In this document: positions 1 to 64,000 of the stretch, piece by piece
Layout: every line of letters begins with the position of its first letter
How positions within the stretch are numbered: position 1 is the first letter of the stretch
Assembly (NCBI GenBank): GCA_025963715.1
Contig: JAOQAG010000026.1
Coordinates: 144,327-208,326 of the forward strand
Length of the DNA stretch: 64,000 nt
Source: Bacteroidota bacterium
Lineage (GTDB): Bacteria; Bacteroidota; Bacteroidia; 2-12-FULL-35-15
Direction: 5' to 3'
Translations under genes and position numbers: made by a program
Notes under the pieces: model-generated
Databases searched by the model: none
Told to the model about the DNA's origin: nothing
Seen by the model: the letters and a program-made list of their open reading frames with translations, nothing else

Positions 1-1641
1 GATGTTTTTATGGCCGTGCTGTGCAAACCAGTAGAAATCGCCGCTGACCACATCCCGCGGCTTAAATAATACAAAGGATTGTGTGAACGACCGCCTGATC
101 TCGTTTTTAATTGGCAGGATGGACTCCTGGATCCTTTTCGCGTAATTGATGCTATCGGTGATCTCTTTATTTTTGTATTCGATCACTTCTTTTTGCAGCG
201 TGATCTCATTGTTGAATTGTTGTAATTGTTCGTTTGCACGTTTTCGCTGATTACTGCTGCGCAAAATAAATCCGACGAGTAATAGCAGTAACACCACGCC
301 TACAATCGACGTATAACTCAACTGCTGCTGGCGTTTTAGTTTTTCGTCGGCGAGGATCTCTTTGTTTTTTTGCACCAGCTCCTGCTCTTTCTGCTGCGAT
401 TGAAAACGGTAATTCAATTCGAGTTCGGTTAATTTTTTGGTATTGCCTGCATTGAATACGGAATCGCTGTACTGCTTGTACATTTTAAAATTGTCGTATG
501 CTTTTTTGTAGTCGTTGAGTGCCTCATACGTTCTTGAAAAACCGTAATGGATCTCGATCAGGTCTTCGAGCGAATGCATTTGCGTGGCAATTTCGATTGC
601 TTTCTGGTAATATTCCAGTGCGAGGCTGTATTTTTTTAAAGTGTAATACGACGTGCCGATGGCGCTGTAACAAATGGTGAGGCCTTCCTGGTCGTCTTCT
701 TTTTTAAAGATCTCAATCGCCTGAAACTGGTATTGCATGGCCTTTTCGTACTGTCCCATATCGGCATACACGTTCCCGAGATTCCCCAATGCACCGGCAT
801 ATACACGGCTATCATTGCGCTGTTTGGCGATCTGGCTTACCTGGTTGTAGAGCTCGATTGCTTTTTCGTAGCGCTGATTGTAATAATGATTGTTGGCAAT
901 GTAGGTGTCCACTTCAATGAGCATGAGCGTATCTTTTATTTCCAATGCAACGTCTTTGCAGCGCTTAAAATACGTCATTGCATAATCCTGGTTTGGTCCT
1001 TCGCTGTACGCCGAGCCGATGAACAACAATGCGCGCCCGATGCTTTTTTTATCTTTTAGTTTTTCAGCAATACGCAATGCTTCCTGCATGCAAATAAGTC
1101 CTTGCGGATGATCGCCCATCTGATTGTGGCACATGCCTTCATACGTCAGGTTTTTGCAGGTCAGCTCCTCATCGTTCAATTGTTTGGCAATTTCCGTTGA
1201 TGCGGCCAGCGATGTAATGGCGGGTTGGTAATTCCCGGCATTGAGGTAAATACCGCCGAGATACGTATAACAGCGGGCAAGCTCGGCTTGTTTGCCATAC
1301 TTTTTTAACCGCAGGATAACATCCATCAACACTTTTATGGCAGCATCCTTTTGCCCGGTTTCATTCAGGTAATAACCCTTTGCATAGTCTACAACGGCAA
1401 TTGCTGCACTGTCGTTTGTTTGTTTTGCCAATGCAATTGCCTTGTTCAGATACTCCATTGATCTCAGTGTATCATCATCTGCATACAGGATCGACAATTC
1501 TTTTAATGCATTTGCTTTTGCGAAATTACCGGTGGATGCTTTCAGAACATTCTCAACACTGTCGATGGCGCGCTTGTCCTTTGCAGAAAGAGTTGCTGCA
1601 AAAAAGGATAAAAAGATGATGATGAAAGCGCGTGATCTCAA
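1..1641 (-). CDS. TPR-SpoIIE (PP2C-type) protein phosphatase, C-terminus cut by window edge
   Basis: Reading the minus strand gives 547 codons open to the window edge. The only fitting start is TTG at 1641, since in-frame stops lie just upstream and no ATG precedes the signal peptide (MRSRAFIIIFLSFFAATLSA). A TPR-like helical array follows, then a membrane helix (YTSIVGVVLLLLLVGFILRS) and a coiled coil with the linker EITDSINYAKRIQESILP. The SpoIIE domain begins with VVSGDFYW and runs off the window. Family knowledge: such proteins are membrane-bound Ser/Thr phosphatases whose periplasmic TPR region senses something and whose cytoplasmic PP2C domain dephosphorylates a partner. It is last in a three-gene same-strand run with the two related genes at 1743 and 3885. 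Its DCTGHG and TDGY motifs lie outside the window. Confidence 0.9.
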   Translation of the reverse strand, partial: MRSRAFIIIFLSFFAATLSAKDKRAIDSVENVLKASTGNFAKANALKELSILYADDDTLRSMEYLNKAIALAKQTNDSAAIAVVDYAKGYYLNETGQKDAAIKVLMDVILRLKKYGKQAELARCYTYLGGIYLNAGNYQPAITSLAASTEIAKQLNDEELTCKNLTYEGMCHNQMGDHPQGLICMQEALRIAEKLKDKKSIGRALLFIGSAYSEGPNQDYAMTYFKRCKDVALEIKDTLMLIEVDTYIANNHYYNQRYEKAIELYNQVSQIAKQRNDSRVYAGALGNLGNVYADMGQYEKAMQYQFQAIEIFKKEDDQEGLTICYSAIGTSYYTLKKYSLALEYYQKAIEIATQMHSLEDLIEIHYGFSRTYEALNDYKKAYDNFKMYKQYSDSVFNAGNTKKLTELELNYRFQSQQKEQELVQKNKEILADEKLKRQQQLSYTSIVGVVLLLLLVGFILRSSNQRKRANEQLQQFNNEITLQKEVIEYKNKEITDSINYAKRIQESILPIKNEIRRSFTQSFVLFKPRDVVSGDFYWFAQHGHKNI

Positions 1642-1742
1642 TGTATGATTGTTTTACTAATTTAATTTTTAACACAGTGTAACAGAGTAAAAAGAGCTAT
1701 ACAGAGCCTCCGTGCTACTCTGTTTTCTCCGTGATCTCTGTG

Positions 1743-3869
1743 TTAAACTTTAATGCCGACGATCAAAATATCATCCAGCTGCTCCAATCCTCCCTGCCAT
1801 TTTGCAAGTGTGGTTTCCAGCATTATTTTTTGTTCGGCCAGACTTTTCTGATGATTGTCGAGCAACAACTGTTTTAATTGTTTGTATTTGAATTTTTTTC
1901 CGCCTTCGCCGCCAAACTGATCGGCATAACCATCGGTAAATAAATAAATGAGATCGCCTTTGCGTAATCCGAGTGTTTGTAATGTAAACGGTTTTTGCTC
2001 GCCGTAATGCATTCCAACCGGCATTTTATCGGCTGCAAATTCTTTGATCTCGTTGTTCCTGATCAGCCACAAAGGATTGTTGGCACAGGCAAAGCGCAGC
2101 CACATGCTTTTAAAATCAAACATACACACTACGGCATCCATTCCGTCCTTACTCTCCGTTTCCACACCTTCGGGATTCAGCGCTGTAATGATCTGCGTAC
2201 GCACCTGTTCCAAAATTTTATCCGGTGATTCAATCTTCTTTTCGATCACCGTTTCGTTTAAAAAAGAAATGTTGAGCAAACTCATGAATGCGCCCGGAAC
2301 ACCGTGCCCGGTACAATCCGCAACGGACAAATAAAATTTATCGTTCACGGTATTTGCCCAGTAAAAATCACCGCTCACAATATCCTTTGGTTTGTACATC
2401 ACAAAATATTCGGGCAGATTTTTTTTCAGCAATGCATCTGATGCCAGCAATGCGCGCTGGATCCGGCGTGCGTAGAAGATCGAATCGGTGATCTCGATAT
2501 TTTTTGCTTCGATCAGATCGCGCTGCAATTCTACTTCTTTCTTTTGTCCGGTGATGATCTCGTTCGAGCGTTGTTTGATGCGATAACCTCTGAAAATAAA
2601 AAACGTAAGCACCGAAACCAGTACTAACGCAATGGCAATAAACACAATAAGCATGATCTGCTGCCGGGATCTTAATTCCTGCTTGTTGATCTCATCCAGC
2701 TTCAATGCATTGTCCTTGTTCAGGTTTTCAATCTGCAATTGTTTTTTTTCACTTTCGTATTTCGCCGACATTTCATTGATCTGCATGGAATTTTCGGAAT
2801 TTAATACGGAATCTTTTGTCTTTAATAACAACTGTTGATAGTCGTATGCTTTTTTGTAATTGCCTTTTGCGCCGTAACACAAGGCTATTTTTTCGTACGA
2901 GCTTACCAGGTCAATTTGCGAACCAACCTGTGCGGCCAGTGCAACGCTTTTTTCAAGGTATTGCAGTGCCTGGTCGTATTGCTTTTTTTTGTAATACACC
3001 ATTCCCATTCCATCGTAGGAAACCGTTTGGCTCAGCAGATCCTGGCCGGGAATGGAATATTCCAGCGATTGATTATAATATGAAAGTGCTTCATCTGTTT
3101 TATCCTGCTTCGACAATACAATTCCAATGTTGTTGAGCGTACTCGGTAAACCGCGTTTGCTATGGGCCGCTTTTTTAAACTCCAGCGCTTTGGTGTAATT
3201 CGCTATAGCGAGATCGTATTTATCCTGGTAATCGTACACGCTGCCAATGTTGTTGTAACACGATCCCATCTTGAGCGTATCTTTATTTGCAGTTGCAACC
3301 ACCAATCCTTTATTGAAATATTTTAAGGCATCGTTGTAATTTTGCATGTCCTTGTAAATGCCGCCCAGGCCATTGTACACAGAAGGAAGCATTTTGGGAT
3401 CCTTTGCTGCTTCAAACATTTTTAATGCTTCCAGGAATTGCTGAATGGCGGGTTCGAATTTGGAAGTGTAATAATACACAAGGCCAATATCGTAATACGA
3501 TTTAGCGATGGCTGCTTGATCCGTTCCGGTTTTTAAGATGGCTAATGATTTTTGATAATACAGCAAGCTGTTATCAAAATCGCGCTTGTATCCATACGCC
3601 GCCCCCAGCGCCGAATACAGATCGGAAACCAACAATTGATTTTTATTTGTTTCGTATTTTTTAAGCGCAACGCTTCCAAAATACAAAGCGGAATCAATGT
3701 CGTCTGCGGTGTATTCATACACCAGCTCGGTGTAAGCATGCAGCTTTACGGTATCGTGTTTTGTGGAAACAATAATTATTTTTAAGCTGTCCACATAAGG
3801 ATTCTGCGCCTGCAGCAATGTTTGCAGGAATAATAAAAACGCAGCGAAAAGGATTTTTGTACGGATCAT
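1743..3869 (-). CDS. TPR-SpoIIE (PP2C-type) protein phosphatase
   Basis: The protein is 708 aa. It has a signal peptide at 1-22, TPR repeats over about 45-345 (recurring pattern of A..Y.N.G.VY....Y..A), a coiled coil, and a membrane helix at 404-426. A second coiled segment ends in ITDSIFYARRIQRALL, and the SpoIIE phosphatase domain spans about 480-708. Metal-site motifs are intact: GDFYW at 500, DCTGHGVPGAFMS at 518, DGMD at 575 and FTDGYADQFGG at 644. The likely role is a membrane sensor that dephosphorylates a cytoplasmic Ser/Thr-phosphoprotein; the ligand and target are unknown. It starts 15 bp after the stop of the propeller gene at 3885, so the two are probably one transcript; the partial gene at 1641 follows after about 100 bp. 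Confidence 0.92.
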   Translation of the reverse strand: MIRTKILFAAFLLFLQTLLQAQNPYVDSLKIIIVSTKHDTVKLHAYTELVYEYTADDIDSALYFGSVALKKYETNKNQLLVSDLYSALGAAYGYKRDFDNSLLYYQKSLAILKTGTDQAAIAKSYYDIGLVYYYTSKFEPAIQQFLEALKMFEAAKDPKMLPSVYNGLGGIYKDMQNYNDALKYFNKGLVVATANKDTLKMGSCYNNIGSVYDYQDKYDLAIANYTKALEFKKAAHSKRGLPSTLNNIGIVLSKQDKTDEALSYYNQSLEYSIPGQDLLSQTVSYDGMGMVYYKKKQYDQALQYLEKSVALAAQVGSQIDLVSSYEKIALCYGAKGNYKKAYDYQQLLLKTKDSVLNSENSMQINEMSAKYESEKKQLQIENLNKDNALKLDEINKQELRSRQQIMLIVFIAIALVLVSVLTFFIFRGYRIKQRSNEIITGQKKEVELQRDLIEAKNIEITDSIFYARRIQRALLASDALLKKNLPEYFVMYKPKDIVSGDFYWANTVNDKFYLSVADCTGHGVPGAFMSLLNISFLNETVIEKKIESPDKILEQVRTQIITALNPEGVETESKDGMDAVVCMFDFKSMWLRFACANNPLWLIRNNEIKEFAADKMPVGMHYGEQKPFTLQTLGLRKGDLIYLFTDGYADQFGGEGGKKFKYKQLKQLLLDNHQKSLAEQKIMLETTLAKWQGGLEQLDDILIVGIKV

Positions 3870-3884
3870 TTTACAAGATCATTT

Positions 3885-6800
3885 TTATATTTTTATTCCG
3901 ATCACTAAAATATCATCTACCTGTTCCAGGTCGCCCTGCCACTGTTCAATGGTTTTTTCGAGAATTAATTTTTGCTCTGCCATCGATTTTTTATGATTGT
4001 CGAGCAGCAAGGCCTGAAACTGTTTGTACTTGAATTTTTTTCCTTTCGGGCCACCGAACTGATCCGGGTAACCGTCCGTGAAAATATAAATGTAATCTCC
4101 TTTTTGAATTTCCCATTCGTGGTTGGTAAAGCGCTGCGGCTCCTCTCCCACAAATTCGCCGATCGGGAATTTATCGCCGGCAATCTCTATTACCAGGTTG
4201 TTACGGATGATCCAGAGTGGATTGTTGGCCCCGGCAAATTCCATAGTGGCTTTTTTATAATTGATGGCGCACATGGCAATGTCCATTCCATCGCGCACGG
4301 TGGCTTCCTCCGGGTTTTGGTTCAATTTTTTTGAAAGCTGCGTGTTGGTCTCATTCAGGATGAGCGCCGGTTTTGCAAGCCCCAATACATTTACCGTTTG
4401 CGTTAAAATATTGTGCGCCACAATGCTCATGAAAGCACCCGGAACGCCGTGCCCGGTGCAATCCACAGCGGCAATCAACAATTGGTTGCCCCATTGTTCC
4501 AGCCAGTAAAAATCGCCGCTTACAATGTCTTTGGGTTTGTAAAACACAAACGATTCGGGCAGCAATTGTTTGATGAGCGTATCCGACGGCAGGATGGCTT
4601 CCTGGATGCGTTTTGCATAGTGGATACTGTCGGTAATGTCTTTGTTTTTTTCATCAATCTCCGAATACGCCACCTGCAATTTTTCTTTTTCTTCCAGCAA
4701 TTCTTTTGTACGGATGGCAACTTCCTCTTTCAACCGTTTGCGGCTGCGCTGCAGGCTTTGCTCACGGCCTTTCACAAATCCGTAGATCAGTGAAATACCA
4801 ATGAGTGTTGTGATGATGTAAAACCAGGCGCGGCGCCAGAACGGCGGAATAATTTCGAAGGAATAAGCTACGGGCTGTGCATTCCAGATCCCATCGTTGT
4901 TCGCTGCTTTGAGCAGGAAGGTATATTTTCCGGGAGGTAAATTGGAATACGTGGTGCTGGTTTCTTTTCCTTCGGGCAGCCAGTCTTTATCAAAACCCTG
5001 CAGCATGAATTTGTATTTTACTTTTTCGGAAATGGTGTGCGAAATGCCAATGAAATCAAACGTAATATGGTTTTTATCGTAAGGCAACATTAAATTTACA
5101 GGCAATCCATCCTGGATACTATCCGAGTATCCGCTAAAATTTACATTCTCCAAAAACAAACGGATGTTGGTGATCTGCGTTTGCGGCTCCACATTGTTGA
5201 TGGCTTCCTGCTTCGGGTTGTAAATGGTAATTCCTTCGATGGTGCCTACCCATAATTTGCCATCAATATCCTTGTAAAAGGCATTGGCATTGCATTCCTG
5301 CCCGATAAAACCTTCTTCTTTCCCGTAATGCTTCAGCACCAGCTCTTTCTGATTCACATATTTTCCCAGGTCAAGCCGGTCGATGCCATTATTGGTTCCC
5401 AGCCACATATAACCATCGTTATCGGGCTTTGCAAAATACACGGTGTTGGAGCTCAGGCCGTCGTTTTCCGTGATCATGATAAATTTTTTGCCGTTGTACA
5501 CACACACGCCAGCATCGGTGCTCAGCCACATGTAACCGATGTTATCGATCACAATGTTTTTTATTTTCGGGAAACCTTCGGGGCGAAGGATCGATGTAAA
5601 TTTTTTGCCGTCGTACTTGGTAATCTTATCGGGCGAACCGAACCACACATTGCCTGTATTGTCTTCATAGATGGCGTTTACACCTTGTGTAAAAAGTCCT
5701 TGTTCCTTGCCGTAAAATGTAAAAGTGCTGCCATCGTATTTATCCAAACCGTTCTCATGCGCAATCCAGATAATTCCGCGCCTGTCGCATAACAGCGACT
5801 GGATATGCACGCCGTGCAATCCATCTTTGAAATGATAATTTTTAAATGTTTTTCCATCGTACACGCTGATGCCCTGTGCCGATGTGCCAAACCAGATGTT
5901 GCCTTTTTTGTCCTCGCAAATGCTCCAGATGTTGTTGAACGGCAGGCCGTCTTTTTGCTGTACAAAATTCTGGAAAATGATGGTATCCTTGGTTTTCCAG
6001 GCTTTGTAATCCATTTTTGAAACACCACCGCCCCAGGTACCGATCCACATATTATCCTTGCTATCCTTAAAAAACGTCATCACGGCATTGTTTGCCAATC
6101 CTTGTTTTTCGTTGATGTTGATGAACAGATCGTTCCTGTATTTGCTGATGCCGCCGGAAAAAGAACCAAACCACATGTTGCCTTCATGATCCTGGATCAC
6201 AGCGCATACCATGGGATTGCAGAGTCCATTGCTTTTGGTCATCGTTTGCATTTTGCCGTACGAGATCTTGCTCACGCCATTACCGGTGCCCGCCCAGATC
6301 ACGCCGGTGGAATCTTTGTACAAACGATAGGTGGTTTCTAAAAATGGTTTCCCGTTTATTTTCAGTGTATCCAGGTTAGTGCTGCCGGTATAGGATTTGG
6401 AAAGATCGTACACGTTGATCCCGCGGTAAGTTGCAATCCATACTTTATCGTCCTTGATAAGAATATCGCGGTTTTTGGGATCGATCAAACCATCGGCGGC
6501 AGTAAAATGCACCATGGTTTTTCCGTTGTAATAAAACACACCGTTGGACATGGTACCGATCCACATGTTGCCTACTTTGTCCTGCACAATTGACCATACC
6601 TGGAAATCGCCGATGGAATCATTACGTACAAAGGGCTTAAACTGCTTGCCATCGTAAATCACAATGCCGCTGCTGGTTCCCAACCACAGGTCGCCGTTAC
6701 TATGCTGGTAAATTTTGTAAATGCTGGTTTGATTGATGAGTGTATCGCTGACTTTGTACAGCTTGTTGTTCACATACTTGTTGAGCCCCTTTCCCGTACC

Positions 6801-7085
6801 AATCCAGAGGTTGCGGTGCGAATCCTCCAGCACATCGTACGTGCGGCTGTTGTTAAGCCCGTCTTTTGTATTAAGGTTGTGAAAAGTGGTGCCGTCGTAC
6901 CGGCTCAATCCGCCGCCATTGGTGGTAATCCAGATCATGCCGGTATGGTCCTGGCAAATGTCCAGCACCTGCGATTGGGGCAATCCATCCTCGATGGAAT
7001 AATTTTTAAAATTGAGCAGCTGCGCATTCGCGATTAAGCTGACGCAGACAAGAACAAGGGATATGTAAATTTTTTTAAAAGGCAC
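3885..7085 (-). CDS. Two-component-regulator propeller / Y_Y_Y / SpoIIE phosphatase sensor
   Basis: The protein is 1066 aa. After a signal peptide (ends near NAQ) come about a dozen propeller blades with the repeated signature of a W-I-G-T or W-F-G-S strand followed by G.S.YDGK.F, typical of the reg_prop family. A Y_Y_Y domain sits near residues 660-735, one membrane helix near 745-765, then a coiled coil and a SpoIIE domain (GDFYW, DCTGHGVPGAFMS, DGMD, FTDGYPDQFGG). Family knowledge: this periplasmic architecture usually heads hybrid histidine kinases in Bacteroidota; here the output is a PP2C-type phosphatase. It is the promoter-proximal gene of the three-gene phosphatase run and is divergent from the ABC-F gene across about 120 bp. 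Confidence 0.93.
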   Translation of the reverse strand: MPFKKIYISLVLVCVSLIANAQLLNFKNYSIEDGLPQSQVLDICQDHTGMIWITTNGGGLSRYDGTTFHNLNTKDGLNNSRTYDVLEDSHRNLWIGTGKGLNKYVNNKLYKVSDTLINQTSIYKIYQHSNGDLWLGTSSGIVIYDGKQFKPFVRNDSIGDFQVWSIVQDKVGNMWIGTMSNGVFYYNGKTMVHFTAADGLIDPKNRDILIKDDKVWIATYRGINVYDLSKSYTGSTNLDTLKINGKPFLETTYRLYKDSTGVIWAGTGNGVSKISYGKMQTMTKSNGLCNPMVCAVIQDHEGNMWFGSFSGGISKYRNDLFININEKQGLANNAVMTFFKDSKDNMWIGTWGGGVSKMDYKAWKTKDTIIFQNFVQQKDGLPFNNIWSICEDKKGNIWFGTSAQGISVYDGKTFKNYHFKDGLHGVHIQSLLCDRRGIIWIAHENGLDKYDGSTFTFYGKEQGLFTQGVNAIYEDNTGNVWFGSPDKITKYDGKKFTSILRPEGFPKIKNIVIDNIGYMWLSTDAGVCVYNGKKFIMITENDGLSSNTVYFAKPDNDGYMWLGTNNGIDRLDLGKYVNQKELVLKHYGKEEGFIGQECNANAFYKDIDGKLWVGTIEGITIYNPKQEAINNVEPQTQITNIRLFLENVNFSGYSDSIQDGLPVNLMLPYDKNHITFDFIGISHTISEKVKYKFMLQGFDKDWLPEGKETSTTYSNLPPGKYTFLLKAANNDGIWNAQPVAYSFEIIPPFWRRAWFYIITTLIGISLIYGFVKGREQSLQRSRKRLKEEVAIRTKELLEEKEKLQVAYSEIDEKNKDITDSIHYAKRIQEAILPSDTLIKQLLPESFVFYKPKDIVSGDFYWLEQWGNQLLIAAVDCTGHGVPGAFMSIVAHNILTQTVNVLGLAKPALILNETNTQLSKKLNQNPEEATVRDGMDIAMCAINYKKATMEFAGANNPLWIIRNNLVIEIAGDKFPIGEFVGEEPQRFTNHEWEIQKGDYIYIFTDGYPDQFGGPKGKKFKYKQFQALLLDNHKKSMAEQKLILEKTIEQWQGDLEQVDDILVIGIKI

Positions 7086-7176
7086 AAAAGGGCATTACGC
7101 GTAAAACATCCCTAAAATAAGATAAAAAATGGACATAGAACCAACTTAAATATTTAAAAAATCGGTTAAAATACAC

Positions 7177-7184
7177 TACTTTTG
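7177..7184 (+). promoter_or_regulatory. Candidate Bacteroidota -7 element (TACTTTTG)
   Basis: TACTTTTG matches TAnnTTTG exactly and lies 22 bp before the ABC-F start codon. A convincing TTG at the -33 position is not seen. Confidence 0.5.
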
Positions 7185-7200
7185 CAGCTTCAAAAAATAA

Positions 7201-8841
<1,641 letters not shown>

Positions 8842-8920
8842 TTTGGGATTTTAGGAATTGGGATTTAGGATTTAGCTGTGTGTGAACTGTGTGATAAAAT
8901 TCAAAATATAATTTAATTAG

Positions 8921-8947
8921 AACGCTGCAGGAATGCGGCGTTTTTTT
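8921..8947 (+). terminator. Rho-independent terminator after the ABC-F gene
   Basis: The hairpin AACGC-(T)-GC / GC-(G)-GCGTT is followed by seven T, about 80 bp past the ABC-F stop. The sequence from about 8955 to 9020 (CGCAGAGGCGCAGAGAACGC) looks like a member of the dispersed low-complexity repeats seen elsewhere in the window. Confidence 0.65.
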
Positions 8948-9070
8948 GTTTCACGCAGGGGAAAGTTTCTCGCAGAGGCGCAGAGAACGCGGAGCTGTGT
9001 GTGTTTTCTCGCAAAGGCTTTAAAACAGATATTTTGTTCACGTTATATGCAAGACTAACATCAAAAGGTT

Positions 9071-10351
9071 TTGTATATTAGTATTCTACTAAATAACATC
9101 CAAATGGAACTTGATTTTCTAGAAAATGGTATCGATTCTTTGAGAAAAGGATTTGAAAATTTAATTGAATACGAAAATTTATTATTCAATAATTCTAACA
9201 CGAAACCTCTAAAAAAAAGATTCTACTACTTAAAAGATGCAATAGTTTTTGTTCAACATGGTATAGAAATTCTTATAAAAAAAATAATTCATAATCATAG
9301 TGAATATCTCATTTTTTCTCAAATTGATAATAATGTGAAAAATGCTCTAAGACAAAAAAATGATAGAAAATTAAATAGTGTTTTTGAAACTGATTTAAAG
9401 CACAAAATACATACTGTAACATTTATCGAATCCATAGAGCGATTAAAAATAATACCATCAATATCATTATCATCAAACTTAGAAAAAAGGTTACTAGAAC
9501 TTGAAAATTATAGAAATATTATAATGCATTCGGAACCACATTTTAAAGAAAATGAAATTAACCTAACATTTGATGGCTTATCAGATGAATTAGATACTTT
9601 TTTTTCTGAAAGTATTGGAAATAAATATAAAACCATCAGCGGTTACGATGATTTAATTAAAAATACTAAAATTTTTAAAAACATATTAAAAACAAAAGGT
9701 TTAGAACTCAAAATAAAATCAATAGAAATATTAACCAAAGCCATAGGAGATGCAAGAATAAGCATTGGTAGTAATGAAGTAAAAAGAATAACCAATATTA
9801 ATAATTGCTCTATTTTTCTTACTCAAATTTTTAATTCAGATATTATTTTTGGTACAGATTTATATAATGGATATTGCTCGGGTAAAGTAACCAAATTAAA
9901 AAGAAATGAAAATGACACTTTTGAGATCTATACTGCTGACAACGATTGTTATTTTGAATTCAAACTTAAAAGCATAATTCTATACATTCCTGAAATAGAT
10001 GATGATCAATCACCGATTATATTTATAGAATCCGATGAAATAGAATTTCAGCCAACTAATTATCCAGGTGCCGAATTAGATGAACGAAGTAACATAAAAT
10101 CTTTATTTTATGTTAAAGCAAAAGTTGGAAATAAAAAGATATATGATAAAGACACAGTATATAAGGAAAGTAAAGACAATACGTATAATGATTATACATT
10201 GTTTTTAACAAAGGGGCTTTTTTGTTTTCTTAATATCCAAGGATTAGAATATAATTTAAATTACAATAGAATTATATATGATCATAAATCAATGGATGGA
10301 AAAAAATTTGAGGTAGAGCTAAGAAATTTATTGATAAAAGATGACTTATAA
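9071..10351 (+). CDS. HEPN-domain protein with unknown C-terminal domain
   Basis: The protein is 426 aa. The first helical half (about 12-185) has the layout of a HEPN domain: a helix with a buried acidic residue (VQHGIEILIKKII, 61-73) and then RNIIMH at 148-153, which fits the HEPN catalytic motif R-[polar]-x3-H. HEPN proteins of this form are metal-independent RNases in toxin-antitoxin and phage-defence systems. The C-terminal half is strand-rich and I do not recognise it. The gene is strikingly AT-rich compared with its neighbours, suggesting transfer. ATG at 9104 (MELDFLENG) is an equally good or better start. The stop codon abuts that of the convergent XRE gene at 10352. The HEPN fold is a motif-based call; RNase activity and any defence role are inference. 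Confidence 0.7.
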   Translation: MYISILLNNIQMELDFLENGIDSLRKGFENLIEYENLLFNNSNTKPLKKRFYYLKDAIVFVQHGIEILIKKIIHNHSEYLIFSQIDNNVKNALRQKNDRKLNSVFETDLKHKIHTVTFIESIERLKIIPSISLSSNLEKRLLELENYRNIIMHSEPHFKENEINLTFDGLSDELDTFFSESIGNKYKTISGYDDLIKNTKIFKNILKTKGLELKIKSIEILTKAIGDARISIGSNEVKRITNINNCSIFLTQIFNSDIIFGTDLYNGYCSGKVTKLKRNENDTFEIYTADNDCYFEFKLKSIILYIPEIDDDQSPIIFIESDEIEFQPTNYPGAELDERSNIKSLFYVKAKVGNKKIYDKDTVYKESKDNTYNDYTLFLTKGLFCFLNIQGLEYNLNYNRIIYDHKSMDGKKFEVELRNLLIKDDL

Positions 10352-10567
10352 TCAAAAACTGATCAAATCCTTAACAGCAACTCCTAACGCTTTTGAAATT
10401 TCCAATAAAGAATAAAGCGTTGGATTAACTTTACCATTTTCCAATTTCTCAATCGCCTGTCTGTCTTTTTTGCATGCTCTTGCCAGATCGGATTGGCTCC
10501 AACCTTTTTTGGTTCTGATCTCAATGATCTTTTGTCCGATCTTTTTCTTTAACTGTTCTTTAGTCAC
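10352..10567 (-). CDS. XRE-family helix-turn-helix regulator
   Basis: This 71-aa protein is essentially one HTH_3/XRE domain: GQKIIEIRTKKGWSQSDLAR, then a recognition helix near DRQAIEKLENGKVNP and a closing helix SLLEISKALGVAVKDLI. The start is GTG at 10567 (GTG ACT AAA GAA); no in-frame ATG is available nearby. It is convergent with the HEPN gene, the stops being directly adjacent, and divergent from the 76-aa gene at 10663. The intergenic region holds two similar TGTC-N12-GACA palindromes that are its most likely operators. Family knowledge: small XRE proteins of this size commonly repress their own locus in TA, phage or mobile modules. Which of the two neighbouring genes it controls is inference. 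Confidence 0.9.
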   Translation of the reverse strand: MTKEQLKKKIGQKIIEIRTKKGWSQSDLARACKKDRQAIEKLENGKVNPTLYSLLEISKALGVAVKDLISF

Positions 10568-10599
10568 AAAACAAATTTCCGTTATTTATTTGATAAAAA

Positions 10600-10661
10600 T
10601 GTCATACAAAAGATTGACAAATCAATTTTATTGATTATGTTTGTCGTATAATAATGTGACA
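10600..10661. promoter_or_regulatory. Two matching operator-like palindromes, TGTC-N12-GACA
   Basis: Box 1 (10600-10619) is TGTCATACAAAAGATTGACA and box 2 (10642-10661) is TGTCGTATAATAATGTGACA. Both have TGTC and GACA arms at the same spacing and lie 42 bp apart, about four helical turns. Between them AATCAAT-TTT-ATTGATT forms a third palindrome. Box 1 overlaps the -33 element and box 2 covers the end of the -7 element to the start codon of the 76-aa gene, a classic repression geometry. Box 1 also lies 33-52 bp upstream of the XRE gene start. Confidence 0.7.
10614..10643 (+). promoter_or_regulatory. Bacteroidota sigma-A-type promoter for the 76-aa gene
   Basis: TTG (10614-10616), then exactly 19 bp, then TATGTTTG (10636-10643) is a full match to TTG-N19-21-TAnnTTTG. 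The expected start of transcription is near 10650, giving a very short leader to the ATG at 10663. Confidence 0.7.
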
Positions 10662-10662
10662 A

Positions 10663-10893
10663 ATGGAAGGAAAACACAGATCACCAAAGAAAATGAAGGC
10701 GATAACAGATAATGTTGACGAGCTTTTTAGCTTCGCGCCACCAGAAAATTTACAACGCACGGTTCACGAATTATTCTTTAGTTATTTGATCAGTAACGAA
10801 GATGTGTTTAACAACGATTTTAAGGAAATTGTTTCCGACGTACAATTCTTAATACAGTTTATTAAACAAGCAGAAAAAAGTACTCAGAAATAA
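10663..10893 (+). CDS. 76-aa hypothetical protein, divergent from XRE regulator
   Basis: I do not recognise this family. The 76-aa product has a basic N-terminus (MEGKHRSPKKMKAITDN), is predicted mostly helical, and has no signal peptide or membrane segment. It is transcribed away from the XRE gene from a promoter that matches the consensus and is overlapped by two operator-like palindromes, so it is a likely target of that regulator. Its base composition is AT-rich like the HEPN gene. With the HEPN and XRE genes it forms a compact three-gene island. It could be an antitoxin or accessory factor, but nothing in the sequence proves this. Confidence 0.6.
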   Translation: MEGKHRSPKKMKAITDNVDELFSFAPPENLQRTVHELFFSYLISNEDVFNNDFKEIVSDVQFLIQFIKQAEKSTQK

Positions 10894-10936
10894 AAATGCT
10901 ACAAAACTGGCCCTTTCTCATTTTCCGGAATTATAC

Positions 10937-10944
10937 TATATTTG
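10937..10944 (+). promoter_or_regulatory. Candidate -7 element TATATTTG
   Basis: An exact TAnnTTTG match about 87 bp upstream of the propeller gene at 11031; no clear TTG lies 19-21 bp upstream. Confidence 0.35.
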
Positions 10945-11030
10945 GTAAAAGGGATTTTTCTGCAAAAATAATTTTGGTATGCGCCGAAAATAAGAATGCG
11001 ATCAGGTAATAATTAAAAATACAGGACACC

Positions 11031-12710
11031 ATGAAATCATTATTGATCAAAAAAGCTATTTTATTTTTCTGTTTTATAGTGTTTGCATTTGCGACAAACG
11101 CACAGCGCGTTACGCCGCTTGTACCCGGAATCACTATTGATTCGGTGTTGCACGCAAAACCCAATGCTTCTAAAATGGCATGGGATGCTGTAAGCGGGCA
11201 TTTATTTTATACAACTTCCGACGGCAATATTTATGAAGTATATATCCCCGCATCCGGCCCGGCAACAGACTCGTTGCGGTATACCGTTGCGGATCACAGC
11301 ATCAGCTTTTTACAGGGTTTGTACTTCCGCGACAGCGTGATGTATATCTGCGGTAACATCTGGTCGGCTACCACCACAGTTGGGAAAGTACTGAAAGCAA
11401 CGTTGCAGCCAAACGGTACAAGGACATGGGCCAGCATTATGACCACGGTTCCTTATCCTGATGCCGACGTTAATGGCGATCATGGCTTTGCTGGTGTGAA
11501 TGTGGATCCTGCCGGAAATTACATTTACGTTTCCAGCGGTGCACGTACACACTTAGGAGAGATCCGCACCAACGGCGGCGCCTGGCCCGGCTGCAGGGAA
11601 GTGCCTTTGACGACACGTATTTATAGATTTCCGATCAATACAACAGGGTTGGTACTTGCAAATGATTCAACAACGGTGGATAACAGCGGATATGTTTTTG
11701 CATGGGGAACCCGCAATTCGTATGATATGGCATGGGATGCCAATGATAATTTATTTGCGATCGATAATTCGGGTGAGCGCGATGATCCCGAAGAATTAAA
11801 TTGGTTAAGACAGGGAAAACATTACGGCTTTCCATGGAACATGGGCGGTAATTACAATCCGCTGATGGTGTCGCCGTATGATGTAAACCAGGATCTGCTT
11901 GTAAATCACCAGAGCAGCGGCTACATGGCAGGTTGGTTTGCGGATGATCCTACATTTCCTGCTGTTCCGGCCGGAATTACATTTACTGATCCGGTTCGCA
12001 ACTACGGCGTGGATGCTGATTTTTACAGGGATCCGGTAACGGGCAAAGTAAAAAATGCGAGCGATGAGGGCACGTACATTACTTCTTTTACACCGCACCG
12101 TTCGCCGCTTGGGTTGGTGATCGATAAGGATAGCATACTGGGAGGCGCTTTCAGAGGTGATGCATTTTTAGTGAGCTTTATGCCCGGCGGCGACAGTACA
12201 GGCTACACGCCATTATCGCCATGGGGAACCGCCTGCCCGTTTGTAGATCCAACACGCGACCTGTTGCAAATGAAACTGACTTACAATGCCGGTATTGATA
12301 ATTATACGATGACAACGAAAAGGATCGTGGATGGATTTTATCTAACGGTTGATGCCGAACTGGTAAGCAACACGATGTACGTGATCGAGAATGGTGGAAA
12401 TATCTGGAAAGTAAATTTACCGCTATACACGGGTATTCCCGAGCTGCAGAAAAAAATGGACGTGCTGGTATATCCGAATCCGGCGCAAAATATGGTGGCA
12501 TTTGAATTTGAAACACCAGCCGCCGCCGCTGTAAAAATCAGCATTAGCGATGTACAGGGAAGAACAGTGAGCATCCTGTATGAAAAAGAAACAGGGGCAG
12601 GACAGCAAAAAATAATAACAGACATCAGCAGCCTGCAAGCCGGTATTTATTTTTATACCATAACGGTAAATAATAATTCCAGCGTTGGAAAAATAGTTAA
12701 GATCCGTTGA
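11031..12710 (+). CDS. Secreted glucose/sorbosone-dehydrogenase-like beta-propeller with T9SS sorting domain
   Basis: The protein is 559 aa. A signal peptide (cleavage after TNAQ, about residue 24) is followed by a six-bladed propeller typical of the glucose/sorbosone dehydrogenase (PQQ sugar dehydrogenase-like) superfamily. The most telling stretch is AWDANDNLFAIDNSGERDDP followed by EELN, then G.HYGFPW, matching the conserved 'D.....PEELN...G.nYGWP' region. The last about 80 residues (VYPNPAQNM ... GIYFYTITV ... GKIVKIR) are a type A T9SS C-terminal sorting domain, so the protein should cross the outer membrane and be released or anchored. The substrate is unknown; enzymatic activity is not certain because many secreted members are uncharacterised. 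It probably heads the cluster through 14009. Confidence 0.85.
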   Translation: MKSLLIKKAILFFCFIVFAFATNAQRVTPLVPGITIDSVLHAKPNASKMAWDAVSGHLFYTTSDGNIYEVYIPASGPATDSLRYTVADHSISFLQGLYFRDSVMYICGNIWSATTTVGKVLKATLQPNGTRTWASIMTTVPYPDADVNGDHGFAGVNVDPAGNYIYVSSGARTHLGEIRTNGGAWPGCREVPLTTRIYRFPINTTGLVLANDSTTVDNSGYVFAWGTRNSYDMAWDANDNLFAIDNSGERDDPEELNWLRQGKHYGFPWNMGGNYNPLMVSPYDVNQDLLVNHQSSGYMAGWFADDPTFPAVPAGITFTDPVRNYGVDADFYRDPVTGKVKNASDEGTYITSFTPHRSPLGLVIDKDSILGGAFRGDAFLVSFMPGGDSTGYTPLSPWGTACPFVDPTRDLLQMKLTYNAGIDNYTMTTKRIVDGFYLTVDAELVSNTMYVIENGGNIWKVNLPLYTGIPELQKKMDVLVYPNPAQNMVAFEFETPAAAAVKISISDVQGRTVSILYEKETGAGQQKIITDISSLQAGIYFYTITVNNNSSVGKIVKIR

Positions 12711-12720
12711 TATTAATTGT

Positions 12721-12867
12721 ATGCAAATTACTACTGACAAACAAACTTACGAAGGCGAGATTGCCGCGTATTGGTTTGATAACGGAATTTCACTTTCAAA
12801 AATTCTGCGACGCACAGTAGCAAGCAATAGCACCGATCAAAAAATTAATCGTTTTACAGAAGAATAA
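12721..12867 (+). CDS. 48-aa ORF, possible truncated small Bacteroidota domain
   Basis: ATG at 12721 is 10 bp after the previous stop and the ORF ends 4 bp before the next ATG, so it fits neatly in the run. It encodes 48 aa starting MQITTDKQTYEGEIAAYWFD. That beginning resembles, from memory, the N-terminus of about 120-aa Bacteroidota proteins of the DUF7793 type (K-T-D-K..Y....A.FWFD.DGI), which are STAS-like. If so, most of the domain is missing and this is a remnant. I cannot exclude a chance ORF. There is no signal peptide or membrane helix. Confidence 0.4.
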   Translation: MQITTDKQTYEGEIAAYWFDNGISLSKILRRTVASNSTDQKINRFTEE

Positions 12868-12871
12868 AAAC

Positions 12872-13870
12872 ATGAAAAAACACAAACAATTATTTTTCAC
12901 ATTCAGCTTATTGCTGTTAGTATGTATTCAAACCGTTTACGGACAAAATTTAAAAGAGCTGAAACTGGATAATAAATTATCGGTGCTTAATGATAAAGCG
13001 TTTTTTAATTTTCCTGCAGCAGCAGTAAACAGTGCCAGAGCAGCGGATATTATGTCGGCGGATTACAACAAAAACCTGGAAACAAGAATTGTTTTAGATG
13101 AAGACAAAATGAAGCTTGTGTTTTTTGCACAGGAATTGTTTTTGATCGGCGATAAAAATTTATTCGATGATGTTTCCAAAGAGGAAAGCAAATTAAATTT
13201 TCAGAAAAAATTATTGAGCGACAAAGATCAATTGCTTTCCATATTGTGCACTCCAACTGTTTTTGACACTGCCGCTGATGCTATCCTGATCAATCGCCTG
13301 ATCGTTAAAACACAGGATAATACGGTTTTCCAGATCGATGCATACATTAATCCCGAAGGATTTAAGTTAAAAAATGATTTTACAGATCTGTCCAAACGGG
13401 TGTTTGAAACACTTTCTAAAGGAACCAGAATTATTGATAAAAGCGCAAGAGAAGAATCTCAGAAGATCCTGGGGACTAAAAAAGATTTCAAATTTTCTTT
13501 ACCTGAAAACTATTTTATAACTGTGGATCAGAAATATGATTTCCAGGTTTTTCATGTACATAAATATCGTGCATATAATGATACAGGGTTTGTAAGCATT
13601 ACCATTTATGTGGGAAATCATCCTTCCTATTTTTATAAAGAGTATGACATTGATATTAATACGGCAAAAAAAGTCACAGGCAAATTTTTAAATGAAAATG
13701 TGGATTGGCTGAATTTTTATTATGCCGAGGAAAATCTTTATATAAGAGAGCAGCAGATCCCGAAAGACAACCTGGAAAAGGGCTTGATACTGCATGTTGC
13801 GATGCTCAGCAATATAGAAACTTCCATCGCAGACTTGTCAAAAATTGTAGAAGCAATTAAAGTAAAATAA
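12872..13870 (+). CDS. Exported hypothetical protein, 332 aa
   Basis: I do not recognise the family. A clear signal peptide is present (MKKHKQLFFTFSLLLLVCIQ, cleavage probably after YGQ at residue 25), so the product is exported to the periplasm or envelope. The mature part is mixed alpha/beta, rich in Lys and Asp, without cysteines suited to lipidation and without a C-terminal sorting domain. It starts 4 bp after the 48-aa ORF and is followed 7 bp later by a 43-aa membrane ORF, suggesting a single transcript. Possible roles are an envelope-stress or substrate-binding protein; nothing in the sequence decides this. Confidence 0.8.
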   Translation: MKKHKQLFFTFSLLLLVCIQTVYGQNLKELKLDNKLSVLNDKAFFNFPAAAVNSARAADIMSADYNKNLETRIVLDEDKMKLVFFAQELFLIGDKNLFDDVSKEESKLNFQKKLLSDKDQLLSILCTPTVFDTAADAILINRLIVKTQDNTVFQIDAYINPEGFKLKNDFTDLSKRVFETLSKGTRIIDKSAREESQKILGTKKDFKFSLPENYFITVDQKYDFQVFHVHKYRAYNDTGFVSITIYVGNHPSYFYKEYDIDINTAKKVTGKFLNENVDWLNFYYAEENLYIREQQIPKDNLEKGLILHVAMLSNIETSIADLSKIVEAIKVK

Positions 13871-13877
13871 CAAAACA

Positions 13878-14009
13878 ATGATCATCCTTGGTTGGATCCC
13901 GCTTATTATTTTTTATGTTTTTTGGCTGAAACGCAAAAAGCCGCACCGGCGTACAATCGTTTATGAATTCCTGTTGAGCAAATTTTCCATAACTGTAAAA
14001 CGCTGGTAG
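13878..14009 (+). CDS. 43-aa single-pass membrane miniprotein (putative)
   Basis: ATG at 13878 lies 7 bp after the upstream stop. The 43-aa product starts MIILGWIPLIIFYVFWLKRK: one hydrophobic helix of about 15 residues followed by a strongly basic tail (KRKKPHRRT), the form of a small inner-membrane protein with its C-terminus in the cytoplasm. It ends 10 bp before the convergent sigma-54 regulator. Coding status rests on position, start codon and composition only. Confidence 0.45.
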   Translation: MIILGWIPLIIFYVFWLKRKKPHRRTIVYEFLLSKFSITVKRW

Positions 14010-14019
14010 AGCTGCGGTT

Positions 14020-15354
14020 TTAATTGTGCTCGATATTGTACTTTGCCAGTTTAAGGTATAATGTTTTGCGGTCGATGTTTAATTTAATTGCCGCTTTTGA
14101 TTTGTTGTATTTTACTTCCTGCAACACTTTAATGATCAGTTCCCGTTCGTTCAATTCGTTCATCGCCTTCAGGTCGGAATCGGGCCGCCGGGGTTGTTGT
14201 GTAAGAGTTTCCACCATTTCCAGCGGCAGGACTTGTTTGGTAATCGCACCGTTTTTTGTTAGCAATACTGCCCGTTTCATCACATTGCGCAGTTCCCTGA
14301 GATTTCCCGGCCAATCGTATTTTTTAAAAACAGCTACCACATCCGGTGCAATTTCCGTTATGTTTTTATTCAGCTCACGATTAGCAATTGCAATAAAATG
14401 ATTGATGAATGTTTCCAGATCGGCTTCCCTGTTGCGCAATGCCGGAACTTTTATTTTAAACTCATTCAGCCGGTGATATAGATCTTCACGGAAAGTTCCG
14501 TTTTTCACACTTGCCTGCAGATCATCATTGGTAGCGGTGATGATACGCACATCCACCTTTTGTTGTTTTACGCTACCCAGCGGCTGGATCACGCGCTCCT
14601 GTATAGCGCGTAATAATTTCACCTGTATACCGTAACTTAAATTACCCACTTCATCCAAAAAAAGCGTTCCGCCATTGGCAGCTTCAAATTGTCCTTTCTT
14701 ATCCTGCAATGCCCCTGTAAATGCACCTTTTACATGCCCGAATAATTCACTTGATGCCAGCTCATTTGATAAAGCGCCGCAATCAATGGCAATGAAAGGT
14801 GCTTTGGATCGCTTGCTCAGATGGTGGATCGTGCGCGCCACATGCTCCTTCCCGGTTCCGCTCTCGCCTTGTATGATCACCGAAATTTCGGTCGGTGCGA
14901 TCAGATTAATGAATTCATTCAGCTGTTGCGACAAACCGCTATTGCCTTTCACAAACGTATTGGTTTCTTTTACAGATGTACGTACCGGCGTTTCTTTTTT
15001 TAATAATCCTTCGGCAATGATCATCAGCAGCTGATCGGGATTTACCGGTTTGGTAATGTAATCCTGTGCACCCAAACGAATGGCTTTTACTGCCGTTTTC
15101 AGGTCATTAAAGCTGGTCATGATGATCACGGGGCATTGTAAATTCCGTTCGCGCACCGCAGCAAGCACTTCCAATCCGTTGCCATCCGGTAAATTATAAT
15201 CCAGTAAAACAAAATCATACGGCTCCTGTTCTATTGCCCTGACTCCCTCTCTAACACTGCTTTTTACATCCAGTGTGTATCCATTCTTTATTAAAAAATG
15301 GGTGATCAGCTGAATAAACATTAAATCGTCCTCTACCAGTAAAATATGCGCCAT
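14020..15354 (-). CDS. Sigma-54-dependent response regulator (NtrC family)
   Basis: The protein is 444 aa from ATG at 15354 (MAHILLVEDD); a longer in-frame start at 15417 would add an unlikely tail. The receiver domain (2-120) has acidic pair EDD and phospho-acceptor Asp in FVLLDYNLPDGNG. The AAA+ domain (about 145-370) has Walker A GESGTGKE, the sigma-54 contact loop GAFTGA and Walker B GGTLFLDEVG. The C-terminal Fis-type HTH includes KAAIKLNIDRKTLYLKLAKY. Its role is to activate sigma-54 promoters after phosphorylation. No cognate histidine kinase is adjacent, so it is an orphan here. A candidate sigma-54 promoter lies upstream of the neighbouring PepSY-like gene. Confidence 0.95.
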   Translation of the reverse strand: MAHILLVEDDLMFIQLITHFLIKNGYTLDVKSSVREGVRAIEQEPYDFVLLDYNLPDGNGLEVLAAVRERNLQCPVIIMTSFNDLKTAVKAIRLGAQDYITKPVNPDQLLMIIAEGLLKKETPVRTSVKETNTFVKGNSGLSQQLNEFINLIAPTEISVIIQGESGTGKEHVARTIHHLSKRSKAPFIAIDCGALSNELASSELFGHVKGAFTGALQDKKGQFEAANGGTLFLDEVGNLSYGIQVKLLRAIQERVIQPLGSVKQQKVDVRIITATNDDLQASVKNGTFREDLYHRLNEFKIKVPALRNREADLETFINHFIAIANRELNKNITEIAPDVVAVFKKYDWPGNLRELRNVMKRAVLLTKNGAITKQVLPLEMVETLTQQPRRPDSDLKAMNELNERELIIKVLQEVKYNKSKAAIKLNIDRKTLYLKLAKYNIEHN

Positions 15355-15384
15355 TATTTTTTTGCTTTTGATAAAAATAAAAAT

Positions 15385-15410
15385 AAAAGCCGGAATTCTT
15401 TCCGGCTTTT
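15385..15410 (-). terminator. Terminator after the PepSY-like gene
   Basis: AAAAGCCGGAA / TTCCGGCTTTT stem with a short loop, immediately downstream of the stop at 15445 in minus-strand sense, ending in a T run on that strand. Confidence 0.75.
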
Positions 15411-15444
15411 GAAACAAAAAACTACACTAAACAGGAGGTGTGCA

Positions 15445-15747
15445 TTACTCCAGGATAGTTCCTTCTTTATCAAATTTGATCATTTTGGTCTCTTTGTCTT
15501 TCATAAGAGAAACTTCATAATAATCTACTTTTGATTTTACCATGTTTGCTGATGATACGGTCCAGCCTTTATACGCATCTGTGCTAAGCGTTTTTTGGAT
15601 TGCTGCAGGTAATTCTTCCGGTTTTACAGATGTTTTTGCATCTTGTTGTGTAGAAGCTACAGCTTGTGTTTTAGCATCAGTTTGTGCGAATGTGGTTACA
15701 GAAGCAAGTGTCATAAGGCTGAATGCCAGGATGGATAATTTTTTCAT
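15445..15747 (-). CDS. Exported PepSY-like small protein
   Basis: The protein is 100 aa. Signal peptide MKKLSILAFSLMTLASVTTF-AQ is followed by a Thr/Gln/Ala-rich linker. A compact domain then matches the PepSY-like (BLIP-fold) pattern: ELPAAIQKTL, then YKGWTVSSANMV, then VDYYEVSLMKDKETKMIKFD and a closing EGTILE. Such proteins are periplasmic in Bacteroidota and of unknown function, often single-domain. It is divergent from the transposase across about 360 bp and has its own terminator. Upstream lies a TGGCACG-N4-TCGT element resembling a sigma-54 promoter, suggesting control by the adjacent regulator at 14020. Confidence 0.75.
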   Translation of the reverse strand: MKKLSILAFSLMTLASVTTFAQTDAKTQAVASTQQDAKTSVKPEELPAAIQKTLSTDAYKGWTVSSANMVKSKVDYYEVSLMKDKETKMIKFDKEGTILE

Positions 15748-16106
15748 TGTATTGAAACGGTTTAAGTTTATAAATAATTTTCAGCCTTGTATAAACGAAG
15801 TACGTGCCACAAGCGTAATTATCTATTAAATCTCTTTATCAGATGATGTTTCCGGCAGTTTTGAATTTCCGGAACAAACGGAAAGTTGTAGAAAAAGTCA
15901 ACACTTTGTGGCTGAAAACGATGATTTTGCTCAACACAGCCGTAGTGGAAGTTAGCTGCACAGCCGCGAATGCTGTATTCGTTCTGCAGGCGCGAGACAA
16001 AGCGCCGACACCAAATACTCAGGCCGGTATCGTCAACTAATTCAATACAGCTTAATAAATGCTCCGACTGTTATATGTCGCATATTTGCCGCCATAAACT
16101 ATTTAT
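15748..16106. other. Intergenic region between PepSY-like gene and RAYT
   Basis: This 359-bp stretch has no convincing gene; a 65-codon ORF at 15843-16040 lacks any protein-like features. It holds the candidate sigma-54 element at 15795-15809. It also holds a partial REP-like sequence near 15984-16010 (GCAGGCGCGAG, the first bases of the REP arm found downstream of the transposase, followed by a hairpin GGCGC/GCGCC). Confidence 0.5.
15795..15809 (-). promoter_or_regulatory. Candidate sigma-54 promoter (TGGCACG-N4-TCGT)
   Basis: On the minus strand the -24 half is a perfect TGGCACG; the -12 half reads TCGT where TTGC is expected. The spacing is correct. It would start transcription about 35 bp before the PepSY-like start at 15747. 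The second half is imperfect, so this is a weak call supported by the adjacent sigma-54 activator gene. Confidence 0.35.
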
Positions 16107-16637
16107 ATGTCTGACAAATACAAAACAGAAGTTGGGAAATTATATTATGTAACACTCACAATTGTTGGGTGGATGGATGTTTTTACCAGGAAAGAATATG
16201 TTTATAATTTGATGAAGAATATAAAATATTGCCAGGAAAATAAAGGGCTGGAAGTATACGCCTATGTTATTATGAGCAATCATGTTCACATGGTTGCAAG
16301 ATCCAGTGAACAGCCATTAAATTTTTTGCTGGGTAATTTTAAAAGTTATACTTCAAAACAATTAATTACACAAATCGAATCAAATTCACAAGAAAGCCGG
16401 AAGGACTGGCTAATCCATATGTTTAAATTTTATGGAAGAGGAAATAGTCAAAATGAAGAAGTGCAATTTTGGCAAAACGGAAATCATCCGATTGAATTAA
16501 GAAGTTGGGAAGTAATAAAACAGAAAATAAATTATTTACACAATAATCCTGTAAAGCAAGGGATTGTGGCAAATCCACAAGATTATATTTACAGTAGTGC
16601 TTATGAATTCAGTGAAATAAAAGTGTTGGATTTGTAA
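16107..16637 (+). CDS. REP-associated tyrosine transposase (RAYT, TnpA_REP/Y1_Tnp)
   Basis: The protein is 176 aa, full length for the family. The Y1 transposase fold is shown by KLYYVTLTIVGWMDVFTRKE, the HUH motif in YVIMSNHVHMVA (His-Val-His) and the C-terminal KINYLHNNPVKQGIV-Y.YSSAYE block. The catalytic tyrosine is probably in the helix around EVIKQKINYLHNN. RAYTs are single-copy IS200/IS605 relatives that bind and cut REP sequences. Directly downstream (16644) is a large palindromic REPIN, and a second copy lies at 28895. There is no partner tnpB, so this is a domesticated RAYT rather than a mobile IS. Its base composition is AT-rich. Confidence 0.9.
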   Translation: MSDKYKTEVGKLYYVTLTIVGWMDVFTRKEYVYNLMKNIKYCQENKGLEVYAYVIMSNHVHMVARSSEQPLNFLLGNFKSYTSKQLITQIESNSQESRKDWLIHMFKFYGRGNSQNEEVQFWQNGNHPIELRSWEVIKQKINYLHNNPVKQGIVANPQDYIYSSAYEFSEIKVLDL

Positions 16638-16643
16638 TATCAC

Positions 16644-16762
16644 GCAGGCGCGAGTGTCCCACTCGTGCCATTCTATTTTATGGCATCTTGCCATTGTAAC
16701 GGTTATTAAATAAGGGCGGGACGCCCTTGAATAGTCGGCACGAGTGGGACACTCGCGCCTGC
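16644..16762. repeat. REPIN (two inverted REPs with two inner hairpins) beside the RAYT
   Basis: Perfect 26-bp inverted arms at 16644-16669 and 16737-16762. Each arm is itself a hairpin with stem CGAGTG/CACTCG and loop TCC. Between them lie two further hairpins: ATGGCA-TCT-TGCCAT (16680-16694) and AAGGGC-GGGAC-GCCCTT (16712-16728). The folded strand is a multi-branched, clover-like structure. It begins 6 bp after the transposase stop, and rhlE ends 44 bp further on. A related copy occurs at 28895-29009. Confidence 0.9.
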
Positions 16763-16806
16763 AACAAAAAAGCAGATCATACGATCTGCTTTTTCGTTTT
16801 ATCTGC

Positions 16807-18060
16807 TTATGGCCTCGAATTATGCGGCTTTGAGCTATGTGGTTTGGAATTTCTCCGGAAAGGTTTTTTCTTTCCTCCGACCGGAAAAGGTCTTTTTACT
16901 TTCAGTTCCGGGTTATAGGTTGGGCCTTGTCCCAAATGCTCCGGTAAAGGCAGTTTGTTTACTTCCGCCCCGATCAATGATTCGATCTGGAAAAATTTTT
17001 GCTGGTCAAATTCATTGATGAATGTAAGCGCCACGCCAGTAGAAGCCGCACGCGCCGTACGGCCAATGCGGTGAATGTAATCTTCTGCATCACCCGGAAC
17101 ATCGTAATTGATCACCAATCCAATGTCTTCAATATCGATCCCGCGGGAAAGAATATCCGTTGCAACCAGGATCTGCGTTTGTTTACTTCTGAAATTCCGC
17201 AATACCTCTTCCCGCTCATTTTGCTCCAGGTCCGAGTGGATCGCCTTTGCTTTGATCCCTGCTTTTTGCAGATCGCGATCCAGCTCTTTTACTTTTTGTT
17301 TGGTTGATAAAAAGATGATCACACTGCTCAGCTCCTTTTCTTTTCCTTCCAACAATGCCTTGATCAGGTTGTTTTTCTGAGTATCATACACCAGGTAAGC
17401 GCCTTGTACAACACCCGCTGCCGGTTTGGAGATCGCAATGTTGATCTGCTCCGGGTTGTTCAGCAGTTTGGTGGCCAGTGTCCTGATCTTTGGCGGCATG
17501 GTGGCCGAAAACATCAGTGTTTGGCGCTTTTTCGGAAGGTAGGTCGTGATCTTTAAAATATCATCCACAAATCCCATATCCAGCATACGGTCGGCTTCAT
17601 CCAGGATCAAATGTTCCAGGTCATCCAGCTTTACATAACCCATGTTCAAATGCGCCATGAAACGGCCCGGTGTAGCAATGATCACGTTGGCACCTTGTGT
17701 GAGCGCGCGTTTTTCGGTTTCAAATACACTGCCATCACTACCACCGTAAATAGCGATAGAGCTCACGGAAGTAAAATAGGAAAAACCCTGCAATGCCTGG
17801 TCGATCTGCAAAGCCAGCTCACGTGTAGGCACAATGATAAGCGTATTGGTGCTATGAGTATCTTTTTTTGCCAGTTTGTTGAGGATCGGCAACACAAACG
17901 CCGCTGTTTTACCTGTTCCTGTTTGTGCACAGGCAATCAAATCTTTGTTCTCTAATATGATCGGGATAGCTTGTTCCTGTATTGGAGTTGGGGTTTCAAA
18001 CCCCATTGCGTCAAGCCCTTCTTGCAGGCTTGGCTCAAAATTAAAATCGTTGAATTTCAA
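16807..18060 (-). CDS. rhlE: DEAD-box ATP-dependent RNA helicase, RhlE type
   Basis: The protein is 417 aa. All helicase motifs are present: Q motif with FNFEPSLQEGLDAMGFETPT, motif I AQTGTGKT, Ia PTRELALQ, II DEAD, III SAT, IV-V region ILVATDILSRGID and VI HRIGRTARA. A basic tail (KRPFPVGGKKKPFRRNSKPH) follows, typical of RhlE proteins that aid ribosome assembly and RNA turnover. It is a single gene, with its 3' end facing the REPIN. The assignment to RhlE rather than another DEAD subfamily rests on the short length and the tail. Confidence 0.93.
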   Translation of the reverse strand: MKFNDFNFEPSLQEGLDAMGFETPTPIQEQAIPIILENKDLIACAQTGTGKTAAFVLPILNKLAKKDTHSTNTLIIVPTRELALQIDQALQGFSYFTSVSSIAIYGGSDGSVFETEKRALTQGANVIIATPGRFMAHLNMGYVKLDDLEHLILDEADRMLDMGFVDDILKITTYLPKKRQTLMFSATMPPKIRTLATKLLNNPEQINIAISKPAAGVVQGAYLVYDTQKNNLIKALLEGKEKELSSVIIFLSTKQKVKELDRDLQKAGIKAKAIHSDLEQNEREEVLRNFRSKQTQILVATDILSRGIDIEDIGLVINYDVPGDAEDYIHRIGRTARAASTGVALTFINEFDQQKFFQIESLIGAEVNKLPLPEHLGQGPTYNPELKVKRPFPVGGKKKPFRRNSKPHSSKPHNSRP

Positions 18061-18214
18061 ATCGTTCTTATTTATTAATATTTCTACGAAGATAAGCCAT
18101 ATTTTTTATTAACGTAAACTTTACATCATTTAACACAAGGATGATACAAGCGTAATTGTTTGGTCACGCGTTTTTCCGCTGCTCTTTTTAATTTTAGAGT
18201 ATCAATATTCAGAA

Positions 18215-18538
18215 ATGAAAAACATTTTTTTTACACTCCTCATTATTTGCGTTACAAGTATTGCGTTTGCCGGAAATGGCAATAGCAGCAATGAAAAGAA
18301 CGCTACTAAACTGATCAGCGGAAAAATAATCGACAAAACAAGCGGAGAAGAAATTGCAGGTGCAGAGATCCTTATCGGCGATCAAAAGATCTATTCCGAC
18401 CTCAACGGCAATTTCAGCATTTCCATCCCAATGGTCAAACAAACCGCTATTGTTAAGTTTATATCATACAACGATACCGAAGTGGCCATCGACCCCATTT
18501 CATACGCACCGGTGATCATCGAATTATCCGGAAAATAA
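18215..18538 (+). CDS. Exported small protein with carboxypeptidase-regulatory-like domain
   Basis: The protein is 107 aa. The signal peptide ends near AFA-GN (residue 19), followed by one CarboxypepD_reg-like beta-sandwich: ISGKIIDKTSGEEIAGAEIL, then SDLNGNFSISIP and VKFISYNDTEVAI. In Bacteroidota this domain usually heads TonB receptors; here it stands alone, so it may be a stand-alone adaptor or a periplasmic protein. A single gene with its own terminator at 18557. Confidence 0.8.
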   Translation: MKNIFFTLLIICVTSIAFAGNGNSSNEKNATKLISGKIIDKTSGEEIAGAEILIGDQKIYSDLNGNFSISIPMVKQTAIVKFISYNDTEVAIDPISYAPVIIELSGK

Positions 18539-18556
18539 ACCAGCATTCTTTATTTT

Positions 18557-18594
18557 AAAAAGCCTTTGACAGCAAGTTTGTCAGGGGCTTTTTT
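18557..18594 (+). terminator. Terminator after the 107-aa exported protein
   Basis: AAAAAGCC-TT-TGACA / TGTCA-GG-GGCTTTTTT hairpin with T tract, 19 bp after the stop codon. Confidence 0.75.
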
Positions 18595-18773
18595 ATTTCC
18601 GATCTGCAAACTTTACAGAAAAACGCATGTTAATTTTACATTAACTTAACATTAGAAAATATTTATGCGGGTGTAACATAAATCTTAAAACATTTCTTTT
18701 TTACTTTACGTAGAATTAGATGTTGGAAAGAATTGGTTTTTAGAATGTATACAAACAATTAAAACGTACTGTT

Positions 18774-19241
18774 ATGAAAAAGTGGATCGTATTATTTTCG
18801 TTAAGTCTGTTCATGACTTTGGAAATCACAGCACAAAACATTACTCAAAAAGACGGGATCTATTATTCCGATAACAAACCTTACAATGGCACTTATACTT
18901 CGGTAGATGCAAGCGGTAAAAAGAAATCGACGATTGATGTAGTGGATGGAAAAGCAAATGGTACCGTTACTTATTACTATGAAAACGGAAATGTAATGGA
19001 ATCGGGCGCCTTTGTGAACAATGAAAAAAGCGGCGAATGGACCCGTTGGGATGAAGCCGGACATAAAACAGCACAGGCTTTTTATGTGATGGGCAAAAAA
19101 AACGGAACCTGGCTTATCTGGGATATGAAAGGGATTAAACGTTACGAGATGAATTATGCAATGGGCGAAAAAACCGGCACATGGAGAATGTGGGATGAGA
19201 AAGGAAACCTGAGCAGCGAAAAATCCTACAGCAATATTTAG
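18774..19241 (+). CDS. Exported MORN-variant (YwqK-like) repeat protein
   Basis: The protein is 155 aa. The signal peptide MKKWIVLFSLSLFMTLEITA-Q is followed by about five tandem MORN-variant units with the pattern G..Y....NG....Y...G...S.G.F...KK.G.W..WDE.G, for example EKSGEWTRWDEAGHKTA and EKTGTWRMWDEKG. Such proteins are annotated as the 'YwqK family antitoxin' group, but that name derives from one Bacillus locus; here there is no toxin neighbour and the signal peptide argues for an envelope role. A single gene with a terminator. Confidence 0.85.
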   Translation: MKKWIVLFSLSLFMTLEITAQNITQKDGIYYSDNKPYNGTYTSVDASGKKKSTIDVVDGKANGTVTYYYENGNVMESGAFVNNEKSGEWTRWDEAGHKTAQAFYVMGKKNGTWLIWDMKGIKRYEMNYAMGEKTGTWRMWDEKGNLSSEKSYSNI

Positions 19242-19270
19242 TTTTTAATAGTAAATCTTAAAAAAAGAGT

Positions 19271-19300
19271 GTTTCCGGTAATACTGGAAACATTTTTTTT
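19271..19300 (+). terminator. Terminator after the MORN-repeat gene
   Basis: GTTTCC-G / T-GGAAAC hairpin followed by eight T, 29 bp past the stop. Confidence 0.75.
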
Positions 19301-19326
19301 GCATTTTAAATTACCCCCTCCCCTTT

Positions 19327-19521
19327 CCACCACATAAGGCACAAAGAAACACATAAGGCAGGGTGCGACTTGCCAACGTGTATTTTTAAACCACAAAAGA
19401 AAACAAAAGAATCAAAAGATATGGAATGCTAAACTGAGTGTAAAAAATACGTGCTTCAATGATAGCTTCCTTATTTTTTCACCTCCAGAACTTATGTGTT
19501 TCTTTGTGCCTTATGTGGTGG
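19327..19521. repeat. 31-bp perfect inverted repeat enclosing 133 bp
   Basis: The left arm 19327-19357 and right arm 19491-19521 are exact reverse complements over 31 bp (start CCACCACATAAGGCAC). The arms belong to the ACCAC-AAGGCAC dispersed repeat family. Inside, AACGTGTATTTTTA and TAAAAAATACGTGC extend the symmetry imperfectly. No ORF lies within; the whole 19242-19617 gap otherwise holds only the terminator. A palindromic, possibly non-autonomous element. Confidence 0.7.
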
Positions 19522-19617
19522 TTTTTTTGATTTTTAATTGTGAGAAAAGCAGGAACCATTCCTTAATTCGTTTTATTCCCCCGAATCCTTATATTCGTAA
19601 CCTATTTTTAACACAAT

Positions 19618-20184
19618 ATGTTCAAACTGATCTTTAGATTATTCGGGTGGAAGATCACCCATTACCTGCCGGATGAAATAAAAAAATGCGTGGTGGTGGT
19701 GGCACCGCATACCAGCAACTGGGAGTTTGTATTCGGCATGGGGGCTATAAAAATCATGAAGCTTTACCCGCGCTTTGCCATTAAAAAAGAATGGATCCGC
19801 TTTCCGTTCAAGCATCTCATGCTTTCGTCGGGCGCATTAGCCATCGACCGCAATGCAAACAACGGCGAGAAAAAAAGCACAGTGGATGCTATGGCCGATC
19901 TTTTTAAAACCCACGATACCCTGCGCCTGATCATCACTCCGGAAGGTACCCGTTCCCGCATGGAAAAATGGAAAACCGGCTTTTACCATGTCGCCATGAA
20001 AGCCAATGTACCCATTGCACTGGGATTTATGGATTATGAAAAAAAGGAATGCGGCATCGATAAGATCATATACCCAACCGGCGATTTTAAAGCTGATATG
20101 AAAAAAATTATGGATTTTTACAAAAATGTAAAAGCAAGGCATCCTCAAAATTTTAGCGTGGATGTGGAATTAAGCAAAGAATAA
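19618..20184 (+). CDS. PlsC-like 1-acyl-glycerol-3-phosphate acyltransferase
   Basis: The protein is 188 aa, shorter than classical PlsC but normal for the Bacteroidota short form. The acyltransferase signature HTSNWE (HX4E; PlsC usually HX4D) lies at about 37-42 in VVVAPHTSNWEFVFGMG. The substrate-binding motif TPEGTRSRMEKWKTGFYHVA follows, then VPIALGFMDY. There is no long membrane segment beyond the N-terminal amphipathic region. The likely role is acylating lysophosphatidate or a related lipid acceptor at the inner membrane. The E in place of D occurs in some relatives, so the exact acceptor is uncertain. Confidence 0.82.
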   Translation: MFKLIFRLFGWKITHYLPDEIKKCVVVVAPHTSNWEFVFGMGAIKIMKLYPRFAIKKEWIRFPFKHLMLSSGALAIDRNANNGEKKSTVDAMADLFKTHDTLRLIITPEGTRSRMEKWKTGFYHVAMKANVPIALGFMDYEKKECGIDKIIYPTGDFKADMKKIMDFYKNVKARHPQNFSVDVELSKE

Positions 20185-20280
20185 ACACAGTAAAATATTA
20201 CACTCCTCTCCGCGAGCTTAGCGCCTTCTTCGCGCCCTTTGCGGTTGATGTACACAGCAAACATACAGCATACACACAGC

Positions 20281-20315
20281 AAAACTTTGAACTTTCGAAC
20301 TTTAAACTTTAAACT
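20281..20315 (+). repeat. Dispersed AACTTTGAACTTT repeat, copy 1
   Basis: A 35-bp run of near-repeats of AACTTT/GAACTTT ending 4 bp before the thioredoxin start codon. Related copies at 25987-26022 and 46538-46572 share the preceding ACACAGCA tract. Confidence 0.7.
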
Positions 20316-20319
20316 CCTT

Positions 20320-21507
20320 ATGAAATCATTTTTAAAATTAACTGTACTGCTTTTAGCTACAGTGATCGCATCTCCGGGAACGGCACAAAACCGCGAAATT
20401 AAATTTGAACAGGGCAACTGGGCCAGCATCCTTGAAAAAGCAAAAAAAGAGAACAAAACCATTTACCTGGATTGTTACACCACCTGGTGCGGACCTTGCA
20501 AATGGATGGCAAAAAATGTATTTACCAACGATACCGTAGCGGATTTTTATAATTCCAGCTTCATTACCGTTGAAATGGATATGGAAAAAGGCGAAGGAAA
20601 AGACCTGGCTGTAAAGTACGGCATCAGGGCGTATCCTACTATGCTGTACCTTAGTCCTTCCGGAGATATGCTGCACCGCACCTGTGGTTCTACCACCGTG
20701 CAGCATTTTGTGGAAAACGGAAAAGATGCGCTTGATCCGGCAAAACAACTGGCTACGGCTACCAAAAAATTCAATAACGGAAATACCGATGCTGTTTTTG
20801 CATCCGCTTATTTTGCTATGCTTGAAAATGGCTGCCAGGGCCACGATGAGGAATTGAAAAATTATTTCGGCAATCAAAAAGAAAGCGATCTTACATCACG
20901 CAACAACTGGAATATTATGTACAATTACCTCACGGATTATTCATCCCCCCAGTTTACTTACCTCGAAAAAAACAAAGAAATATTCGCGAAATTATACACA
21001 GCAGATTCCGTTCAGGGAAAGATAAACAGTGTATACAGCGGCGGTTTGCTGCAGGCCATCCGTAAAAAAGACGATGCCGGTTACCAGGTATTAAAAACAA
21101 AAATAAAAACAGCGGACAATGCAGGCTCCGAAAAAATTATCCTGGAAGCCGATATGAAATTGTACCAGCGCAATGCTGATTGGAAAAATTACGCCACTGT
21201 GGCCGTAGCGTATGCCAACAAATATGCGAACGATAATGCCAATATGCTGAACAGCCTTGCATGGACTTTCTATGAGCAAATAAGCGACAAAAACATGCTG
21301 GCGGAAGCAGAAAAATGGGCGAAACGTGCTACCGAAATTCAAAATGTATACGCTTATGCAGATACCTATGCTGCCGTTTTATACAAATCGGGGAAAAAAG
21401 ACCTTGCGAAAAAAGCCGCCGAAAATGCCATTGAGCTGGCAAAGAAAAGCGGCGATGATTACAAGGAAACCCAGGAGCTGCTTCAGAAGATCAACCAAAT
21501 GAAATAG
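20320..21507 (+). CDS. Exported thioredoxin-fold protein with helical C-terminal region
   Basis: The protein is 395 aa from ATG at 20320 (MKSFLKLTVLLLATVIASPG signal peptide). The longer frame from 20239 lies in repeat sequence and is not used. A thioredoxin domain (about 22-145) carries the redox motif in YTTWCGPCKWMAKNVF and the cis-Pro region RAYPTMLYL. About 250 residues of helical, TPR-like sequence follow (AEKWAKRATEIQNVYAYADT). Periplasmic disulfide exchange or reduction is likely; the partner protein is unknown. The gene has no clear operon partners; the next gene starts 110 bp on with its own promoter. Confidence 0.88.
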   Translation: MKSFLKLTVLLLATVIASPGTAQNREIKFEQGNWASILEKAKKENKTIYLDCYTTWCGPCKWMAKNVFTNDTVADFYNSSFITVEMDMEKGEGKDLAVKYGIRAYPTMLYLSPSGDMLHRTCGSTTVQHFVENGKDALDPAKQLATATKKFNNGNTDAVFASAYFAMLENGCQGHDEELKNYFGNQKESDLTSRNNWNIMYNYLTDYSSPQFTYLEKNKEIFAKLYTADSVQGKINSVYSGGLLQAIRKKDDAGYQVLKTKIKTADNAGSEKIILEADMKLYQRNADWKNYATVAVAYANKYANDNANMLNSLAWTFYEQISDKNMLAEAEKWAKRATEIQNVYAYADTYAAVLYKSGKKDLAKKAAENAIELAKKSGDDYKETQELLQKINQMK

Positions 21508-21580
21508 TTTACTTCATTTTTGTTTCGGTATAACAGACGGTGCTTTTTGTCGTCTGTTTTCATTGGCTTGTCAAAAAATG

Positions 21581-21611
21581 TTGATAAACTGTTTTTTCCT
21601 CAATATCTTTA
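21581..21611 (+). promoter_or_regulatory. Promoter for the 326-aa exported protein / phosphatase pair
   Basis: TTG (21581), 20 bp, TATCTTTA (21604-21611), seven of eight in the -7 consensus. The start codon is only 6 bp downstream, so the leader would be nearly absent, or a start slightly inside the gene is used. Confidence 0.5.
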
Positions 21612-21617
21612 CTTTAT

Positions 21618-22598
21618 ATGAGAAGCTTATTTATAGCGATACTGGGTTTAGTGCTTATCAATACGTGTATTGCTCAACAAATACCTGCTCCGGAGGAAAA
21701 CATTCCTTACCTCGTTACATTTGCCAAGGACGGCGCCCAATCCTGGGGAGATGATGATTTTTCCCAAACCTGGTTTTTTGTGATCCCGAAATTTCAGACC
21801 AAGCCTTTTTATATCCGCATTTTTGATCCGGAAACGGGTGGCGATATTGATGAAAAAAAAGGTGAATTTAATTCCCGCACTCAATTTTCTGTTTACGGTG
21901 GAAAATCCTGCTTCACTGCCAAGGATGTAAGGGAAAATCAGCCGAAAGGCAATTACAAAAGCGGAAATTTATTATACACCAAAACATTCGGCAGCAGTGA
22001 GATCTATGATGGAGAATGGTATACGTTTGGCCCGTTTAACCCCACCGAAGGTGAGTTTGTGAACGAATACGGCGGCTATATTTTTAAAATGATCGCGGAA
22101 GGCATCAGCGGCGACGATGGCAATTTGTATAAATATTTTTTAAGCGAATCGCCTATCGAGAACAAGCCGGTGGAAGGCGGCAATGCGTTTACGTTTGAAT
22201 ACACCTTTCGCTTATCGGATAATCAAAACAACATTGCACACCTCTATCCTTTTATTGAAGACAATGTGATCTCTGTAAAGGTCTCTAATTTTGATTTTGA
22301 TAACGACGGGCAGATCAACATTGTATCCATGGCAAAAAAGCAGGAGCTGAGTAAATCCTCCGGCGATAATGTGTGGGCCACCAGCGAGCATGCCATCGTG
22401 GACAAAGAGAAAAAAACAACGCTGGATGTTCAATTTCTAAAAAATAAAAAGGATCTGATAAAAAATAACAATGTAACGCTGTATGTTACCAACCAGTACG
22501 GAAACATGCTGCCGATCTATACCGTACCGATTGGCGGCGTTCCCAACAGTAATTACAAAGTGCAGTTCAATCAGAAAAAGAAAACAACAACGTATTAA
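21618..22598 (+). CDS. Exported hypothetical protein linked to a propeller phosphatase
   Basis: The protein is 326 aa with signal peptide MRSLFIAILGLVLINTCIAQ. I do not recognise a named family. The mature part is strand-rich with aromatic/acidic motifs (WGDDDFSQTWFFVIPKFQ, IFDPETGGDIDEKKGEF, FDFDNDGQINIVSM, the last resembling a calcium-binding loop), suggesting a surface or periplasmic beta-sandwich. Only 12 bp separate it from the SpoIIE sensor gene, so the two are co-transcribed. It could supply or present the signal for that sensor (inference). Confidence 0.75.
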   Translation: MRSLFIAILGLVLINTCIAQQIPAPEENIPYLVTFAKDGAQSWGDDDFSQTWFFVIPKFQTKPFYIRIFDPETGGDIDEKKGEFNSRTQFSVYGGKSCFTAKDVRENQPKGNYKSGNLLYTKTFGSSEIYDGEWYTFGPFNPTEGEFVNEYGGYIFKMIAEGISGDDGNLYKYFLSESPIENKPVEGGNAFTFEYTFRLSDNQNNIAHLYPFIEDNVISVKVSNFDFDNDGQINIVSMAKKQELSKSSGDNVWATSEHAIVDKEKKTTLDVQFLKNKKDLIKNNNVTLYVTNQYGNMLPIYTVPIGGVPNSNYKVQFNQKKKTTTY

Positions 22599-22610
22599 AT
22601 TCATTTTCAT

Positions 22611-25600
22611 TTGAAAAAAATTTACCTCGCCTGGTTCGTTGTTGCATTACAGCTGCTCTCCTGCTTTCCGCTGTTTTCACAGGCTTACCAGTTTAAATCC
22701 TATTCCACCGACAACGGCATTTCGCAGCCGTACATCTATACCATTAACCAGGGAAAAAACGGGTATCTCTGGATCGGTACCGGCGAAGGTTTGTGCAAGT
22801 TTGATGGCGTAAGCTTTAAATCCTATTACACAACCGACGGCATTGCTGAAAATTTTATAACCGCAAGCCACAAGGACGATAACCGCAACCTGTGGTTTGG
22901 CTTCAACCAGGGAAGCGTAACCATGTACGATGGGAAAAATTTCAGGTCCATCAACACTTCCGGTTTTACAAAAAGTCCGGTTACTTCCATTATTAACGAC
23001 GACAAAGGAAACATCTGGTGTGCCACACAAAACGATGGCATTTTCAGGATCAGCAAAAATTTTGAAGTATCGGTTTACAAGATCGAATTTGATAAGGAAA
23101 TTATTTATTCCATTGCCTTTACAGGAACCAATCAATTGCTGGTAGGTACCGTTAACGGAATAAAATTATACCAGCTTTCGGCAATTGATCAAAAGCCAAA
23201 ATTTGTAAGTGTTGTTTCCTGCATCCCCGAAAATCACATTACCTGTATTGTTAAAAAAACAAACTCCAGCAGCTTTTGGATAGGAACGGAAGAAGACGGG
23301 TTATTTTTGCTGAATCCCTTGCCTCAGAACCAGTTTAAAGCCACACCGATCGGGAATGATATTGGCAATGAACTCCCGAACATACAAGCCGTTTATGAAG
23401 ATAATTTATCCAACTTATGGGTAGCTACATTTGGCAACGGATTATTTAAATTACTGATCACACCCGATCATAAATACAAAGAATATCTTCACCTGAGTGA
23501 TGATAACGGCCTTGGCAATAAATACATTAAAAGCATTTATGCCGATCATGAAGGCAACATCTGGGTGGGAACATACGGCACCGGCGTGGTGCACATCACG
23601 GACAATTATTTTTCGTTTTACAAACATACCTCCAAAGAATACAGCAACAACGTAAGCTCGCTGCTCATCGGCGATCAGCAAAAATGGTTCGGACTGGAAA
23701 ATGGCTTGTTAAAGATCGATCTGAACACAAAACAAAAATGGACTTTTTATGCAAAAACAAATGGCTTTGTTGATGATAAGGTCACTGCTGTTTTTCAAAT
23801 GGACAGCAGCCGTATTTTTATCGGGACGGAAAGTAGCGGAACCTTTATTCTTGATCCGCATACTTCCGTATTTAAAAAAATAGAATTGAATGAAGATGCG
23901 CTTTGCAACTCTGTAAACTGCATTACCGGTTACAGGCACATTGCCTGGATCGCTACAAAAAATGGAATTTTTAAACTGGACCTCGATAATAAGATCACTA
24001 CGCATTTTACCACCGAGAATGGTTTGCCTCACAATAACATCAATTACATTTATTACGATAAAAAACAAACGTTGTGGATAGGCACACACAGTAATTTCCT
24101 GAGCAGCATCAACATTACTACTGATAAAGTTGATAATCAAAAAATATACGATGCCTCGGATCTGCTTACCATCACAGGTATCATCGAAGATTCGCAACAC
24201 AGGATCTGGGCTTCCACATTCGGCAACGGTGTGTTTGTTGTAGAAGGAACCGCCATTACCCGCTATACCAACGAGAAAGGGCTTTTGTCTAATTTTTGTT
24301 ACGGACTTACGGATGACGGTTCCGGCAATATCTGGATCGGCCACCGCAATGGATTGAGCCGCATTAAGCCGCAAAAAGGTACGATCGATATTTTTAATAA
24401 AAACGATGGCATCAGCGGCGACTGCAATTACAACGCTTTTACAAAAGATGCCAGCGGAAATGCCTGGTTTGGAACCACGGATGGCGCTATCCGCTTTGAT
24501 CCGCACAAGGACAAAAAAAATATGGTGCCGCCGATCGTGAACATCAGCTCCATCAAGATCAATGATAAAGACCTGCAATACACGAAGGATATTTTGCTTC
24601 CGTACGATAACTACAAGCTGCGCATCGATTTTATCGGGATCAGCTTTAAAGCCAATTCCAATATTTTATATCAATACAAGCTGGAAGGTTTTGATGCCGA
24701 TTGGTCCGATAAAACAAAAAACACATTTGTACAATACGGCAAACTTTCCGATGGTGAATACACTTTTGTTTTAAAAGCTTATAACAATGATGGAATTGGC
24801 AATACGCTGCCGCTGACCATAAAAATTGTGATCGAGCCTCCATTCTGGAAACGCTGGTGGTTCATCATTTTTGTAGTCGCATTTATTTTTTACTGTATTT
24901 ATTTTTATATCAAGATGCGCGAACGTAATTACAGGCGTTTCCAGGCTCAGCTTCAAAAATCGCTGAACGAAAAAACACGCGAAGTGATTGCGCAAAAAGA
25001 AGAGATTGAAAAAAAGAACAAGGACATTACCGATAGTATCCGCTATGCAAAACGCATCCAGGATGCTTTGTTACCGGAAGTAAAAAAACTGAACAGCATA
25101 CTCCCGCAATCATTCATCTTTTTTCAGCCCCGCGATATTGTGAGCGGCGATTTTTACTGGTATGAAAAATACGATGACAAAATGATCATTGCCTGCGCAG
25201 ATGCAACCGGACATGGCGTTCCGGGAGCATTCATGAGCATGATCGGCAGTACATTGCTAAAAGATATTACATCGCGCCTCGACATTACATCACCGGCATA
25301 TGCACTGGAAGCGCTGGATCATGAAATAAAAATGCTGCTCAAACAAAATGATGACGAACACGATCAAACGCAGGACAGTGTGGATCTGGTCATTTGTGAG
25401 ATCAACCTGAAAACATTTTTTGTGAGGATCTGCTCTACCAGGCGCGCTGTGTTTGTTGTAAAAGACGGTGAATTAAAACTTATCAAAAAAGAAAATACCG
25501 ACAAACAACAATACGAAACGATCGATATTCAATTGTCGGAAGGCGATACGATCTACATGTTTACAGATGGATATCCCGATCAGTTTGGCGGCGAAAAAGG

Positions 25601-25757
25601 GAAGAAAATAAAAACATCCAACATGCGCACCATGCTGGAACAAATTCACACGCTGCCATTTGATAAGCAGGAAATGATCGTGAACCGTTATTTTAACCGC
25701 TGGAAAGAAGGATACGAGCAGGTAGATGATGTACTGTTTATGGGATTAAGATTGTAA
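22611..25757 (+). CDS. Two-component-regulator propeller / Y_Y_Y / SpoIIE phosphatase, divergent active-site region
   Basis: The protein is 1048 aa, started by TTG at 22611 because no in-frame ATG precedes the signal peptide (KKIYLAWFVVALQLLSCFPL). Many propeller blades (YLWIGTGEGLCKFDG and similar) are followed by a Y_Y_Y domain, one membrane helix near 745-765, a coiled coil with KDITDSIRYAKRIQDALLPE, and SpoIIE motifs GDFYW, DATGHGVPGAFMSM and FTDGYPDQFGG. Two motifs differ from its relatives at 1743 and 3885: DGMD is DSVD (25374-25385) and the ANNPLW strand is STRRAVF. Both Asp of the first are kept, so activity is plausible. It lies downstream of, and is co-transcribed with, the exported protein at 21618. 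Confidence 0.93.
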   Translation: MKKIYLAWFVVALQLLSCFPLFSQAYQFKSYSTDNGISQPYIYTINQGKNGYLWIGTGEGLCKFDGVSFKSYYTTDGIAENFITASHKDDNRNLWFGFNQGSVTMYDGKNFRSINTSGFTKSPVTSIINDDKGNIWCATQNDGIFRISKNFEVSVYKIEFDKEIIYSIAFTGTNQLLVGTVNGIKLYQLSAIDQKPKFVSVVSCIPENHITCIVKKTNSSSFWIGTEEDGLFLLNPLPQNQFKATPIGNDIGNELPNIQAVYEDNLSNLWVATFGNGLFKLLITPDHKYKEYLHLSDDNGLGNKYIKSIYADHEGNIWVGTYGTGVVHITDNYFSFYKHTSKEYSNNVSSLLIGDQQKWFGLENGLLKIDLNTKQKWTFYAKTNGFVDDKVTAVFQMDSSRIFIGTESSGTFILDPHTSVFKKIELNEDALCNSVNCITGYRHIAWIATKNGIFKLDLDNKITTHFTTENGLPHNNINYIYYDKKQTLWIGTHSNFLSSINITTDKVDNQKIYDASDLLTITGIIEDSQHRIWASTFGNGVFVVEGTAITRYTNEKGLLSNFCYGLTDDGSGNIWIGHRNGLSRIKPQKGTIDIFNKNDGISGDCNYNAFTKDASGNAWFGTTDGAIRFDPHKDKKNMVPPIVNISSIKINDKDLQYTKDILLPYDNYKLRIDFIGISFKANSNILYQYKLEGFDADWSDKTKNTFVQYGKLSDGEYTFVLKAYNNDGIGNTLPLTIKIVIEPPFWKRWWFIIFVVAFIFYCIYFYIKMRERNYRRFQAQLQKSLNEKTREVIAQKEEIEKKNKDITDSIRYAKRIQDALLPEVKKLNSILPQSFIFFQPRDIVSGDFYWYEKYDDKMIIACADATGHGVPGAFMSMIGSTLLKDITSRLDITSPAYALEALDHEIKMLLKQNDDEHDQTQDSVDLVICEINLKTFFVRICSTRRAVFVVKDGELKLIKKENTDKQQYETIDIQLSEGDTIYMFTDGYPDQFGGEKGKKIKTSNMRTMLEQIHTLPFDKQEMIVNRYFNRWKEGYEQVDDVLFMGLRL

Positions 25758-25804
25758 AAAAGTTTAAAGTTTACTGTGTGAATCGCTTCCGCGATTGTTT
25801 TTTT

Positions 25805-25829
25805 ACCACGAAGGCACTAAGGCGCGAAG
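25805..25829 (+). repeat. ACCAC-AAGGCAC family repeat
   Basis: A copy of the dispersed unit ACCACGAAGGCACTAAGG; relatives at 19327, 19491 (inverted), 50937 and four times within 59999-60329. The rest of 25758-26007 is non-coding and runs into the next repeat. Confidence 0.55.
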
Positions 25830-25986
25830 AAAAAAGCAATTAAATTTTTTTATCAATTATGTTTGGTAACAAGGAAATGATACGGTTTTCAAAATCCGCC
25901 TCATCTACGTTATCCGCGTTCCATCACACACAGCATCCGCACAGATTGGTATATTCGTACTCATTGGTATAGTAGATCACATCCAG

Positions 25987-26022
25987 CAAACTTTGAACTT
26001 TCCAACTTTAAACTTTGAACTT
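25987..26022. repeat. Dispersed AACTTTGAACTTT repeat, copy 2, overlapping the metZ stop
   Basis: Shares its sequence with 20281-20315 and 46538-46572. Read on the minus strand it supplies the last residues (F-K-V) and the TAA stop of the metZ gene, so the repeat is part of the coding end. Confidence 0.7.
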
Positions 26023-27180
26023 ATTTAAGGCCTGCTCAATATCTGCAACAATATCAATAATATTTTCTAACCCAACGGAGATCCGCACCAAACCCGGTGT
26101 GATCCCAACAGCCAACCGTTCTTCTTCCGTTAATTTTGCATGCGTGGTGGATGCCGGATGCGTGGCAATGGTGCGTGTATCGCCTAAATTAGCGGTAAGC
26201 GAACACATTTGCAGCGTGTCTAAAAACTTTCTTCCACTCGCGATCCCGCCTTTTATTTCAAAAGAAACAATTCCTCCGCCCATGCTCATCTGCTTTTTAG
26301 CAATTTCAAATTGCGGATGCGATAACAAAAACGGGTAACGCACGCGGAGTACTTCCGGATGATTTTCCAGCAAGCCTGCCAGCTTCAATGCATTCTGCGA
26401 ATGGCGTTCCATCCGGATCGATAATGTTTCCAGGCTTTTTGAAAGCGTCCAGGCATTAAACGGCGAAAGCGCCGGACCGGTGCTTCTGCAAAATGTATAG
26501 ATCTCTTTGATCAGTTCTTTTTTCCCAACCACAATTCCACCCATCACACGGCCTTGTCCATCCAGGTATTTTGTTCCCGAATGCGTTACCAAATGTGCAC
26601 CAAATTCTATCGGACGCTGAATGAACGGTGTTGCAAAACAATTGTCCACGTTTAAAATAACGTTGTGTTTGTTCGCTAAATTTCCCAGCCATTGCAGGTC
26701 GATCAAATCCAAACCCGGATTGGATGGCGTTTCCACGAAGATCATCTTCGTGTTTTTTTGGATCAGCGCTTCCCATGTCTCCGGCTTGTTCACATCGGCA
26801 TACGTATGTTCAATTCCCCATTTTGGTAAAAACTTAGTAATAACAGTATGTGTAGAGCCAAAGATAGAACTGGATGCTACAATATGATCGCCGCTTTTGA
26901 GCAAGCCCATAAAGCTGGCAAAAATAGCAGCCATGCCCGAAGCCGTTGCATAACCAGCTTCTGCGCCTTCCAGCAAACACATTTTGTCTACAAATTCCGT
27001 TGTATTCGGGTTTGTAAACCGGCTGTAAATATTTCCTTCCTGTTCATCCGCAAACATCGCGCGCATTTGTTCCGCATCATGAAACGTAAAGCTCGATGTT
27101 AAATATACCGGCACCGAATGCTCCCTGTTTTCAGTCTGTTCCGCTTGTGTGCGAATGGCGTTGGTTTCAAATTTTTTCAT
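26008..27180 (-). CDS. metZ: O-acetyl/O-succinylhomoserine sulfhydrylase (Cys/Met PLP enzyme)
   Basis: The protein is 390 aa, a complete Cys/Met-metabolism PLP enzyme. The PLP lysine lies in THSGTKYLDGQGRVMGG, with phosphate-binding SGMAAIFASF and the family motif YSRFTNPNT near the N-terminus. It forms homocysteine from activated homoserine and sulfide; the nearby metX supplies the acetyl ester, so O-acetylhomoserine is the probable substrate although the sequence resembles MetZ. It lies 30 bp after the OsmC-like gene on the same strand and is divergent from metX. The final codons are encoded by a dispersed repeat. Confidence 0.9.
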   Translation of the reverse strand: MKKFETNAIRTQAEQTENREHSVPVYLTSSFTFHDAEQMRAMFADEQEGNIYSRFTNPNTTEFVDKMCLLEGAEAGYATASGMAAIFASFMGLLKSGDHIVASSSIFGSTHTVITKFLPKWGIEHTYADVNKPETWEALIQKNTKMIFVETPSNPGLDLIDLQWLGNLANKHNVILNVDNCFATPFIQRPIEFGAHLVTHSGTKYLDGQGRVMGGIVVGKKELIKEIYTFCRSTGPALSPFNAWTLSKSLETLSIRMERHSQNALKLAGLLENHPEVLRVRYPFLLSHPQFEIAKKQMSMGGGIVSFEIKGGIASGRKFLDTLQMCSLTANLGDTRTIATHPASTTHAKLTEEERLAVGITPGLVRISVGLENIIDIVADIEQALNKFKV

Positions 27181-27210
27181 AAAATTTTTTACTCTTAAAT
27201 TGGTAAAAGC

Positions 27211-27630
27211 TTATTCGTTTACGCTCACTTTATAGCTGATCTTCGCACCCGCAATTTCCAGTGTTTTGGAAACCGAGCAATATTTATCCATCGATAATTG
27301 CACCGCACGTTCCGCTTTTTCTTTATCGATTTGCCCTGTGAATTTAAAATGCACTACTACCGTTTCCCACAACGACGGTTCTTTCCCCTGCTCCCGCTCG
27401 CCATCAATACTGATCCCAAACGTGTCGATCACCTGCTTTTGCTTTTTAAGGATCAGCACAATATCAATCGCGCTGCAGCCGCCCAAACCCATCAGCAACA
27501 TCTGCATCGGGCGCACACCCTTATTATGTCCGCCAACATTCTCGCCCGCATCCATGTAAGCAATATTGCCTGTTTCACTTTTTGCTTCAAAATGAAAAGC
27601 ATCATCCAGTCGTTTTAATTCTATCCGCAT
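27211..27630 (-). CDS. OsmC/Ohr-family protein
   Basis: The protein is 139 aa. The OsmC fold is shown by MQMLLMGLGGCSAIDIVLIL, where the Cys is one of the redox pair. The second family cysteine sits late, in MDKYCSVSKTLEIAGAKIS. OsmC proteins are thiol-dependent peroxidases for organic hydroperoxides. It is cotranscribed with the downstream metZ, 30 bp away, an association with sulfur metabolism that is common for this subgroup. It is divergent from metX across 98 bp. Confidence 0.9.
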   Translation of the reverse strand: MRIELKRLDDAFHFEAKSETGNIAYMDAGENVGGHNKGVRPMQMLLMGLGGCSAIDIVLILKKQKQVIDTFGISIDGEREQGKEPSLWETVVVHFKFTGQIDKEKAERAVQLSMDKYCSVSKTLEIAGAKISYKVSVNE

Positions 27631-27728
27631 CGTTTTTTATTTTATCGATTTCAAAGGTAAGTAATTGGAGGAAATTTTGTTTAGTTTTGTCAAAATCCCA
27701 AGCTTCACACAAAGCGGGACTCAAGTGC

Positions 27729-28736
27729 ATGAACAAACATTTTTTCACTTATCGCCAGCCGGTACAACTGGAAAACGGACAAACATTAACTTCCGTTGAT
27801 GTGGTGTATCATACCTATGGCAAGCTTAATGCGGATAAAAGCAACGTGGTGTGGTTTTGCCATGCGCTTACCGCGAATGCCGATGTAAGCGATTGGTGGG
27901 ATTCGTTAGTGGGTGAAGGAAAAACGTACGATCCCGCAAATCATTTTATCATTTGTGCCAACATTATCGGCTCGTGCTACGGTTCTTCCGGACCATTGAG
28001 CATTAATGCACAAACGCAAAAAACATATTACAGCAGCTTCCCTAAAATCACCATCCGCGATATGGTGCAGGTACACATTATTCTGCGCAAACATTTAGGG
28101 ATCGAAAAAATAAATACCATCATCGGCGGCTCTATGGGCGGCTACCAGGTAATAGAATGGGCAATCACAGAGCCCGCTATTTTCGAAAACATGGTGCTGG
28201 TTGCTACCAGTCCGCAGGAATCCGCCTGGGGAATTGCCATTCATACCGCGCAACGCTTAGCGATCGAAACCGATCCGACATGGAGGGATCTGGATAAAAA
28301 TGCAGGTGCGATCGGCCTCAAAGCCGCACGTGCCATCGGAATGCTCACGTATAGAAACTACGGACAATTTGTAAAAACACAATCTGATCCCGATCACAAA
28401 CTCGATGATTACAAAGCCAGCTCCTATATTAATTACCAGGGCGAAAAATTAGTGAAGCGCTTCAATGCCTACAGTTATTGGATCTTAACCAAAGCAATGG
28501 ATTCGCACAACATTGCGCGCAACCGCGGCAGCATAGAAAATGTATTGAAAAACATCACAATAAAAACCACTATCATCGGCATTTCCAGCGATATGCTATG
28601 TCCCGTTGCCGAACAAAAATTTATGGCGCAGCACATTCCCAATTCCAGGTTTATTGAAATTAATTCTCCTTTCGGACATGATGGGTTTTTGATCGAAGGG
28701 AAACTGATTGGGGAAGCAATTACAAAGTACGAATAA
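27729..28736 (+). CDS. metX: Homoserine O-acetyltransferase
   Basis: The protein is 335 aa from ATG at 27729 (MNKHFFTYRQPVQLENGQTL); the longer frame from 27582 overlaps the divergent OsmC gene and is not the start. An alpha/beta hydrolase fold with nucleophile Ser in GGSMGGYQVIEWA, acidic residue in ISSDMLCPVAEQK and catalytic His in FGHDGFLIE. It transfers acetyl from acetyl-CoA to homoserine, first step of methionine synthesis. The pairing with metZ across the divergent promoter region fits. I saw no riboswitch with confidence in the 98-bp spacer. Confidence 0.93.
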   Translation: MNKHFFTYRQPVQLENGQTLTSVDVVYHTYGKLNADKSNVVWFCHALTANADVSDWWDSLVGEGKTYDPANHFIICANIIGSCYGSSGPLSINAQTQKTYYSSFPKITIRDMVQVHIILRKHLGIEKINTIIGGSMGGYQVIEWAITEPAIFENMVLVATSPQESAWGIAIHTAQRLAIETDPTWRDLDKNAGAIGLKAARAIGMLTYRNYGQFVKTQSDPDHKLDDYKASSYINYQGEKLVKRFNAYSYWILTKAMDSHNIARNRGSIENVLKNITIKTTIIGISSDMLCPVAEQKFMAQHIPNSRFIEINSPFGHDGFLIEGKLIGEAITKYE

Positions 28737-28894
28737 CGAACAGGAACGAATTTTACGAATCTGTGTGGTGCTGTGTAAATAAAAAGCCAGGGATTCACAG
28801 ATTTTTATCCGTTCATAATTTCACTGAATAATCGCAACGCGATTTTGAAATAATTTGTGAAAATTCCTTTTTATTCTTTTAATCTGTGAACTTC

Positions 28895-29009
28895 GCAGGC
28901 GCGAGTGTCCCACTCGTGCCAAACTATTTTATGGCATCTTGCCATTACTAAAATACATAAGAGCGGGACGCTCTAAAAATAAAAAGGCACGTTGGGACAA
29001 CGCGCCTGC
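28895..29009. repeat. Second REPIN, with altered but still paired stems
   Basis: Left arm 28895-28920 is identical to the left arm at 16644. Right arm 28986-29009 has its stem changed to CGTTG/CAACG. The inner hairpins persist: ATGGCA-TCT-TGCCAT (28931-28945) and AGAGC-GGGAC-GCTCT (28960-28974) where the first copy has AGGGC/GCCCT. Both altered stems stay paired. There is no transposase next to it. Confidence 0.85.
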
Positions 29010-29110
29010 GCACAAAAACCCCCTGTCAGGGTTTAAAACCCGGCAGGGATAAAATTTTAACATACAGGAAATACACAGATTCGTGATGTCATCCTGAGCT
29101 TGTTGAAGGA

Positions 29111-29151
29111 CGTTTCTGTTCCTGCCCGAATCGTTCAGGCGGGCGTTATCC
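29111..29151. repeat. 41-bp dispersed repeat, matched in inverse at 46365-46405
   Basis: The sequence starting CGTTTCTGTTCCTGCCCGAA is found as an exact 41-bp reverse complement at 46365-46405. It contains GCCCGAATCGTTCAGGCGGGC, a palindrome-like core. Both copies lie between genes. Confidence 0.75.
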
Positions 29152-29155
29152 GTAA

Positions 29156-29668
29156 TTATTTCTGGATCGGCACTTCACCGCCCGACATTCCACCTAAATC
29201 ACGGTCAAAAAAGTACAAGCCGCTTTTATCATTCCCGATAAATTTCAATTTATCCAATACCCTGCGCGATAATGCTTCTTCTTCGATCTGCTCGGAAACG
29301 TACCATTGCAGGAAGTTTTGAGTTGTATAATCTTTTTCTTTCAAACAGATCTCCACCAGATTATTGATCTCATTCGAAACCAACTCTTCGTGTTTCAACA
29401 CTTCTTCAAATACAAACTGTACCGATTTAAATGTTTGCGGCTGCTCTTTCAGCGCCGGGATCAATGCTTTTCCGCCGCGCTCGTTCACGTATTTAACAAG
29501 TTTTAACATGTGCATGCGCTCTTCGTCGGAGTGTGTGTATAAAAACGAAGCAACACCTTCCAAACCCTGCGTTTCCGCCCAGGATGCCATTGCTAAATAA
29601 TATTGTGATGAGGCCGCTTCCAACCCTATTTGGCGGTTTAAAGCGCTTTCTACTTTTTTAGTGATCAT
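29156..29668 (-). CDS. Ferritin (non-heme)
   Basis: The protein is 170 aa from ATG at 29668 (MITKKVESALNRQIGLEAAS). A four-helix ferritin with the ferroxidase glutamates and histidine in LEAASSQYYLAMASWAETQG and HSDEERMHMLKLVKYVNERG, a second pair in EEVLKHEE and EKDYTTQNFLQWYVSEQIEE. It stores iron and limits Fenton chemistry. The protein is normal in length for bacterial FtnA. A single gene, with its start 116 bp from the promoter of the DUF4175 gene. Confidence 0.95.
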   Translation of the reverse strand: MITKKVESALNRQIGLEAASSQYYLAMASWAETQGLEGVASFLYTHSDEERMHMLKLVKYVNERGGKALIPALKEQPQTFKSVQFVFEEVLKHEELVSNEINNLVEICLKEKDYTTQNFLQWYVSEQIEEEALSRRVLDKLKFIGNDKSGLYFFDRDLGGMSGGEVPIQK

Positions 29669-29783
29669 AGTATCAGTGATTTTAATGTTAAGATATATGT
29701 ACTTCTCTCCGGTACAAAACAAAGTTAATGGATTTTTCTTTTAAAAAAGAGTTTTCCCGGGATCCATTTTCACATTTCCATTC

Positions 29784-29814
29784 TTGGGAATGCGCCGGAT
29801 ATTATGTATCTTTG
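29784..29814 (+). promoter_or_regulatory. Promoter for the DUF4175 gene
   Basis: TTG (29784), 20 bp, TATCTTTG (29807-29814): full consensus match. Transcription would start about 35 bp before the ATG at 29856. Confidence 0.7.
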
Positions 29815-29855
29815 GATATGTAACAATCTGCAGAAAGCAGCGTTATATCCCCAAC

Positions 29856-32800
29856 ATGTCAGGCAATTATCAGAGTTTAATTCAAAAGCTGGATGAGTTC
29901 ATCCGCAAGTATTATAAAAACCAGGTTTTACGCGGCCTGATTTATAGTACAGGGCTTGTGCTGTTGTTTTTCATCTCGGTAACGGCACTCGAATATTTTG
30001 CGCATTTCAACACCGCCATCCGTACCACACTGTTTTATTTATTTATTGCCACCACATTGTTTGTGCTGGTCAGGTACATTGCTATTCCACTTTCCAAACT
30101 GTATAAATTCGGTAAAGTAATTTCCTATGCCGATGCTTCCGCGATCATCGGGCTGCACTTTTCCAACGTACAGGATAAATTATTGAATGTGCTCCAGCTG
30201 CAAAACAGCCAGCAACTCAACTCCGGCAACGATTTACTTTTAGAAGCCAGCATCGAGCAAAAAACAAAAGAATTAAAACCCGTACCCTTCACCTCTGCGG
30301 TGGATTTTTCGGAAAATAAAAAATATGTAAAATATGCGCTTATCCCGGTCTTGCTGATCACCGTGATTTTGTTTTCGGCGCCCAGCATTATTACCGACGG
30401 AACAAAACGATTGGTAAAACACGACGAATATTTTGAGAAAGAAGCGCCTTTCCAGTTTGTGATCACCAACAAAGATTTAAAAACGGTGGCGCAACAGGAT
30501 TTTGAATTGTCGATAAAGCTTACCGGCGAGGAGATCCCGGACAATGCCTTTATCGAGATCGATGGAAATGAATTTAAACTGGAGAAAGAAAACATCGTTA
30601 ATTTTAAATACCTGTTCAAAAACGTACAGAAAAACACCACCTTCCAGTTAAGTGCCGATGGTTTTAAATCCAGGGAATACGAGCTGGTGGCATTGCCTAA
30701 TCCGATCCTGTTGAATTTTGACATTGCGCTTTCATATCCGAAATACCTGAATAAAAAAGATGAGGTTTTAAAAAATACTGGCGACTTAGTAGTGCCTGCC
30801 GGAACCAAAGTAAGCTGGAATTTCAACACGCAAAACACACGTTTGCTGCGTCTGAATTTTAATGATACATCCTTTGCTGTTTCACCAAGCACAGAAAATG
30901 CATTCAATTATTCCATGCACCTGTTCCGCGATAAAACCTATTCCGTAACCACTTCCAACCAGTTCCTGAAAAGCAAGGATTCCGTAACGTATAATATCAA
31001 TGTGATCCCGGATGCCTATCCGCAGATCAGCGTGAATGAACAAAAAGATTCCACCTCCACAAAAAAATTGCACTTTCGCGGACAGGTAAAAGACGATTAC
31101 GGTTTTACAAAACTTACCTTCAATTACCGTTTTATTGTCAATAACGATTCCGCCATTACCGACAATTATAAAAAGATCACGACCAACACCAAAGCGCTTA
31201 CCGTAAGCACTACCAGCACGCAGGATATATTTTTCCATTACTGGGATCTGAATGAGCTGGGTGTAAATGCAGGCGACCAGATCGAATATTATTTTGAGGT
31301 GTTTGACAACGATGGTGTAACCGGCAGCAAATCCACGCGTTCGCAAAAAATGATCTTTAAAGCGCCTACAAAAGACGAGCTGGAAGCAAATACGGAAAAA
31401 AATAACGACAAGATCAAAGATGATCTGCAGGAAAGCATCAGCCAGGCGAAAGATGTACAAAAAGCACTGAGCGATCTGCAACGTAAAGTAGCGGAGAAAA
31501 AAGAGCTGAGCTGGGAAGAGAAAAAGAAATTGCAGGATCTGCTTGAAAAGCAAAAACAATTGCAGAAAAAAGTAGAAAATATCAAAAACCAAAATGCGCA
31601 GAACAACGAGCAGAAAAATGAATACACCCCGCCGAACGAGGAAATGATGGACAAACAAAAACAGCTGGAAGAATTGTTCGACAAGGTAATGACGCCCGAA
31701 ATGAAAGACAAGTACAACGAGCTGCAAAAGCTGTTGGAACAAATGGACAAGGATAAAGTGCAGGATGCGCTGGATAAAATGAAGCTCGACAATAAAGACC
31801 TGATGAAGGAGCTGGACCGCAATCTCGAGATCTTTAAACAGATGGAAGTGGAACAAAAGCTGCAGCAGAACATTGATAAGCTGAACGAGCTGGCGAAAAA
31901 AGAAGATGATCTTGCAAAGAAAAGTGAAGATAAAAAAGCGGATGCAAAAGATCAGAAGGAAAAGCAGGATAGCCTGAACAAACGTTTTGACGAGCTGAAA
32001 AAAGACATCCAGGATCTCCAGAAAAAGAACAGTGAGCTGGAAGAACCTAAAAAACTGGACAGCCCCGAAGAAAGCCAGAAAAAGCAGGACGATATTAAAA
32101 ACGACATGCAGAAAAGCAGCGATCAGCTAAATCAGAACCAGAAAAAGGATGCTGCAAAATCCCAGAAAAGCGCTGCACAAAAAATGCAGCAGATGAGCGA
32201 GCAGATGCAGCAACAGCAACAACAGGATCAGCAGCAGCAGGAAGGCGAGGACATTGACAAGCTGCGCGGATTGCTGGAAAATGTGTTGCAATTGTCATTC
32301 GGGCAGGAAGCGCTGATGGATGAGGTTTCGAAAGCAAAAACCAATGATCCGCGATATTACAAGCTGAACCAGAAACAGAAAAAATTACAGGACGACGCCA
32401 AAATGGTGGACGATAGCCTGCTTGCACTTGCGAAACGCGTACCGCAGATAAAAGTTTCGGTATTGCGGGAAACAAGCGCTATAGAGATGAACATGGGTAA
32501 AGCGGTGGAAGAGATCAACGACTCGCAAACTCCTTCGTTTGATGGTAAAAATCACAAGCAGGAAGCCATGAGCCGCCAGCAGTTTGCCATGACATCCGTA
32601 AACAACCTTGCATTGATGCTGAATGAAGCATTGCAGCAGATGCAGGCCGAAGCAAAGAAAAAAAGCGGCAAACCCGGAAGCGGAAGCTGTAACAAACCCG
32701 GCGGAAGCGGCAAAAAACCTTCTATGTCCGATATGCGCCAGATGCAGGAACAGTTGAACAAACAGATCCAGGCGCTGAAAGAAGGAATGGCAAAAGGCGG

Positions 32801-33263
32801 TAAAAAACCCGGCGATAAACAAGGAATGGGCACCGGTGGTATGAGCCAGCAACTGGCACAATTGGCAGCGCAGCAGGAAGCCATCCGCAAGGAATTGGGT
32901 AAAATGGCGGATCAGATCAATAAAGATGGAAAAGGCGCTGGAAATTTGGGTAAACTGGCCGATAAGATGGAACAGACCGAAACCGACCTGGTAAATAAAA
33001 TGCTGAGCGATGAAACCATTAAACGCCAGCAGGAGATCCTGACGCGGATGCTGGAATCCGAAAAAGCGGAGAAAGAACGCGAAATGGATGAAAAAAGACA
33101 ATCGAATGAAGCGAAAAATGAAAATTATAGTAACCCTAATGAATTTTTAGAGTATAACAGACTGAAACAAAAGGAAACGGAGCTACTCAAAACGGTTCCA
33201 CCGTCATTAAATCCGTTTTACAAAGCAAAAGTCAATCAATACTTTAACAATTTCGGGGAATAA
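29856..33263 (+). CDS. DUF4175-family membrane protein with long coiled coil
   Basis: The protein is 1135 aa from ATG at 29856 (MSGNYQSLIQKLDEFIRKYY). Three membrane helices lie near the N-terminus (GLVLLFFISVTALEYFAHF, LFIATTLFVLVRYIAIPL, LIPVLLITVILFSAP). A strand-rich domain follows to about residue 520, then a very long Lys/Gln/Glu-rich coiled coil with Q-runs and Gly/Lys-rich patches (GKPGSGSCNKPGGSGKKP). DUF4175 proteins are of unknown function in Bacteroidota. It ends 4 bp before the RsbW-like ATPase gene, so they are co-transcribed. Confidence 0.85.
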   Translation: MSGNYQSLIQKLDEFIRKYYKNQVLRGLIYSTGLVLLFFISVTALEYFAHFNTAIRTTLFYLFIATTLFVLVRYIAIPLSKLYKFGKVISYADASAIIGLHFSNVQDKLLNVLQLQNSQQLNSGNDLLLEASIEQKTKELKPVPFTSAVDFSENKKYVKYALIPVLLITVILFSAPSIITDGTKRLVKHDEYFEKEAPFQFVITNKDLKTVAQQDFELSIKLTGEEIPDNAFIEIDGNEFKLEKENIVNFKYLFKNVQKNTTFQLSADGFKSREYELVALPNPILLNFDIALSYPKYLNKKDEVLKNTGDLVVPAGTKVSWNFNTQNTRLLRLNFNDTSFAVSPSTENAFNYSMHLFRDKTYSVTTSNQFLKSKDSVTYNINVIPDAYPQISVNEQKDSTSTKKLHFRGQVKDDYGFTKLTFNYRFIVNNDSAITDNYKKITTNTKALTVSTTSTQDIFFHYWDLNELGVNAGDQIEYYFEVFDNDGVTGSKSTRSQKMIFKAPTKDELEANTEKNNDKIKDDLQESISQAKDVQKALSDLQRKVAEKKELSWEEKKKLQDLLEKQKQLQKKVENIKNQNAQNNEQKNEYTPPNEEMMDKQKQLEELFDKVMTPEMKDKYNELQKLLEQMDKDKVQDALDKMKLDNKDLMKELDRNLEIFKQMEVEQKLQQNIDKLNELAKKEDDLAKKSEDKKADAKDQKEKQDSLNKRFDELKKDIQDLQKKNSELEEPKKLDSPEESQKKQDDIKNDMQKSSDQLNQNQKKDAAKSQKSAAQKMQQMSEQMQQQQQQDQQQQEGEDIDKLRGLLENVLQLSFGQEALMDEVSKAKTNDPRYYKLNQKQKKLQDDAKMVDDSLLALAKRVPQIKVSVLRETSAIEMNMGKAVEEINDSQTPSFDGKNHKQEAMSRQQFAMTSVNNLALMLNEALQQMQAEAKKKSGKPGSGSCNKPGGSGKKPSMSDMRQMQEQLNKQIQALKEGMAKGGKKPGDKQGMGTGGMSQQLAQLAAQQEAIRKELGKMADQINKDGKGAGNLGKLADKMEQTETDLVNKMLSDETIKRQQEILTRMLESEKAEKEREMDEKRQSNEAKNENYSNPNEFLEYNRLKQKETELLKTVPPSLNPFYKAKVNQYFNNFGE

Positions 33264-33267
33264 CAAT

Positions 33268-33681
33268 ATGGTACTTGCAGAAAATCAAAAAATCCGCATT
33301 TCATCCAAAGCGGAAAATATAATTCTTGTCGAACGTATGATCGAGGATGTATGCGACCTGTTCAATATCAGCGAAGATTATTACGGGAACATTCTTGTAT
33401 CGCTCACAGAAGCGGTAAACAATGCCATTTATCACGGTAATAAAGCCAACCCGAATAAGAACATCGATATTTCTTTTAAATCGCATCCCGACAGGGTTTC
33501 TTTCAGCGTGAAAGACGAAGGTCCGGGATTTAATTATGATAATTTACCGGATCCTACTAACCCGGAAAACATTGAAAAGCCAAACGGGCGCGGCGTATTT
33601 TTGATGCGCAACCTGGCTGATAAAGTTTATTTTGAAGACAATGGAAGCAAAGTGATTTTAGATTTCAGAGTCAGTGATTAA
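33268..33681 (+). CDS. RsbW-like HATPase_c serine kinase / anti-sigma factor-type protein
   Basis: The protein is 137 aa and is a single GHKL ATPase domain. The N box is VSLTEAVNNAIYHGNKANPN, the G1 box VKDEGPGFNYDNL and the G2 box NGRGVFLMRNLADKV. This is the RsbW/SpoIIAB-type domain used in partner switching, where it phosphorylates STAS antagonists that SpoIIE-type phosphatases reverse. Four such phosphatases occur in this window, but no STAS protein is beside it. It is co-transcribed with the DUF4175 gene. Whether it acts as kinase or anti-sigma factor is not visible. Confidence 0.85.
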   Translation: MVLAENQKIRISSKAENIILVERMIEDVCDLFNISEDYYGNILVSLTEAVNNAIYHGNKANPNKNIDISFKSHPDRVSFSVKDEGPGFNYDNLPDPTNPENIEKPNGRGVFLMRNLADKVYFEDNGSKVILDFRVSD

Positions 33682-33704
33682 TAAATGACCCCTACATTAA
33701 AAGC

Positions 33705-33733
33705 AAAAACCTCCTGTGACCGGGAGGTTTTTT
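33705..33733. terminator. Bidirectional terminator between the ATPase and the histidine kinase
   Basis: AAAACCTCC / GGAGGTTTT hairpin with T tracts on both strands, between convergent genes. A 17-bp part of its left side (ATTAAAAGCAAAAACCT) recurs at 36847-36863. Confidence 0.8.
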
Positions 33734-33771
33734 GTTTTGGTTACCGCAGTTTCTCCTGAAACATAATGTAA

Positions 33772-34848
33772 TTACAATTCATCTTTTGTCAGCGTCAGCT
33801 TTATTTTATAAATGTGGTGCTCGTCCGTAACCTCCAGCGTATGCCTTCCGGGATATACCAATTCAATGCGTTTCCGGATGAGACCATTACCTAAACCGCC
33901 CTGGCCGGGAGTTTCCTGCTTGTGTTCGGGATATGCATTTTCACACTCAAATATAATTTTATTCTTTTCAACTGTTACCACGATCTTTATCGCATTCTCT
34001 GTTTTTTTATTTTCGGCGTGCTTAAATGCATTTTCTATAAAAGGAATAAAGATCATGGGTGCGATCATATTACTACCGGCATTACCATTCATGGTATAAA
34101 TAACATAATCAGGATTGGCGGTCCTGATCTTCTGAAGATCAATGTATTTTTCGATGTACAACAATTCCTGCGCAAGCGGGATCTGTTCTGATTTTGTTTC
34201 ATACAGCATAAAGCGCATGATGTCCGATAATTTATTGAGGTAAACTGATGCTTTAGCAGCATCCAAACCGATCAGCACATCAATGTTATTGATCGTATTG
34301 AATAAAAAATGCGGGTTAAGCTGCGATTTTATCAAAGTCAGTTCCATTTCATAATTCTTTTTATTGAGGTCTTCCTTCAGTTTAATATCGGCGTAAGCGG
34401 TAATAAATCCGCGGGTAACAAGGCCTACGATCCCATTGGCAACTGCAACAACAGATGTAAGAAACATAGCGATCAAAATCTCAGAAGGCTGATAGTTTGG
34501 AAAAATTTTATCGCGAAAATTATCTCCTGCCCCGCCAATAAGAATGCTTAGTGTGATCTCACCGGCCAGGCCACACATCACTGCTGTTAACAACCCGTAA
34601 ACAAACAGTGCAAAAATCCGTTTACGGCCCAGGTAATTCGGAAATAAAAATCCATAAAAAACGTAAAAACTCAACACGCCGGGCACAAGAGCAAAACCCA
34701 GCATCATTTTAAAATACATGATCGACGCTCCGGCAAGAAGCCGTGTGCCGGTAATGCCCGCTGTTATAACCGAATAGATGAACAACAATAACAGCAGGTA
34801 ACCGATCCAATACGACAAATGAATAATGATGATGCCCGATCTTTTCAT
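33772..34848 (-). CDS. LytS-type sensor histidine kinase (His_kinase, PF06580 form)
   Basis: The protein is 358 aa. Four to six membrane helices in the first about 165 residues (for example IIIIHLSYWIGYLLLLLFIY and MMLGFALVPGVLSFYVFYGF) are followed by the His_kinase box KSQLNPHFLFNTINNIDVLI, whose His is the phosphorylation site. A GHKL ATPase domain follows (IPFIENAFKHAENK, GLGNGLIRKRIEL). Such kinases normally pair with a LytTR response regulator, which is absent here. It lies 70 bp downstream of an ABC-2 permease on the same strand and so seems tied to that transporter. Confidence 0.9.
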   Translation of the reverse strand: MKRSGIIIIHLSYWIGYLLLLLFIYSVITAGITGTRLLAGASIMYFKMMLGFALVPGVLSFYVFYGFLFPNYLGRKRIFALFVYGLLTAVMCGLAGEITLSILIGGAGDNFRDKIFPNYQPSEILIAMFLTSVVAVANGIVGLVTRGFITAYADIKLKEDLNKKNYEMELTLIKSQLNPHFLFNTINNIDVLIGLDAAKASVYLNKLSDIMRFMLYETKSEQIPLAQELLYIEKYIDLQKIRTANPDYVIYTMNGNAGSNMIAPMIFIPFIENAFKHAENKKTENAIKIVVTVEKNKIIFECENAYPEHKQETPGQGGLGNGLIRKRIELVYPGRHTLEVTDEHHIYKIKLTLTKDEL

Positions 34849-34918
34849 TTTTTACTCAATACTAATTCAATTCTAAAATTTATAAATCCCAATTCCTTAA
34901 TCCTGATTCCTAAATTTT

Positions 34919-35695
34919 TTACCCTTTTTCTTTTTTTCTAATATAAAGAATATATGCGGCAATCATAAACACCACGAAATAAATTAATGCGCAGGTATGC
35001 AAATGTATCGAAGGATCTATTTTTCCCTGGTTCTCTTTAAAATTCATCGGGCAATAGGTATACGGCACCAGGTAGCCGTATTTCCAGTTCATGGCCAGCA
35101 AAGAAGCTACCAGCAATCCAAATCCGGCAGCGATCGGTACAATGAAATTTTTAAACATCAGGCTTAATAAATACTGAAGCGCTACGATCGGCAAACAATC
35201 TATGAAAAATTTAAAGCTGCCTTTCAGGTAGGGATAAAATGGAAAAGGCTGCGCCGGGAAAGCTACGGCTCTGAATAAAACAGACGGTACGATCGCTGAT
35301 AAATAGATCCCGATGTTGAACACAATAAAAAGTTGGATCAGCATCAGCATGATGACTGCAAACTTTGAAAAGAAGATCACCGTTAAGGATTGCGGCGTGG
35401 TATGCAGCTGTTTCCAGGTGTTGTTTTTAAATTCCAGGTTGGTGATGAGGCTGGCAAATAAAATAATGGATAAAGGCAGAAAAAACATACCCATGGCAGC
35501 CCAGTTGCGGAACCAGATCATTTCCCAAAAATGTTTAAGCCCCACCTCTTTGTAAGTTGAATCGAAAGAGATCATCCGCATAAAAATTATAAGCGCAGGC
35601 ATAAATAACGCCGACATGAGCATGAGCCAGGATGCGGCTGTACGCCTTTTTTTGATCAGCTCACTTTGAAAACTGTGAATGAAAGAAGTTATCAT
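34919..35695 (-). CDS. ABC-2 type transporter permease
   Basis: The protein is 258 aa with about six hydrophobic helices (SWLMLMSALFMPALIIFMRM, MFFLPLSIILFASLITNLEF, FAVIMLMLIQLFIVFNIGIY, FIVPIAAGFGLLVASLLAMN, ALIYFVVFMIAAYILYIRKK) and the ABC2_membrane_4-like layout found in bacitracin/lantibiotic immunity exporters. It starts 6 bp after the ATPase gene and is followed by the histidine kinase. Probable role: the membrane half of an export or immunity pump; the substrate is unknown. Confidence 0.88.
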   Translation of the reverse strand: MITSFIHSFQSELIKKRRTAASWLMLMSALFMPALIIFMRMISFDSTYKEVGLKHFWEMIWFRNWAAMGMFFLPLSIILFASLITNLEFKNNTWKQLHTTPQSLTVIFFSKFAVIMLMLIQLFIVFNIGIYLSAIVPSVLFRAVAFPAQPFPFYPYLKGSFKFFIDCLPIVALQYLLSLMFKNFIVPIAAGFGLLVASLLAMNWKYGYLVPYTYCPMNFKENQGKIDPSIHLHTCALIYFVVFMIAAYILYIRKKEKG

Positions 35696-35701
35696 ATTTT
35701 T

Positions 35702-36604
35702 TTATTTTATAAGGTCCATAAAAATTGTTTCGAGGTCGTTTTTCACCGTTGTTATTTCGAATACGCCAATGTTATTTTTCACCAGCAACTCATTCATCTG
35801 TACGATCTTTTCTTTCGGCAGCAGCGGCAGAATAATTTTTTCTGCAGTGATCTTCGCGTTTAATTGCTGATCATTGATGATGCTCAATGCGCGGCCGTTA
35901 TCGCTTGTGCCGATACTTAAATGCGAGGTTTGCTGCTGTTTGCTGATCAGCTCCGGCAGCGTTCCCTGGAACATCATATTCCCTTTGTGGATAATTCCCA
36001 CATGCGTTACCAGCTTTTCGATCTCGGATAACAAATGGCTCGAAATTAAGATCGTGATCTTTTTTTCCTGGTTCAGCCGTTTTAATAACTCACGCATTTC
36101 AATGATCCCGTTCGGATCCAGCCCGTTAGTCGGCTCATCCAGGATCAGGATCGAAGGATCGTTCAGCATCGCGATCGCAATGCTCAGGCGCTGCTTCATT
36201 CCCAATGAAAATTTCCCTGCTTTCTTTTTTCCGGTACCGGATAAGCCCACTAATTCCAGCACCTCCGCAATGCGTTGTTTCGGGCATTGATAGATCTTTT
36301 GCAGCACGGCCAGGTTTTCTGTCGCCGTTAAATGCGCATAAATAGAAGGACTTTCGATCAGTGAGCCCACTTTTTGCAAGGTCGCTATCCTGTTCTGCTC
36401 AAACGGTTTCCCGAAAAAAGAAATGGTACCCTGTTGTTTTTTCAGCAATCCGAGAAGCAATCGCAGCGTAGTGGTTTTTCCGGCGCCATTTGGCCCTAAA
36501 AAGCCATAAATAGCGCCTTCCGGCACCTGCATGTTGATCCCCTGTAATGCAATTTCTTTTTCAGAAAAAGCATGAACAAGGTTTGTCGTTTCAATGGTGT
36601 TCAT
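35702..36604 (-). CDS. ABC transporter ATP-binding protein (BcrA-like)
   Basis: The protein is 300 aa. Walker A GPNGAGKTT, Q-loop GSLIESPSIYAHLTATENL, signature FSLGMKQRL, Walker [21 protein letters not shown] and H-loop HLLSEIEK are all present. The sequence outline and length suit the BcrA/LanF-type exporters of peptide antibiotics. It is the first gene of a three-gene operon with the ABC-2 permease and LytS-type kinase. The ligand is inference. A CAAAACTA on the plus strand (TAGTTTTG on the minus) at 36731-36738 may be its -7 element. Confidence 0.9.
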   Translation of the reverse strand: MNTIETTNLVHAFSEKEIALQGINMQVPEGAIYGFLGPNGAGKTTTLRLLLGLLKKQQGTISFFGKPFEQNRIATLQKVGSLIESPSIYAHLTATENLAVLQKIYQCPKQRIAEVLELVGLSGTGKKKAGKFSLGMKQRLSIAIAMLNDPSILILDEPTNGLDPNGIIEMRELLKRLNQEKKITILISSHLLSEIEKLVTHVGIIHKGNMMFQGTLPELISKQQQTSHLSIGTSDNGRALSIINDQQLNAKITAEKIILPLLPKEKIVQMNELLVKNNIGVFEITTVKNDLETIFMDLIK

Positions 36605-36915
36605 AGCTCAGTTTTATTGATTTTATTTTTTGATCCGGATTTCCTGTTGCCTGGATGTTATTCCGGCATTCGGCCCAATCATTTCGTTTTTGGTTTCAGG
36701 AATCTTATACCAGCACGTTTGAATCCGGATCAAAACTAGGCAGTTTTGTTGCGGATTAAAATTATATTATGCTAAGCGGCGAGGTTTGTCTGCAAAGGGC
36801 GGGATTTGTTCTGCAAGATGGGAATCAATGATTGATGAATGCTTTTATTAAAAGCAAAAACCTCTCGTGATTGGGAAATTTTTTTGTTGTTTGCATATAC
36901 TTTCACAGTTTATTA
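36605..36915. other. Non-coding 311-bp gap with degenerate terminator copy
   Basis: No gene seen. From 36847 a partial copy of the terminator at 33705 (17 identical bases) is followed by T-rich sequence; the stem is no longer well paired. The repeated-looking phrase GGCGGGATTTGTTCTGCAAG (36799-36818) has no partner I could find. Confidence 0.4.
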
Positions 36916-37416
36916 TCACCCCTGAATATTTGCATATGGCTTTTGCATATGGCGATTCTCAAACTCTTGAATCAATCTTTTTTCTATTCCTCTTGATTCT
37001 TTTGTAGGAGTTGTTTTCCAACAAACGACAAGTGCGTCTGAATTTTTTAATTGCCAAATATATCTACCACCATAATGACTGACATCTTTGCCTTGTCCAA
37101 AAGAAAAATAGGTTCTTAATCTCTCTCTTAATGTTGTTTTTATATTTTTTCCGCCAGCTTTTCCAATGTAAACAATCAGTACATTCTTAATCCAATTAGC
37201 TTCGAGTTTACTAATTGAAACATTCGGATTTTTCTTCTTATAAAGTGCAGGTCCGCAACCGGTTTCTAAAAATTCAGGAATTTTGTTATCACAATACAAA
37301 ATAAGATGAATTCCCTGAAGTTCAGGAATATCAAAGCTATTTGAAGACAATTCCTTTATTGTTTTAAAGCCTAAAAATCCATTTGATTTTAAATCGGTAA
37401 TTGAATTAAAATTCAT
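36916..37416 (-). CDS. GIY-YIG-like nuclease domain protein, 166 aa
   Basis: The protein is 166 aa. A GIY-YIG-type core is suggested by VLIVYIGKAGG, with an Arg-rich following helix in TLRERLRTYFSFG and a terminal E-K-R-L-I-Q-E-F-E-N-R...KPYAN, which fits the end of the fold (conserved Glu and Asn). The first two motif residues are diverged, and about 70 residues precede the core without known similarity. The gene is AT-rich compared with neighbours, suggesting recent transfer. Not linked to any operon; REP-like palindromic DNA lies 68 bp upstream. Target unknown. Confidence 0.6.
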   Translation of the reverse strand: MNFNSITDLKSNGFLGFKTIKELSSNSFDIPELQGIHLILYCDNKIPEFLETGCGPALYKKKNPNVSISKLEANWIKNVLIVYIGKAGGKNIKTTLRERLRTYFSFGQGKDVSHYGGRYIWQLKNSDALVVCWKTTPTKESRGIEKRLIQEFENRHMQKPYANIQG

Positions 37417-37484
37417 TTTGCTACTTCTTTTATATTTAATAATATCTGGAATTTTGTTCTTAAAATAAAATCGTTTAAGTACAT

Positions 37485-37558
37485 CATTGCGAGCGCTAGC
37501 GAAGCAATCTCATTTATAGAATATGCCCTGGTGTGAGATTGCTTCGTTCCTCGCAATG
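37485..37558. repeat. Inverted repeat with CATTGCGAG / CTCGCAATG arms
   Basis: The arms 37485-37512 and 37534-37558 read CATTGCGAG...GAAGCAATCTCA and TGAGATTGCTTCG...CTCGCAATG, a REP-like palindrome. A related small hairpin is at 55838-55873. Confidence 0.7.
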
Positions 37559-37607
37559 ACGCGATGTGTTATAATATTTAATGAAAACGTTTATTCCAAT
37601 TATATAT

Positions 37608-37635
37608 AAAAAAACGCCCCGTTTCCACGAGGCGT
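37608..37635 (-). terminator. Terminator after glmS
   Basis: ACGCC-CCG / CGA-GGCGT hairpin; the minus-strand sense is followed by a run of seven T (37608-37614 region). It lies 31 bp past the glmS stop. Confidence 0.75.
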
Positions 37636-37665
37636 CTCAAATCTAATATCTCAATTCTCACATCT

Positions 37666-39507
37666 CTACTCTACCGTTACCGATTTCGCTAAATTCCTTG
37701 GCTGATCAACATTACAGCCGCGCATTACTGCAATGTGGTAGGATAATAATTGCAACGGGATTGCTGAAATCAATGGCACCAGAATCTCATCCGTTTCCGG
37801 GATCTCGATGCTATAATCCGCCATTTCTTTTACCTGTGTGTCGCCTTCCGTAACAATTGCAATGATCTTGCCTTTGCGAGCTTTTACTTCCTGGATGTTG
37901 CTCACTACTTTTTCGTACGATGTACCTTTTGTTGCGATCACAAATACCGGCATTTCCTCATCAATCAAAGCAATCGGGCCATGCTTCATTTCTGCTGCAG
38001 GATAACCTTCGGCATGGATGTAGGAAATTTCTTTCAGTTTCAATGCGCCTTCCAGTGCAACCGGGAACGTGTATCCGCGGCCTAAGTACAAAGCATTGGT
38101 AGAATTTTTATAAATGTCTGCAATAAATTTGATCTGATCGTTTTTCTCCAGCACCTTTTGTACTTTATCCGGAATGGCTTCCAGTTCGCTTAACAGCTGA
38201 TGAAAGCGCGAAGAAGAAATAGTTCCTTTGCAGTGCGCAATGCGCAATGCCATCAGCGTAAGCACTGTTACCTGTGCGGTAAATGCTTTGGTAGATGCTA
38301 CACCGATCTCCGGTCCGGCATGCGTGTAAGAACCCGCGTGTGTTGCACGTGCAATGGACGAACCCACTACGTTACAAATGCCAATAATAGTTGCACCTTT
38401 TGATTTTGCAAGCTCAATGGCTGCCAGTGTATCTGCGGTTTCCCCGGATTGTGAAATAGCAATGATCACATCATCTTCATACACGATCGGGTTGCGGTAA
38501 CGGAATTCCGAAGCGTACTCCACCTCTACCGGGATGCGCGCTAAATCCTCAAATAAATATTCGCCCACAAGGCCTGCATGCCAGGATGTACCACAGGCAA
38601 CAAACACAATGCGTTTGGCATTGATGAATTTTTGCTCGTATTCGGTGATCCCTCCCAGGTTCACAATTCCTTTTTCAGCGCTTAAACGGCCGCGCATACT
38701 GTCTTTGATGGAACGTGGCTGTTCGTAGATCTCTTTCAGCATAAAGTGATCGAAACCACCTTTTTCCAATGCTTCCAGCTTTAATTCCAGCTCCTGAACG
38801 TACGGTGTTTTTGCTTTATTCTTGATCGTTTTGATCTTTAATTCTTTTCCGCGTTCAATAAATGCAATTTCTTCATCTTCCAGGTACACCACATTTTTTG
38901 TGTATTCCACAATCGGTGTTGCATCGGAAGCAATGTAAAATTCGTCTTTACCGATCCCGATCACCATCGGGCTGCCTTTTTTGGCAGCAAACAATTCGTC
39001 CGGATTCTCTTTTGAAAGGATCACGATCGCGTAAGCGCCAACTACCTGGTTTAAGGCAATCCGGACAGCTTCACCCAAACGCACATTTTCTTTCTGGTGA
39101 ATGTCTTCGATCAGATGGATCAATACTTCCGTGTCCGTATCACTTAAAAATACATGTCCGCGTTTTTTTAATTCCGCTTTTAACGGTCCGTAATTTTCAA
39201 TGATCCCATTATGGATCATTACCATGTTTTTGGAAGCAGAGTATTGTGGATGCGCATTTACATCGTTCGGAACACCGTGTGTAGCCCAGCGTGTATGCCC
39301 TATCCCAATTGTTCCCTTTGTATTGCTATCGCCGATAAAAGTGTGCAGATCGGCTACTTTGCCTTTGCATTTATATACATTCAGCTGCCCGTTGTCGATC
39401 ATCGCAACACCGGCACTGTCGTATCCCCTGTATTCGAGGCGTTGTAATCCTTTTATTAAAAACGGGTATGCTTGTTTATTCCCGATATATCCAACTATTC
39501 CACACAT
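37666..39507 (-). CDS. glmS: Glutamine-fructose-6-phosphate aminotransferase (isomerizing)
   Basis: The protein is 613 aa, full length. It starts MCGIVGYIG with the catalytic Cys at residue 2, carries a glutaminase domain to about residue 240 (RLEYRGYDSAGVA, GHTRWATHG) and two SIS domains (ISQSGETADTLAAI, GPEIGVASTKAFTAQ). The isomerase end is LEGALKLKEISYIHAEGYPA and AEMKHGPIALID, closing KSVTVE. It makes glucosamine-6-phosphate for peptidoglycan and LPS. It is the last gene of the operon headed by the glycogen-synthase-like gene, 3 bp after the DUF4270 stop. I saw no glmS ribozyme. Confidence 0.97.
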   Translation of the reverse strand: MCGIVGYIGNKQAYPFLIKGLQRLEYRGYDSAGVAMIDNGQLNVYKCKGKVADLHTFIGDSNTKGTIGIGHTRWATHGVPNDVNAHPQYSASKNMVMIHNGIIENYGPLKAELKKRGHVFLSDTDTEVLIHLIEDIHQKENVRLGEAVRIALNQVVGAYAIVILSKENPDELFAAKKGSPMVIGIGKDEFYIASDATPIVEYTKNVVYLEDEEIAFIERGKELKIKTIKNKAKTPYVQELELKLEALEKGGFDHFMLKEIYEQPRSIKDSMRGRLSAEKGIVNLGGITEYEQKFINAKRIVFVACGTSWHAGLVGEYLFEDLARIPVEVEYASEFRYRNPIVYEDDVIIAISQSGETADTLAAIELAKSKGATIIGICNVVGSSIARATHAGSYTHAGPEIGVASTKAFTAQVTVLTLMALRIAHCKGTISSSRFHQLLSELEAIPDKVQKVLEKNDQIKFIADIYKNSTNALYLGRGYTFPVALEGALKLKEISYIHAEGYPAAEMKHGPIALIDEEMPVFVIATKGTSYEKVVSNIQEVKARKGKIIAIVTEGDTQVKEMADYSIEIPETDEILVPLISAIPLQLLSYHIAVMRGCNVDQPRNLAKSVTVE

Positions 39508-39510
39508 ATG

Positions 39511-40908
39511 TTAATGAAGTTTAGTGTATGTAATGTTTAATTTCATTTTTTGGTATCCTGTACTGGCAGCAGCGCCTAACACTACGCGGTTCGCATTTAC
39601 AGCACCACCGGAAGCCACCAGGTACATGCCTGTATTTTCGCGGTAACCGTTCAGGATCTGCTGCACATAACGTTCAATATTAAATGTATAGGTGCGTGTT
39701 GCTGCATTGTAACTGCCTCCGTATACTTCGTTCGCATCGTATGCATCAGGGATCACATAATTTACATTTGTTCCGGCAGTAATACCAAACAATACCAGTC
39801 CGGTAGGCGCAGCAAACGTATCCAGCTGATAAAGCGCACTGGTGCTATCTACTTTAATCACCAGCTCCGCTTTATTGATGGCAATTCTTCCGTGATCATT
39901 CCAGTTTTTCAGGTAAGGCAATTCAATTTTTACTTTTACGCCTGCCATGGATTGAACAAACAGCGTTGTATCAACTGCAGGAGGTGTGGAGCTTAATTGT
40001 GCCACCAGGTAAGGATTAGCAGATGAATAATCATGTGCAAAGCTGGAAAAGCGTGCTACAGCACCCAATTGAATGTCGTAATGCAGGGAATCGTTATCCG
40101 TTGCATTGCTATTGTGGTAATAAATGGTGATCTTAGTAAGGGCATCGGCCATTTTAAAATGCAGGATATTTCCATCGCCTGCAGCACCTCCCGGTGTGTT
40201 TTCGGTGGTAATGTAAAGTCCTTTGGTAAGCGATTGAAATGTTTCGTTGCTCGACAGTGCAGGAAGATTCTGGTTATTCAGGATCACTTGTCCGAAATTG
40301 GTTTGCAGGGGAATACGTAATTGCGGTTTTTGCCTGCTGCCAATTACAGTTACGCTATCAAGCGGATGCGGTATAAACTGGCGTGCATTTGCAAGGTCGT
40401 TTATTGCTTTGCTCAGCGTATTGTTGGAATAATAATCGCTGCTGGTGCTCACATCTTCTGCCAACTGGTACACATTCATTGTTTGTACTTTACGATCAAG
40501 CTTTCCGTAAGCGGTAGGATCGTATACAAGCGACATTATCACGGAATCACAAATGGGGATTGACCCAAATGTAGGCGCATTGGTTGGCAAACGCAGTTGT
40601 GTGTACAGGGAAGCAGTAGCGCGGCCAAAAATAGGGTCGTTGTAAGCGCCGATCAGGGCATCTGCGGTAATGATCACGGATGCATCGGTATGCAGGGAAT
40701 CTTCACGGACGGTTTTACTGACTAAGGTAGTGGTATCCTGCCAGCCTACATTTAGCAGATCGCCTGCAGGCTGCACATCCAGACCAACCACGCTGGACTC
40801 GTTACAGGAAGAAACGGTAATTACTAAACCGATGAGTGGTATTAAAAAAAATTTTGCCCCGACCATTCGAGGCAAAATTTGAGCTATTCGTGTTTTATTC
40901 GTGTTCAT
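39511..40908 (-). CDS. DUF4270-family lipoprotein
   Basis: The protein is 465 aa. Lipobox-like end of the signal sequence (ITVSSC, Cys at about 34) following a hydrophobic helix, then a mainly beta structure with repeated propeller-like strands (DALIGAYNDPIFGRATASLY, PICDSVIMSLVYDP, GRIAINKAELVIKVD). DUF4270 proteins are Bacteroidota outer-surface lipoproteins of unknown function. The set glgA-like / DUF4270 / glmS is one I recall from other Bacteroidota genomes. Spacing to glmS is 3 bp and to the glgA-like gene 9 bp, so they are one transcript. Confidence 0.88.
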   Translation of the reverse strand: MNTNKTRIAQILPRMVGAKFFLIPLIGLVITVSSCNESSVVGLDVQPAGDLLNVGWQDTTTLVSKTVREDSLHTDASVIITADALIGAYNDPIFGRATASLYTQLRLPTNAPTFGSIPICDSVIMSLVYDPTAYGKLDRKVQTMNVYQLAEDVSTSSDYYSNNTLSKAINDLANARQFIPHPLDSVTVIGSRQKPQLRIPLQTNFGQVILNNQNLPALSSNETFQSLTKGLYITTENTPGGAAGDGNILHFKMADALTKITIYYHNSNATDNDSLHYDIQLGAVARFSSFAHDYSSANPYLVAQLSSTPPAVDTTLFVQSMAGVKVKIELPYLKNWNDHGRIAINKAELVIKVDSTSALYQLDTFAAPTGLVLFGITAGTNVNYVIPDAYDANEVYGGSYNAATRTYTFNIERYVQQILNGYRENTGMYLVASGGAVNANRVVLGAAASTGYQKMKLNITYTKLH

Positions 40909-40917
40909 AAAAATTAA

Positions 40918-41748
40918 TTAGTCAACCATTTCTGCGACTTCTTCAAGTACAGCATCATAAAAATCGGAGTAGGCGTCAATGTAGGTTTCTGCGCTTTGGA
41001 ATTCAAGTACAGGCTTGCCCGATTTTTTAATATATTTTTCTATATCCGAATTGATTTTCGGGCTGGCTTTGATAATGCCATCCGCTAAATCAACTGCCAG
41101 TTTATTAACGTTGACAAAGGTAGGATTTTTAAGTAATTCCACATCGGATTTTTCAATTCCTTCGAACATCACTTTTTTACCGAAATCTTTGTTCAATGCT
41201 CCCGGAAATTCATCGTCGTATACAGAGTATACAATTTTGGTATCGGCAAACAGCGGGTTGTCTTTAAACGACTTTTTAAGATACAGGGCCATTAAGCTGG
41301 TGATCCAACCATGACAATGAACGATATCAGGCGCCCAGCCTAATTTTTTTACTGTTTCAATCACTCCGCGGCAGAAAAAGATGGCGCGCTCATCGTTATC
41401 GGCAAAATGCTCTCCTTTTTTATCGGTGAGGATATGCTTTCGTTCAAAATACTCTTGATTATCAATAAAATAAACCTGCATACGCGCTGCTTGTATGGAG
41501 GCCACTTTAATGATCAATGGATGATCAGTATCATCGATGATCAGGTTCATACCGGAAAGGCGGATCACTTCATGGAGTTGATTACGTCTTTCGTTGATAA
41601 CGCCGTACTTAGGCATGAATAACCGTATTTCCTTGCCTCTCTCCTGAATTCCCTGAGGGAGTTTTCGTCCGATAACACTCATCGGGGTTTCATCTAAATA
41701 CGGGGTAACTTCTTGTGATACAAATAGGACTCTAGCTTTCTTCTTCAT
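40918..41748 (-). CDS. Glycogen/starch-synthase-like N-terminal domain protein
   Basis: The protein is 276 aa. It corresponds to the first Rossmann half of GT5 glycogen synthases: KKKARVLFVSQEVTPYL, IRLFMPKYG, DNDERAIFFCRGVIE and WAPDIVHCHGWITSLMAL. The second GT-B domain with the nucleotide-sugar site is absent. The ORF ends in its own operon with clean spacing, so it is complete, not truncated by a frameshift. Such short proteins recur next to DUF4270 in Bacteroidota, as I recall. Catalysis is unlikely to be the classic one; a regulatory or other sugar role is possible. Confidence 0.8.
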   Translation of the reverse strand: MKKKARVLFVSQEVTPYLDETPMSVIGRKLPQGIQERGKEIRLFMPKYGVINERRNQLHEVIRLSGMNLIIDDTDHPLIIKVASIQAARMQVYFIDNQEYFERKHILTDKKGEHFADNDERAIFFCRGVIETVKKLGWAPDIVHCHGWITSLMALYLKKSFKDNPLFADTKIVYSVYDDEFPGALNKDFGKKVMFEGIEKSDVELLKNPTFVNVNKLAVDLADGIIKASPKINSDIEKYIKKSGKPVLEFQSAETYIDAYSDFYDAVLEEVAEMVD

Positions 41749-41783
41749 GCGATCGAATTAAGGTTAGATTTATAAAAAGTATA

Positions 41784-41814
41784 CAAAAGTAAGCAAAAAT
41801 TTTCTGAATTTCAA
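41784..41814 (-). promoter_or_regulatory. Promoter for the glgA-like / DUF4270 / glmS operon
   Basis: On the minus strand: TTG (CAA at 41812-41814), 20 bp, TACTTTTG (41784-41791), a full match. The start codon at 41748 lies about 35 bp downstream. PanC is divergent on the other side. Confidence 0.7.
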
Positions 41815-41901
41815 AGTTTAATCCTTAGATTAGCCCACATTTATCGGAAAAACCGGCTTGTTAATGTTGATTTTGCTAGTTTTCAACAATTTTTTGCACA
41901 C

Positions 41902-42789
41902 ATGATTATTTTTAACCGGATACAAGAACTTCAATATCAGTTAAATATTGCACGAAAAGCCAAAAAAACTATCGGTTTTGTTCCAACGATGGGCGCCCTG
42001 CACCAGGGACATTTGGCGCTGGTGCAGCGCAGCAAGGCTGAAAACGATATTACCGTCTGCAGTATTTTTGTAAATCCTACCCAGTTTAACGACCTCAGCG
42101 ACCTTGAAAAATATCCGCGAACGCTGGAAAATGACTCCAAACTATTGCAATCCGTAGAGTGTGATTACATTTTTGCGCCCGAAGTGAGCGAAATGTACAC
42201 CAATGAAGAACTGGAGCTGAAAAGACAGAAGATTGAGGATAATGGCTGGAAACAAGGCAAAACGGTAGATTTTGGGATGCTGGACAAAGTAATGGAAGGC
42301 GCACATCGCCCCGGACACTTTAACGGCGTGGCCCAGGTGGTAAGCAAATTATTCCGCATTGTGCTGCCGGATAAAGCGTATTTCGGACAAAAGGATTTTC
42401 AGCAGCTGGCAATTGTGCGCTCGATGACCAAGCAGTTGGGTTTTAATACGGAAATTATCGGTTGCCCGATCATCCGCGAAAGCGACGGGCTGGCCATGAG
42501 CTCCCGCAATGTGCGATTAACGGAAACAGAACGTAACGTGTCGCCGCTTATTTCCAAAACACTTTTTAAAGTAAAAGAAATGCAGGCAACGCATACGATT
42601 GCGGAGCTAAAAGCTTTTGCCGAAGCGCAGATCCAATCTGAACCATTGATGCAGCTGGAATATTTTGAAATAGCAGATGCTGAAACGCTGCAACCGATCA
42701 GCGATTACAAACAGGCAAAAAGTGCTGTGGCTTGTATTGCTTTGAAACTGGGGAATGTGAGGCTGATTGATAATATTCTTCTTTATTAA
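41902..42789 (+). CDS. panC: Pantoate-beta-alanine ligase (pantothenate synthetase)
   Basis: The protein is 295 aa. The ATP-binding 'HIGH-like' and KMSKS-like regions of PanC are visible: VPTMGALHQGHLALVQRSK (HxGH) and the pantoate pocket FVNPTQFN, AYFGQKDFQQLAIVRSM, and IIRESDGLAMSSRNVRLTE. It joins pantoate and beta-alanine with ATP in the pantothenate/CoA pathway. It starts 153 bp from the divergent glgA-like gene. No neighbour panB or panD is in view. Confidence 0.96.
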   Translation: MIIFNRIQELQYQLNIARKAKKTIGFVPTMGALHQGHLALVQRSKAENDITVCSIFVNPTQFNDLSDLEKYPRTLENDSKLLQSVECDYIFAPEVSEMYTNEELELKRQKIEDNGWKQGKTVDFGMLDKVMEGAHRPGHFNGVAQVVSKLFRIVLPDKAYFGQKDFQQLAIVRSMTKQLGFNTEIIGCPIIRESDGLAMSSRNVRLTETERNVSPLISKTLFKVKEMQATHTIAELKAFAEAQIQSEPLMQLEYFEIADAETLQPISDYKQAKSAVACIALKLGNVRLIDNILLY

Positions 42790-43024
42790 CATCTCAACGA
42801 ATTGCGAATTTTTCGAATAACGAATCTGTGGCTGTTACGAATACTAAATAAATACAAATTTACCAATCTGTTTACTGCTGTGTGCAATAAAACTTTACAC
42901 CAGCACAAGTATAGCCCCCTTCTCTTGACCCTTGCGCTAAAGTTTCAGCATCGGCGCGTGGAGAGGGATGAAGGAGGTTTCACACATAGATTTGTAAATT
43001 TGTATTTATGAGTAATCCGTAACC

Positions 43025-43336
43025 TTAGTCTTCGAGCATCCACAAGGCTTCATTTAATTCTCCCTGCGCTTTTTTATTGTTTTGGGCTTTCGCGATGGTG
43101 ATCCCTTTATGGTAAGTACTGATTGCCTTTTCGGAAAGATTTTGTTGCTCGTATAATTTGCCGAGCTGATAATACGCGCCTAAATAATTTTCATCTCGTT
43201 CCACTATTTTTTCGATGATGCTTATTGCCTGCGACAGATCATTTTCTTTTGCGTATTCCAACGCCAATGCGTAATTGAGGAACGAATCGTTGGGTTCGTC
43301 CTGGAGCATTTGCTGTAGTTGTTGTAAGCGCGACAT
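43025..43336 (-). CDS. Small tetratricopeptide-repeat protein
   Basis: The protein is 103 aa with roughly two and a half TPR units (NDSFLNYALALEYAKENDLS, YLGAYYQLGKLYEQQNLSEK, ISTYHKGITIAKAQNN). No signal peptide or membrane helix, so it is cytoplasmic; partner unknown. It lies between panC and pheS in a region of dispersed repeats (43337-43504, AATCTGTG and TACGAAT motifs). Strand and spacing do not place it in a clear operon. Confidence 0.8.
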   Translation of the reverse strand: MSRLQQLQQMLQDEPNDSFLNYALALEYAKENDLSQAISIIEKIVERDENYLGAYYQLGKLYEQQNLSEKAISTYHKGITIAKAQNNKKAQGELNEALWMLED

Positions 43337-43504
43337 GTATGTTACAAATTACGAATAAATACGAATGTACAAATCTGTGTATCTACTAAATACCAAATTA
43401 TACTAATATACCAATCTGTGTGGTTATGAGATTATGCTCAGAATTTTATTCTCTACGTTTTAACAAACACAGATTTGTAAATTCGTATTTATTCGTTATT
43501 CGTA

Positions 43505-44524
43505 TTATGCTGATTTAAATTGTTTTAAAAAACGAACATCATTCTCAAAAAACAAGCGAAGATCTTTTACCTGGTATTTAAGCATGGTAACACGCTCGAT
43601 ACCCATTCCGAAGGCAAACCCGCTGTATTCCCTGCTATCGATCCCGCAGTTATCCAATACGGCAGGATCTACCATGCCGCAACCCAGGATCTCTACCCAA
43701 CCGGCACCTTTGCAGATGTTGCAACCGGCGCCTTTGCAAAACGGACAGGAAATATCCATTTCGGCGCTGATCTCAGTGAACGGGAAAAAGGAAGGGCGCA
43801 AACGGATCTGTGTTTCTTCGCCGAACATTTCTTTGGCAAAATACATAAGCGTTTGCTTTAAATCGGAAAAGGAAACATTTTTATCGATGTACAAACCTTC
43901 CACCTGGTGAAACTGGCAATGCGCACGCGCAGAGATTGCTTCGTTGCGGTACACCCGCCCCGGAGAAATAGTGCGGATAGGCGGTTTGGTGTTTTCCATC
44001 ATGTGCACCTGTACGGACGATGTTTGCGTACGCAATAAAATATCCGGGTTTTCGCTGATGTAAAATGTATCCTGCATATCGCGGGCGGGATGATCTGCAG
44101 GCGTGTTGAGAGCGGTAAAGTTATGCCAATCGTCTTCCACTTCCGGCCCTTCCGAAACGGTAAAGCCAATGCGGGAGAAAATATCAACGATCTGGTTACG
44201 CACAATGGATAAGGGATGGCGGGATCCGATCGCCATTTTTTCTGCTGGCAGTGTCAGATCGCGGTCATCGGCTTTGGGATCTCCGGCATCTTCAAATGTT
44301 TCTTTCAGCAGGTTGATCTTGTCCTGCGCTTTATTTTGCAGCTCGTTTAATTTTTGCCCCACTTCTTTGCGCAATTCGGGCGCAACGGTTTTAAACTCGT
44401 CAAACAGCTCTTTTACTTTTCCTTTTTTGCTCAGCCATTTAATGCGCAACTCTTCCACATGCTCTTTGCTGCTGGCTGTAAATGATTCGATCTCATTTAA
44501 TAATTCGTCAATTTTATCTTTCAT
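43505..44524 (-). CDS. pheS: Phenylalanyl-tRNA synthetase alpha chain
   Basis: The protein is 339 aa. The N-terminal coiled coil (1-90) is followed by the class II catalytic core: motif 1 region HPLSIVRNQIVDIFSRIGFT, motif 2 around PIRTISPGRVYRNEAISARA and HCQFHQVEGLYID, and motif 3 GFAFGMGIERVTMLKY. It works with PheT, which is not in the window, to charge tRNA-Phe. It is downstream of the cyclophilin gene by 22 bp. Confidence 0.97.
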   Translation of the reverse strand: MKDKIDELLNEIESFTASSKEHVEELRIKWLSKKGKVKELFDEFKTVAPELRKEVGQKLNELQNKAQDKINLLKETFEDAGDPKADDRDLTLPAEKMAIGSRHPLSIVRNQIVDIFSRIGFTVSEGPEVEDDWHNFTALNTPADHPARDMQDTFYISENPDILLRTQTSSVQVHMMENTKPPIRTISPGRVYRNEAISARAHCQFHQVEGLYIDKNVSFSDLKQTLMYFAKEMFGEETQIRLRPSFFPFTEISAEMDISCPFCKGAGCNICKGAGWVEILGCGMVDPAVLDNCGIDSREYSGFAFGMGIERVTMLKYQVKDLRLFFENDVRFLKQFKSA

Positions 44525-44546
44525 GATCTTGTTGTAGTCCGCGAAG

Positions 44547-45392
44547 TTACGGAATTATTGAAACACTTCTGATGCGGATATCGGTCTGCGGCCTTGCCAG
44601 CTTGTCCACTTCTTCCGCTGCGATCTTATCGATCACTTCCAGGCCTTCGTACACTTCTCCAAAAACGGTGTAACTGCCATCCAGATGCGGCGTTCCGCCA
44701 ATGGTGGTATAGGCTTCTACCTGCTCCGGTGAAAATACATATTCCGGCGTGTTGGGTAATTCCGCCGCTACTTTTTTATCGATAATGTCGTATACATATT
44801 TGATGCTGTCAAGCTTTAAGGCTTTTGTAAATGTTTTGTATTGCTCCAGGTATTGTTTATTCTCCGGCCGGTTGATGATCTGGTTGAACAGCTTCATTTT
44901 GGTGATGCGTTTTGCCTGCACTTTCAGCAGCGAATCGGTAAACACACGGCCCTGTACAATGTAAAACTGTGAACCGGAGGAGGCTTGCGCAGGGTTATCA
45001 AAATCACTATCGCGGGCAGCGGCCAGGGCGCCTTTTTTATGAAATAAATGCGGGTTAAATTCGGCGGGAATAGTATACGCCGGGCCGCCATTGCCCAGCT
45101 CAACGCCATACGGCGCGCGTTTGGAATCGGGATCACCGCCCTGGATCATAAAATTCTGGATCACACGGTGAAACAACAAACTATCATAATAATGTGCTTT
45201 TACGAGCTTCACAAAATTGTCGCGGTGCAAGGGAGTTTGGTTGTATAATTTTATTTTAATAACCCCGTAATCCGTTACGATCATCACCTTGATGTCGCCC
45301 GAACCATCGTCTTTAATGGATTTTAGCGACGAAAAAACGATCATAACACCTAACAGGAGCGCAAGGAGCGCACAATTATTTTTATATTTCAT
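44547..45392 (-). CDS. Exported cyclophilin-type peptidyl-prolyl isomerase
   Basis: The protein is 281 aa. An N-terminal hydrophobic segment (CALLALLLGVMIVFSSLKS) serves as signal or anchor. The cyclophilin fold has LLFHRVIQNFMIQGGDPDSK, QASSGSQFYIVQG and GSYTVFGEVYEGLEVIDKIA, with the catalytic Arg in FHRVI. An insert of about 60 residues between GSQFYIV and the final strands (QIINRPENKQYLEQYKTF) is unusual for the smallest cyclophilins. It assists folding in the periplasm. Its TATCTTTG-type -7 element lies about 40 bp upstream. Confidence 0.92.
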   Translation of the reverse strand: MKYKNNCALLALLLGVMIVFSSLKSIKDDGSGDIKVMIVTDYGVIKIKLYNQTPLHRDNFVKLVKAHYYDSLLFHRVIQNFMIQGGDPDSKRAPYGVELGNGGPAYTIPAEFNPHLFHKKGALAAARDSDFDNPAQASSGSQFYIVQGRVFTDSLLKVQAKRITKMKLFNQIINRPENKQYLEQYKTFTKALKLDSIKYVYDIIDKKVAAELPNTPEYVFSPEQVEAYTTIGGTPHLDGSYTVFGEVYEGLEVIDKIAAEEVDKLARPQTDIRIRSVSIIP

Positions 45393-45431
45393 GAAATTGT
45401 ATTAGATTTGTTAGGTAAAGATAAATATCTG

Positions 45432-45439
45432 CAAAGATA
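45432..45439 (-). promoter_or_regulatory. Candidate -7 element TATCTTTG for the cyclophilin/pheS run
   Basis: CAAAGATA on the plus strand at 45432-45439 is TATCTTTG on the minus, 40 bp before the cyclophilin start; no clear -33 TTG. Confidence 0.4.
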
Positions 45440-45471
45440 AGAACACGTTTTTAGATCATAAAATCAGACTT

Positions 45472-45834
45472 ATGAAACATTTTACACTTAAATTCTCTGT
45501 TGCTTTTTGCTTTGTTGCACTGATGTTTGCTGCGTTCAGCACATCGTCCTGTAAAAAAGACAAAACCTGCCACGGTACCGTTAAAGTAATTGATACTGCG
45601 GGTGTTCCGGTTGCAAATGCAATTGTAAAGTTAGCTGCGCCTTCGGTAAACGGAGATGTAGTATATACTGAAACATCCGATGGATCAGGAAATGCGGAAT
45701 TTGAAGTAAAATTACCGGCTATTTTTGATGTGACGGCTACAAAAGCAACATTCCCTCCGGGATTTGTTGGCAAAGGCGTTTTGCGTTTGGATGAACCGGG
45801 GAAAACCGGGGATGTTACGGTAACGATCAAGTAA
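45472..45834 (+). CDS. Lipoprotein with carboxypeptidase-regulatory/Ig-like domain
   Basis: The protein is 120 aa. Signal peptide with lipobox-like end (AFSTSSC, Cys at about 26, followed by KKDKTC) and then one beta-sandwich domain with HGTVKVIDTAGVPVANAIVK and TSDGSGNAEFEVKLPA, the shape of CarboxypepD_reg or Big-like domains. Probably a periplasmic or surface-anchored lipoprotein of unknown role. It is divergent from the cyclophilin gene and has a strong terminator shared with the convergent gene at 45924. Confidence 0.8.
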   Translation: MKHFTLKFSVAFCFVALMFAAFSTSSCKKDKTCHGTVKVIDTAGVPVANAIVKLAAPSVNGDVVYTETSDGSGNAEFEVKLPAIFDVTATKATFPPGFVGKGVLRLDEPGKTGDVTVTIK

Positions 45835-45866
45835 TTATTTACGCGAAAGGCATTTGATATAAAATA

Positions 45867-45901
45867 AAATGCCTGCACATTCATTTGTGCAGGCATTTTT
45901 T
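45867..45901. terminator. Bidirectional terminator
   Basis: AAAATGCCTGCACA / TGTGCAGGCATTTT stem with a TTCATT loop and T tracts on both strands, between convergent genes ending at 45834 and 45924. Confidence 0.85.
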
Positions 45902-45923
45902 GTTTCAGGTGTTTCAAAAAATA

Positions 45924-46319
45924 TTATTCTTCTTCATCACTTACTGTGTCTTCATTATCTTCGGTATCATTTTCGCCCATCAGCTCATTGGCTGTAAAAT
46001 ATTCTACAATTGCCTGTTTGATCAATAAGTGCTGTTGATTGGGTTTTAGCGGAGGTAATTTTTCATTTACTTTCCAGTGCGGCCAGCCATCTTTGTCCAG
46101 TCCTTCATATTCATAATAACCGTATGGCGTAAGCAGGGTGCAAATGGCAATGTGCATCACATCGAGCTTTTGGGTCTTTGTAAATTTTAAATTCCCTTTG
46201 CCAAGTTCCTGCACACCAATTAAAAACAGGATGGCCTGTTCGTCTATATCACCGCCGAATTGTGGCGCTAAGCTGTCTAATACTTTTTCAAACTGCTGAT
46301 CAACTTCTTCTTTATTCAT
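45924..46319 (-). CDS. Conserved hypothetical protein, 131 aa
   Basis: The protein is 131 aa and starts MNKEEVDQQFEKVLDSLAPQ. I recognise no named domain. The middle is helical with IDEQAILFLIGVQELGKG, then LTPYGYYEYEGLDKDGWPHW, ending in a very acidic tail (ENDTEDNEDTVSDEEE). No signal peptide or membrane helix; a soluble cytoplasmic protein. It precedes no clear operon partner; the neighbouring gene haaO lies 258 bp further upstream on the same strand across repeat DNA. Confidence 0.75.
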   Translation of the reverse strand: MNKEEVDQQFEKVLDSLAPQFGGDIDEQAILFLIGVQELGKGNLKFTKTQKLDVMHIAICTLLTPYGYYEYEGLDKDGWPHWKVNEKLPPLKPNQQHLLIKQAIVEYFTANELMGENDTEDNEDTVSDEEE

Positions 46320-46364
46320 TCTATCTACTAATTACTAATTTATACAAATATACCAATCTGGTAT

Positions 46365-46405
46365 GGATAACGCCCGCCTGAACGATTCGGGCAGGAACAG
46401 AAACG
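46365..46405. repeat. Exact inverse copy of the 41-bp repeat at 29111
   Basis: Reverse complement of 29111-29151 over all 41 bases. It sits in a repeat-filled gap with AATCTGTG-type sequence around it. Confidence 0.75.
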
Positions 46406-46537
46406 AATATTACGAATCTGTGTTGTTCACTGGTTTACTCGTTCATTGGTTCATTCGTTTGCTGTATAATGCTGTCTGTTAAAGGCTATCCCTGAAATGA
46501 TGGTTTGTTTTTTAGAAACACAGCATCTGCGTAAAGC

Positions 46538-46572
46538 AAGCTTTGAACTTTTGAACCTTAAACTTTGAACTT
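46538..46572 (+). repeat. Dispersed AACTTTGAACTTT repeat, copy 3
   Basis: Shares the run CTTTGAACTTTTGAAC..TTAAACTTTGAACTT with copies 1 and 2. It ends 6 bp before the haaO stop codon. Confidence 0.65.
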
Positions 46573-46577
46573 CCTTC

Positions 46578-47123
46578 TTAATGTGAATCCGTTTTTGCTG
46601 TGGGTGCTACCGGTGGTTCCATCACATGTCCGCATTTTTTGCAGGTGCGCAGATCCGGGTTCCCGTAAAAATAGGCGAATGTTTCCTGGAACTGGGTCAT
46701 GATATTGGTGAGCTTGAATTTTTTTTCGTACAAAGGTGCATTGCATTTTTCACAAAACCACATCAGCCCGTCTTCCTCACCATCGCGGCGTTTACGCTCC
46801 ATTACCAGCCCGATGGTATTGGGGCCGCGCATAGGGTTGTGCGGTACACGCGGAGGCAATAAAAAAATATCGCCTTCTTTTATATCTAGGGTTACGGCTT
46901 TACCTTCTTCCTGGATACCCACTTTTATATCGCCTTCCAGCTGATAGAAAAACTCTTCGCTTTCATTAAAATGATAATCCTTGCGGGAATTTGGGCCGCC
47001 TACTACCATCACAATAAATTCGGTGTTTTCGTACACTACTTTATTTCCTACCGGCGGTTTTAAAAGATGCCGGTTTTCGTCGATCCATTTTTTGAAATTA
47101 AAAGGACGTTGTACTGCTGCCAT
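46578..47123 (-). CDS. haaO: 3-hydroxyanthranilate 3,4-dioxygenase
   Basis: The protein is 181 aa. A cupin with iron ligands around RKDYHFNESEEFFYQLEGDI (His and Glu) and a further His in LPPRVPHNPMRGPNTIG, plus substrate Arg residues. The C-terminal C..C pairs (MWFCEKCNAP and TCKKCG) form the rubredoxin-like iron site of bacterial enzymes. It opens 3-hydroxyanthranilate in the kynurenine route to quinolinate/NAD. No other kynurenine gene is in view; nadD is 5.8 kb away. Confidence 0.94.
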   Translation of the reverse strand: MAAVQRPFNFKKWIDENRHLLKPPVGNKVVYENTEFIVMVVGGPNSRKDYHFNESEEFFYQLEGDIKVGIQEEGKAVTLDIKEGDIFLLPPRVPHNPMRGPNTIGLVMERKRRDGEEDGLMWFCEKCNAPLYEKKFKLTNIMTQFQETFAYFYGNPDLRTCKKCGHVMEPPVAPTAKTDSH

Positions 47124-47135
47124 TGTTTTATTTTT

Positions 47136-49439
47136 TTAAACTTTTATGGTTACCTGTAACGCAAATGTACGCGGCGGCTGCATATCCGCAGGGCGCCCAA
47201 CATACTCGCGGTTAAAAACATTATTTACTATAAACCCTACTTTGGCGGTTTTGTTCAATTGCCAAGAAATGCGGCCATCGAATACGACATCGCCATTTTT
47301 ATTTTTGTCTCTGTATTCTTTTATACCCGGGATTGCTTCCACAAAAAACTTATCGATATTTTCCATGTAGCTGTTGTAACGGCAGCTCACACCAAAGCCC
47401 AGTTTTTTATATCCCAGCTGCACATCGCCTTTTGCAGTATGCTGGTAACGGTATTTTAAAATATTTTTATACGACGAATTTCTTGCCGTATCCACTTTTT
47501 CGTTAAAATCGGTTTGGATCGGATCGATGTACGTGTAACCCATCAAGGCTTCCACACTTACAGGGCCGATCTTTCCTTCTCCCATGATCGATACTTCAAA
47601 CCCGGAGATGCGGGTGTTACCGATATTTTGTGATTGAAATCCTAATCCATAATTTGGTGGTACCAACCGTCCATACTGTCCGAATGTAAATTCCATCATG
47701 TCTTTGTATTCTGTCCAGAAATATGCCAGATCTACAAATCCTCTCCAGTTATTACCCAGCTTTACACCTTGTTTGATCCCAATCTCGGCGCTCCAGCCAC
47801 TTTCCGGCTTTAAGCTGTCGTTGGGATAAATATCCAAACCGCTGGCGCTTGTTTTAATGAAGCGCTCGGCTACGGTAGGAAAGCGAAAACCTTGTCCGAA
47901 GGATGCACGGATGAATGTAACAGGAGTCAACTCATAATTTACGCCCAACCGTGTTACCGGTTTTATTTTTGAATGCGATGCAATTGTTTTGCTTTGATCC
48001 ATCAACAGGTACACATTTTCACGGGTTTCTACCGAATCGGTTTTAAAATACTCGCCCCTGATCCCTGCTGAAATGGAAAGCTTCTTAAAAAACTTTTTAT
48101 CAAACTGCAGGTAGGCGGAAGCATTATCGCTGTAATGCGTGCCGTAGAGAGCGCCGGAATGCACCTCATCGTAATTATACACCAGGCCTCCTGTCCAGGT
48201 AAAATCATTTTTATAATGTTTCTGATATTGGTATTCCGCGTAATACACATCTGCGCGGGATTCCTGATCGGTGTTGTTGAGGTTGGTGGTCCTGAAAAAC
48301 CGGCCACGCAGGGAATGGCGGCCACCGTTGGAAGTGTAATAGGTTACGAACGGATCGACGTTACTGCGATATGTTGTATAATGGCTCAGATCGCCGCCAG
48401 CAGGACGATACGCGCCGCTATCCGCATTCTGCCAGATGAGGAACAAACCGCCTTGTGTGCGGATGGTATTTGCATTTACGCCGATGGCCAGTCCTTTTAC
48501 TTTTTTAAAACGATAGCGTAAATTTACGTTGGCACGGTAGCGCTGTTCGGTTTCATACTGGCGGTAACCCATATCGTCGTATACGTTTGCACCGAGTACC
48601 AAATCCAGGTTTTTAATTTTTTCGCCGTGATAGAAATTCACACCGCCAAACGTCGGGTTTCCATCTTTCCACCACACCAGCTCGCTGCGTTTCGGACGAT
48701 CGTAATAACCGCCGTTAACGGTAATTTTTGTTTCGGGTTCATCTTTCGGGTAGGCTGTACGGAAATTGATCACGCCGTTTAATGCGGAGGAACCGAACAA
48801 TGCAGAGGAAGCGCCTTTGATGACCTCGATCTGTTCACAATTTTCGACCGGTAAAAAGCTCCATTTTACATCGCCTGCATCTGCGGTAAGCATAGGCATT
48901 TCATCTACCATGAGTAATACACGACTACCGGCACCGTAGCTAAAACCGCTACCGCCGCGGATGTTGGCTTGCCCGTCGATCATGTTCACGCCGGGCACCT
49001 GCTCCATAATGGTTTCGATGGTGTTTGTATTTTTATTCTCGATCAGCGATGGTTTTAATACTTCCATGGAAACGGTCACATCGCCCAGTTTTTGCTCAAA
49101 CCTCCCGGCAGAAACAACTACTATATCGAGCTGTTTGGAATCATCTTCCATGGAAATGTTGATGCTGAGCGTATCGTTTGCGGCAGTGGTAACGGTTTGG
49201 GTTTGTTGTTTATACCCAACGTATTTATAATCTATTTTGTGTTTCCCCGGTGTGGTTTTTACAAGGTAGTTGCCATTGAGATCGGCGGTGGTGCCCGTTG
49301 AATCATCTAAAACAATGTTTGCACCAACAATTGTTTCCTTGCTTTTTGAATCGGAAACACGGCCTTTGATATAAGCTGTTTGCGCAAATAAAGAACCGAC
49401 TGCCTGAATGAAAAATAGTGGAGTGAGTATTTTTTTCAT
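47136..49439 (-). CDS. TonB-dependent outer-membrane receptor
   Basis: The protein is 767 aa. Signal peptide (MKKILTPLFFIQAVGSLFAQ), then a CarboxypepD_reg-like domain (KGRVSDSKSKETIVGANIVL), a plug (ETIMEQVPGVNMIDGQANIR, GGSGFSYGAGSRVLLMVDEM, SSALFGSSALNGVINF) and a beta-barrel. The C-terminal end is NNVFNREYVGRPADMQPPRT...ALQVTIKV. These receptors import iron chelates, cobalamin or glycans with TonB energy. No SusD, siderophore or cobalamin gene or riboswitch is adjacent, so the substrate is open. It is 12 bp from the end of haaO start, but this spacing is tail-to-head on the same strand. Confidence 0.95.
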   Translation of the reverse strand: MKKILTPLFFIQAVGSLFAQTAYIKGRVSDSKSKETIVGANIVLDDSTGTTADLNGNYLVKTTPGKHKIDYKYVGYKQQTQTVTTAANDTLSINISMEDDSKQLDIVVVSAGRFEQKLGDVTVSMEVLKPSLIENKNTNTIETIMEQVPGVNMIDGQANIRGGSGFSYGAGSRVLLMVDEMPMLTADAGDVKWSFLPVENCEQIEVIKGASSALFGSSALNGVINFRTAYPKDEPETKITVNGGYYDRPKRSELVWWKDGNPTFGGVNFYHGEKIKNLDLVLGANVYDDMGYRQYETEQRYRANVNLRYRFKKVKGLAIGVNANTIRTQGGLFLIWQNADSGAYRPAGGDLSHYTTYRSNVDPFVTYYTSNGGRHSLRGRFFRTTNLNNTDQESRADVYYAEYQYQKHYKNDFTWTGGLVYNYDEVHSGALYGTHYSDNASAYLQFDKKFFKKLSISAGIRGEYFKTDSVETRENVYLLMDQSKTIASHSKIKPVTRLGVNYELTPVTFIRASFGQGFRFPTVAERFIKTSASGLDIYPNDSLKPESGWSAEIGIKQGVKLGNNWRGFVDLAYFWTEYKDMMEFTFGQYGRLVPPNYGLGFQSQNIGNTRISGFEVSIMGEGKIGPVSVEALMGYTYIDPIQTDFNEKVDTARNSSYKNILKYRYQHTAKGDVQLGYKKLGFGVSCRYNSYMENIDKFFVEAIPGIKEYRDKNKNGDVVFDGRISWQLNKTAKVGFIVNNVFNREYVGRPADMQPPRTFALQVTIKV

Positions 49440-49773
49440 TTATCCTGTGTTTTCTAAAACTCTTTTTTTGTGGTTAACTGGCAATTTGTAAACTTTTCAA
49501 CAGTACTTTTTCTGACGCTTATTTTTATATTTTTGCCAATACTAATGTGCAATGTACAAATAATTGTATTTTAACACAAACGGAAGAAAAAAAACCTTTT
49601 TTATAGGTAAATACGGGCGTTCTGCGGGGAATGAATTATAAATGCCGGTTCGATTTATTGGTTTGCCGAGAAGATTTTATTTCTCAATGATCTGCGATTT
49701 CGCGGCAGCGCTGCTGTACTGTTTTTGCTAAAAGCGGTAGAGCAGCGCCACACATTTGTAATTACAACAGGAT
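49440..49773. other. Non-coding 334-bp gap between TonB receptor and dprA
   Basis: No gene or riboswitch recognised; the receptor's leader has no B12-box-like element. A hairpin GCGCTGCTGTAC (49708-49719) / GTAGAGCAGCGC (49737-49748), one mismatch, lies 25 bp before dprA. Confidence 0.45.
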
Positions 49774-50874
49774 ATGATAGAAAATTTAAATTATAAGATT
49801 GCATTGACGCTGATCCCCGAGATTGGCGATGTGCTTGCGAAACGCCTGGTGGCATACTGCGGAAGCGTGGAAGGTGTTTTTAATGAAAAGAAAAGTGCGC
49901 TGGAAAAAGTTCCGGGAATTGGAACGGTATTGTCGAAAATCATAAAGGAACAGTCCGTTTTTAATCGGGTGGAAGAGGAATTAAAATTCATTGAAAAAAA
50001 TAAGATCCGCCCGCTTTTTTATTTAGATGCCGGTTATCCAAAACGATTGACGTATTGTGAAGACAATCCGGTGATGCTTTATTTTAAAGGAGATACGGAC
50101 CTGAACACGAATAAGATCATCAGTATTGTAGGAACGCGGGAAGCAACGGAATACGGTAAAAATTTGTGTGAGAAACTGGTAGCGGACCTGGCTGTTCATC
50201 ATCCGCTGATCGTGAGCGGACTTGCTTACGGGATTGATGTTTGCGCCCACCGTGCGGCAATGGATAATAATTTAAAAACGGTGGCTGTGTTTGCGCACGG
50301 GTTCGACAGGGTGTATCCTGCATTACACAAATCTATTGCGGAAAAAATGCAGGAGCAAGGCGGATTGCTGACAGATTTCACAAGCGGTACGATTCCCAAT
50401 CGTGAAAATTTTCCGAGAAGGAATCGCATTGTGGCGGGAATTGCGGATGCTACGATTGTGATCGAATCAAAAAAAGATGGCGGATCACTGATCACGGCGG
50501 ATATTGCAAACGGTTATAACCGTGATGTGTTTGCATTTCCGGGCAGGATCGGCGATGCTGCTTCGGAAGGGTGTAACAATATTATCAAGCAAAACAAAGC
50601 GGCGCTGATCCAGTCGGCGGCGGATATTGTGTACATTATGGGTTGGGAACAAAGGGCGAAAAAAAATGCGCCTGCTCAAAAAAAACTATTCATTGATCTG
50701 AAACCGGAAGAAGAAATGGTCGTGAATATTTTGAAAGAAAAAAATACGCTGAATGTGGATGATCTGTGTTTGCTGGTAAAGATGCCGATGAGCAAAGTTT
50801 CGTCACTGCTGCTGACGCTGGAGTTTTCGGGAATTGTGAGATCGCTGCCGGGGAAAATGTATAAGCTTAATTGA
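49774..50874 (+). CDS. dprA: DNA-processing protein DprA
   Basis: The protein is 366 aa. A short helical N-terminal HhH region (1-70) precedes the Rossmann core with IISIVGTREATEYGKNLCEK, SGLAYGIDVCAHRAAM, FAHGFDRVYPALHKSIAEKM, PRRNRIVAGIADATIVIESK and DGGSLITADIANGYNRDVFA. The C-terminal winged helix follows (VNILKEKNTLNVDDLCLL). DprA loads RecA onto incoming single-stranded DNA during transformation. It is a single gene between a structured leader and a repeat-rich gap. Confidence 0.96.
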   Translation: MIENLNYKIALTLIPEIGDVLAKRLVAYCGSVEGVFNEKKSALEKVPGIGTVLSKIIKEQSVFNRVEEELKFIEKNKIRPLFYLDAGYPKRLTYCEDNPVMLYFKGDTDLNTNKIISIVGTREATEYGKNLCEKLVADLAVHHPLIVSGLAYGIDVCAHRAAMDNNLKTVAVFAHGFDRVYPALHKSIAEKMQEQGGLLTDFTSGTIPNRENFPRRNRIVAGIADATIVIESKKDGGSLITADIANGYNRDVFAFPGRIGDAASEGCNNIIKQNKAALIQSAADIVYIMGWEQRAKKNAPAQKKLFIDLKPEEEMVVNILKEKNTLNVDDLCLLVKMPMSKVSSLLLTLEFSGIVRSLPGKMYKLN

Positions 50875-51046
50875 TGTGAAAATGATTGCTGATGTGCAGA
50901 TTGCTGATGTGCAGATGATGTGCTGTCTGTGATTTTACCACGAAGGCGTGAAGACGCAAAGGAAGGTTTAAAGGAGATGATTTTCTCAAAATGTTTGGTC
51001 ACGCAGATTGGAAATAATGCTTTGAACTATTATTTTCTTTGAAATC

Positions 51047-51125
51047 GTCATCCCGCAATGTTGCGGGATCCCGTAGATTCGTGCAGGATATTAATTAACC
51101 GATCCCGCAACAGGTGCGGGATGAC
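51047..51125. repeat. REP-like palindrome with GTCATCCCGCA arms
   Basis: 51047-51070 (GTCATCCCGCA-ATG-TTGCGGGATC) and 51101-51125 are near-complementary, each also an internal hairpin. The same GTCATCCCGC start recurs in many Bacteroidota genomes, as I recall. Distinct from the REPIN family at 16644. Confidence 0.7.
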
Positions 51126-51176
51126 AGACTAAAACAATAATATTACATGATGTGAAACTTAACAGTTGAATGAAAA

Positions 51177-51212
51177 ACAAAAAGCGCTGCAAATAATTGC
51201 AGCGCTTTTTGT
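51177..51212. terminator. 16-bp perfect stem terminator
   Basis: ACAAAAAGCGCTGCAA-ATAA-TTGCAGCGCTTTTTGT, a 16-bp perfect stem, 30 bp past the stop of the minus-strand gene at 51243. It serves that gene and possibly dprA. Confidence 0.8.
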
Positions 51213-51242
51213 TATTTTAAATCTGTGAATCTGTGGCTAATC

Positions 51243-51911
51243 TTACTCCACCGATTGTAATTTTTTATCAATGTCGGCTACAATTTTTTTCTGTGCTTCT
51301 ATTTCTGCTTTTTTCTTGTCCTGATCGGCTTTGTTGGTTACAATATCCTGCTCTGCTTTGGTGATCTTTGCTTTGTAATCTTCAATATCGCCATTCAGGT
51401 GTTTGTTATCTTTTTCAAGTGATTTCTGATCGTCTTCCAGGCCGGATTGAATTTTTTGCGCCGCTTTTAATTTTTCTTCGATGGCATCTTTGGATGCTTC
51501 AATGGCAAAATCTTTTACCAGTTTTTCGGCTACTTTGTATTGGTCTTTGTGATCGTTTGAATTTAAAAATGCACCACCCAAATCAAATGCAATTACGAAA
51601 GTAATTTCCGCATCGCCTTTTTTTCCCTGTGCTTTTCCGTATACGTCGATGGTGTTATTTCCCATGTCTTTGATCAGCGCATGATCTACAAAAATAGCTC
51701 CGTCCTTGGTGGTTCTTTTTCCATCGTATTTTTTCATGAAGGAACGGAAGGCATCTTCGGCGTCGGAAGGGTTAACTTCGTATAGTGTTACTGTCAAGGC
51801 ATTGTGATTTCCACCGCCAATATTCTCATTGGATTCTTTCACTTTAATTTTTTGGGCACTTGCCGAAAGTGCAATGGCAACAGCAAATGCGAGCGTAATT
51901 ATTTTTTTCAT
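51243..51911 (-). CDS. Exported hypothetical protein with C-terminal coiled coil
   Basis: The protein is 222 aa from ATG at 51911 (MKKIITLAFAVAIALSASAQ signal peptide). The mature part has a compact domain of about 110 residues (IGGGNHNALTVTLYEVNPSD...AEITFVIAFDLGG) and then a Lys/Glu/Asp-rich coiled coil to the end (DNKHLNGDIEDYKAKITKAE). Not recognised as a named family; a periplasmic or outer-membrane-associated protein is likely. A single gene with its own terminator. Confidence 0.8.
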   Translation of the reverse strand: MKKIITLAFAVAIALSASAQKIKVKESNENIGGGNHNALTVTLYEVNPSDAEDAFRSFMKKYDGKRTTKDGAIFVDHALIKDMGNNTIDVYGKAQGKKGDAEITFVIAFDLGGAFLNSNDHKDQYKVAEKLVKDFAIEASKDAIEEKLKAAQKIQSGLEDDQKSLEKDNKHLNGDIEDYKAKITKAEQDIVTNKADQDKKKAEIEAQKKIVADIDKKLQSVE

Positions 51912-51967
51912 GTCTTGATTTTTTAAAATGATATGTACAAGATACAATTGTTTTTTAAATAAAAAAA

Positions 51968-52549
51968 TTATTCTTTTTCATCAATATCGGTGACTCCACC
52001 CGACACAATAAATTTCATTACTTCTGAGGAAGATGCGTTTACCACAGTAATGTGATCGGCCGGAACGATCAGCAAATTCCCTGAAAAGGAATATGATAAA
52101 GGAACGTACACGGCAACGGTTCCTTTGGTAATGTTAAGCTCCGAAAGATCTTCCTGCGTGATGAATCCGAGTTGCTGGATGTTATTTTCCTTGTTGATGG
52201 TGATGAGCACCGGTTTATTAAAACGCTTTTTGCTGCCGACAAATGCAGATAATAAATCCTTGATGGAGGAGTATACGGTTTTGATAAATGGTGTGTGTTC
52301 GAGGATGTTATCAAACAGGCTGAACAAGGGTCGCAGGATGATGGAGGAACCGAGCAATCCCATTAAAAAAATGAGCAGGACGGCGGTAAAAATAATAATG
52401 AAGGGATCGATAACCGGGTTGATGATGATCCCGAACATGGTAAACAGCGAGCCTACCCAGGCGATCACTTTGTAAACGATGATGAGTGTAATGGCAACAG
52501 GAACGGTAATGATAATGCCCTGGATAAAATAACGGAAGATCTTTGTCAT
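51968..52549 (-). CDS. DUF502 membrane protein
   Basis: The protein is 193 aa. Two hydrophobic helices near the N-terminus (FIQGIIITVPVAITLIIVYK, FIIIFTAVLLIFLMGLLGSS) precede a soluble part with the family motif EHTPFIKTVYSSIKDLLSAF and VPLSYSFSGNLLIVPADHI. DUF502 proteins are small inner-membrane proteins of unknown function in many bacteria. It is followed by a repeat-rich gap and starts 56 bp upstream of the previous gene on the same strand, so co-transcription is possible. Confidence 0.85.
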   Translation of the reverse strand: MTKIFRYFIQGIIITVPVAITLIIVYKVIAWVGSLFTMFGIIINPVIDPFIIIFTAVLLIFLMGLLGSSIILRPLFSLFDNILEHTPFIKTVYSSIKDLLSAFVGSKKRFNKPVLITINKENNIQQLGFITQEDLSELNITKGTVAVYVPLSYSFSGNLLIVPADHITVVNASSSEVMKFIVSGGVTDIDEKE

Positions 52550-52884
52550 GATGATTTTAAATAATTACTGTATTGAATTGTTAAGAAAATGTAATGTGAA
52601 TGTATATGCTTAACTTTTTGAAGGCAAAATTTACAATCCCGCACGTGCGGGACGATCTTGTAATGTAATTTGCTCTTCTGCTGGCGCGAAGACCAACCGC
52701 GGATAATTTCGCGTATGCGGTTTATTGCTTCGAAAATATAATCTAGTAACGCTCATTACCGACTATTACTGACAAGCTCAAAAAGGCGAAGCCCAAAAAT
52801 AGTTTCAAATTATAAATCTGCAGATATTTTACAACAGATATCGTTTTTTCAAATGGTGTAAAGTTTCTGATATTCATTAAATTT
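52550..52884. other. Non-coding 335-bp gap containing the 92-bp repeat
   Basis: No gene seen. It contains 52622-52713, one copy of a dispersed 92-bp unit whose partner is 55749-55840. The rest is AT-rich and unremarkable. Confidence 0.5.
52622..52713. repeat. 92-bp dispersed repeat, copy 1
   Basis: 89 of 92 positions are identical to 55749-55840. It carries the palindrome CCCGCACGTGCGGG and the segment CGGATAATTTCGCG. Both copies are in the same orientation. Confidence 0.8.
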
Positions 52885-53460
52885 TTATTTTTCGTAGAAA
52901 TGCATTTCTTTTATATATTCCCATACTGCTTCGGGAAGAAAATAGCGGATGTCTTTTTTATCTTTAATGGCCTGGCGGATCATAGTGGAAGAAATTTCCA
53001 TGCGGGGCGCCGGAACTAATTTTACTTTTCCATTTTTTTCCAATTCCGTTTCTGCGCTTTCCTGCCGCGGATATACATAGAGTTCGTGATGTTTCAGGAT
53101 CTCTTCGTAATTTTTCCATTTGTGAAAACTGCCTAAATTATCGCCACCCATGATGAGTGCAAAATCGTGCTCCGGATATTTTTCTTTGAGATAGACGAGT
53201 GTATTTACGGTATAAGAAGGCTGCGGCAATTTAAATTCCACATCGCTTGCCTTGAGCTTGTTATTATCTTCAATGGCAATTTGCACCATTTGTAAACGGT
53301 GCCGCTCGTGCAGCAGCGATGATTTTTTTTTGAGCGGATTGTGCGGTGAAATAACGAACCATACTTTTTCGAGATCTGTAAATTCCAGCATATAATTGGC
53401 AAGCACCATGTGCCCGACATGAATAGGATTAAAGGAACCGAAAAATAAACCGATCTTCAT
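52885..53460 (-). CDS. nadD: Nicotinate-nucleotide adenylyltransferase
   Basis: The protein is 191 aa. NTP-transferase motifs: GLFFGSFNPIHVGHMVLANY (GxFxPxHxGH) near the N-terminus, ALIMGGDNLGSFHKWKNYEE and ISSTMIRQAIKDKKDIRYFL (SSTxIR). It adenylates nicotinate mononucleotide to deamido-NAD. It starts 13 bp upstream of the end of the TM2-domain gene and they form one transcript. Confidence 0.96.
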   Translation of the reverse strand: MKIGLFFGSFNPIHVGHMVLANYMLEFTDLEKVWFVISPHNPLKKKSSLLHERHRLQMVQIAIEDNNKLKASDVEFKLPQPSYTVNTLVYLKEKYPEHDFALIMGGDNLGSFHKWKNYEEILKHHELYVYPRQESAETELEKNGKVKLVPAPRMEISSTMIRQAIKDKKDIRYFLPEAVWEYIKEMHFYEK

Positions 53461-53473
53461 AAAGCAGAATAAA

Positions 53474-53902
53474 TTATTTGAGCCACATAAAAATGTGTGG
53501 ATTGTTCTCGTATTGTTTAATGTCTTTGCTACACAGGATCACGCAAAAATCGATCAGCGGAAGCAAGCCGAAACAACCGCCGAAAGTTGCTACATATACC
53601 ACCGGGATCCAGGGTTTGCAGCCAAGCATTACGCGGTGCGCACCCATAAAGCCAAACGGAAAAGGAAAGGCCAGCATGGCAGAAATTATTTTTTGCTTTT
53701 TTTCCGCATCCGGTTTCGGATGAACGGATAATTGCAGATCATTGATCCCCGTTGTTTTTATAATTACCGAATCGCCGGATAAAACAAGCGTTGCCGGGTT
53801 TACAGTTTGAATAAACAGTGTATCGTTTTGCACCGATGCTTTGCAATAAGGCGCAGCAGCGAAAAGAAAAAAAGCAACTATTACTATTTTTAAATGCTTC
53901 AT
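53474..53902 (-). CDS. TM2-domain protein with signal peptide
   Basis: The protein is 142 aa. A signal peptide (IVIVAFFLFAAAPYCKA) is followed by a short beta-like part and a TM2 domain: KIISAMLAFPFPFGFMGAHR, then the conserved turn with two hairpin helices (WIPVVYVATFGGCFGLLPLI, DFCVILCSKD). TM2 proteins are small membrane proteins, mostly of unknown role. Its stop is 13 bp upstream of the nadD start; the next upstream gene is the beta-barrel at 54561. Confidence 0.82.
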   Translation of the reverse strand: MKHLKIVIVAFFLFAAAPYCKASVQNDTLFIQTVNPATLVLSGDSVIIKTTGINDLQLSVHPKPDAEKKQKIISAMLAFPFPFGFMGAHRVMLGCKPWIPVVYVATFGGCFGLLPLIDFCVILCSKDIKQYENNPHIFMWLK

Positions 53903-53910
53903 GTATTGTT

Positions 53911-54561
53911 TTAAAATTTCAGGTTGAGCCCAAACATAAACACGCCGGGCGGCCCGACAGATACTTCGCCGTTAATGCCAATGTAATCATTAAAAAAATA
54001 ACGGACACCAAAAATGGCCTGCGCAGTGTAATGTGTATTCTTTAAATTAACACGTACGGCCCAGGGAACACCACCGTTTTTTGGTACATAATTTACATTG
54101 TCGTTGGTGCTGGAAACGTCCCAAACCGTATAGCCCAAGCGAACTCCGGCATACATATCCACCGATTCTTTTTTCCCGAAATGAAATAACGCACGCAGTC
54201 CAAAATTATTCCGGATGAATTTATCGGAAAACCGTATGTGCGCATTGCGTGACGGTGAATATCCATCGTAATAATAGATCATCGACTGCCGTCCGTACGA
54301 TGGCCCCAGGCTAAAGATCTTTGCTACTCCGATATCGCAGGAAGCAACCACATACGGGTTGGATGTAAAATGATCGTTGTGGGTGGAATCGTTTGTATTG
54401 CTTATAAAGGATGCCGACATTCCCAAAATGCTGTATCCTGCACCGGCCGTGACCACGGCTTCGCCTGCATCTTTTTGAGCGCTGACTGCGGCCGGTAATA
54501 ACAATAAAGTTCCAATAACAATTGATGTTATTGGAACTATAAATTTTGTTTTTGTTTTCAT
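53911..54561 (-). CDS. Outer-membrane beta-barrel protein (putative)
   Basis: The protein is 216 aa. Signal peptide ends near VSAQ; the mature chain alternates hydrophobic strands with turns and closes in aromatic GVFMFGLNLKF, typical of OmpW/porin-like barrels. Several Gly-rich strands (GAGYSILGMSASFISNTND, VDMYAGVRLGYTVWDVSS) are consistent with about eight strands. Function unknown. It is 8 bp before the TM2 gene, so TM2 and nadD may share its transcript. Confidence 0.72.
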   Translation of the reverse strand: MKTKTKFIVPITSIVIGTLLLLPAAVSAQKDAGEAVVTAGAGYSILGMSASFISNTNDSTHNDHFTSNPYVVASCDIGVAKIFSLGPSYGRQSMIYYYDGYSPSRNAHIRFSDKFIRNNFGLRALFHFGKKESVDMYAGVRLGYTVWDVSSTNDNVNYVPKNGGVPWAVRVNLKNTHYTAQAIFGVRYFFNDYIGINGEVSVGPPGVFMFGLNLKF

Positions 54562-54614
54562 GTAGTTATCCGGTTAATGAATGTACAGTAAAAACAACCA
54601 ACGCGGATGAAAGC

Positions 54615-55220
54615 CTATTTTGCAGCGCTAAAGCGTTTTGCTACTTCATTCCAGTTGATCACATTCCAGAAAGCCGCAAGGTAATCCGGGCGACGGTTTT
54701 GGTAATGCAGGTAGTATGCATGTTCCCAAACATCTACTCCGAGGATCGGCGTTCCTTTTACTTCAGCAACATCCATTAAAGGATTGTCCTGGTTTGGTGT
54801 GGAAGAAACCGCCAGCTTGCCGTCTTTTACGATCAGCCATGCCCAGCCGGAACCAAAGCGGGTTGTTGCAGCGGCAGCAAATTGTGTTTTAAATTCTGCA
54901 AACGAACCGAATGCGGAATTGATGGCTGCGGCTAAATCGCCGGTTGGCTCACCGCCTGCATTCGGACCCATGATGGTCCAGAATAAAGAGTGATTAAAAT
55001 GTCCGCCGCCATTGTTACGAACAGGCATTGGATATTTTGAAATGTTTTTGCAGATCTCTTCGATGCTTAATTTTTCAGCGTCTGTTCCGGCAATCGCATT
55101 GTTCAGATTAGTAACATATGCATTGTGGTGTTTGCTGTGGTGGATTTCCATTGTTTTTGCATCAATGTTTGGCTCTAATGCATCGTATGCATACGCCAGT
55201 TTTGGTAATTCGAAGGCCAT
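54615..55220 (-). CDS. sodA: Superoxide dismutase, Mn type (sodA)
   Basis: The protein is 201 aa. Metal ligands: His in [11 protein letters not shown], His in [10 protein letters not shown], and Asp/His in [18 protein letters not shown]. The residue at the position that sets Mn versus Fe specificity is Gln in [10 protein letters not shown], as in MnSOD; FeSOD has a different pattern. [12 protein letters not shown] also matches MnSOD. It dismutates superoxide in the cytoplasm. A single gene with candidate -7 TACCTTTG upstream. Confidence 0.93.
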
Positions 55221-55264
55221 ATCTTTGTTTATTTTTTAGTTTATTTTTAAAATATTAATTAACT

Positions 55265-55272
55265 CAAAGGTA
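55265..55272 (-). promoter_or_regulatory. Candidate -7 element TACCTTTG for sodA
   Basis: CAAAGGTA on the plus strand is TACCTTTG on the minus, about 45 bp before the sodA start. No clear -33 TTG. Confidence 0.4.
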
Positions 55273-55392
55273 TAAACTTTTAGCTGTTTTATCCAGAAAA
55301 AGCGGCATTAAAAAAACAGGTTTACGGGGGTTTTCAACATTTTAATGTTTAAAGAAATGCCTATACAACTGATTATCAATTTTTTTGAATCT

Positions 55393-55400
55393 TAACTTTG
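55393..55400 (+). promoter_or_regulatory. Candidate -7 element TAACTTTG for the 70-aa lipoprotein
   Basis: An exact TAnnTTTG match 39 bp before the ATG at 55440. No clear -33 TTG. Confidence 0.4.
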
Positions 55401-55439
55401 CGTCCCAGATACTAGTATTAACCCAAAACAAATAAACAA

Positions 55440-55652
55440 ATGAAAAAATTATTCACCTTATTATTCGTTGCAGCAGCAATGAGCAGCTTTGTTGCCTGCG
55501 GACCAAACAAAGAAGACGAAGCAAAACGTAAAGCTGCTGAACAGGCAAAAATGGATTCTTTATTTAAATTTTCCAGCCAAAGCACTGCAGCTGCTATGGA
55601 TTCTGTTGCAGGAGCTATGAAAGATACTGCAAAAGCACCAGCGATGAAATAG
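55440..55652 (+). CDS. Small alanine-rich lipoprotein (70 aa)
   Basis: The protein is 70 aa. Signal peptide with lipobox (MSSFVACGPNKEDEA, Cys at residue 20). The mature 50 residues are Ala/Lys/Asp/Ser-rich and helical (STAAAMDSVAGAMKDTAKAP). Function unknown; small lipoproteins of this type can be envelope-stress or surface factors. It is followed by a very long perfect hairpin. Confidence 0.7.
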   Translation: MKKLFTLLFVAAAMSSFVACGPNKEDEAKRKAAEQAKMDSLFKFSSQSTAAAMDSVAGAMKDTAKAPAMK

Positions 55653-55655
55653 TTC

Positions 55656-55724
55656 TTTGCAAAAGCAAACAAAAAAAGGGACGCGTAATGATTACGCGTC
55701 CCTTTTTTTGTTTGCTTTTGCAAA
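55656..55724. terminator. 33-bp perfect stem hairpin, bidirectional terminator
   Basis: Left arm 55656-55688 and right arm 55692-55724 are exact reverse complements with a TGA loop. It contains GGGACGCGTAA / TTACGCGTCCC and ends in T tracts on both strands. It begins 3 bp after the lipoprotein stop and lies between convergent genes. A 33-bp stem is unusually long for a terminator. Confidence 0.85.
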
Positions 55725-55748
55725 ATTTTAATTTCTTAACTTTTGGGA

Positions 55749-55840
55749 GGCAAAATTAACAATCCCGCACGTGCGGGACGATCTTGTAATGTAATTTGCT
55801 CTTCTGCTGGCACGAAGGCCAACCGCGGATAATTTCGCGT
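55749..55840. repeat. 92-bp dispersed repeat, copy 2
   Basis: Partner of 52622-52713 with three mismatches. Directly followed by the small hairpin 55838-55873. Confidence 0.8.
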
Positions 55841-55873
55841 CATTGCTTCGGGCGAAAAGCCCTCGCAATGACG
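55838..55873. repeat. Hairpin CGTCATTGC / GCAATGACG
   Basis: CGTCATTGC-TTCGGGC-(GAAAA)-GCCC-TC-GCAATGACG forms a near-perfect stem. It shares the CATTGC...GCAATG theme with the palindrome at 37485. Confidence 0.65.
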
Positions 55874-55923
55874 TTCTTAAAGTAAATTGTTTTTATGGTA
55901 TAAAGTCCCGATACTATCGAAAT

Positions 55924-57528
55924 TTATTTCATCAGTTCCACTGCTTTTTTCAGCACATTGTCCTGCGACTGGTACACGGGATAAAATCCGTCGTTGTTCC
56001 AGATATTACGTGCGATCAATGATTTCAGCTGATTTTTCAAGATCGTTTCGGATTGTTTCATCTGCACATCGTTTCTCTTTACACCGCCTTTTGCAGCATA
56101 ATCGGCAAACTCATTTAAAAGTGCTGTTGTGATCTCGAAATTTGCATTGAAGCTTTCGGGTGTGTAGGATTTTAATGTGCTGCGTTGCTTGTCGGCATAC
56201 TCAAATGCAAAATCATTTACAATGCCGTTGTACAACACTTCTGTGAGGTAACGCGAGCGACCGGTGGTATCCAGCGGAACAAACACATCGGGTGTGATGC
56301 CGCCGCCGCCGTATACAATGCGGCCGGAAAGTGTTTTGTATTTCTGCGAATTGCCATTTTTAATGCTGTCTGCATTTTCCAGTTCGCCATTTTTATAACG
56401 GTCGTATTCTTCGCTGTAATATTCCTCGATGTTGCCGTTGTAAGGTTTTTGGATGCATCTGCCGGAAGGCGTGTAATAACGCGCAATGGTAAGGCGCATG
56501 GCGGAACCGTCGCTGAACTCGCTTTGCTCCTGCACCAGGCCTTTCCCGAAAGAGCGGCGGCCAACAATGGTTGCCCTGTCGTTGTCCTGCAGCGCACCGG
56601 ATAAAATTTCGCTGGCGGATGCAGAGCCGTCATCAATGAGCACGATCAGCTTTCCGGTTTCAAACCCGCCGGTGCTGGTGGCTTTGTAATCCTTGCGCGG
56701 ACGGGCTTTTCCTTCGGTATACAAGATCTCTTTTCCTTTGTCCAAAAACTCATCAGCAATGCTGGTAGCTGTATTCAGGTATCCGCCGCCGTTCTGGCGC
56801 AGATCGATGATCAGGTTTTGCATTCCTTTTGCTTTTAATTTTTTAAAGGCTGCCATGTATTCATCGTATGTAGTGGCTGCGAAGCGGGTAATTTTTATGT
56901 AACCGGTTTGCGGCGCTACCATGTATGCTACATCCACACTGTAAATAGGAATGGTTCCGCGGGTAATTGTAAAATCGATCAGGCCGGGTTTTCTTCTGCG
57001 GGCAACGCTCACTTTTACTTTGGTGCCGCCGGGACCTTTTAATTTTTCCATCACCATTTTATTGGTGATCTTAATACCCGCTACCTGTTTGCCTTCTACT
57101 TTTACGATCCTGTCGCCAGCCATGATCCCTACACGCTCCGCAGGGCCACCCTGGATGGCATCGATCACACTGATGGTATCGCTTACGATATTGAATTCCA
57201 CGCCAATACCTTCAAAATTTCCCTGCAATGGCTCATTGTCGGCCGCCAGCTCATCGGCACTAATGTATGCCGAGTGCGGATCCAGCGTTTGCAACATGGA
57301 CGTAATAGTGGATTCAATTAATTTTTTGTTGTTCACGGTATCCACATATTCCTGGTCGATGTATTTCAGGATCTCTTCGATCTTGTTATATTTATTGCTT
57401 GCATCCACGGTAATGCCACCGCCGCCTAAATTAGAGGAAAGGCTGAATGTACTACCGATAAGGACTCCGAGAATGAGCACCAGTGCAAAAAAGATGGGCA
57501 GGTATATATAAAATTTAGGGCGATTCAT
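55924..57528 (-). CDS. S41-family C-terminal processing peptidase (CtpA-like)
   Basis: The protein is 534 aa. An N-terminal anchor helix (FYIYLPIFFALVLILGVLIG) is followed by a helical lead, a PDZ domain (GIGVEFNIVSDTISVIDAIQ, AERVGIMAGDRIVKVEGKQV) and the S41 fold. The catalytic Ser is in DGSASASEILSGALQDND and the Lys in GRRSFGKGLVQEQ; GGFETGKLIVLIDDG precedes. Such proteases trim or degrade periplasmic proteins. A single minus-strand gene; the dCMP deaminase is 51 bp upstream on the same strand. Confidence 0.94.
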   Translation of the reverse strand: MNRPKFYIYLPIFFALVLILGVLIGSTFSLSSNLGGGGITVDASNKYNKIEEILKYIDQEYVDTVNNKKLIESTITSMLQTLDPHSAYISADELAADNEPLQGNFEGIGVEFNIVSDTISVIDAIQGGPAERVGIMAGDRIVKVEGKQVAGIKITNKMVMEKLKGPGGTKVKVSVARRRKPGLIDFTITRGTIPIYSVDVAYMVAPQTGYIKITRFAATTYDEYMAAFKKLKAKGMQNLIIDLRQNGGGYLNTATSIADEFLDKGKEILYTEGKARPRKDYKATSTGGFETGKLIVLIDDGSASASEILSGALQDNDRATIVGRRSFGKGLVQEQSEFSDGSAMRLTIARYYTPSGRCIQKPYNGNIEEYYSEEYDRYKNGELENADSIKNGNSQKYKTLSGRIVYGGGGITPDVFVPLDTTGRSRYLTEVLYNGIVNDFAFEYADKQRSTLKSYTPESFNANFEITTALLNEFADYAAKGGVKRNDVQMKQSETILKNQLKSLIARNIWNNDGFYPVYQSQDNVLKKAVELMK

Positions 57529-57579
57529 TTTTTTGTTTTTGTTTTTATCCTCCGGATCCGCCAGGGCGGAGCAAAGGTT

Positions 57580-58068
57580 TTAATTTTTTAATTTTTCGGA
57601 AACTGCTGCTGAAGGCTTTGTGTAGCGCTGCACATCCACCCCGAATTTCCGGAGGAACTCTACTCCTTCGTCTGTTGGCAAACCTTTGTAATCTGCATAG
57701 GAATGCAGGAAATATACTTTTTTAATTCCGGTGGTATAGATCACGCGGGCACAGGAAATGCAGGGTGAGAGCGTTACATAGAGTGTAGCGCCTTCGATGG
57801 TTACATTGTTTTTTGAAGCATATAAAATGGCATTTTGCTCGGCATGCAGCGCCAGCGAACAGCTTCCTTTGCTATCGCGCGGGCAGCCTTCTCCGGGCCA
57901 TTCAATATCACAGTTGTGCGTTCCGGCAGGCGGGCCATTGTATCCGAGTGATACAATGCGCGTATCTTTGGTAAGTACGGCACCTACCTGCGCTCTTACA
58001 CAATGGGAGCGTTTGGCAAGGTTTTCTGCCAAATCCATATAAATATCATCAAAGCTGGGTTTTGTCAT
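57580..58068 (-). CDS. dCMP/cytidine-deaminase-family protein (ComEB-like)
   Basis: The protein is 162 aa. Zinc deaminase motifs HAEQNAILYAS and SPCISCARVIYTTGIKKVYF, with the upstream YNGPPAGTHNCDIEWPGEGC. This is the deoxycytidylate deaminase form (ComEB/Dctd). It supplies dUMP for dTMP synthesis. Spacing to the S41 gene suggests co-transcription. Confidence 0.92.
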   Translation of the reverse strand: MTKPSFDDIYMDLAENLAKRSHCVRAQVGAVLTKDTRIVSLGYNGPPAGTHNCDIEWPGEGCPRDSKGSCSLALHAEQNAILYASKNNVTIEGATLYVTLSPCISCARVIYTTGIKKVYFLHSYADYKGLPTDEGVEFLRKFGVDVQRYTKPSAAVSEKLKN

Positions 58069-58177
58069 GCGGTTTTTTTATAAAGCGACGACAAATTTAC
58101 GAAGAATTACGGTGCGGCGGTTTTTTATTACAGCAGGCAATTCCATCGTTTTTATGCTGGTGCAAATCCCACACAAC

Positions 58178-58531
58178 TTATTCCTGGTGCAGGCTTAAGC
58201 TGTTTCCATCAGGATCCGTAACCGAAGCAAATTTACCCCATGGAGTTTGGTCGATCTTAGCTACCGTGATGCCTTTGACTTCCAGCTCTTCTGCCGTTTT
58301 TACAATGTCATCGACCTGGATCACCATTCCCTGCATGGATCCGGCAGGCATTTTATCAAACCAATTGACCAGTGTAATGGACACATTATTATCCGGCAGG
58401 CGCATTTGCAACCAGGTTTGATCCGGGCCCATGGGTGCTTCCACCACTATTTCGAAGCCAAATTTCAAATAAAATTCTTTTGCGCGTTGCTGATCCGTTA
58501 CAGGAACGGATACGAGTGTAAGTGTTTTCAT
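58178..58531 (-). CDS. VOC-family (glyoxalase/bleomycin-resistance fold) protein
   Basis: The protein is 117 aa with a single VOC module: TLVSVPVTDQQRAKEFYLKF, MRLPDNNVSITLVNWF, and ASVTDPDGNSLSLHQE at the end with the typical metal-ligand region. Members cover glyoxalase-like enzymes, dioxygenases and resistance proteins; the substrate cannot be told. It is a single gene, 109 bp upstream of the deaminase on the same strand. Confidence 0.88.
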   Translation of the reverse strand: MKTLTLVSVPVTDQQRAKEFYLKFGFEIVVEAPMGPDQTWLQMRLPDNNVSITLVNWFDKMPAGSMQGMVIQVDDIVKTAEELEVKGITVAKIDQTPWGKFASVTDPDGNSLSLHQE

Positions 58532-58690
58532 AGTGTTTATTTTAGTTTAATAAGCTTGTTTAAATTAGTTCGTTTATGATTTGTTGTAAATATAAATTGA
58601 GTATGAATATCCTGCATCATTTTCAAGGTTTAATTTTCGTTATCTTTAAAAAAATACACAATCCGGGCACGCTTTTTTTATTTAAACTAT

Positions 58691-59983
58691 ATGGAACATA
58701 CAACTGATATCATTATTATAGGCGCTGGTGCAGCCGGACTTTATGCAGCAATGGAATTATCGGCGAAAGGCAAAAAAGTAACGGTGCTGGAAGCCAGGGA
58801 AAAAACCGGTGGCCGGATCCGCAGCATTACCGGCAATTTTTCAAAAGCAATGGATGCCGGGCCGGAATTTATTCATGGCGATCTGCCGATCACTAAATCG
58901 TTGTTGAAAAAAGCGGGAAGTAAATTTTACAAGCACAAAGGCGAATTTTACCGGTCGAGGAATGGAAAAATTGTGGAAACCGATGAAATGACAGAAGGCT
59001 GGGACCGGTTAATGAAAGAATTAAAAGGATTAAAAAAAGACATGACGCTTGTGCAATTCCTGGACGAACATTTTGGTGATGAAAAAGACAAAGAACTGCG
59101 CAGGGAAGTGATTGGCCTGGCAGAAGGATTTGATGCTGCGGATGCTAACCGGATCAGTGCTTTTGCAGTGCGTAATGAGTGGGGCGGCGATACTATTGAT
59201 GATTCGTACCAGATTGAAGGCGGCTACACACCATTAGTAGACTATCTTACAGCGGAATGCAGAAAAAACGGATGTACATTCCATTTCAAAACAGAAGTAA
59301 AAAAAATCAAATGGCAAAAAGGTCGTGTGGAGATCATCTGCATGAGCGGGCAGGTATTTGAAGCGCCGAAAGTAATGATCACCGTTTCGCTGGGCGTGCT
59401 TATTTCCGAAAACGAAACATGCAGCATTGCATTTTCTCCGGCCATTCCTGCAAAAATAACGGCAGCAAAACAAATGGGCTTCGGGCCGATTGTGAAAATA
59501 AATTTCGAGTTCAGTACTGTTTTTTGGAATGATGCGAATTTTAAAAACTCTGTCATTCAAATTCCGGATCTGGGGTTTCTGAACAGCGAAAACGAGATCC
59601 CGGTATGGTGGACCAGGGCGCCGGATCAACCTTTTTTGGTAGGATGGGCAGGCGGCAGCAATGCAGAAAAATTAAAACAATTGAGTGATGATGTATTATT
59701 AAAAAAAGCAATTGCATCCATTGCTGCTGCGATGAACACAACGGAAACAATTATCAATGAACAGTTAACGGCGCATGCTATTTCCAACTGGGGCAACGAT
59801 CCGTTTACCAAAGGTGCTTACTCCTACGATACACCTGAAACTGGGGAAGCAAAAAAAATCCTTTCCGAACCGCTGGAAGATACCATCTTTTTTGCCGGTG
59901 AAGCGCTGGGAGATCATACCGGAACAGTGGAAGCCGCCATGGAAAATGCAAAACAAGTGGTAAAAAAAGTCCTTAGTTTGTAG
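58691..59983 (+). CDS. FAD-dependent amine oxidase family protein
   Basis: The protein is 430 aa. FAD Rossmann motif DIIIIGAGAAGLYAAMELSA near the N-terminus with EAREKTGGRIRSI, the substrate domain, and the C-terminal FAD contact FFAGEALGDHTGTVEAAMEN. Homologues oxidise polyamines, monoamines or amino acids; the substrate is not shown. It is a single gene followed by a tandem repeat. Confidence 0.92.
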   Translation: MEHTTDIIIIGAGAAGLYAAMELSAKGKKVTVLEAREKTGGRIRSITGNFSKAMDAGPEFIHGDLPITKSLLKKAGSKFYKHKGEFYRSRNGKIVETDEMTEGWDRLMKELKGLKKDMTLVQFLDEHFGDEKDKELRREVIGLAEGFDAADANRISAFAVRNEWGGDTIDDSYQIEGGYTPLVDYLTAECRKNGCTFHFKTEVKKIKWQKGRVEIICMSGQVFEAPKVMITVSLGVLISENETCSIAFSPAIPAKITAAKQMGFGPIVKINFEFSTVFWNDANFKNSVIQIPDLGFLNSENEIPVWWTRAPDQPFLVGWAGGSNAEKLKQLSDDVLLKKAIASIAAAMNTTETIINEQLTAHAISNWGNDPFTKGAYSYDTPETGEAKKILSEPLEDTIFFAGEALGDHTGTVEAAMENAKQVVKKVLSL

Positions 59984-60491
59984 TCGTTAGTAACTAGACT
60001 GTGTGTATTTTACCACTAAGGCACGAAGAAAACACTAAGAAGAGATTGCCGTTGGTAAAGCTAATGAATCTGTAGTAATCAGCTGTGTGTATTTTACCAC
60101 TAAGGCACTAAGAACACTAAGAAGAGATTGCTGTTGGTAAAGCTAATTAATCTGTAGTAATCAGCTGTGTGTATTTTACCACTAAGGCACGAAGAACACT
60201 AAGAAGAGATTGCTGTTGGTAAAGCTAATTAATCAGTAGTAACTAGACTGTGTGTATTTTACCACTAAGGCACGAAGAACACTAAGAAGAGATTGCTGTT
60301 GGTAAAGCTAATTAATCAGTAGTAATCAGCTGTGTGTGTTTCAGCCACAGCCCCGATAGCTATCGGGACACAGATTTTTATGTGTTAAGAAATTAAAACG
60401 GATTTATCGCTTGCGCGATCGGATCGCAATCCAAAAAATCTTCCCGCAATTTCATTTTTAATTATCTTAGAAAAATGAAATTGATACGCGC
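59984..60491. other. Non-coding 508-bp gap dominated by a tandem repeat
   Basis: No gene seen. It contains four tandem units (59999-60329) and then a short stretch with a small palindrome CCCGATAGCTATCGGG (60351-60366) before the LtrA gene. Confidence 0.6.
59999..60329 (+). repeat. Tandem repeat: four ~83-bp units
   Basis: Units begin CTGTGTGTATTTTACCACTA at 59999, 60083, 60165 and 60248 with periods of 84, 82, 83 and 82 bp; a fifth partial copy starts at 60330. Each unit includes ACCACTAAGGCAC, the dispersed-repeat core, and AAGAAGAGATTGC. Units differ at a few positions and one carries two extra A. Confidence 0.9.
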
Positions 60492-61694
60492 ATGAGCAAA
60501 AAACATAAAGTCCATTTATGGTGGGGGCCACCTATAAATTTTTCGGAACGCAGATACGAACGAAAGATCAGCTGGCTGGAATTATTCTACGACCTGGTGT
60601 ATGTAGCCACCATCGGGCAACTTACGCACCAGATCGCGGCAGCGCCTACCTGGCACACGCTGGGTTATTCCTGCATTTTGTTTTCACTGGTGTTCTGGTC
60701 CTGGGTAAACGGCAGCCAGTATTACGATCTGCATGGCAATGAAGGCCTGCGCACACGGTTCATCACTTTCTGGCAAATGCTGGCAATTGCTGCTGTTGCG
60801 ATTACCATACCGGAAGCCTTCAGCGGGCATCATCAATCTTTTGCAATCGCTTTTATGGTAATCGAAGGTCTCATTATGTACATGTGGTGGAGCGTGAGTT
60901 TTTACGATCCGTCGCATAAAGTATTCAGTATTTTTTACACTGCCAATTACAGCATCGCGTTTGGATTGCTGCTGATCTCGGTGTTTACCAGCCATCACGT
61001 TGCCACGATGCTGTGGATTGCTGCATTACTGTTTAACCTTGCGCCTCCGTTCGTAGCTGCCAGAAGGGTTATACGGGTAATGAAGGAACGCGGAACGGTT
61101 TTCACTGCTTCTGCAGCCATTGTAGAGCGTTTCGGATTGTTTACCATTATTGTGCTTGCCGAAAGTATTTTAAGCACCGTTAGCGGGATGGGTGAAGTGC
61201 ATGATAAACAGCCTGCTGCCTGGGTAGCATTCATCCTGGCGATCATGATCGCATTTTTGATCTGGAGCCTTTATTTTGACATGACCAGCGAACAGGAAAC
61301 AAAAAAAGGATACAGCTACATGCAATGGCTGATGATCCTCCATTTTCCGTTGCTGGCTTCGTTGAGCATTGTGGGCGCCTGCATTAAGGTGATCCTTTCG
61401 GATATGAATACCATGCTTCCGATGGATCTGCAATGGATCTTTTGTTTGTCGCTTACCACTATTTTATACTGCATCATCGGGCTAACAAAGATCATGAAAG
61501 AAGAGGAAGAAGACCGTTCGTATATCCAACCCGTTACGCGATTATTGGTTGGCGTGGGTGTTCTTATTTTACTGATCCCGGTTTTCGGAACGTATTTAAA
61601 TACGCTTACGTTCCTCACGATCGTGGCAATTATTTTAGCGGTTCCGGTAATTATAGGGATCCGGAGCTGGGTGAAATATAAATTTAGTAAATAG
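60492..61694 (+). CDS. ltrA: Low temperature requirement protein A (LtrA-like)
   Basis: The protein is 400 aa. The LtrA N-terminal signature WLELFYDLVYVATIGQLTHQ is clear. About ten hydrophobic helices follow (LGYSCILFSLVFWSWVNGSQ, TFWQMLAIAAVAITIPEAFS, AFMVIEGLIMYMWWSVSFYD, and others to LTFLTIVAIILAVPVIIGIR). LtrA is a conserved membrane protein of unknown biochemical role, first linked to cold growth in Listeria. A single gene, separated by 246 bp from the next, convergent gene. Confidence 0.93.
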   Translation: MSKKHKVHLWWGPPINFSERRYERKISWLELFYDLVYVATIGQLTHQIAAAPTWHTLGYSCILFSLVFWSWVNGSQYYDLHGNEGLRTRFITFWQMLAIAAVAITIPEAFSGHHQSFAIAFMVIEGLIMYMWWSVSFYDPSHKVFSIFYTANYSIAFGLLLISVFTSHHVATMLWIAALLFNLAPPFVAARRVIRVMKERGTVFTASAAIVERFGLFTIIVLAESILSTVSGMGEVHDKQPAAWVAFILAIMIAFLIWSLYFDMTSEQETKKGYSYMQWLMILHFPLLASLSIVGACIKVILSDMNTMLPMDLQWIFCLSLTTILYCIIGLTKIMKEEEEDRSYIQPVTRLLVGVGVLILLIPVFGTYLNTLTFLTIVAIILAVPVIIGIRSWVKYKFSK

Positions 61695-61887
61695 CAGTTA
61701 GTCCTTAGTGATTTGTCCTTAGTAATCAGGCGTTGTGTAAGCGTTGTGTAATTGTAATGAGCCTCTGGAAATGCCCGGTTTACAATACTCTTCGACAAGC
61801 TCAGAGTGACATTTGTTCTAACAATGCGTTTTTACACAGTCCAATATCTAATATCCAAAAGTCCAACATCTGCAAAATATTCAAAAC

Positions 61888-61920
61888 AAAAAAGACGGCC
61901 TGAAAAGAGCCGTCTTTTTT
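61888..61920. terminator. Terminator after the T9SS protein gene
   Basis: AAAAAAGACGGC / GCCGTCTTTTTT stem with CTGAAAAGA loop, 20 bp past the minus-strand stop at 61941 and usable on both strands. Confidence 0.85.
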
Positions 61921-61940
61921 ATTTGTAAAATCATCATCTG

Positions 61941-63815
61941 CTATTTTGTAACGATGATCTTTTTACTGAAGCTTGTGTTTTTATCAGCGCCGGTAATAAA
62001 ATAAATACCGCTGTTTAAATTTTCGATCGTCATGGTATAGTTATTATCTGCATTTAGTTTTACAACTTCCAGCACTTGTCCCAATTCATTCACAAGAGTG
62101 TAAACTCCTGTTGTAGTTGTTTTCATTATAAAGGAGCCGTTGCTTGGGTTCGGGTAAACCGACAGCAGGTTGGAAGCTGCTGTTGCATTATCAATGCCGG
62201 TTACAATAAACACAGAAGAACAACCGGAAGTATCCGTGCAGCCATTCAGATCCATTAAATAAACAGAATAATTACCGGTAACGGCTGATGTATATGTTTG
62301 GCTGGTTTCTCCAGCAATAGCAGTGCCTGTAGCACAATCTATCCACTGGTACGATGCATTTGCTGCTGCTGTAAGTAATGTTGCGGATGCGGTTACCGTT
62401 GTAGTTATCGTATCAATTGATAACGCAACGGTATCTGTGGAAGCGCATCCGTTTGCATCCGTACCGGTTACAATGTAATCTCCAGCAACAGGTATAAACA
62501 CAACACCATCGGTTACGCCGTTGTTCCAGGAATAGGTAAGCGCGCCGGAACCCATCAATACTGCATCGGAACCGTTACAAATAAAATGATCGGCACCTGC
62601 ATTTACTACCGGAAGCAGATTTACGGTTACTGTAATATTACCGGTATTTACACAACCGTTAACATCTGTTCCTGTAACCATATACGTTTGTGTGCCAGCC
62701 GGTGTAAAGGCAACGCCATCTGTTACACTGTTGTCCCAAACATAAGTTGCAGCACCGGAGCCAGCCAAAACAATGGAAGATCCGGTACATACAGCTGTAT
62801 CATTTCCTGCAATTACTGATGGAAGCTGGTTTACGGTAACTGTTACCGTATCGGTACCGGTACAACCGATGGCATCCGTACCGGTTACAATGTAATCCAT
62901 CGTGTAAACAGGTGTAAATGCCACCCCGTCTGATACGCTGTTATTCCAGCTGTAGCTGGCTGTTCCGCTTGCGGAAAGTGTGACTGCGACACCTGTACAA
63001 ACAGCGACATTTGTACCTGCATTTACTGTTGGGATGGAAACCGCAACGTTAACGGTGTCAAACATAGTAGGGCAACCGGTAGCATCGGCCTGAACGGTAT
63101 ATTGTGTATTAGCTGTTACCGTGGGGATAATGGACGAAGTAGTAGCGCTTGTATTCCAAAGATAACTGATCACAGGAGCTACTGCAGGAACGGTGTAATG
63201 GATCACACCATTCCATACACGAGGTGTGAATGTTCCGCCACCGTTTGTAAACGGATATTCCATACCGGCACCTTGCAGGAAGCTGATATTGGCATCACTG
63301 GAATATACACTTCCTACGGCTGAACCATCCGTATAATTCAAGCTTACAGCCGTATTGGTGGAGGTAACATAAAAAGCATAGGTTTGTCCGGCCGGGATAG
63401 TAATGTTTACGGCAACCGGCACCGGGGTTGGGGTAGGAAGTGCATTTGCCGTAACCGCCGCAGAACCAACGAGTGTCCAGGCTGCAGAATTGCTTTCGGA
63501 ACCCAAAAAAGTTCCAATTTTATAATAAATTGCGATGGTGGTATTTGCCATCGGGCTTGCATCAAACGAAGTAATGGTTACCGTATTGGCTGCCACAATA
63601 TCAAACATATTACCACGATGATTATTACCTGCACCCATAGTAGTGCCAAGCGAATTTGCATTAGCCGCTGCTGTTGCTACTGCATTAAGCATTACAGTAT
63701 CGCCAACGCATACCAGTGAGCGCGAAGCAGTAGCATTGAGCGCACATTGCGCCTGCAATTTGCTGCCGGTGGTAATACAAAAAGCAAAAAGAAGTAAAGT
63801 GTAAATTTTTTTCAT
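61941..63815 (-). CDS. T9SS-sorted protein with three 70-aa PKD/Ig-like repeats
   Basis: The protein is 624 aa. Signal peptide ends near LQAQ. An N-terminal domain to about residue 260 contains CALNATASRSLVCVGDTVML and an Ig-like sandwich (PAGQTYAFYVTSTNTAVSLN). Three tandem repeats of 70 aa follow (about 266-335, 336-405, 406-475), each with the order AGxxxxxCxG, Y-WNNSVTDGV, YIVTGTD-GC. Then an Ig/PKD-type unit and a type A T9SS C-terminal sorting domain (VYPNPSNGSFIMKTTTTGVY ... GIYFITGADKNTSFSKKIIV). It is a secreted or surface adhesin-type protein; the ligand is unknown. Confidence 0.9.
   Translation of the reverse strand: MKKIYTLLLFAFCITTGSKLQAQCALNATASRSLVCVGDTVMLNAVATAAANANSLGTTMGAGNNHRGNMFDIVAANTVTITSFDASPMANTTIAIYYKIGTFLGSESNSAAWTLVGSAAVTANALPTPTPVPVAVNITIPAGQTYAFYVTSTNTAVSLNYTDGSAVGSVYSSDANISFLQGAGMEYPFTNGGGTFTPRVWNGVIHYTVPAVAPVISYLWNTSATTSSIIPTVTANTQYTVQADATGCPTMFDTVNVAVSIPTVNAGTNVAVCTGVAVTLSASGTASYSWNNSVSDGVAFTPVYTMDYIVTGTDAIGCTGTDTVTVTVNQLPSVIAGNDTAVCTGSSIVLAGSGAATYVWDNSVTDGVAFTPAGTQTYMVTGTDVNGCVNTGNITVTVNLLPVVNAGADHFICNGSDAVLMGSGALTYSWNNGVTDGVVFIPVAGDYIVTGTDANGCASTDTVALSIDTITTTVTASATLLTAAANASYQWIDCATGTAIAGETSQTYTSAVTGNYSVYLMDLNGCTDTSGCSSVFIVTGIDNATAASNLLSVYPNPSNGSFIMKTTTTGVYTLVNELGQVLEVVKLNADNNYTMTIENLNSGIYFITGADKNTSFSKKIIVTK
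62391..63020 (-). repeat. Three in-frame 210-bp coding repeats
   Basis: They encode the three 70-aa units (residues 266-475) of the T9SS protein. Similarity is high at the protein level; the unit boundaries are set at the AG-x-x-x-x-C motif. Confidence 0.8.
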
Positions 63816-64000
63816 GTTTGGATATTGGTTTTATGAACAGGTTTGTATATTGGATTTAAAGATAATTAAGTTCGGAGAAATGAAGAAAAAAAATCCTGCT
63901 ACCGCTGCTGTCATTTATATTTTTTTTAATGAAAATGCATACAGATAAAGCAAATCAGACAATTGGCTTTTATGTGTTTTTTAATTAAATTTGAAACAGG
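63816..64000. other. Upstream region of the T9SS gene to the window edge
   Basis: 185 bp, AT-rich, no gene recognised. No full-consensus promoter was seen on either strand. Confidence 0.4.

Follow-up and report, generated by a model that had tools for sequence, protein, structure and literature searches.

The window analyzed here, a stretch of 64,000 nucleotides from a Bacteroidota bacterium, carries a gene for a REP-associated tyrosine transposase (RAYT, or TnpAREP) and, beginning 6 bp past its stop codon, a 119-bp element rich in hairpins, which raises the question of whether the two belong together. Very probably they do: what explains them best is a REPtron belonging to the Bacteroidota RAYT group, in which a RAYT with inverted REP ends is accompanied by about 100 dispersed, nonautonomous units and REPINs.

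The gene lies on the + strand at positions 16107–16637 and was recognized by its open reading frame, profile matches, and motifs. Its 176-aa product matches the NCBIfam model NF047646 (REP-associated tyrosine transposase) with an E-value of 8.4e-29, above the curated cut-off, and the match to PF01797 also exceeds its cut-off. The protein has a Y1 HUH domain with an HxH motif and a single catalytic tyrosine in a Y-x-x-x-N-P context, and H59-V-H61, W122, Y143, N147-P148, and S163-S164 were invariant in an alignment of 23 sequences. The best PDB fold match of its AlphaFold2 model (pLDDT 93) was 4er8, the E. coli TnpAREP–REP complex; a search of solved structures by sequence gave weak matches only, 4er8 among them. 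The profile and fold matches bear out the original prediction of a full-length RAYT with an HUH motif. Among clade A RAYTs, dN/dS was ≤0.11 wherever dS was finite, with dS near saturation, and the genome (4.91 Mb in 51 contigs) holds one gene of the window RAYT's clade. Judged from its sequence, the window RAYT would be a single-copy, selectively maintained HUH-tyrosine nuclease, a part of the REPtron explanation that we hold, as a whole, to be very probable.

An ordinary IS200/IS605 insertion sequence with miniature derivatives could also leave palindromes at the borders of such a gene. In structure comparison, the Y1 HUH fold of the RAYT model is related to IS608 and ISDra2, which likewise have single-strand hairpin ends and a guide-like tetranucleotide 5′ of the hairpin. 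However, the IS200 model NF033573 scored 21.9 bits, far below its cut-off of 55, where NF047646 was exceeded. Multiple near-identical full-length copies, as of a multicopy insertion sequence, were not found, and a single RAYT of the clade stands against about 103 repeats. There are also two hairpins per end, and the ends here are mutually inverted, whereas those of IS200/IS605 elements are not inverted relative to each other. An origin of this kind is very unlikely.

The element beside the RAYT is a REPIN at 16644–16762, delimited by its arms, by folding, and by the list of doublets. The arms (16644–16669 and 16737–16762) are perfect 26-bp inverted copies of GCAGGCGCGAGTGTCCCACTCGTGCC, each of which alone forms the hairpin GGCGCGAGTG-TCC-CACTCGTGCC; two inner hairpins lie between them, ATGGCA-TCT-TGCCAT at 16680–16694 and AAGGGCG-(GGA)-CGCCCTT at 16712–16728. 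Sequence comparison thus agreed with the original prediction in the length of the element, its distance from the stop codon, and its perfect hairpin arms. When folded as single-stranded DNA, a check that had been proposed, the two strands reached −50.3 and −51.9 kcal/mol (z of −12.5 and −13.4), and none of 200 shuffles folded as well. All four of the hairpins that had been foreseen can form, but because the minimum-energy fold pairs arm with arm and lets the two inner hairpins branch off, the four-hairpin form is an alternative fold. The partial arm placed upstream, near 15984, is real: an 11-base exact match to the arm, GCAGGCGCGAG, was found at 15986–15996, within a unit remnant on the + strand (15986–16006) whose remaining bases are degraded and at which the covariance model scan gave no match. 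Downstream of the REPIN, between it and a convergent DEAD-box helicase gene, the palindrome AAAAAGCAGATCATACGATCTGCTTTTT (16769–16797) resembles a bidirectional terminator.

Units extracted from the genome showed that what repeats is one half of the 119-bp element. Of the multi-branch element originally described, the REPIN therefore stands, while its basic unit is the half-element, occurring singly or in inverted pairs. The unit (54 nt) is composed of a foot, a hairpin H1, an AT-rich linker of the NNNYTATTY type, and a second hairpin H2, and two inverted units make a REPIN. Both units beside the RAYT were detected with covariance model R1. Unit 1 (16644–16697, + strand, 79.2 bits) has the foot GCAG, H1 at 16647–16669, a linker at 16670–16679, and an H2 of the T type, ATGGCA-TCT-TGCCAT, at 16680–16694. 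Unit 2, inverted (16710–16762, − strand, 72.4 bits), has the same foot, H1 at 16737–16759, a linker at 16729–16736, and an H2 of the G type, AAGGGCG-TCC-CGCCCTT, at 16712–16728. Three sequence types of H2 exist, ATGGCA-TCT-TGCCAT, AGGGCG-TCC-CGCCCT, and AGAGCG-TCC-CGCTCT, and they are interrelated by compensatory changes.

Such changes support both hairpins, in the genome itself as well as in relatives. Among 36 units of the genome, both-sided changes were observed at 9 of the 17 pairs, a level reached by none of 500 shuffles. When 75 matches found in the other species of this genus were aligned, they were observed at 15 of the 17 pairs, with 199 cells against 53 expected (0 of 500 shuffles); this second alignment was fitted to the covariance model and is biased towards structure, and slid controls were at most 52% paired. 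One pair of H1 is a G.T wobble in 36 of 36 units of the genome and in 69 of 73 from relatives. Because the G.T strand folds better (−9.4 kcal/mol for H1) than its complement, which has A.C at this pair (−7.1 kcal/mol), the repeat unit has a sense strand. The foot was GCAG in 41 of the 66 units scored and GTAG in one, so that the units of this family A lack the GT[AG]G foot of the GTAG-tagged REP superfamily; the sister family B does carry a GTAG foot. Upstream of the foot, G is scarce and Y frequent; CT occupies −5/−4 or −4/−3 in 21 of 58 cases, but CT within 8 bases of the foot was not in excess over shuffles (P = 0.24), and a target-site consensus is a hint only. A search of Rfam with the repeat identified no family; a hit to mir-547 (E = 0.055) fell far below the cut-off and was discarded as a chance match on a palindrome.

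A DNA search of the genome with the element gave about 39 places, and the covariance model recognized at least 103–104 units, with 150 of the roughly 1700 first-look candidates scored. The count of copies that had been suggested as a check thus gave about 103 units, and no lone pair. Units occur as inverted doublets and as singles; 22 doublets of 111–120 bp, within the limit of about 130 bp for a REPIN, accompany the many dispersed copies. By mechanical ORF calling with a minimum length of 110 aa, 34 of 38 sites fall outside any ORF, compared with a coding background of about 80%. Arm search and covariance model placed a second REPIN of the family in the window, at 28895–29009, with H2s of the T and A types; one of its arms carries a compensated H1 variant, GCGTTG-TCC-CAACGTGC.

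The link between RAYT and repeat was evaluated in 36 genomes of the genus. Units were found in 17 of the 25 genomes with a RAYT-like match and in none of the 11 without one (Fisher P = 1.5e-4, relatedness ignored), although copies related through descent weaken counting tests of this kind. This comparison had also been proposed beforehand, and its outcome differs from the one that would have spoken against the pairing, namely just two copies in the genome and relatives carrying the RAYT with no such element. Around all the clade A RAYTs of relatives, L056–L061 and L070, one unit lies upstream and one inverted unit downstream. The window locus is arranged likewise, except that its upstream end (15986) has decayed, the remnant taking the position of the intact upstream unit in these relatives, and that a full REPIN lies downstream; the gene is thus bordered by REPs that recur dispersed in the genome. 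The DEAD-box helicase neighbor is present in 35 of the 36 genomes; the sequence on the RAYT side of it has no similarity in any relative, and gene order there is not conserved.

Exceptions to the pairing exist. Three genomes without a clade A RAYT have units (20 in G019, 19 in G024, and 8 in G032), as would follow from RAYT loss, draft gaps, or import. These orphan units count against the REPtron explanation, as do two B hairpins in a genome with no RAYT match (G015) and the fact that neither insertion nor excision was observed. The orphan units would fit better with a RAYT that is a domesticated nuclease with a host task, such as hairpin or fork processing, the REPINs being old immobile passengers or bound sites. 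In most cases a genome has a single intact RAYT of a given clade, the gene is under purifying selection, and RAYTs have been viewed as domesticated in the published literature, all of which this explanation would accommodate. On the other hand, many copies are near-identical, perfect 26-bp arms included, and among species sharing the RAYT clade the number of units ranges from 3 to at least 103, a spread of about thirty-fold, with the lowest counts in fragmented or RAYT-broken genomes. Together, the near-identity and the spread within one RAYT clade indicate fairly recent amplification in the genome itself, and we regard domestication with immobile repeats as rather unlikely.

Further support for the REPtron comes from the divergence of RAYTs and hairpins together. 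Four RAYT clades were distinguished in the 36 genomes; the genes of each have inverted units to either side that carry a clade-specific hairpin, and RAYTs of other clades (41–49% identity) are bordered at equal distances by different hairpins. Family B has the foot GTAG and the hairpin GCGCTARGC.., family C the hairpin GGTCGGGATT-TGC-AATCCCGACC, and family D the hairpin AAGCGTAGCG-TCC-CGCTACGCTT. In the RAYT tree, A, B, and C each form supported clades, and the hairpin labels need 5 changes where the minimum is 4, which none of 200 shuffles attained. The genome studied here has a second RAYT, of clade B (L054; contig 7, 5611–6141, − strand), 46% identical to that of the window, and 29 exact B hairpins, whose doublets have no H2 and place two hairpins 8–18 bp apart. 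C hairpins were confined to four genomes. Across the phylum, 79 of 392 Bacteroidota genomes match the RAYT at E 1e-20 or better, and at most fetched loci inverted, locus-specific hairpins stand on both sides; H2 is present at some loci and missing from many RAYT ends. This absence, together with the B doublets, speaks against the REPtron explanation. More distant RAYT-like genes (L075–L078, 25–29% identity) lie amid hairpins of the TTGTTGGTGTTATCACCAACAA type, which make up a fifth family.

The same observations bear on whether the repeats might simply be transcription terminators or mRNA-stabilizing hairpins that were amplified otherwise, the RAYT being adjacent by chance. Sixteen of the 34 intergenic sites are between convergent genes, and so strong a fold would work in RNA too. 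Such a function, however, would not account for inverted units on both sides of RAYTs in several clades, for sequences matched to the clade, or for the conserved G.T wobble and foot, and the locus has a separate terminator-like hairpin just beyond the REPIN. We consider this very unlikely.

In relation to described systems, the window RAYT fits group 5 of Bertels, or TnpAY1 subclass 2.6, when judged by the features tabulated in PMC6006769. This subclass belongs to Bacteroidetes and is flanked by 'atypical secondary structures' with genomic copies, found by manual inspection, lacking GT[AG]G, and termed 'weaker'; its motifs are NH[LIV]H, WQ, YIH[QN]NP, and SS, and a segment is inserted between helix C and strand 4 (PMC6006769). 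The window RAYT has 176 aa against a mean of 179, an HUH–Y distance of 84 against a median of 82, the motifs NHVH, WQ, YLHNNP (L for I), and a C-terminal SS, and a long segment (93–120) preceding W122. Because of this fit, the kind of system is already known, and the original view of RAYT/REPIN pairs as known in proteobacteria was correct for that group but overlooked the Bacteroidetes subclass already in PMC6006769. Compared with the structures of the subclass as published, the unit here is defined: it has two hairpins that show covariation, a foot of GCAG or GTAG, and a sequence specific to the RAYT clade. Like the REPIN/RAYT systems of Pseudomonas and the BIMEs of E. coli, the repeats form inverted doublets, are of high copy number, intergenic, and private to one RAYT (PMC3116915, PMC8049555, PMC8266576), but they have two hairpins rather than one, a GCAG instead of a GTAG foot, and unlike second hairpins, and the irregularity of the stem is a conserved G.T wobble where the E. 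coli BIME REP has a bulge. No relevant later work on Bacteroidota RAYT repeats was found in the open-access literature, subscription papers and preprints lying outside the search, nor any description there of a two-hairpin REP, RAYT co-divergence, tip sharing between H1 and H2, or pairing of unlike H2s. REP recognition by RAYTs has been worked out just for the proteobacterial groups 2 and 3, and for group 5, which is common in Bacteroidota, 'atypical structures' had been the sole description of the repeats. With a defined unit, four RAYT–repeat pairs that diverged together, and two families in one genome, ready substrates are at hand for studying cross-specificity, and the system also suits the question of what decides REPIN copy number.

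The RAYT probably recognizes and spreads the repeat. By analogy with the TnpAREP proteins of E. coli, Stenotrophomonas, and Marinomonas and with IS608, we infer mobilization by single-strand recognition, cleavage, and amplification. The RAYT would bind the folded unit on the strand whose H1 has G.T rather than A.C, reading the foot and the hairpin tips; Y143 would cut beside the unit, the ends would then be joined, and REPINs would move or multiply in single-stranded form, probably at replication forks. A foot of GCAG rather than GT[AG]G counts against this mechanism: when the foot of the S. maltophilia REP was mutated to GCAG, the cognate enzyme still bound the REP but hardly cleaved it, in biochemistry limited to RAYT groups 2 and 3 (PMC8266576).

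The two hairpins of a unit are related at their tips. H1 and H2 within one unit differ on average at 2.75 of 9 tip positions, against 5.72 across clades, and none of 20000 permutations did as well; by clade, the signal is strong in C, clear in B, and in A and D partly common to both clades. This suggests that one protein surface reads both hairpins, by two monomers or in turn. In compact REPINs of the genome, the two H2s were of unlike types in 22 of 22 (7.3 alike pairs expected), and all six compact doublets seen in four further species likewise joined unlike H2s. Unlike H2s probably keep a compact pair from becoming one long perfect palindrome. Pairs spaced by 129 bp or more can have nearly alike H2s, and a universal rule was rejected, given like H2s in wider-spaced pairs of G022 and G024 and at the RAYT ends L058–L060 and L071. 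More speculatively, and with doubt on our part, the hairpin pair may be read via its common tip, by two enzymes or successive contacts, with the unlike H2s tagging the left and right ends; if so, the enzyme could distinguish one end from the other in an element that is otherwise symmetric.

Some other arrangements were seen among the copies. At L036, L041, L042, L043, L047, and L050, single units are repeated in tandem arrays with a period of about 110–250 bp, which, unlike REPINs, include flanking DNA. A third palindrome family, CCCTGTCAGGGTTTAAAACCCTGACAGGG-like, occurs in the window at 29019–29049 and also at L020, L021, L024, L025, L029, L053, and L055. These palindromes adjoin several REPINs with the repeated junction TTTTTTGTGC|GCAGG, possibly reflecting target preference or joint amplification, and a variant of them follows a third Y1 transposase gene on contig 12.
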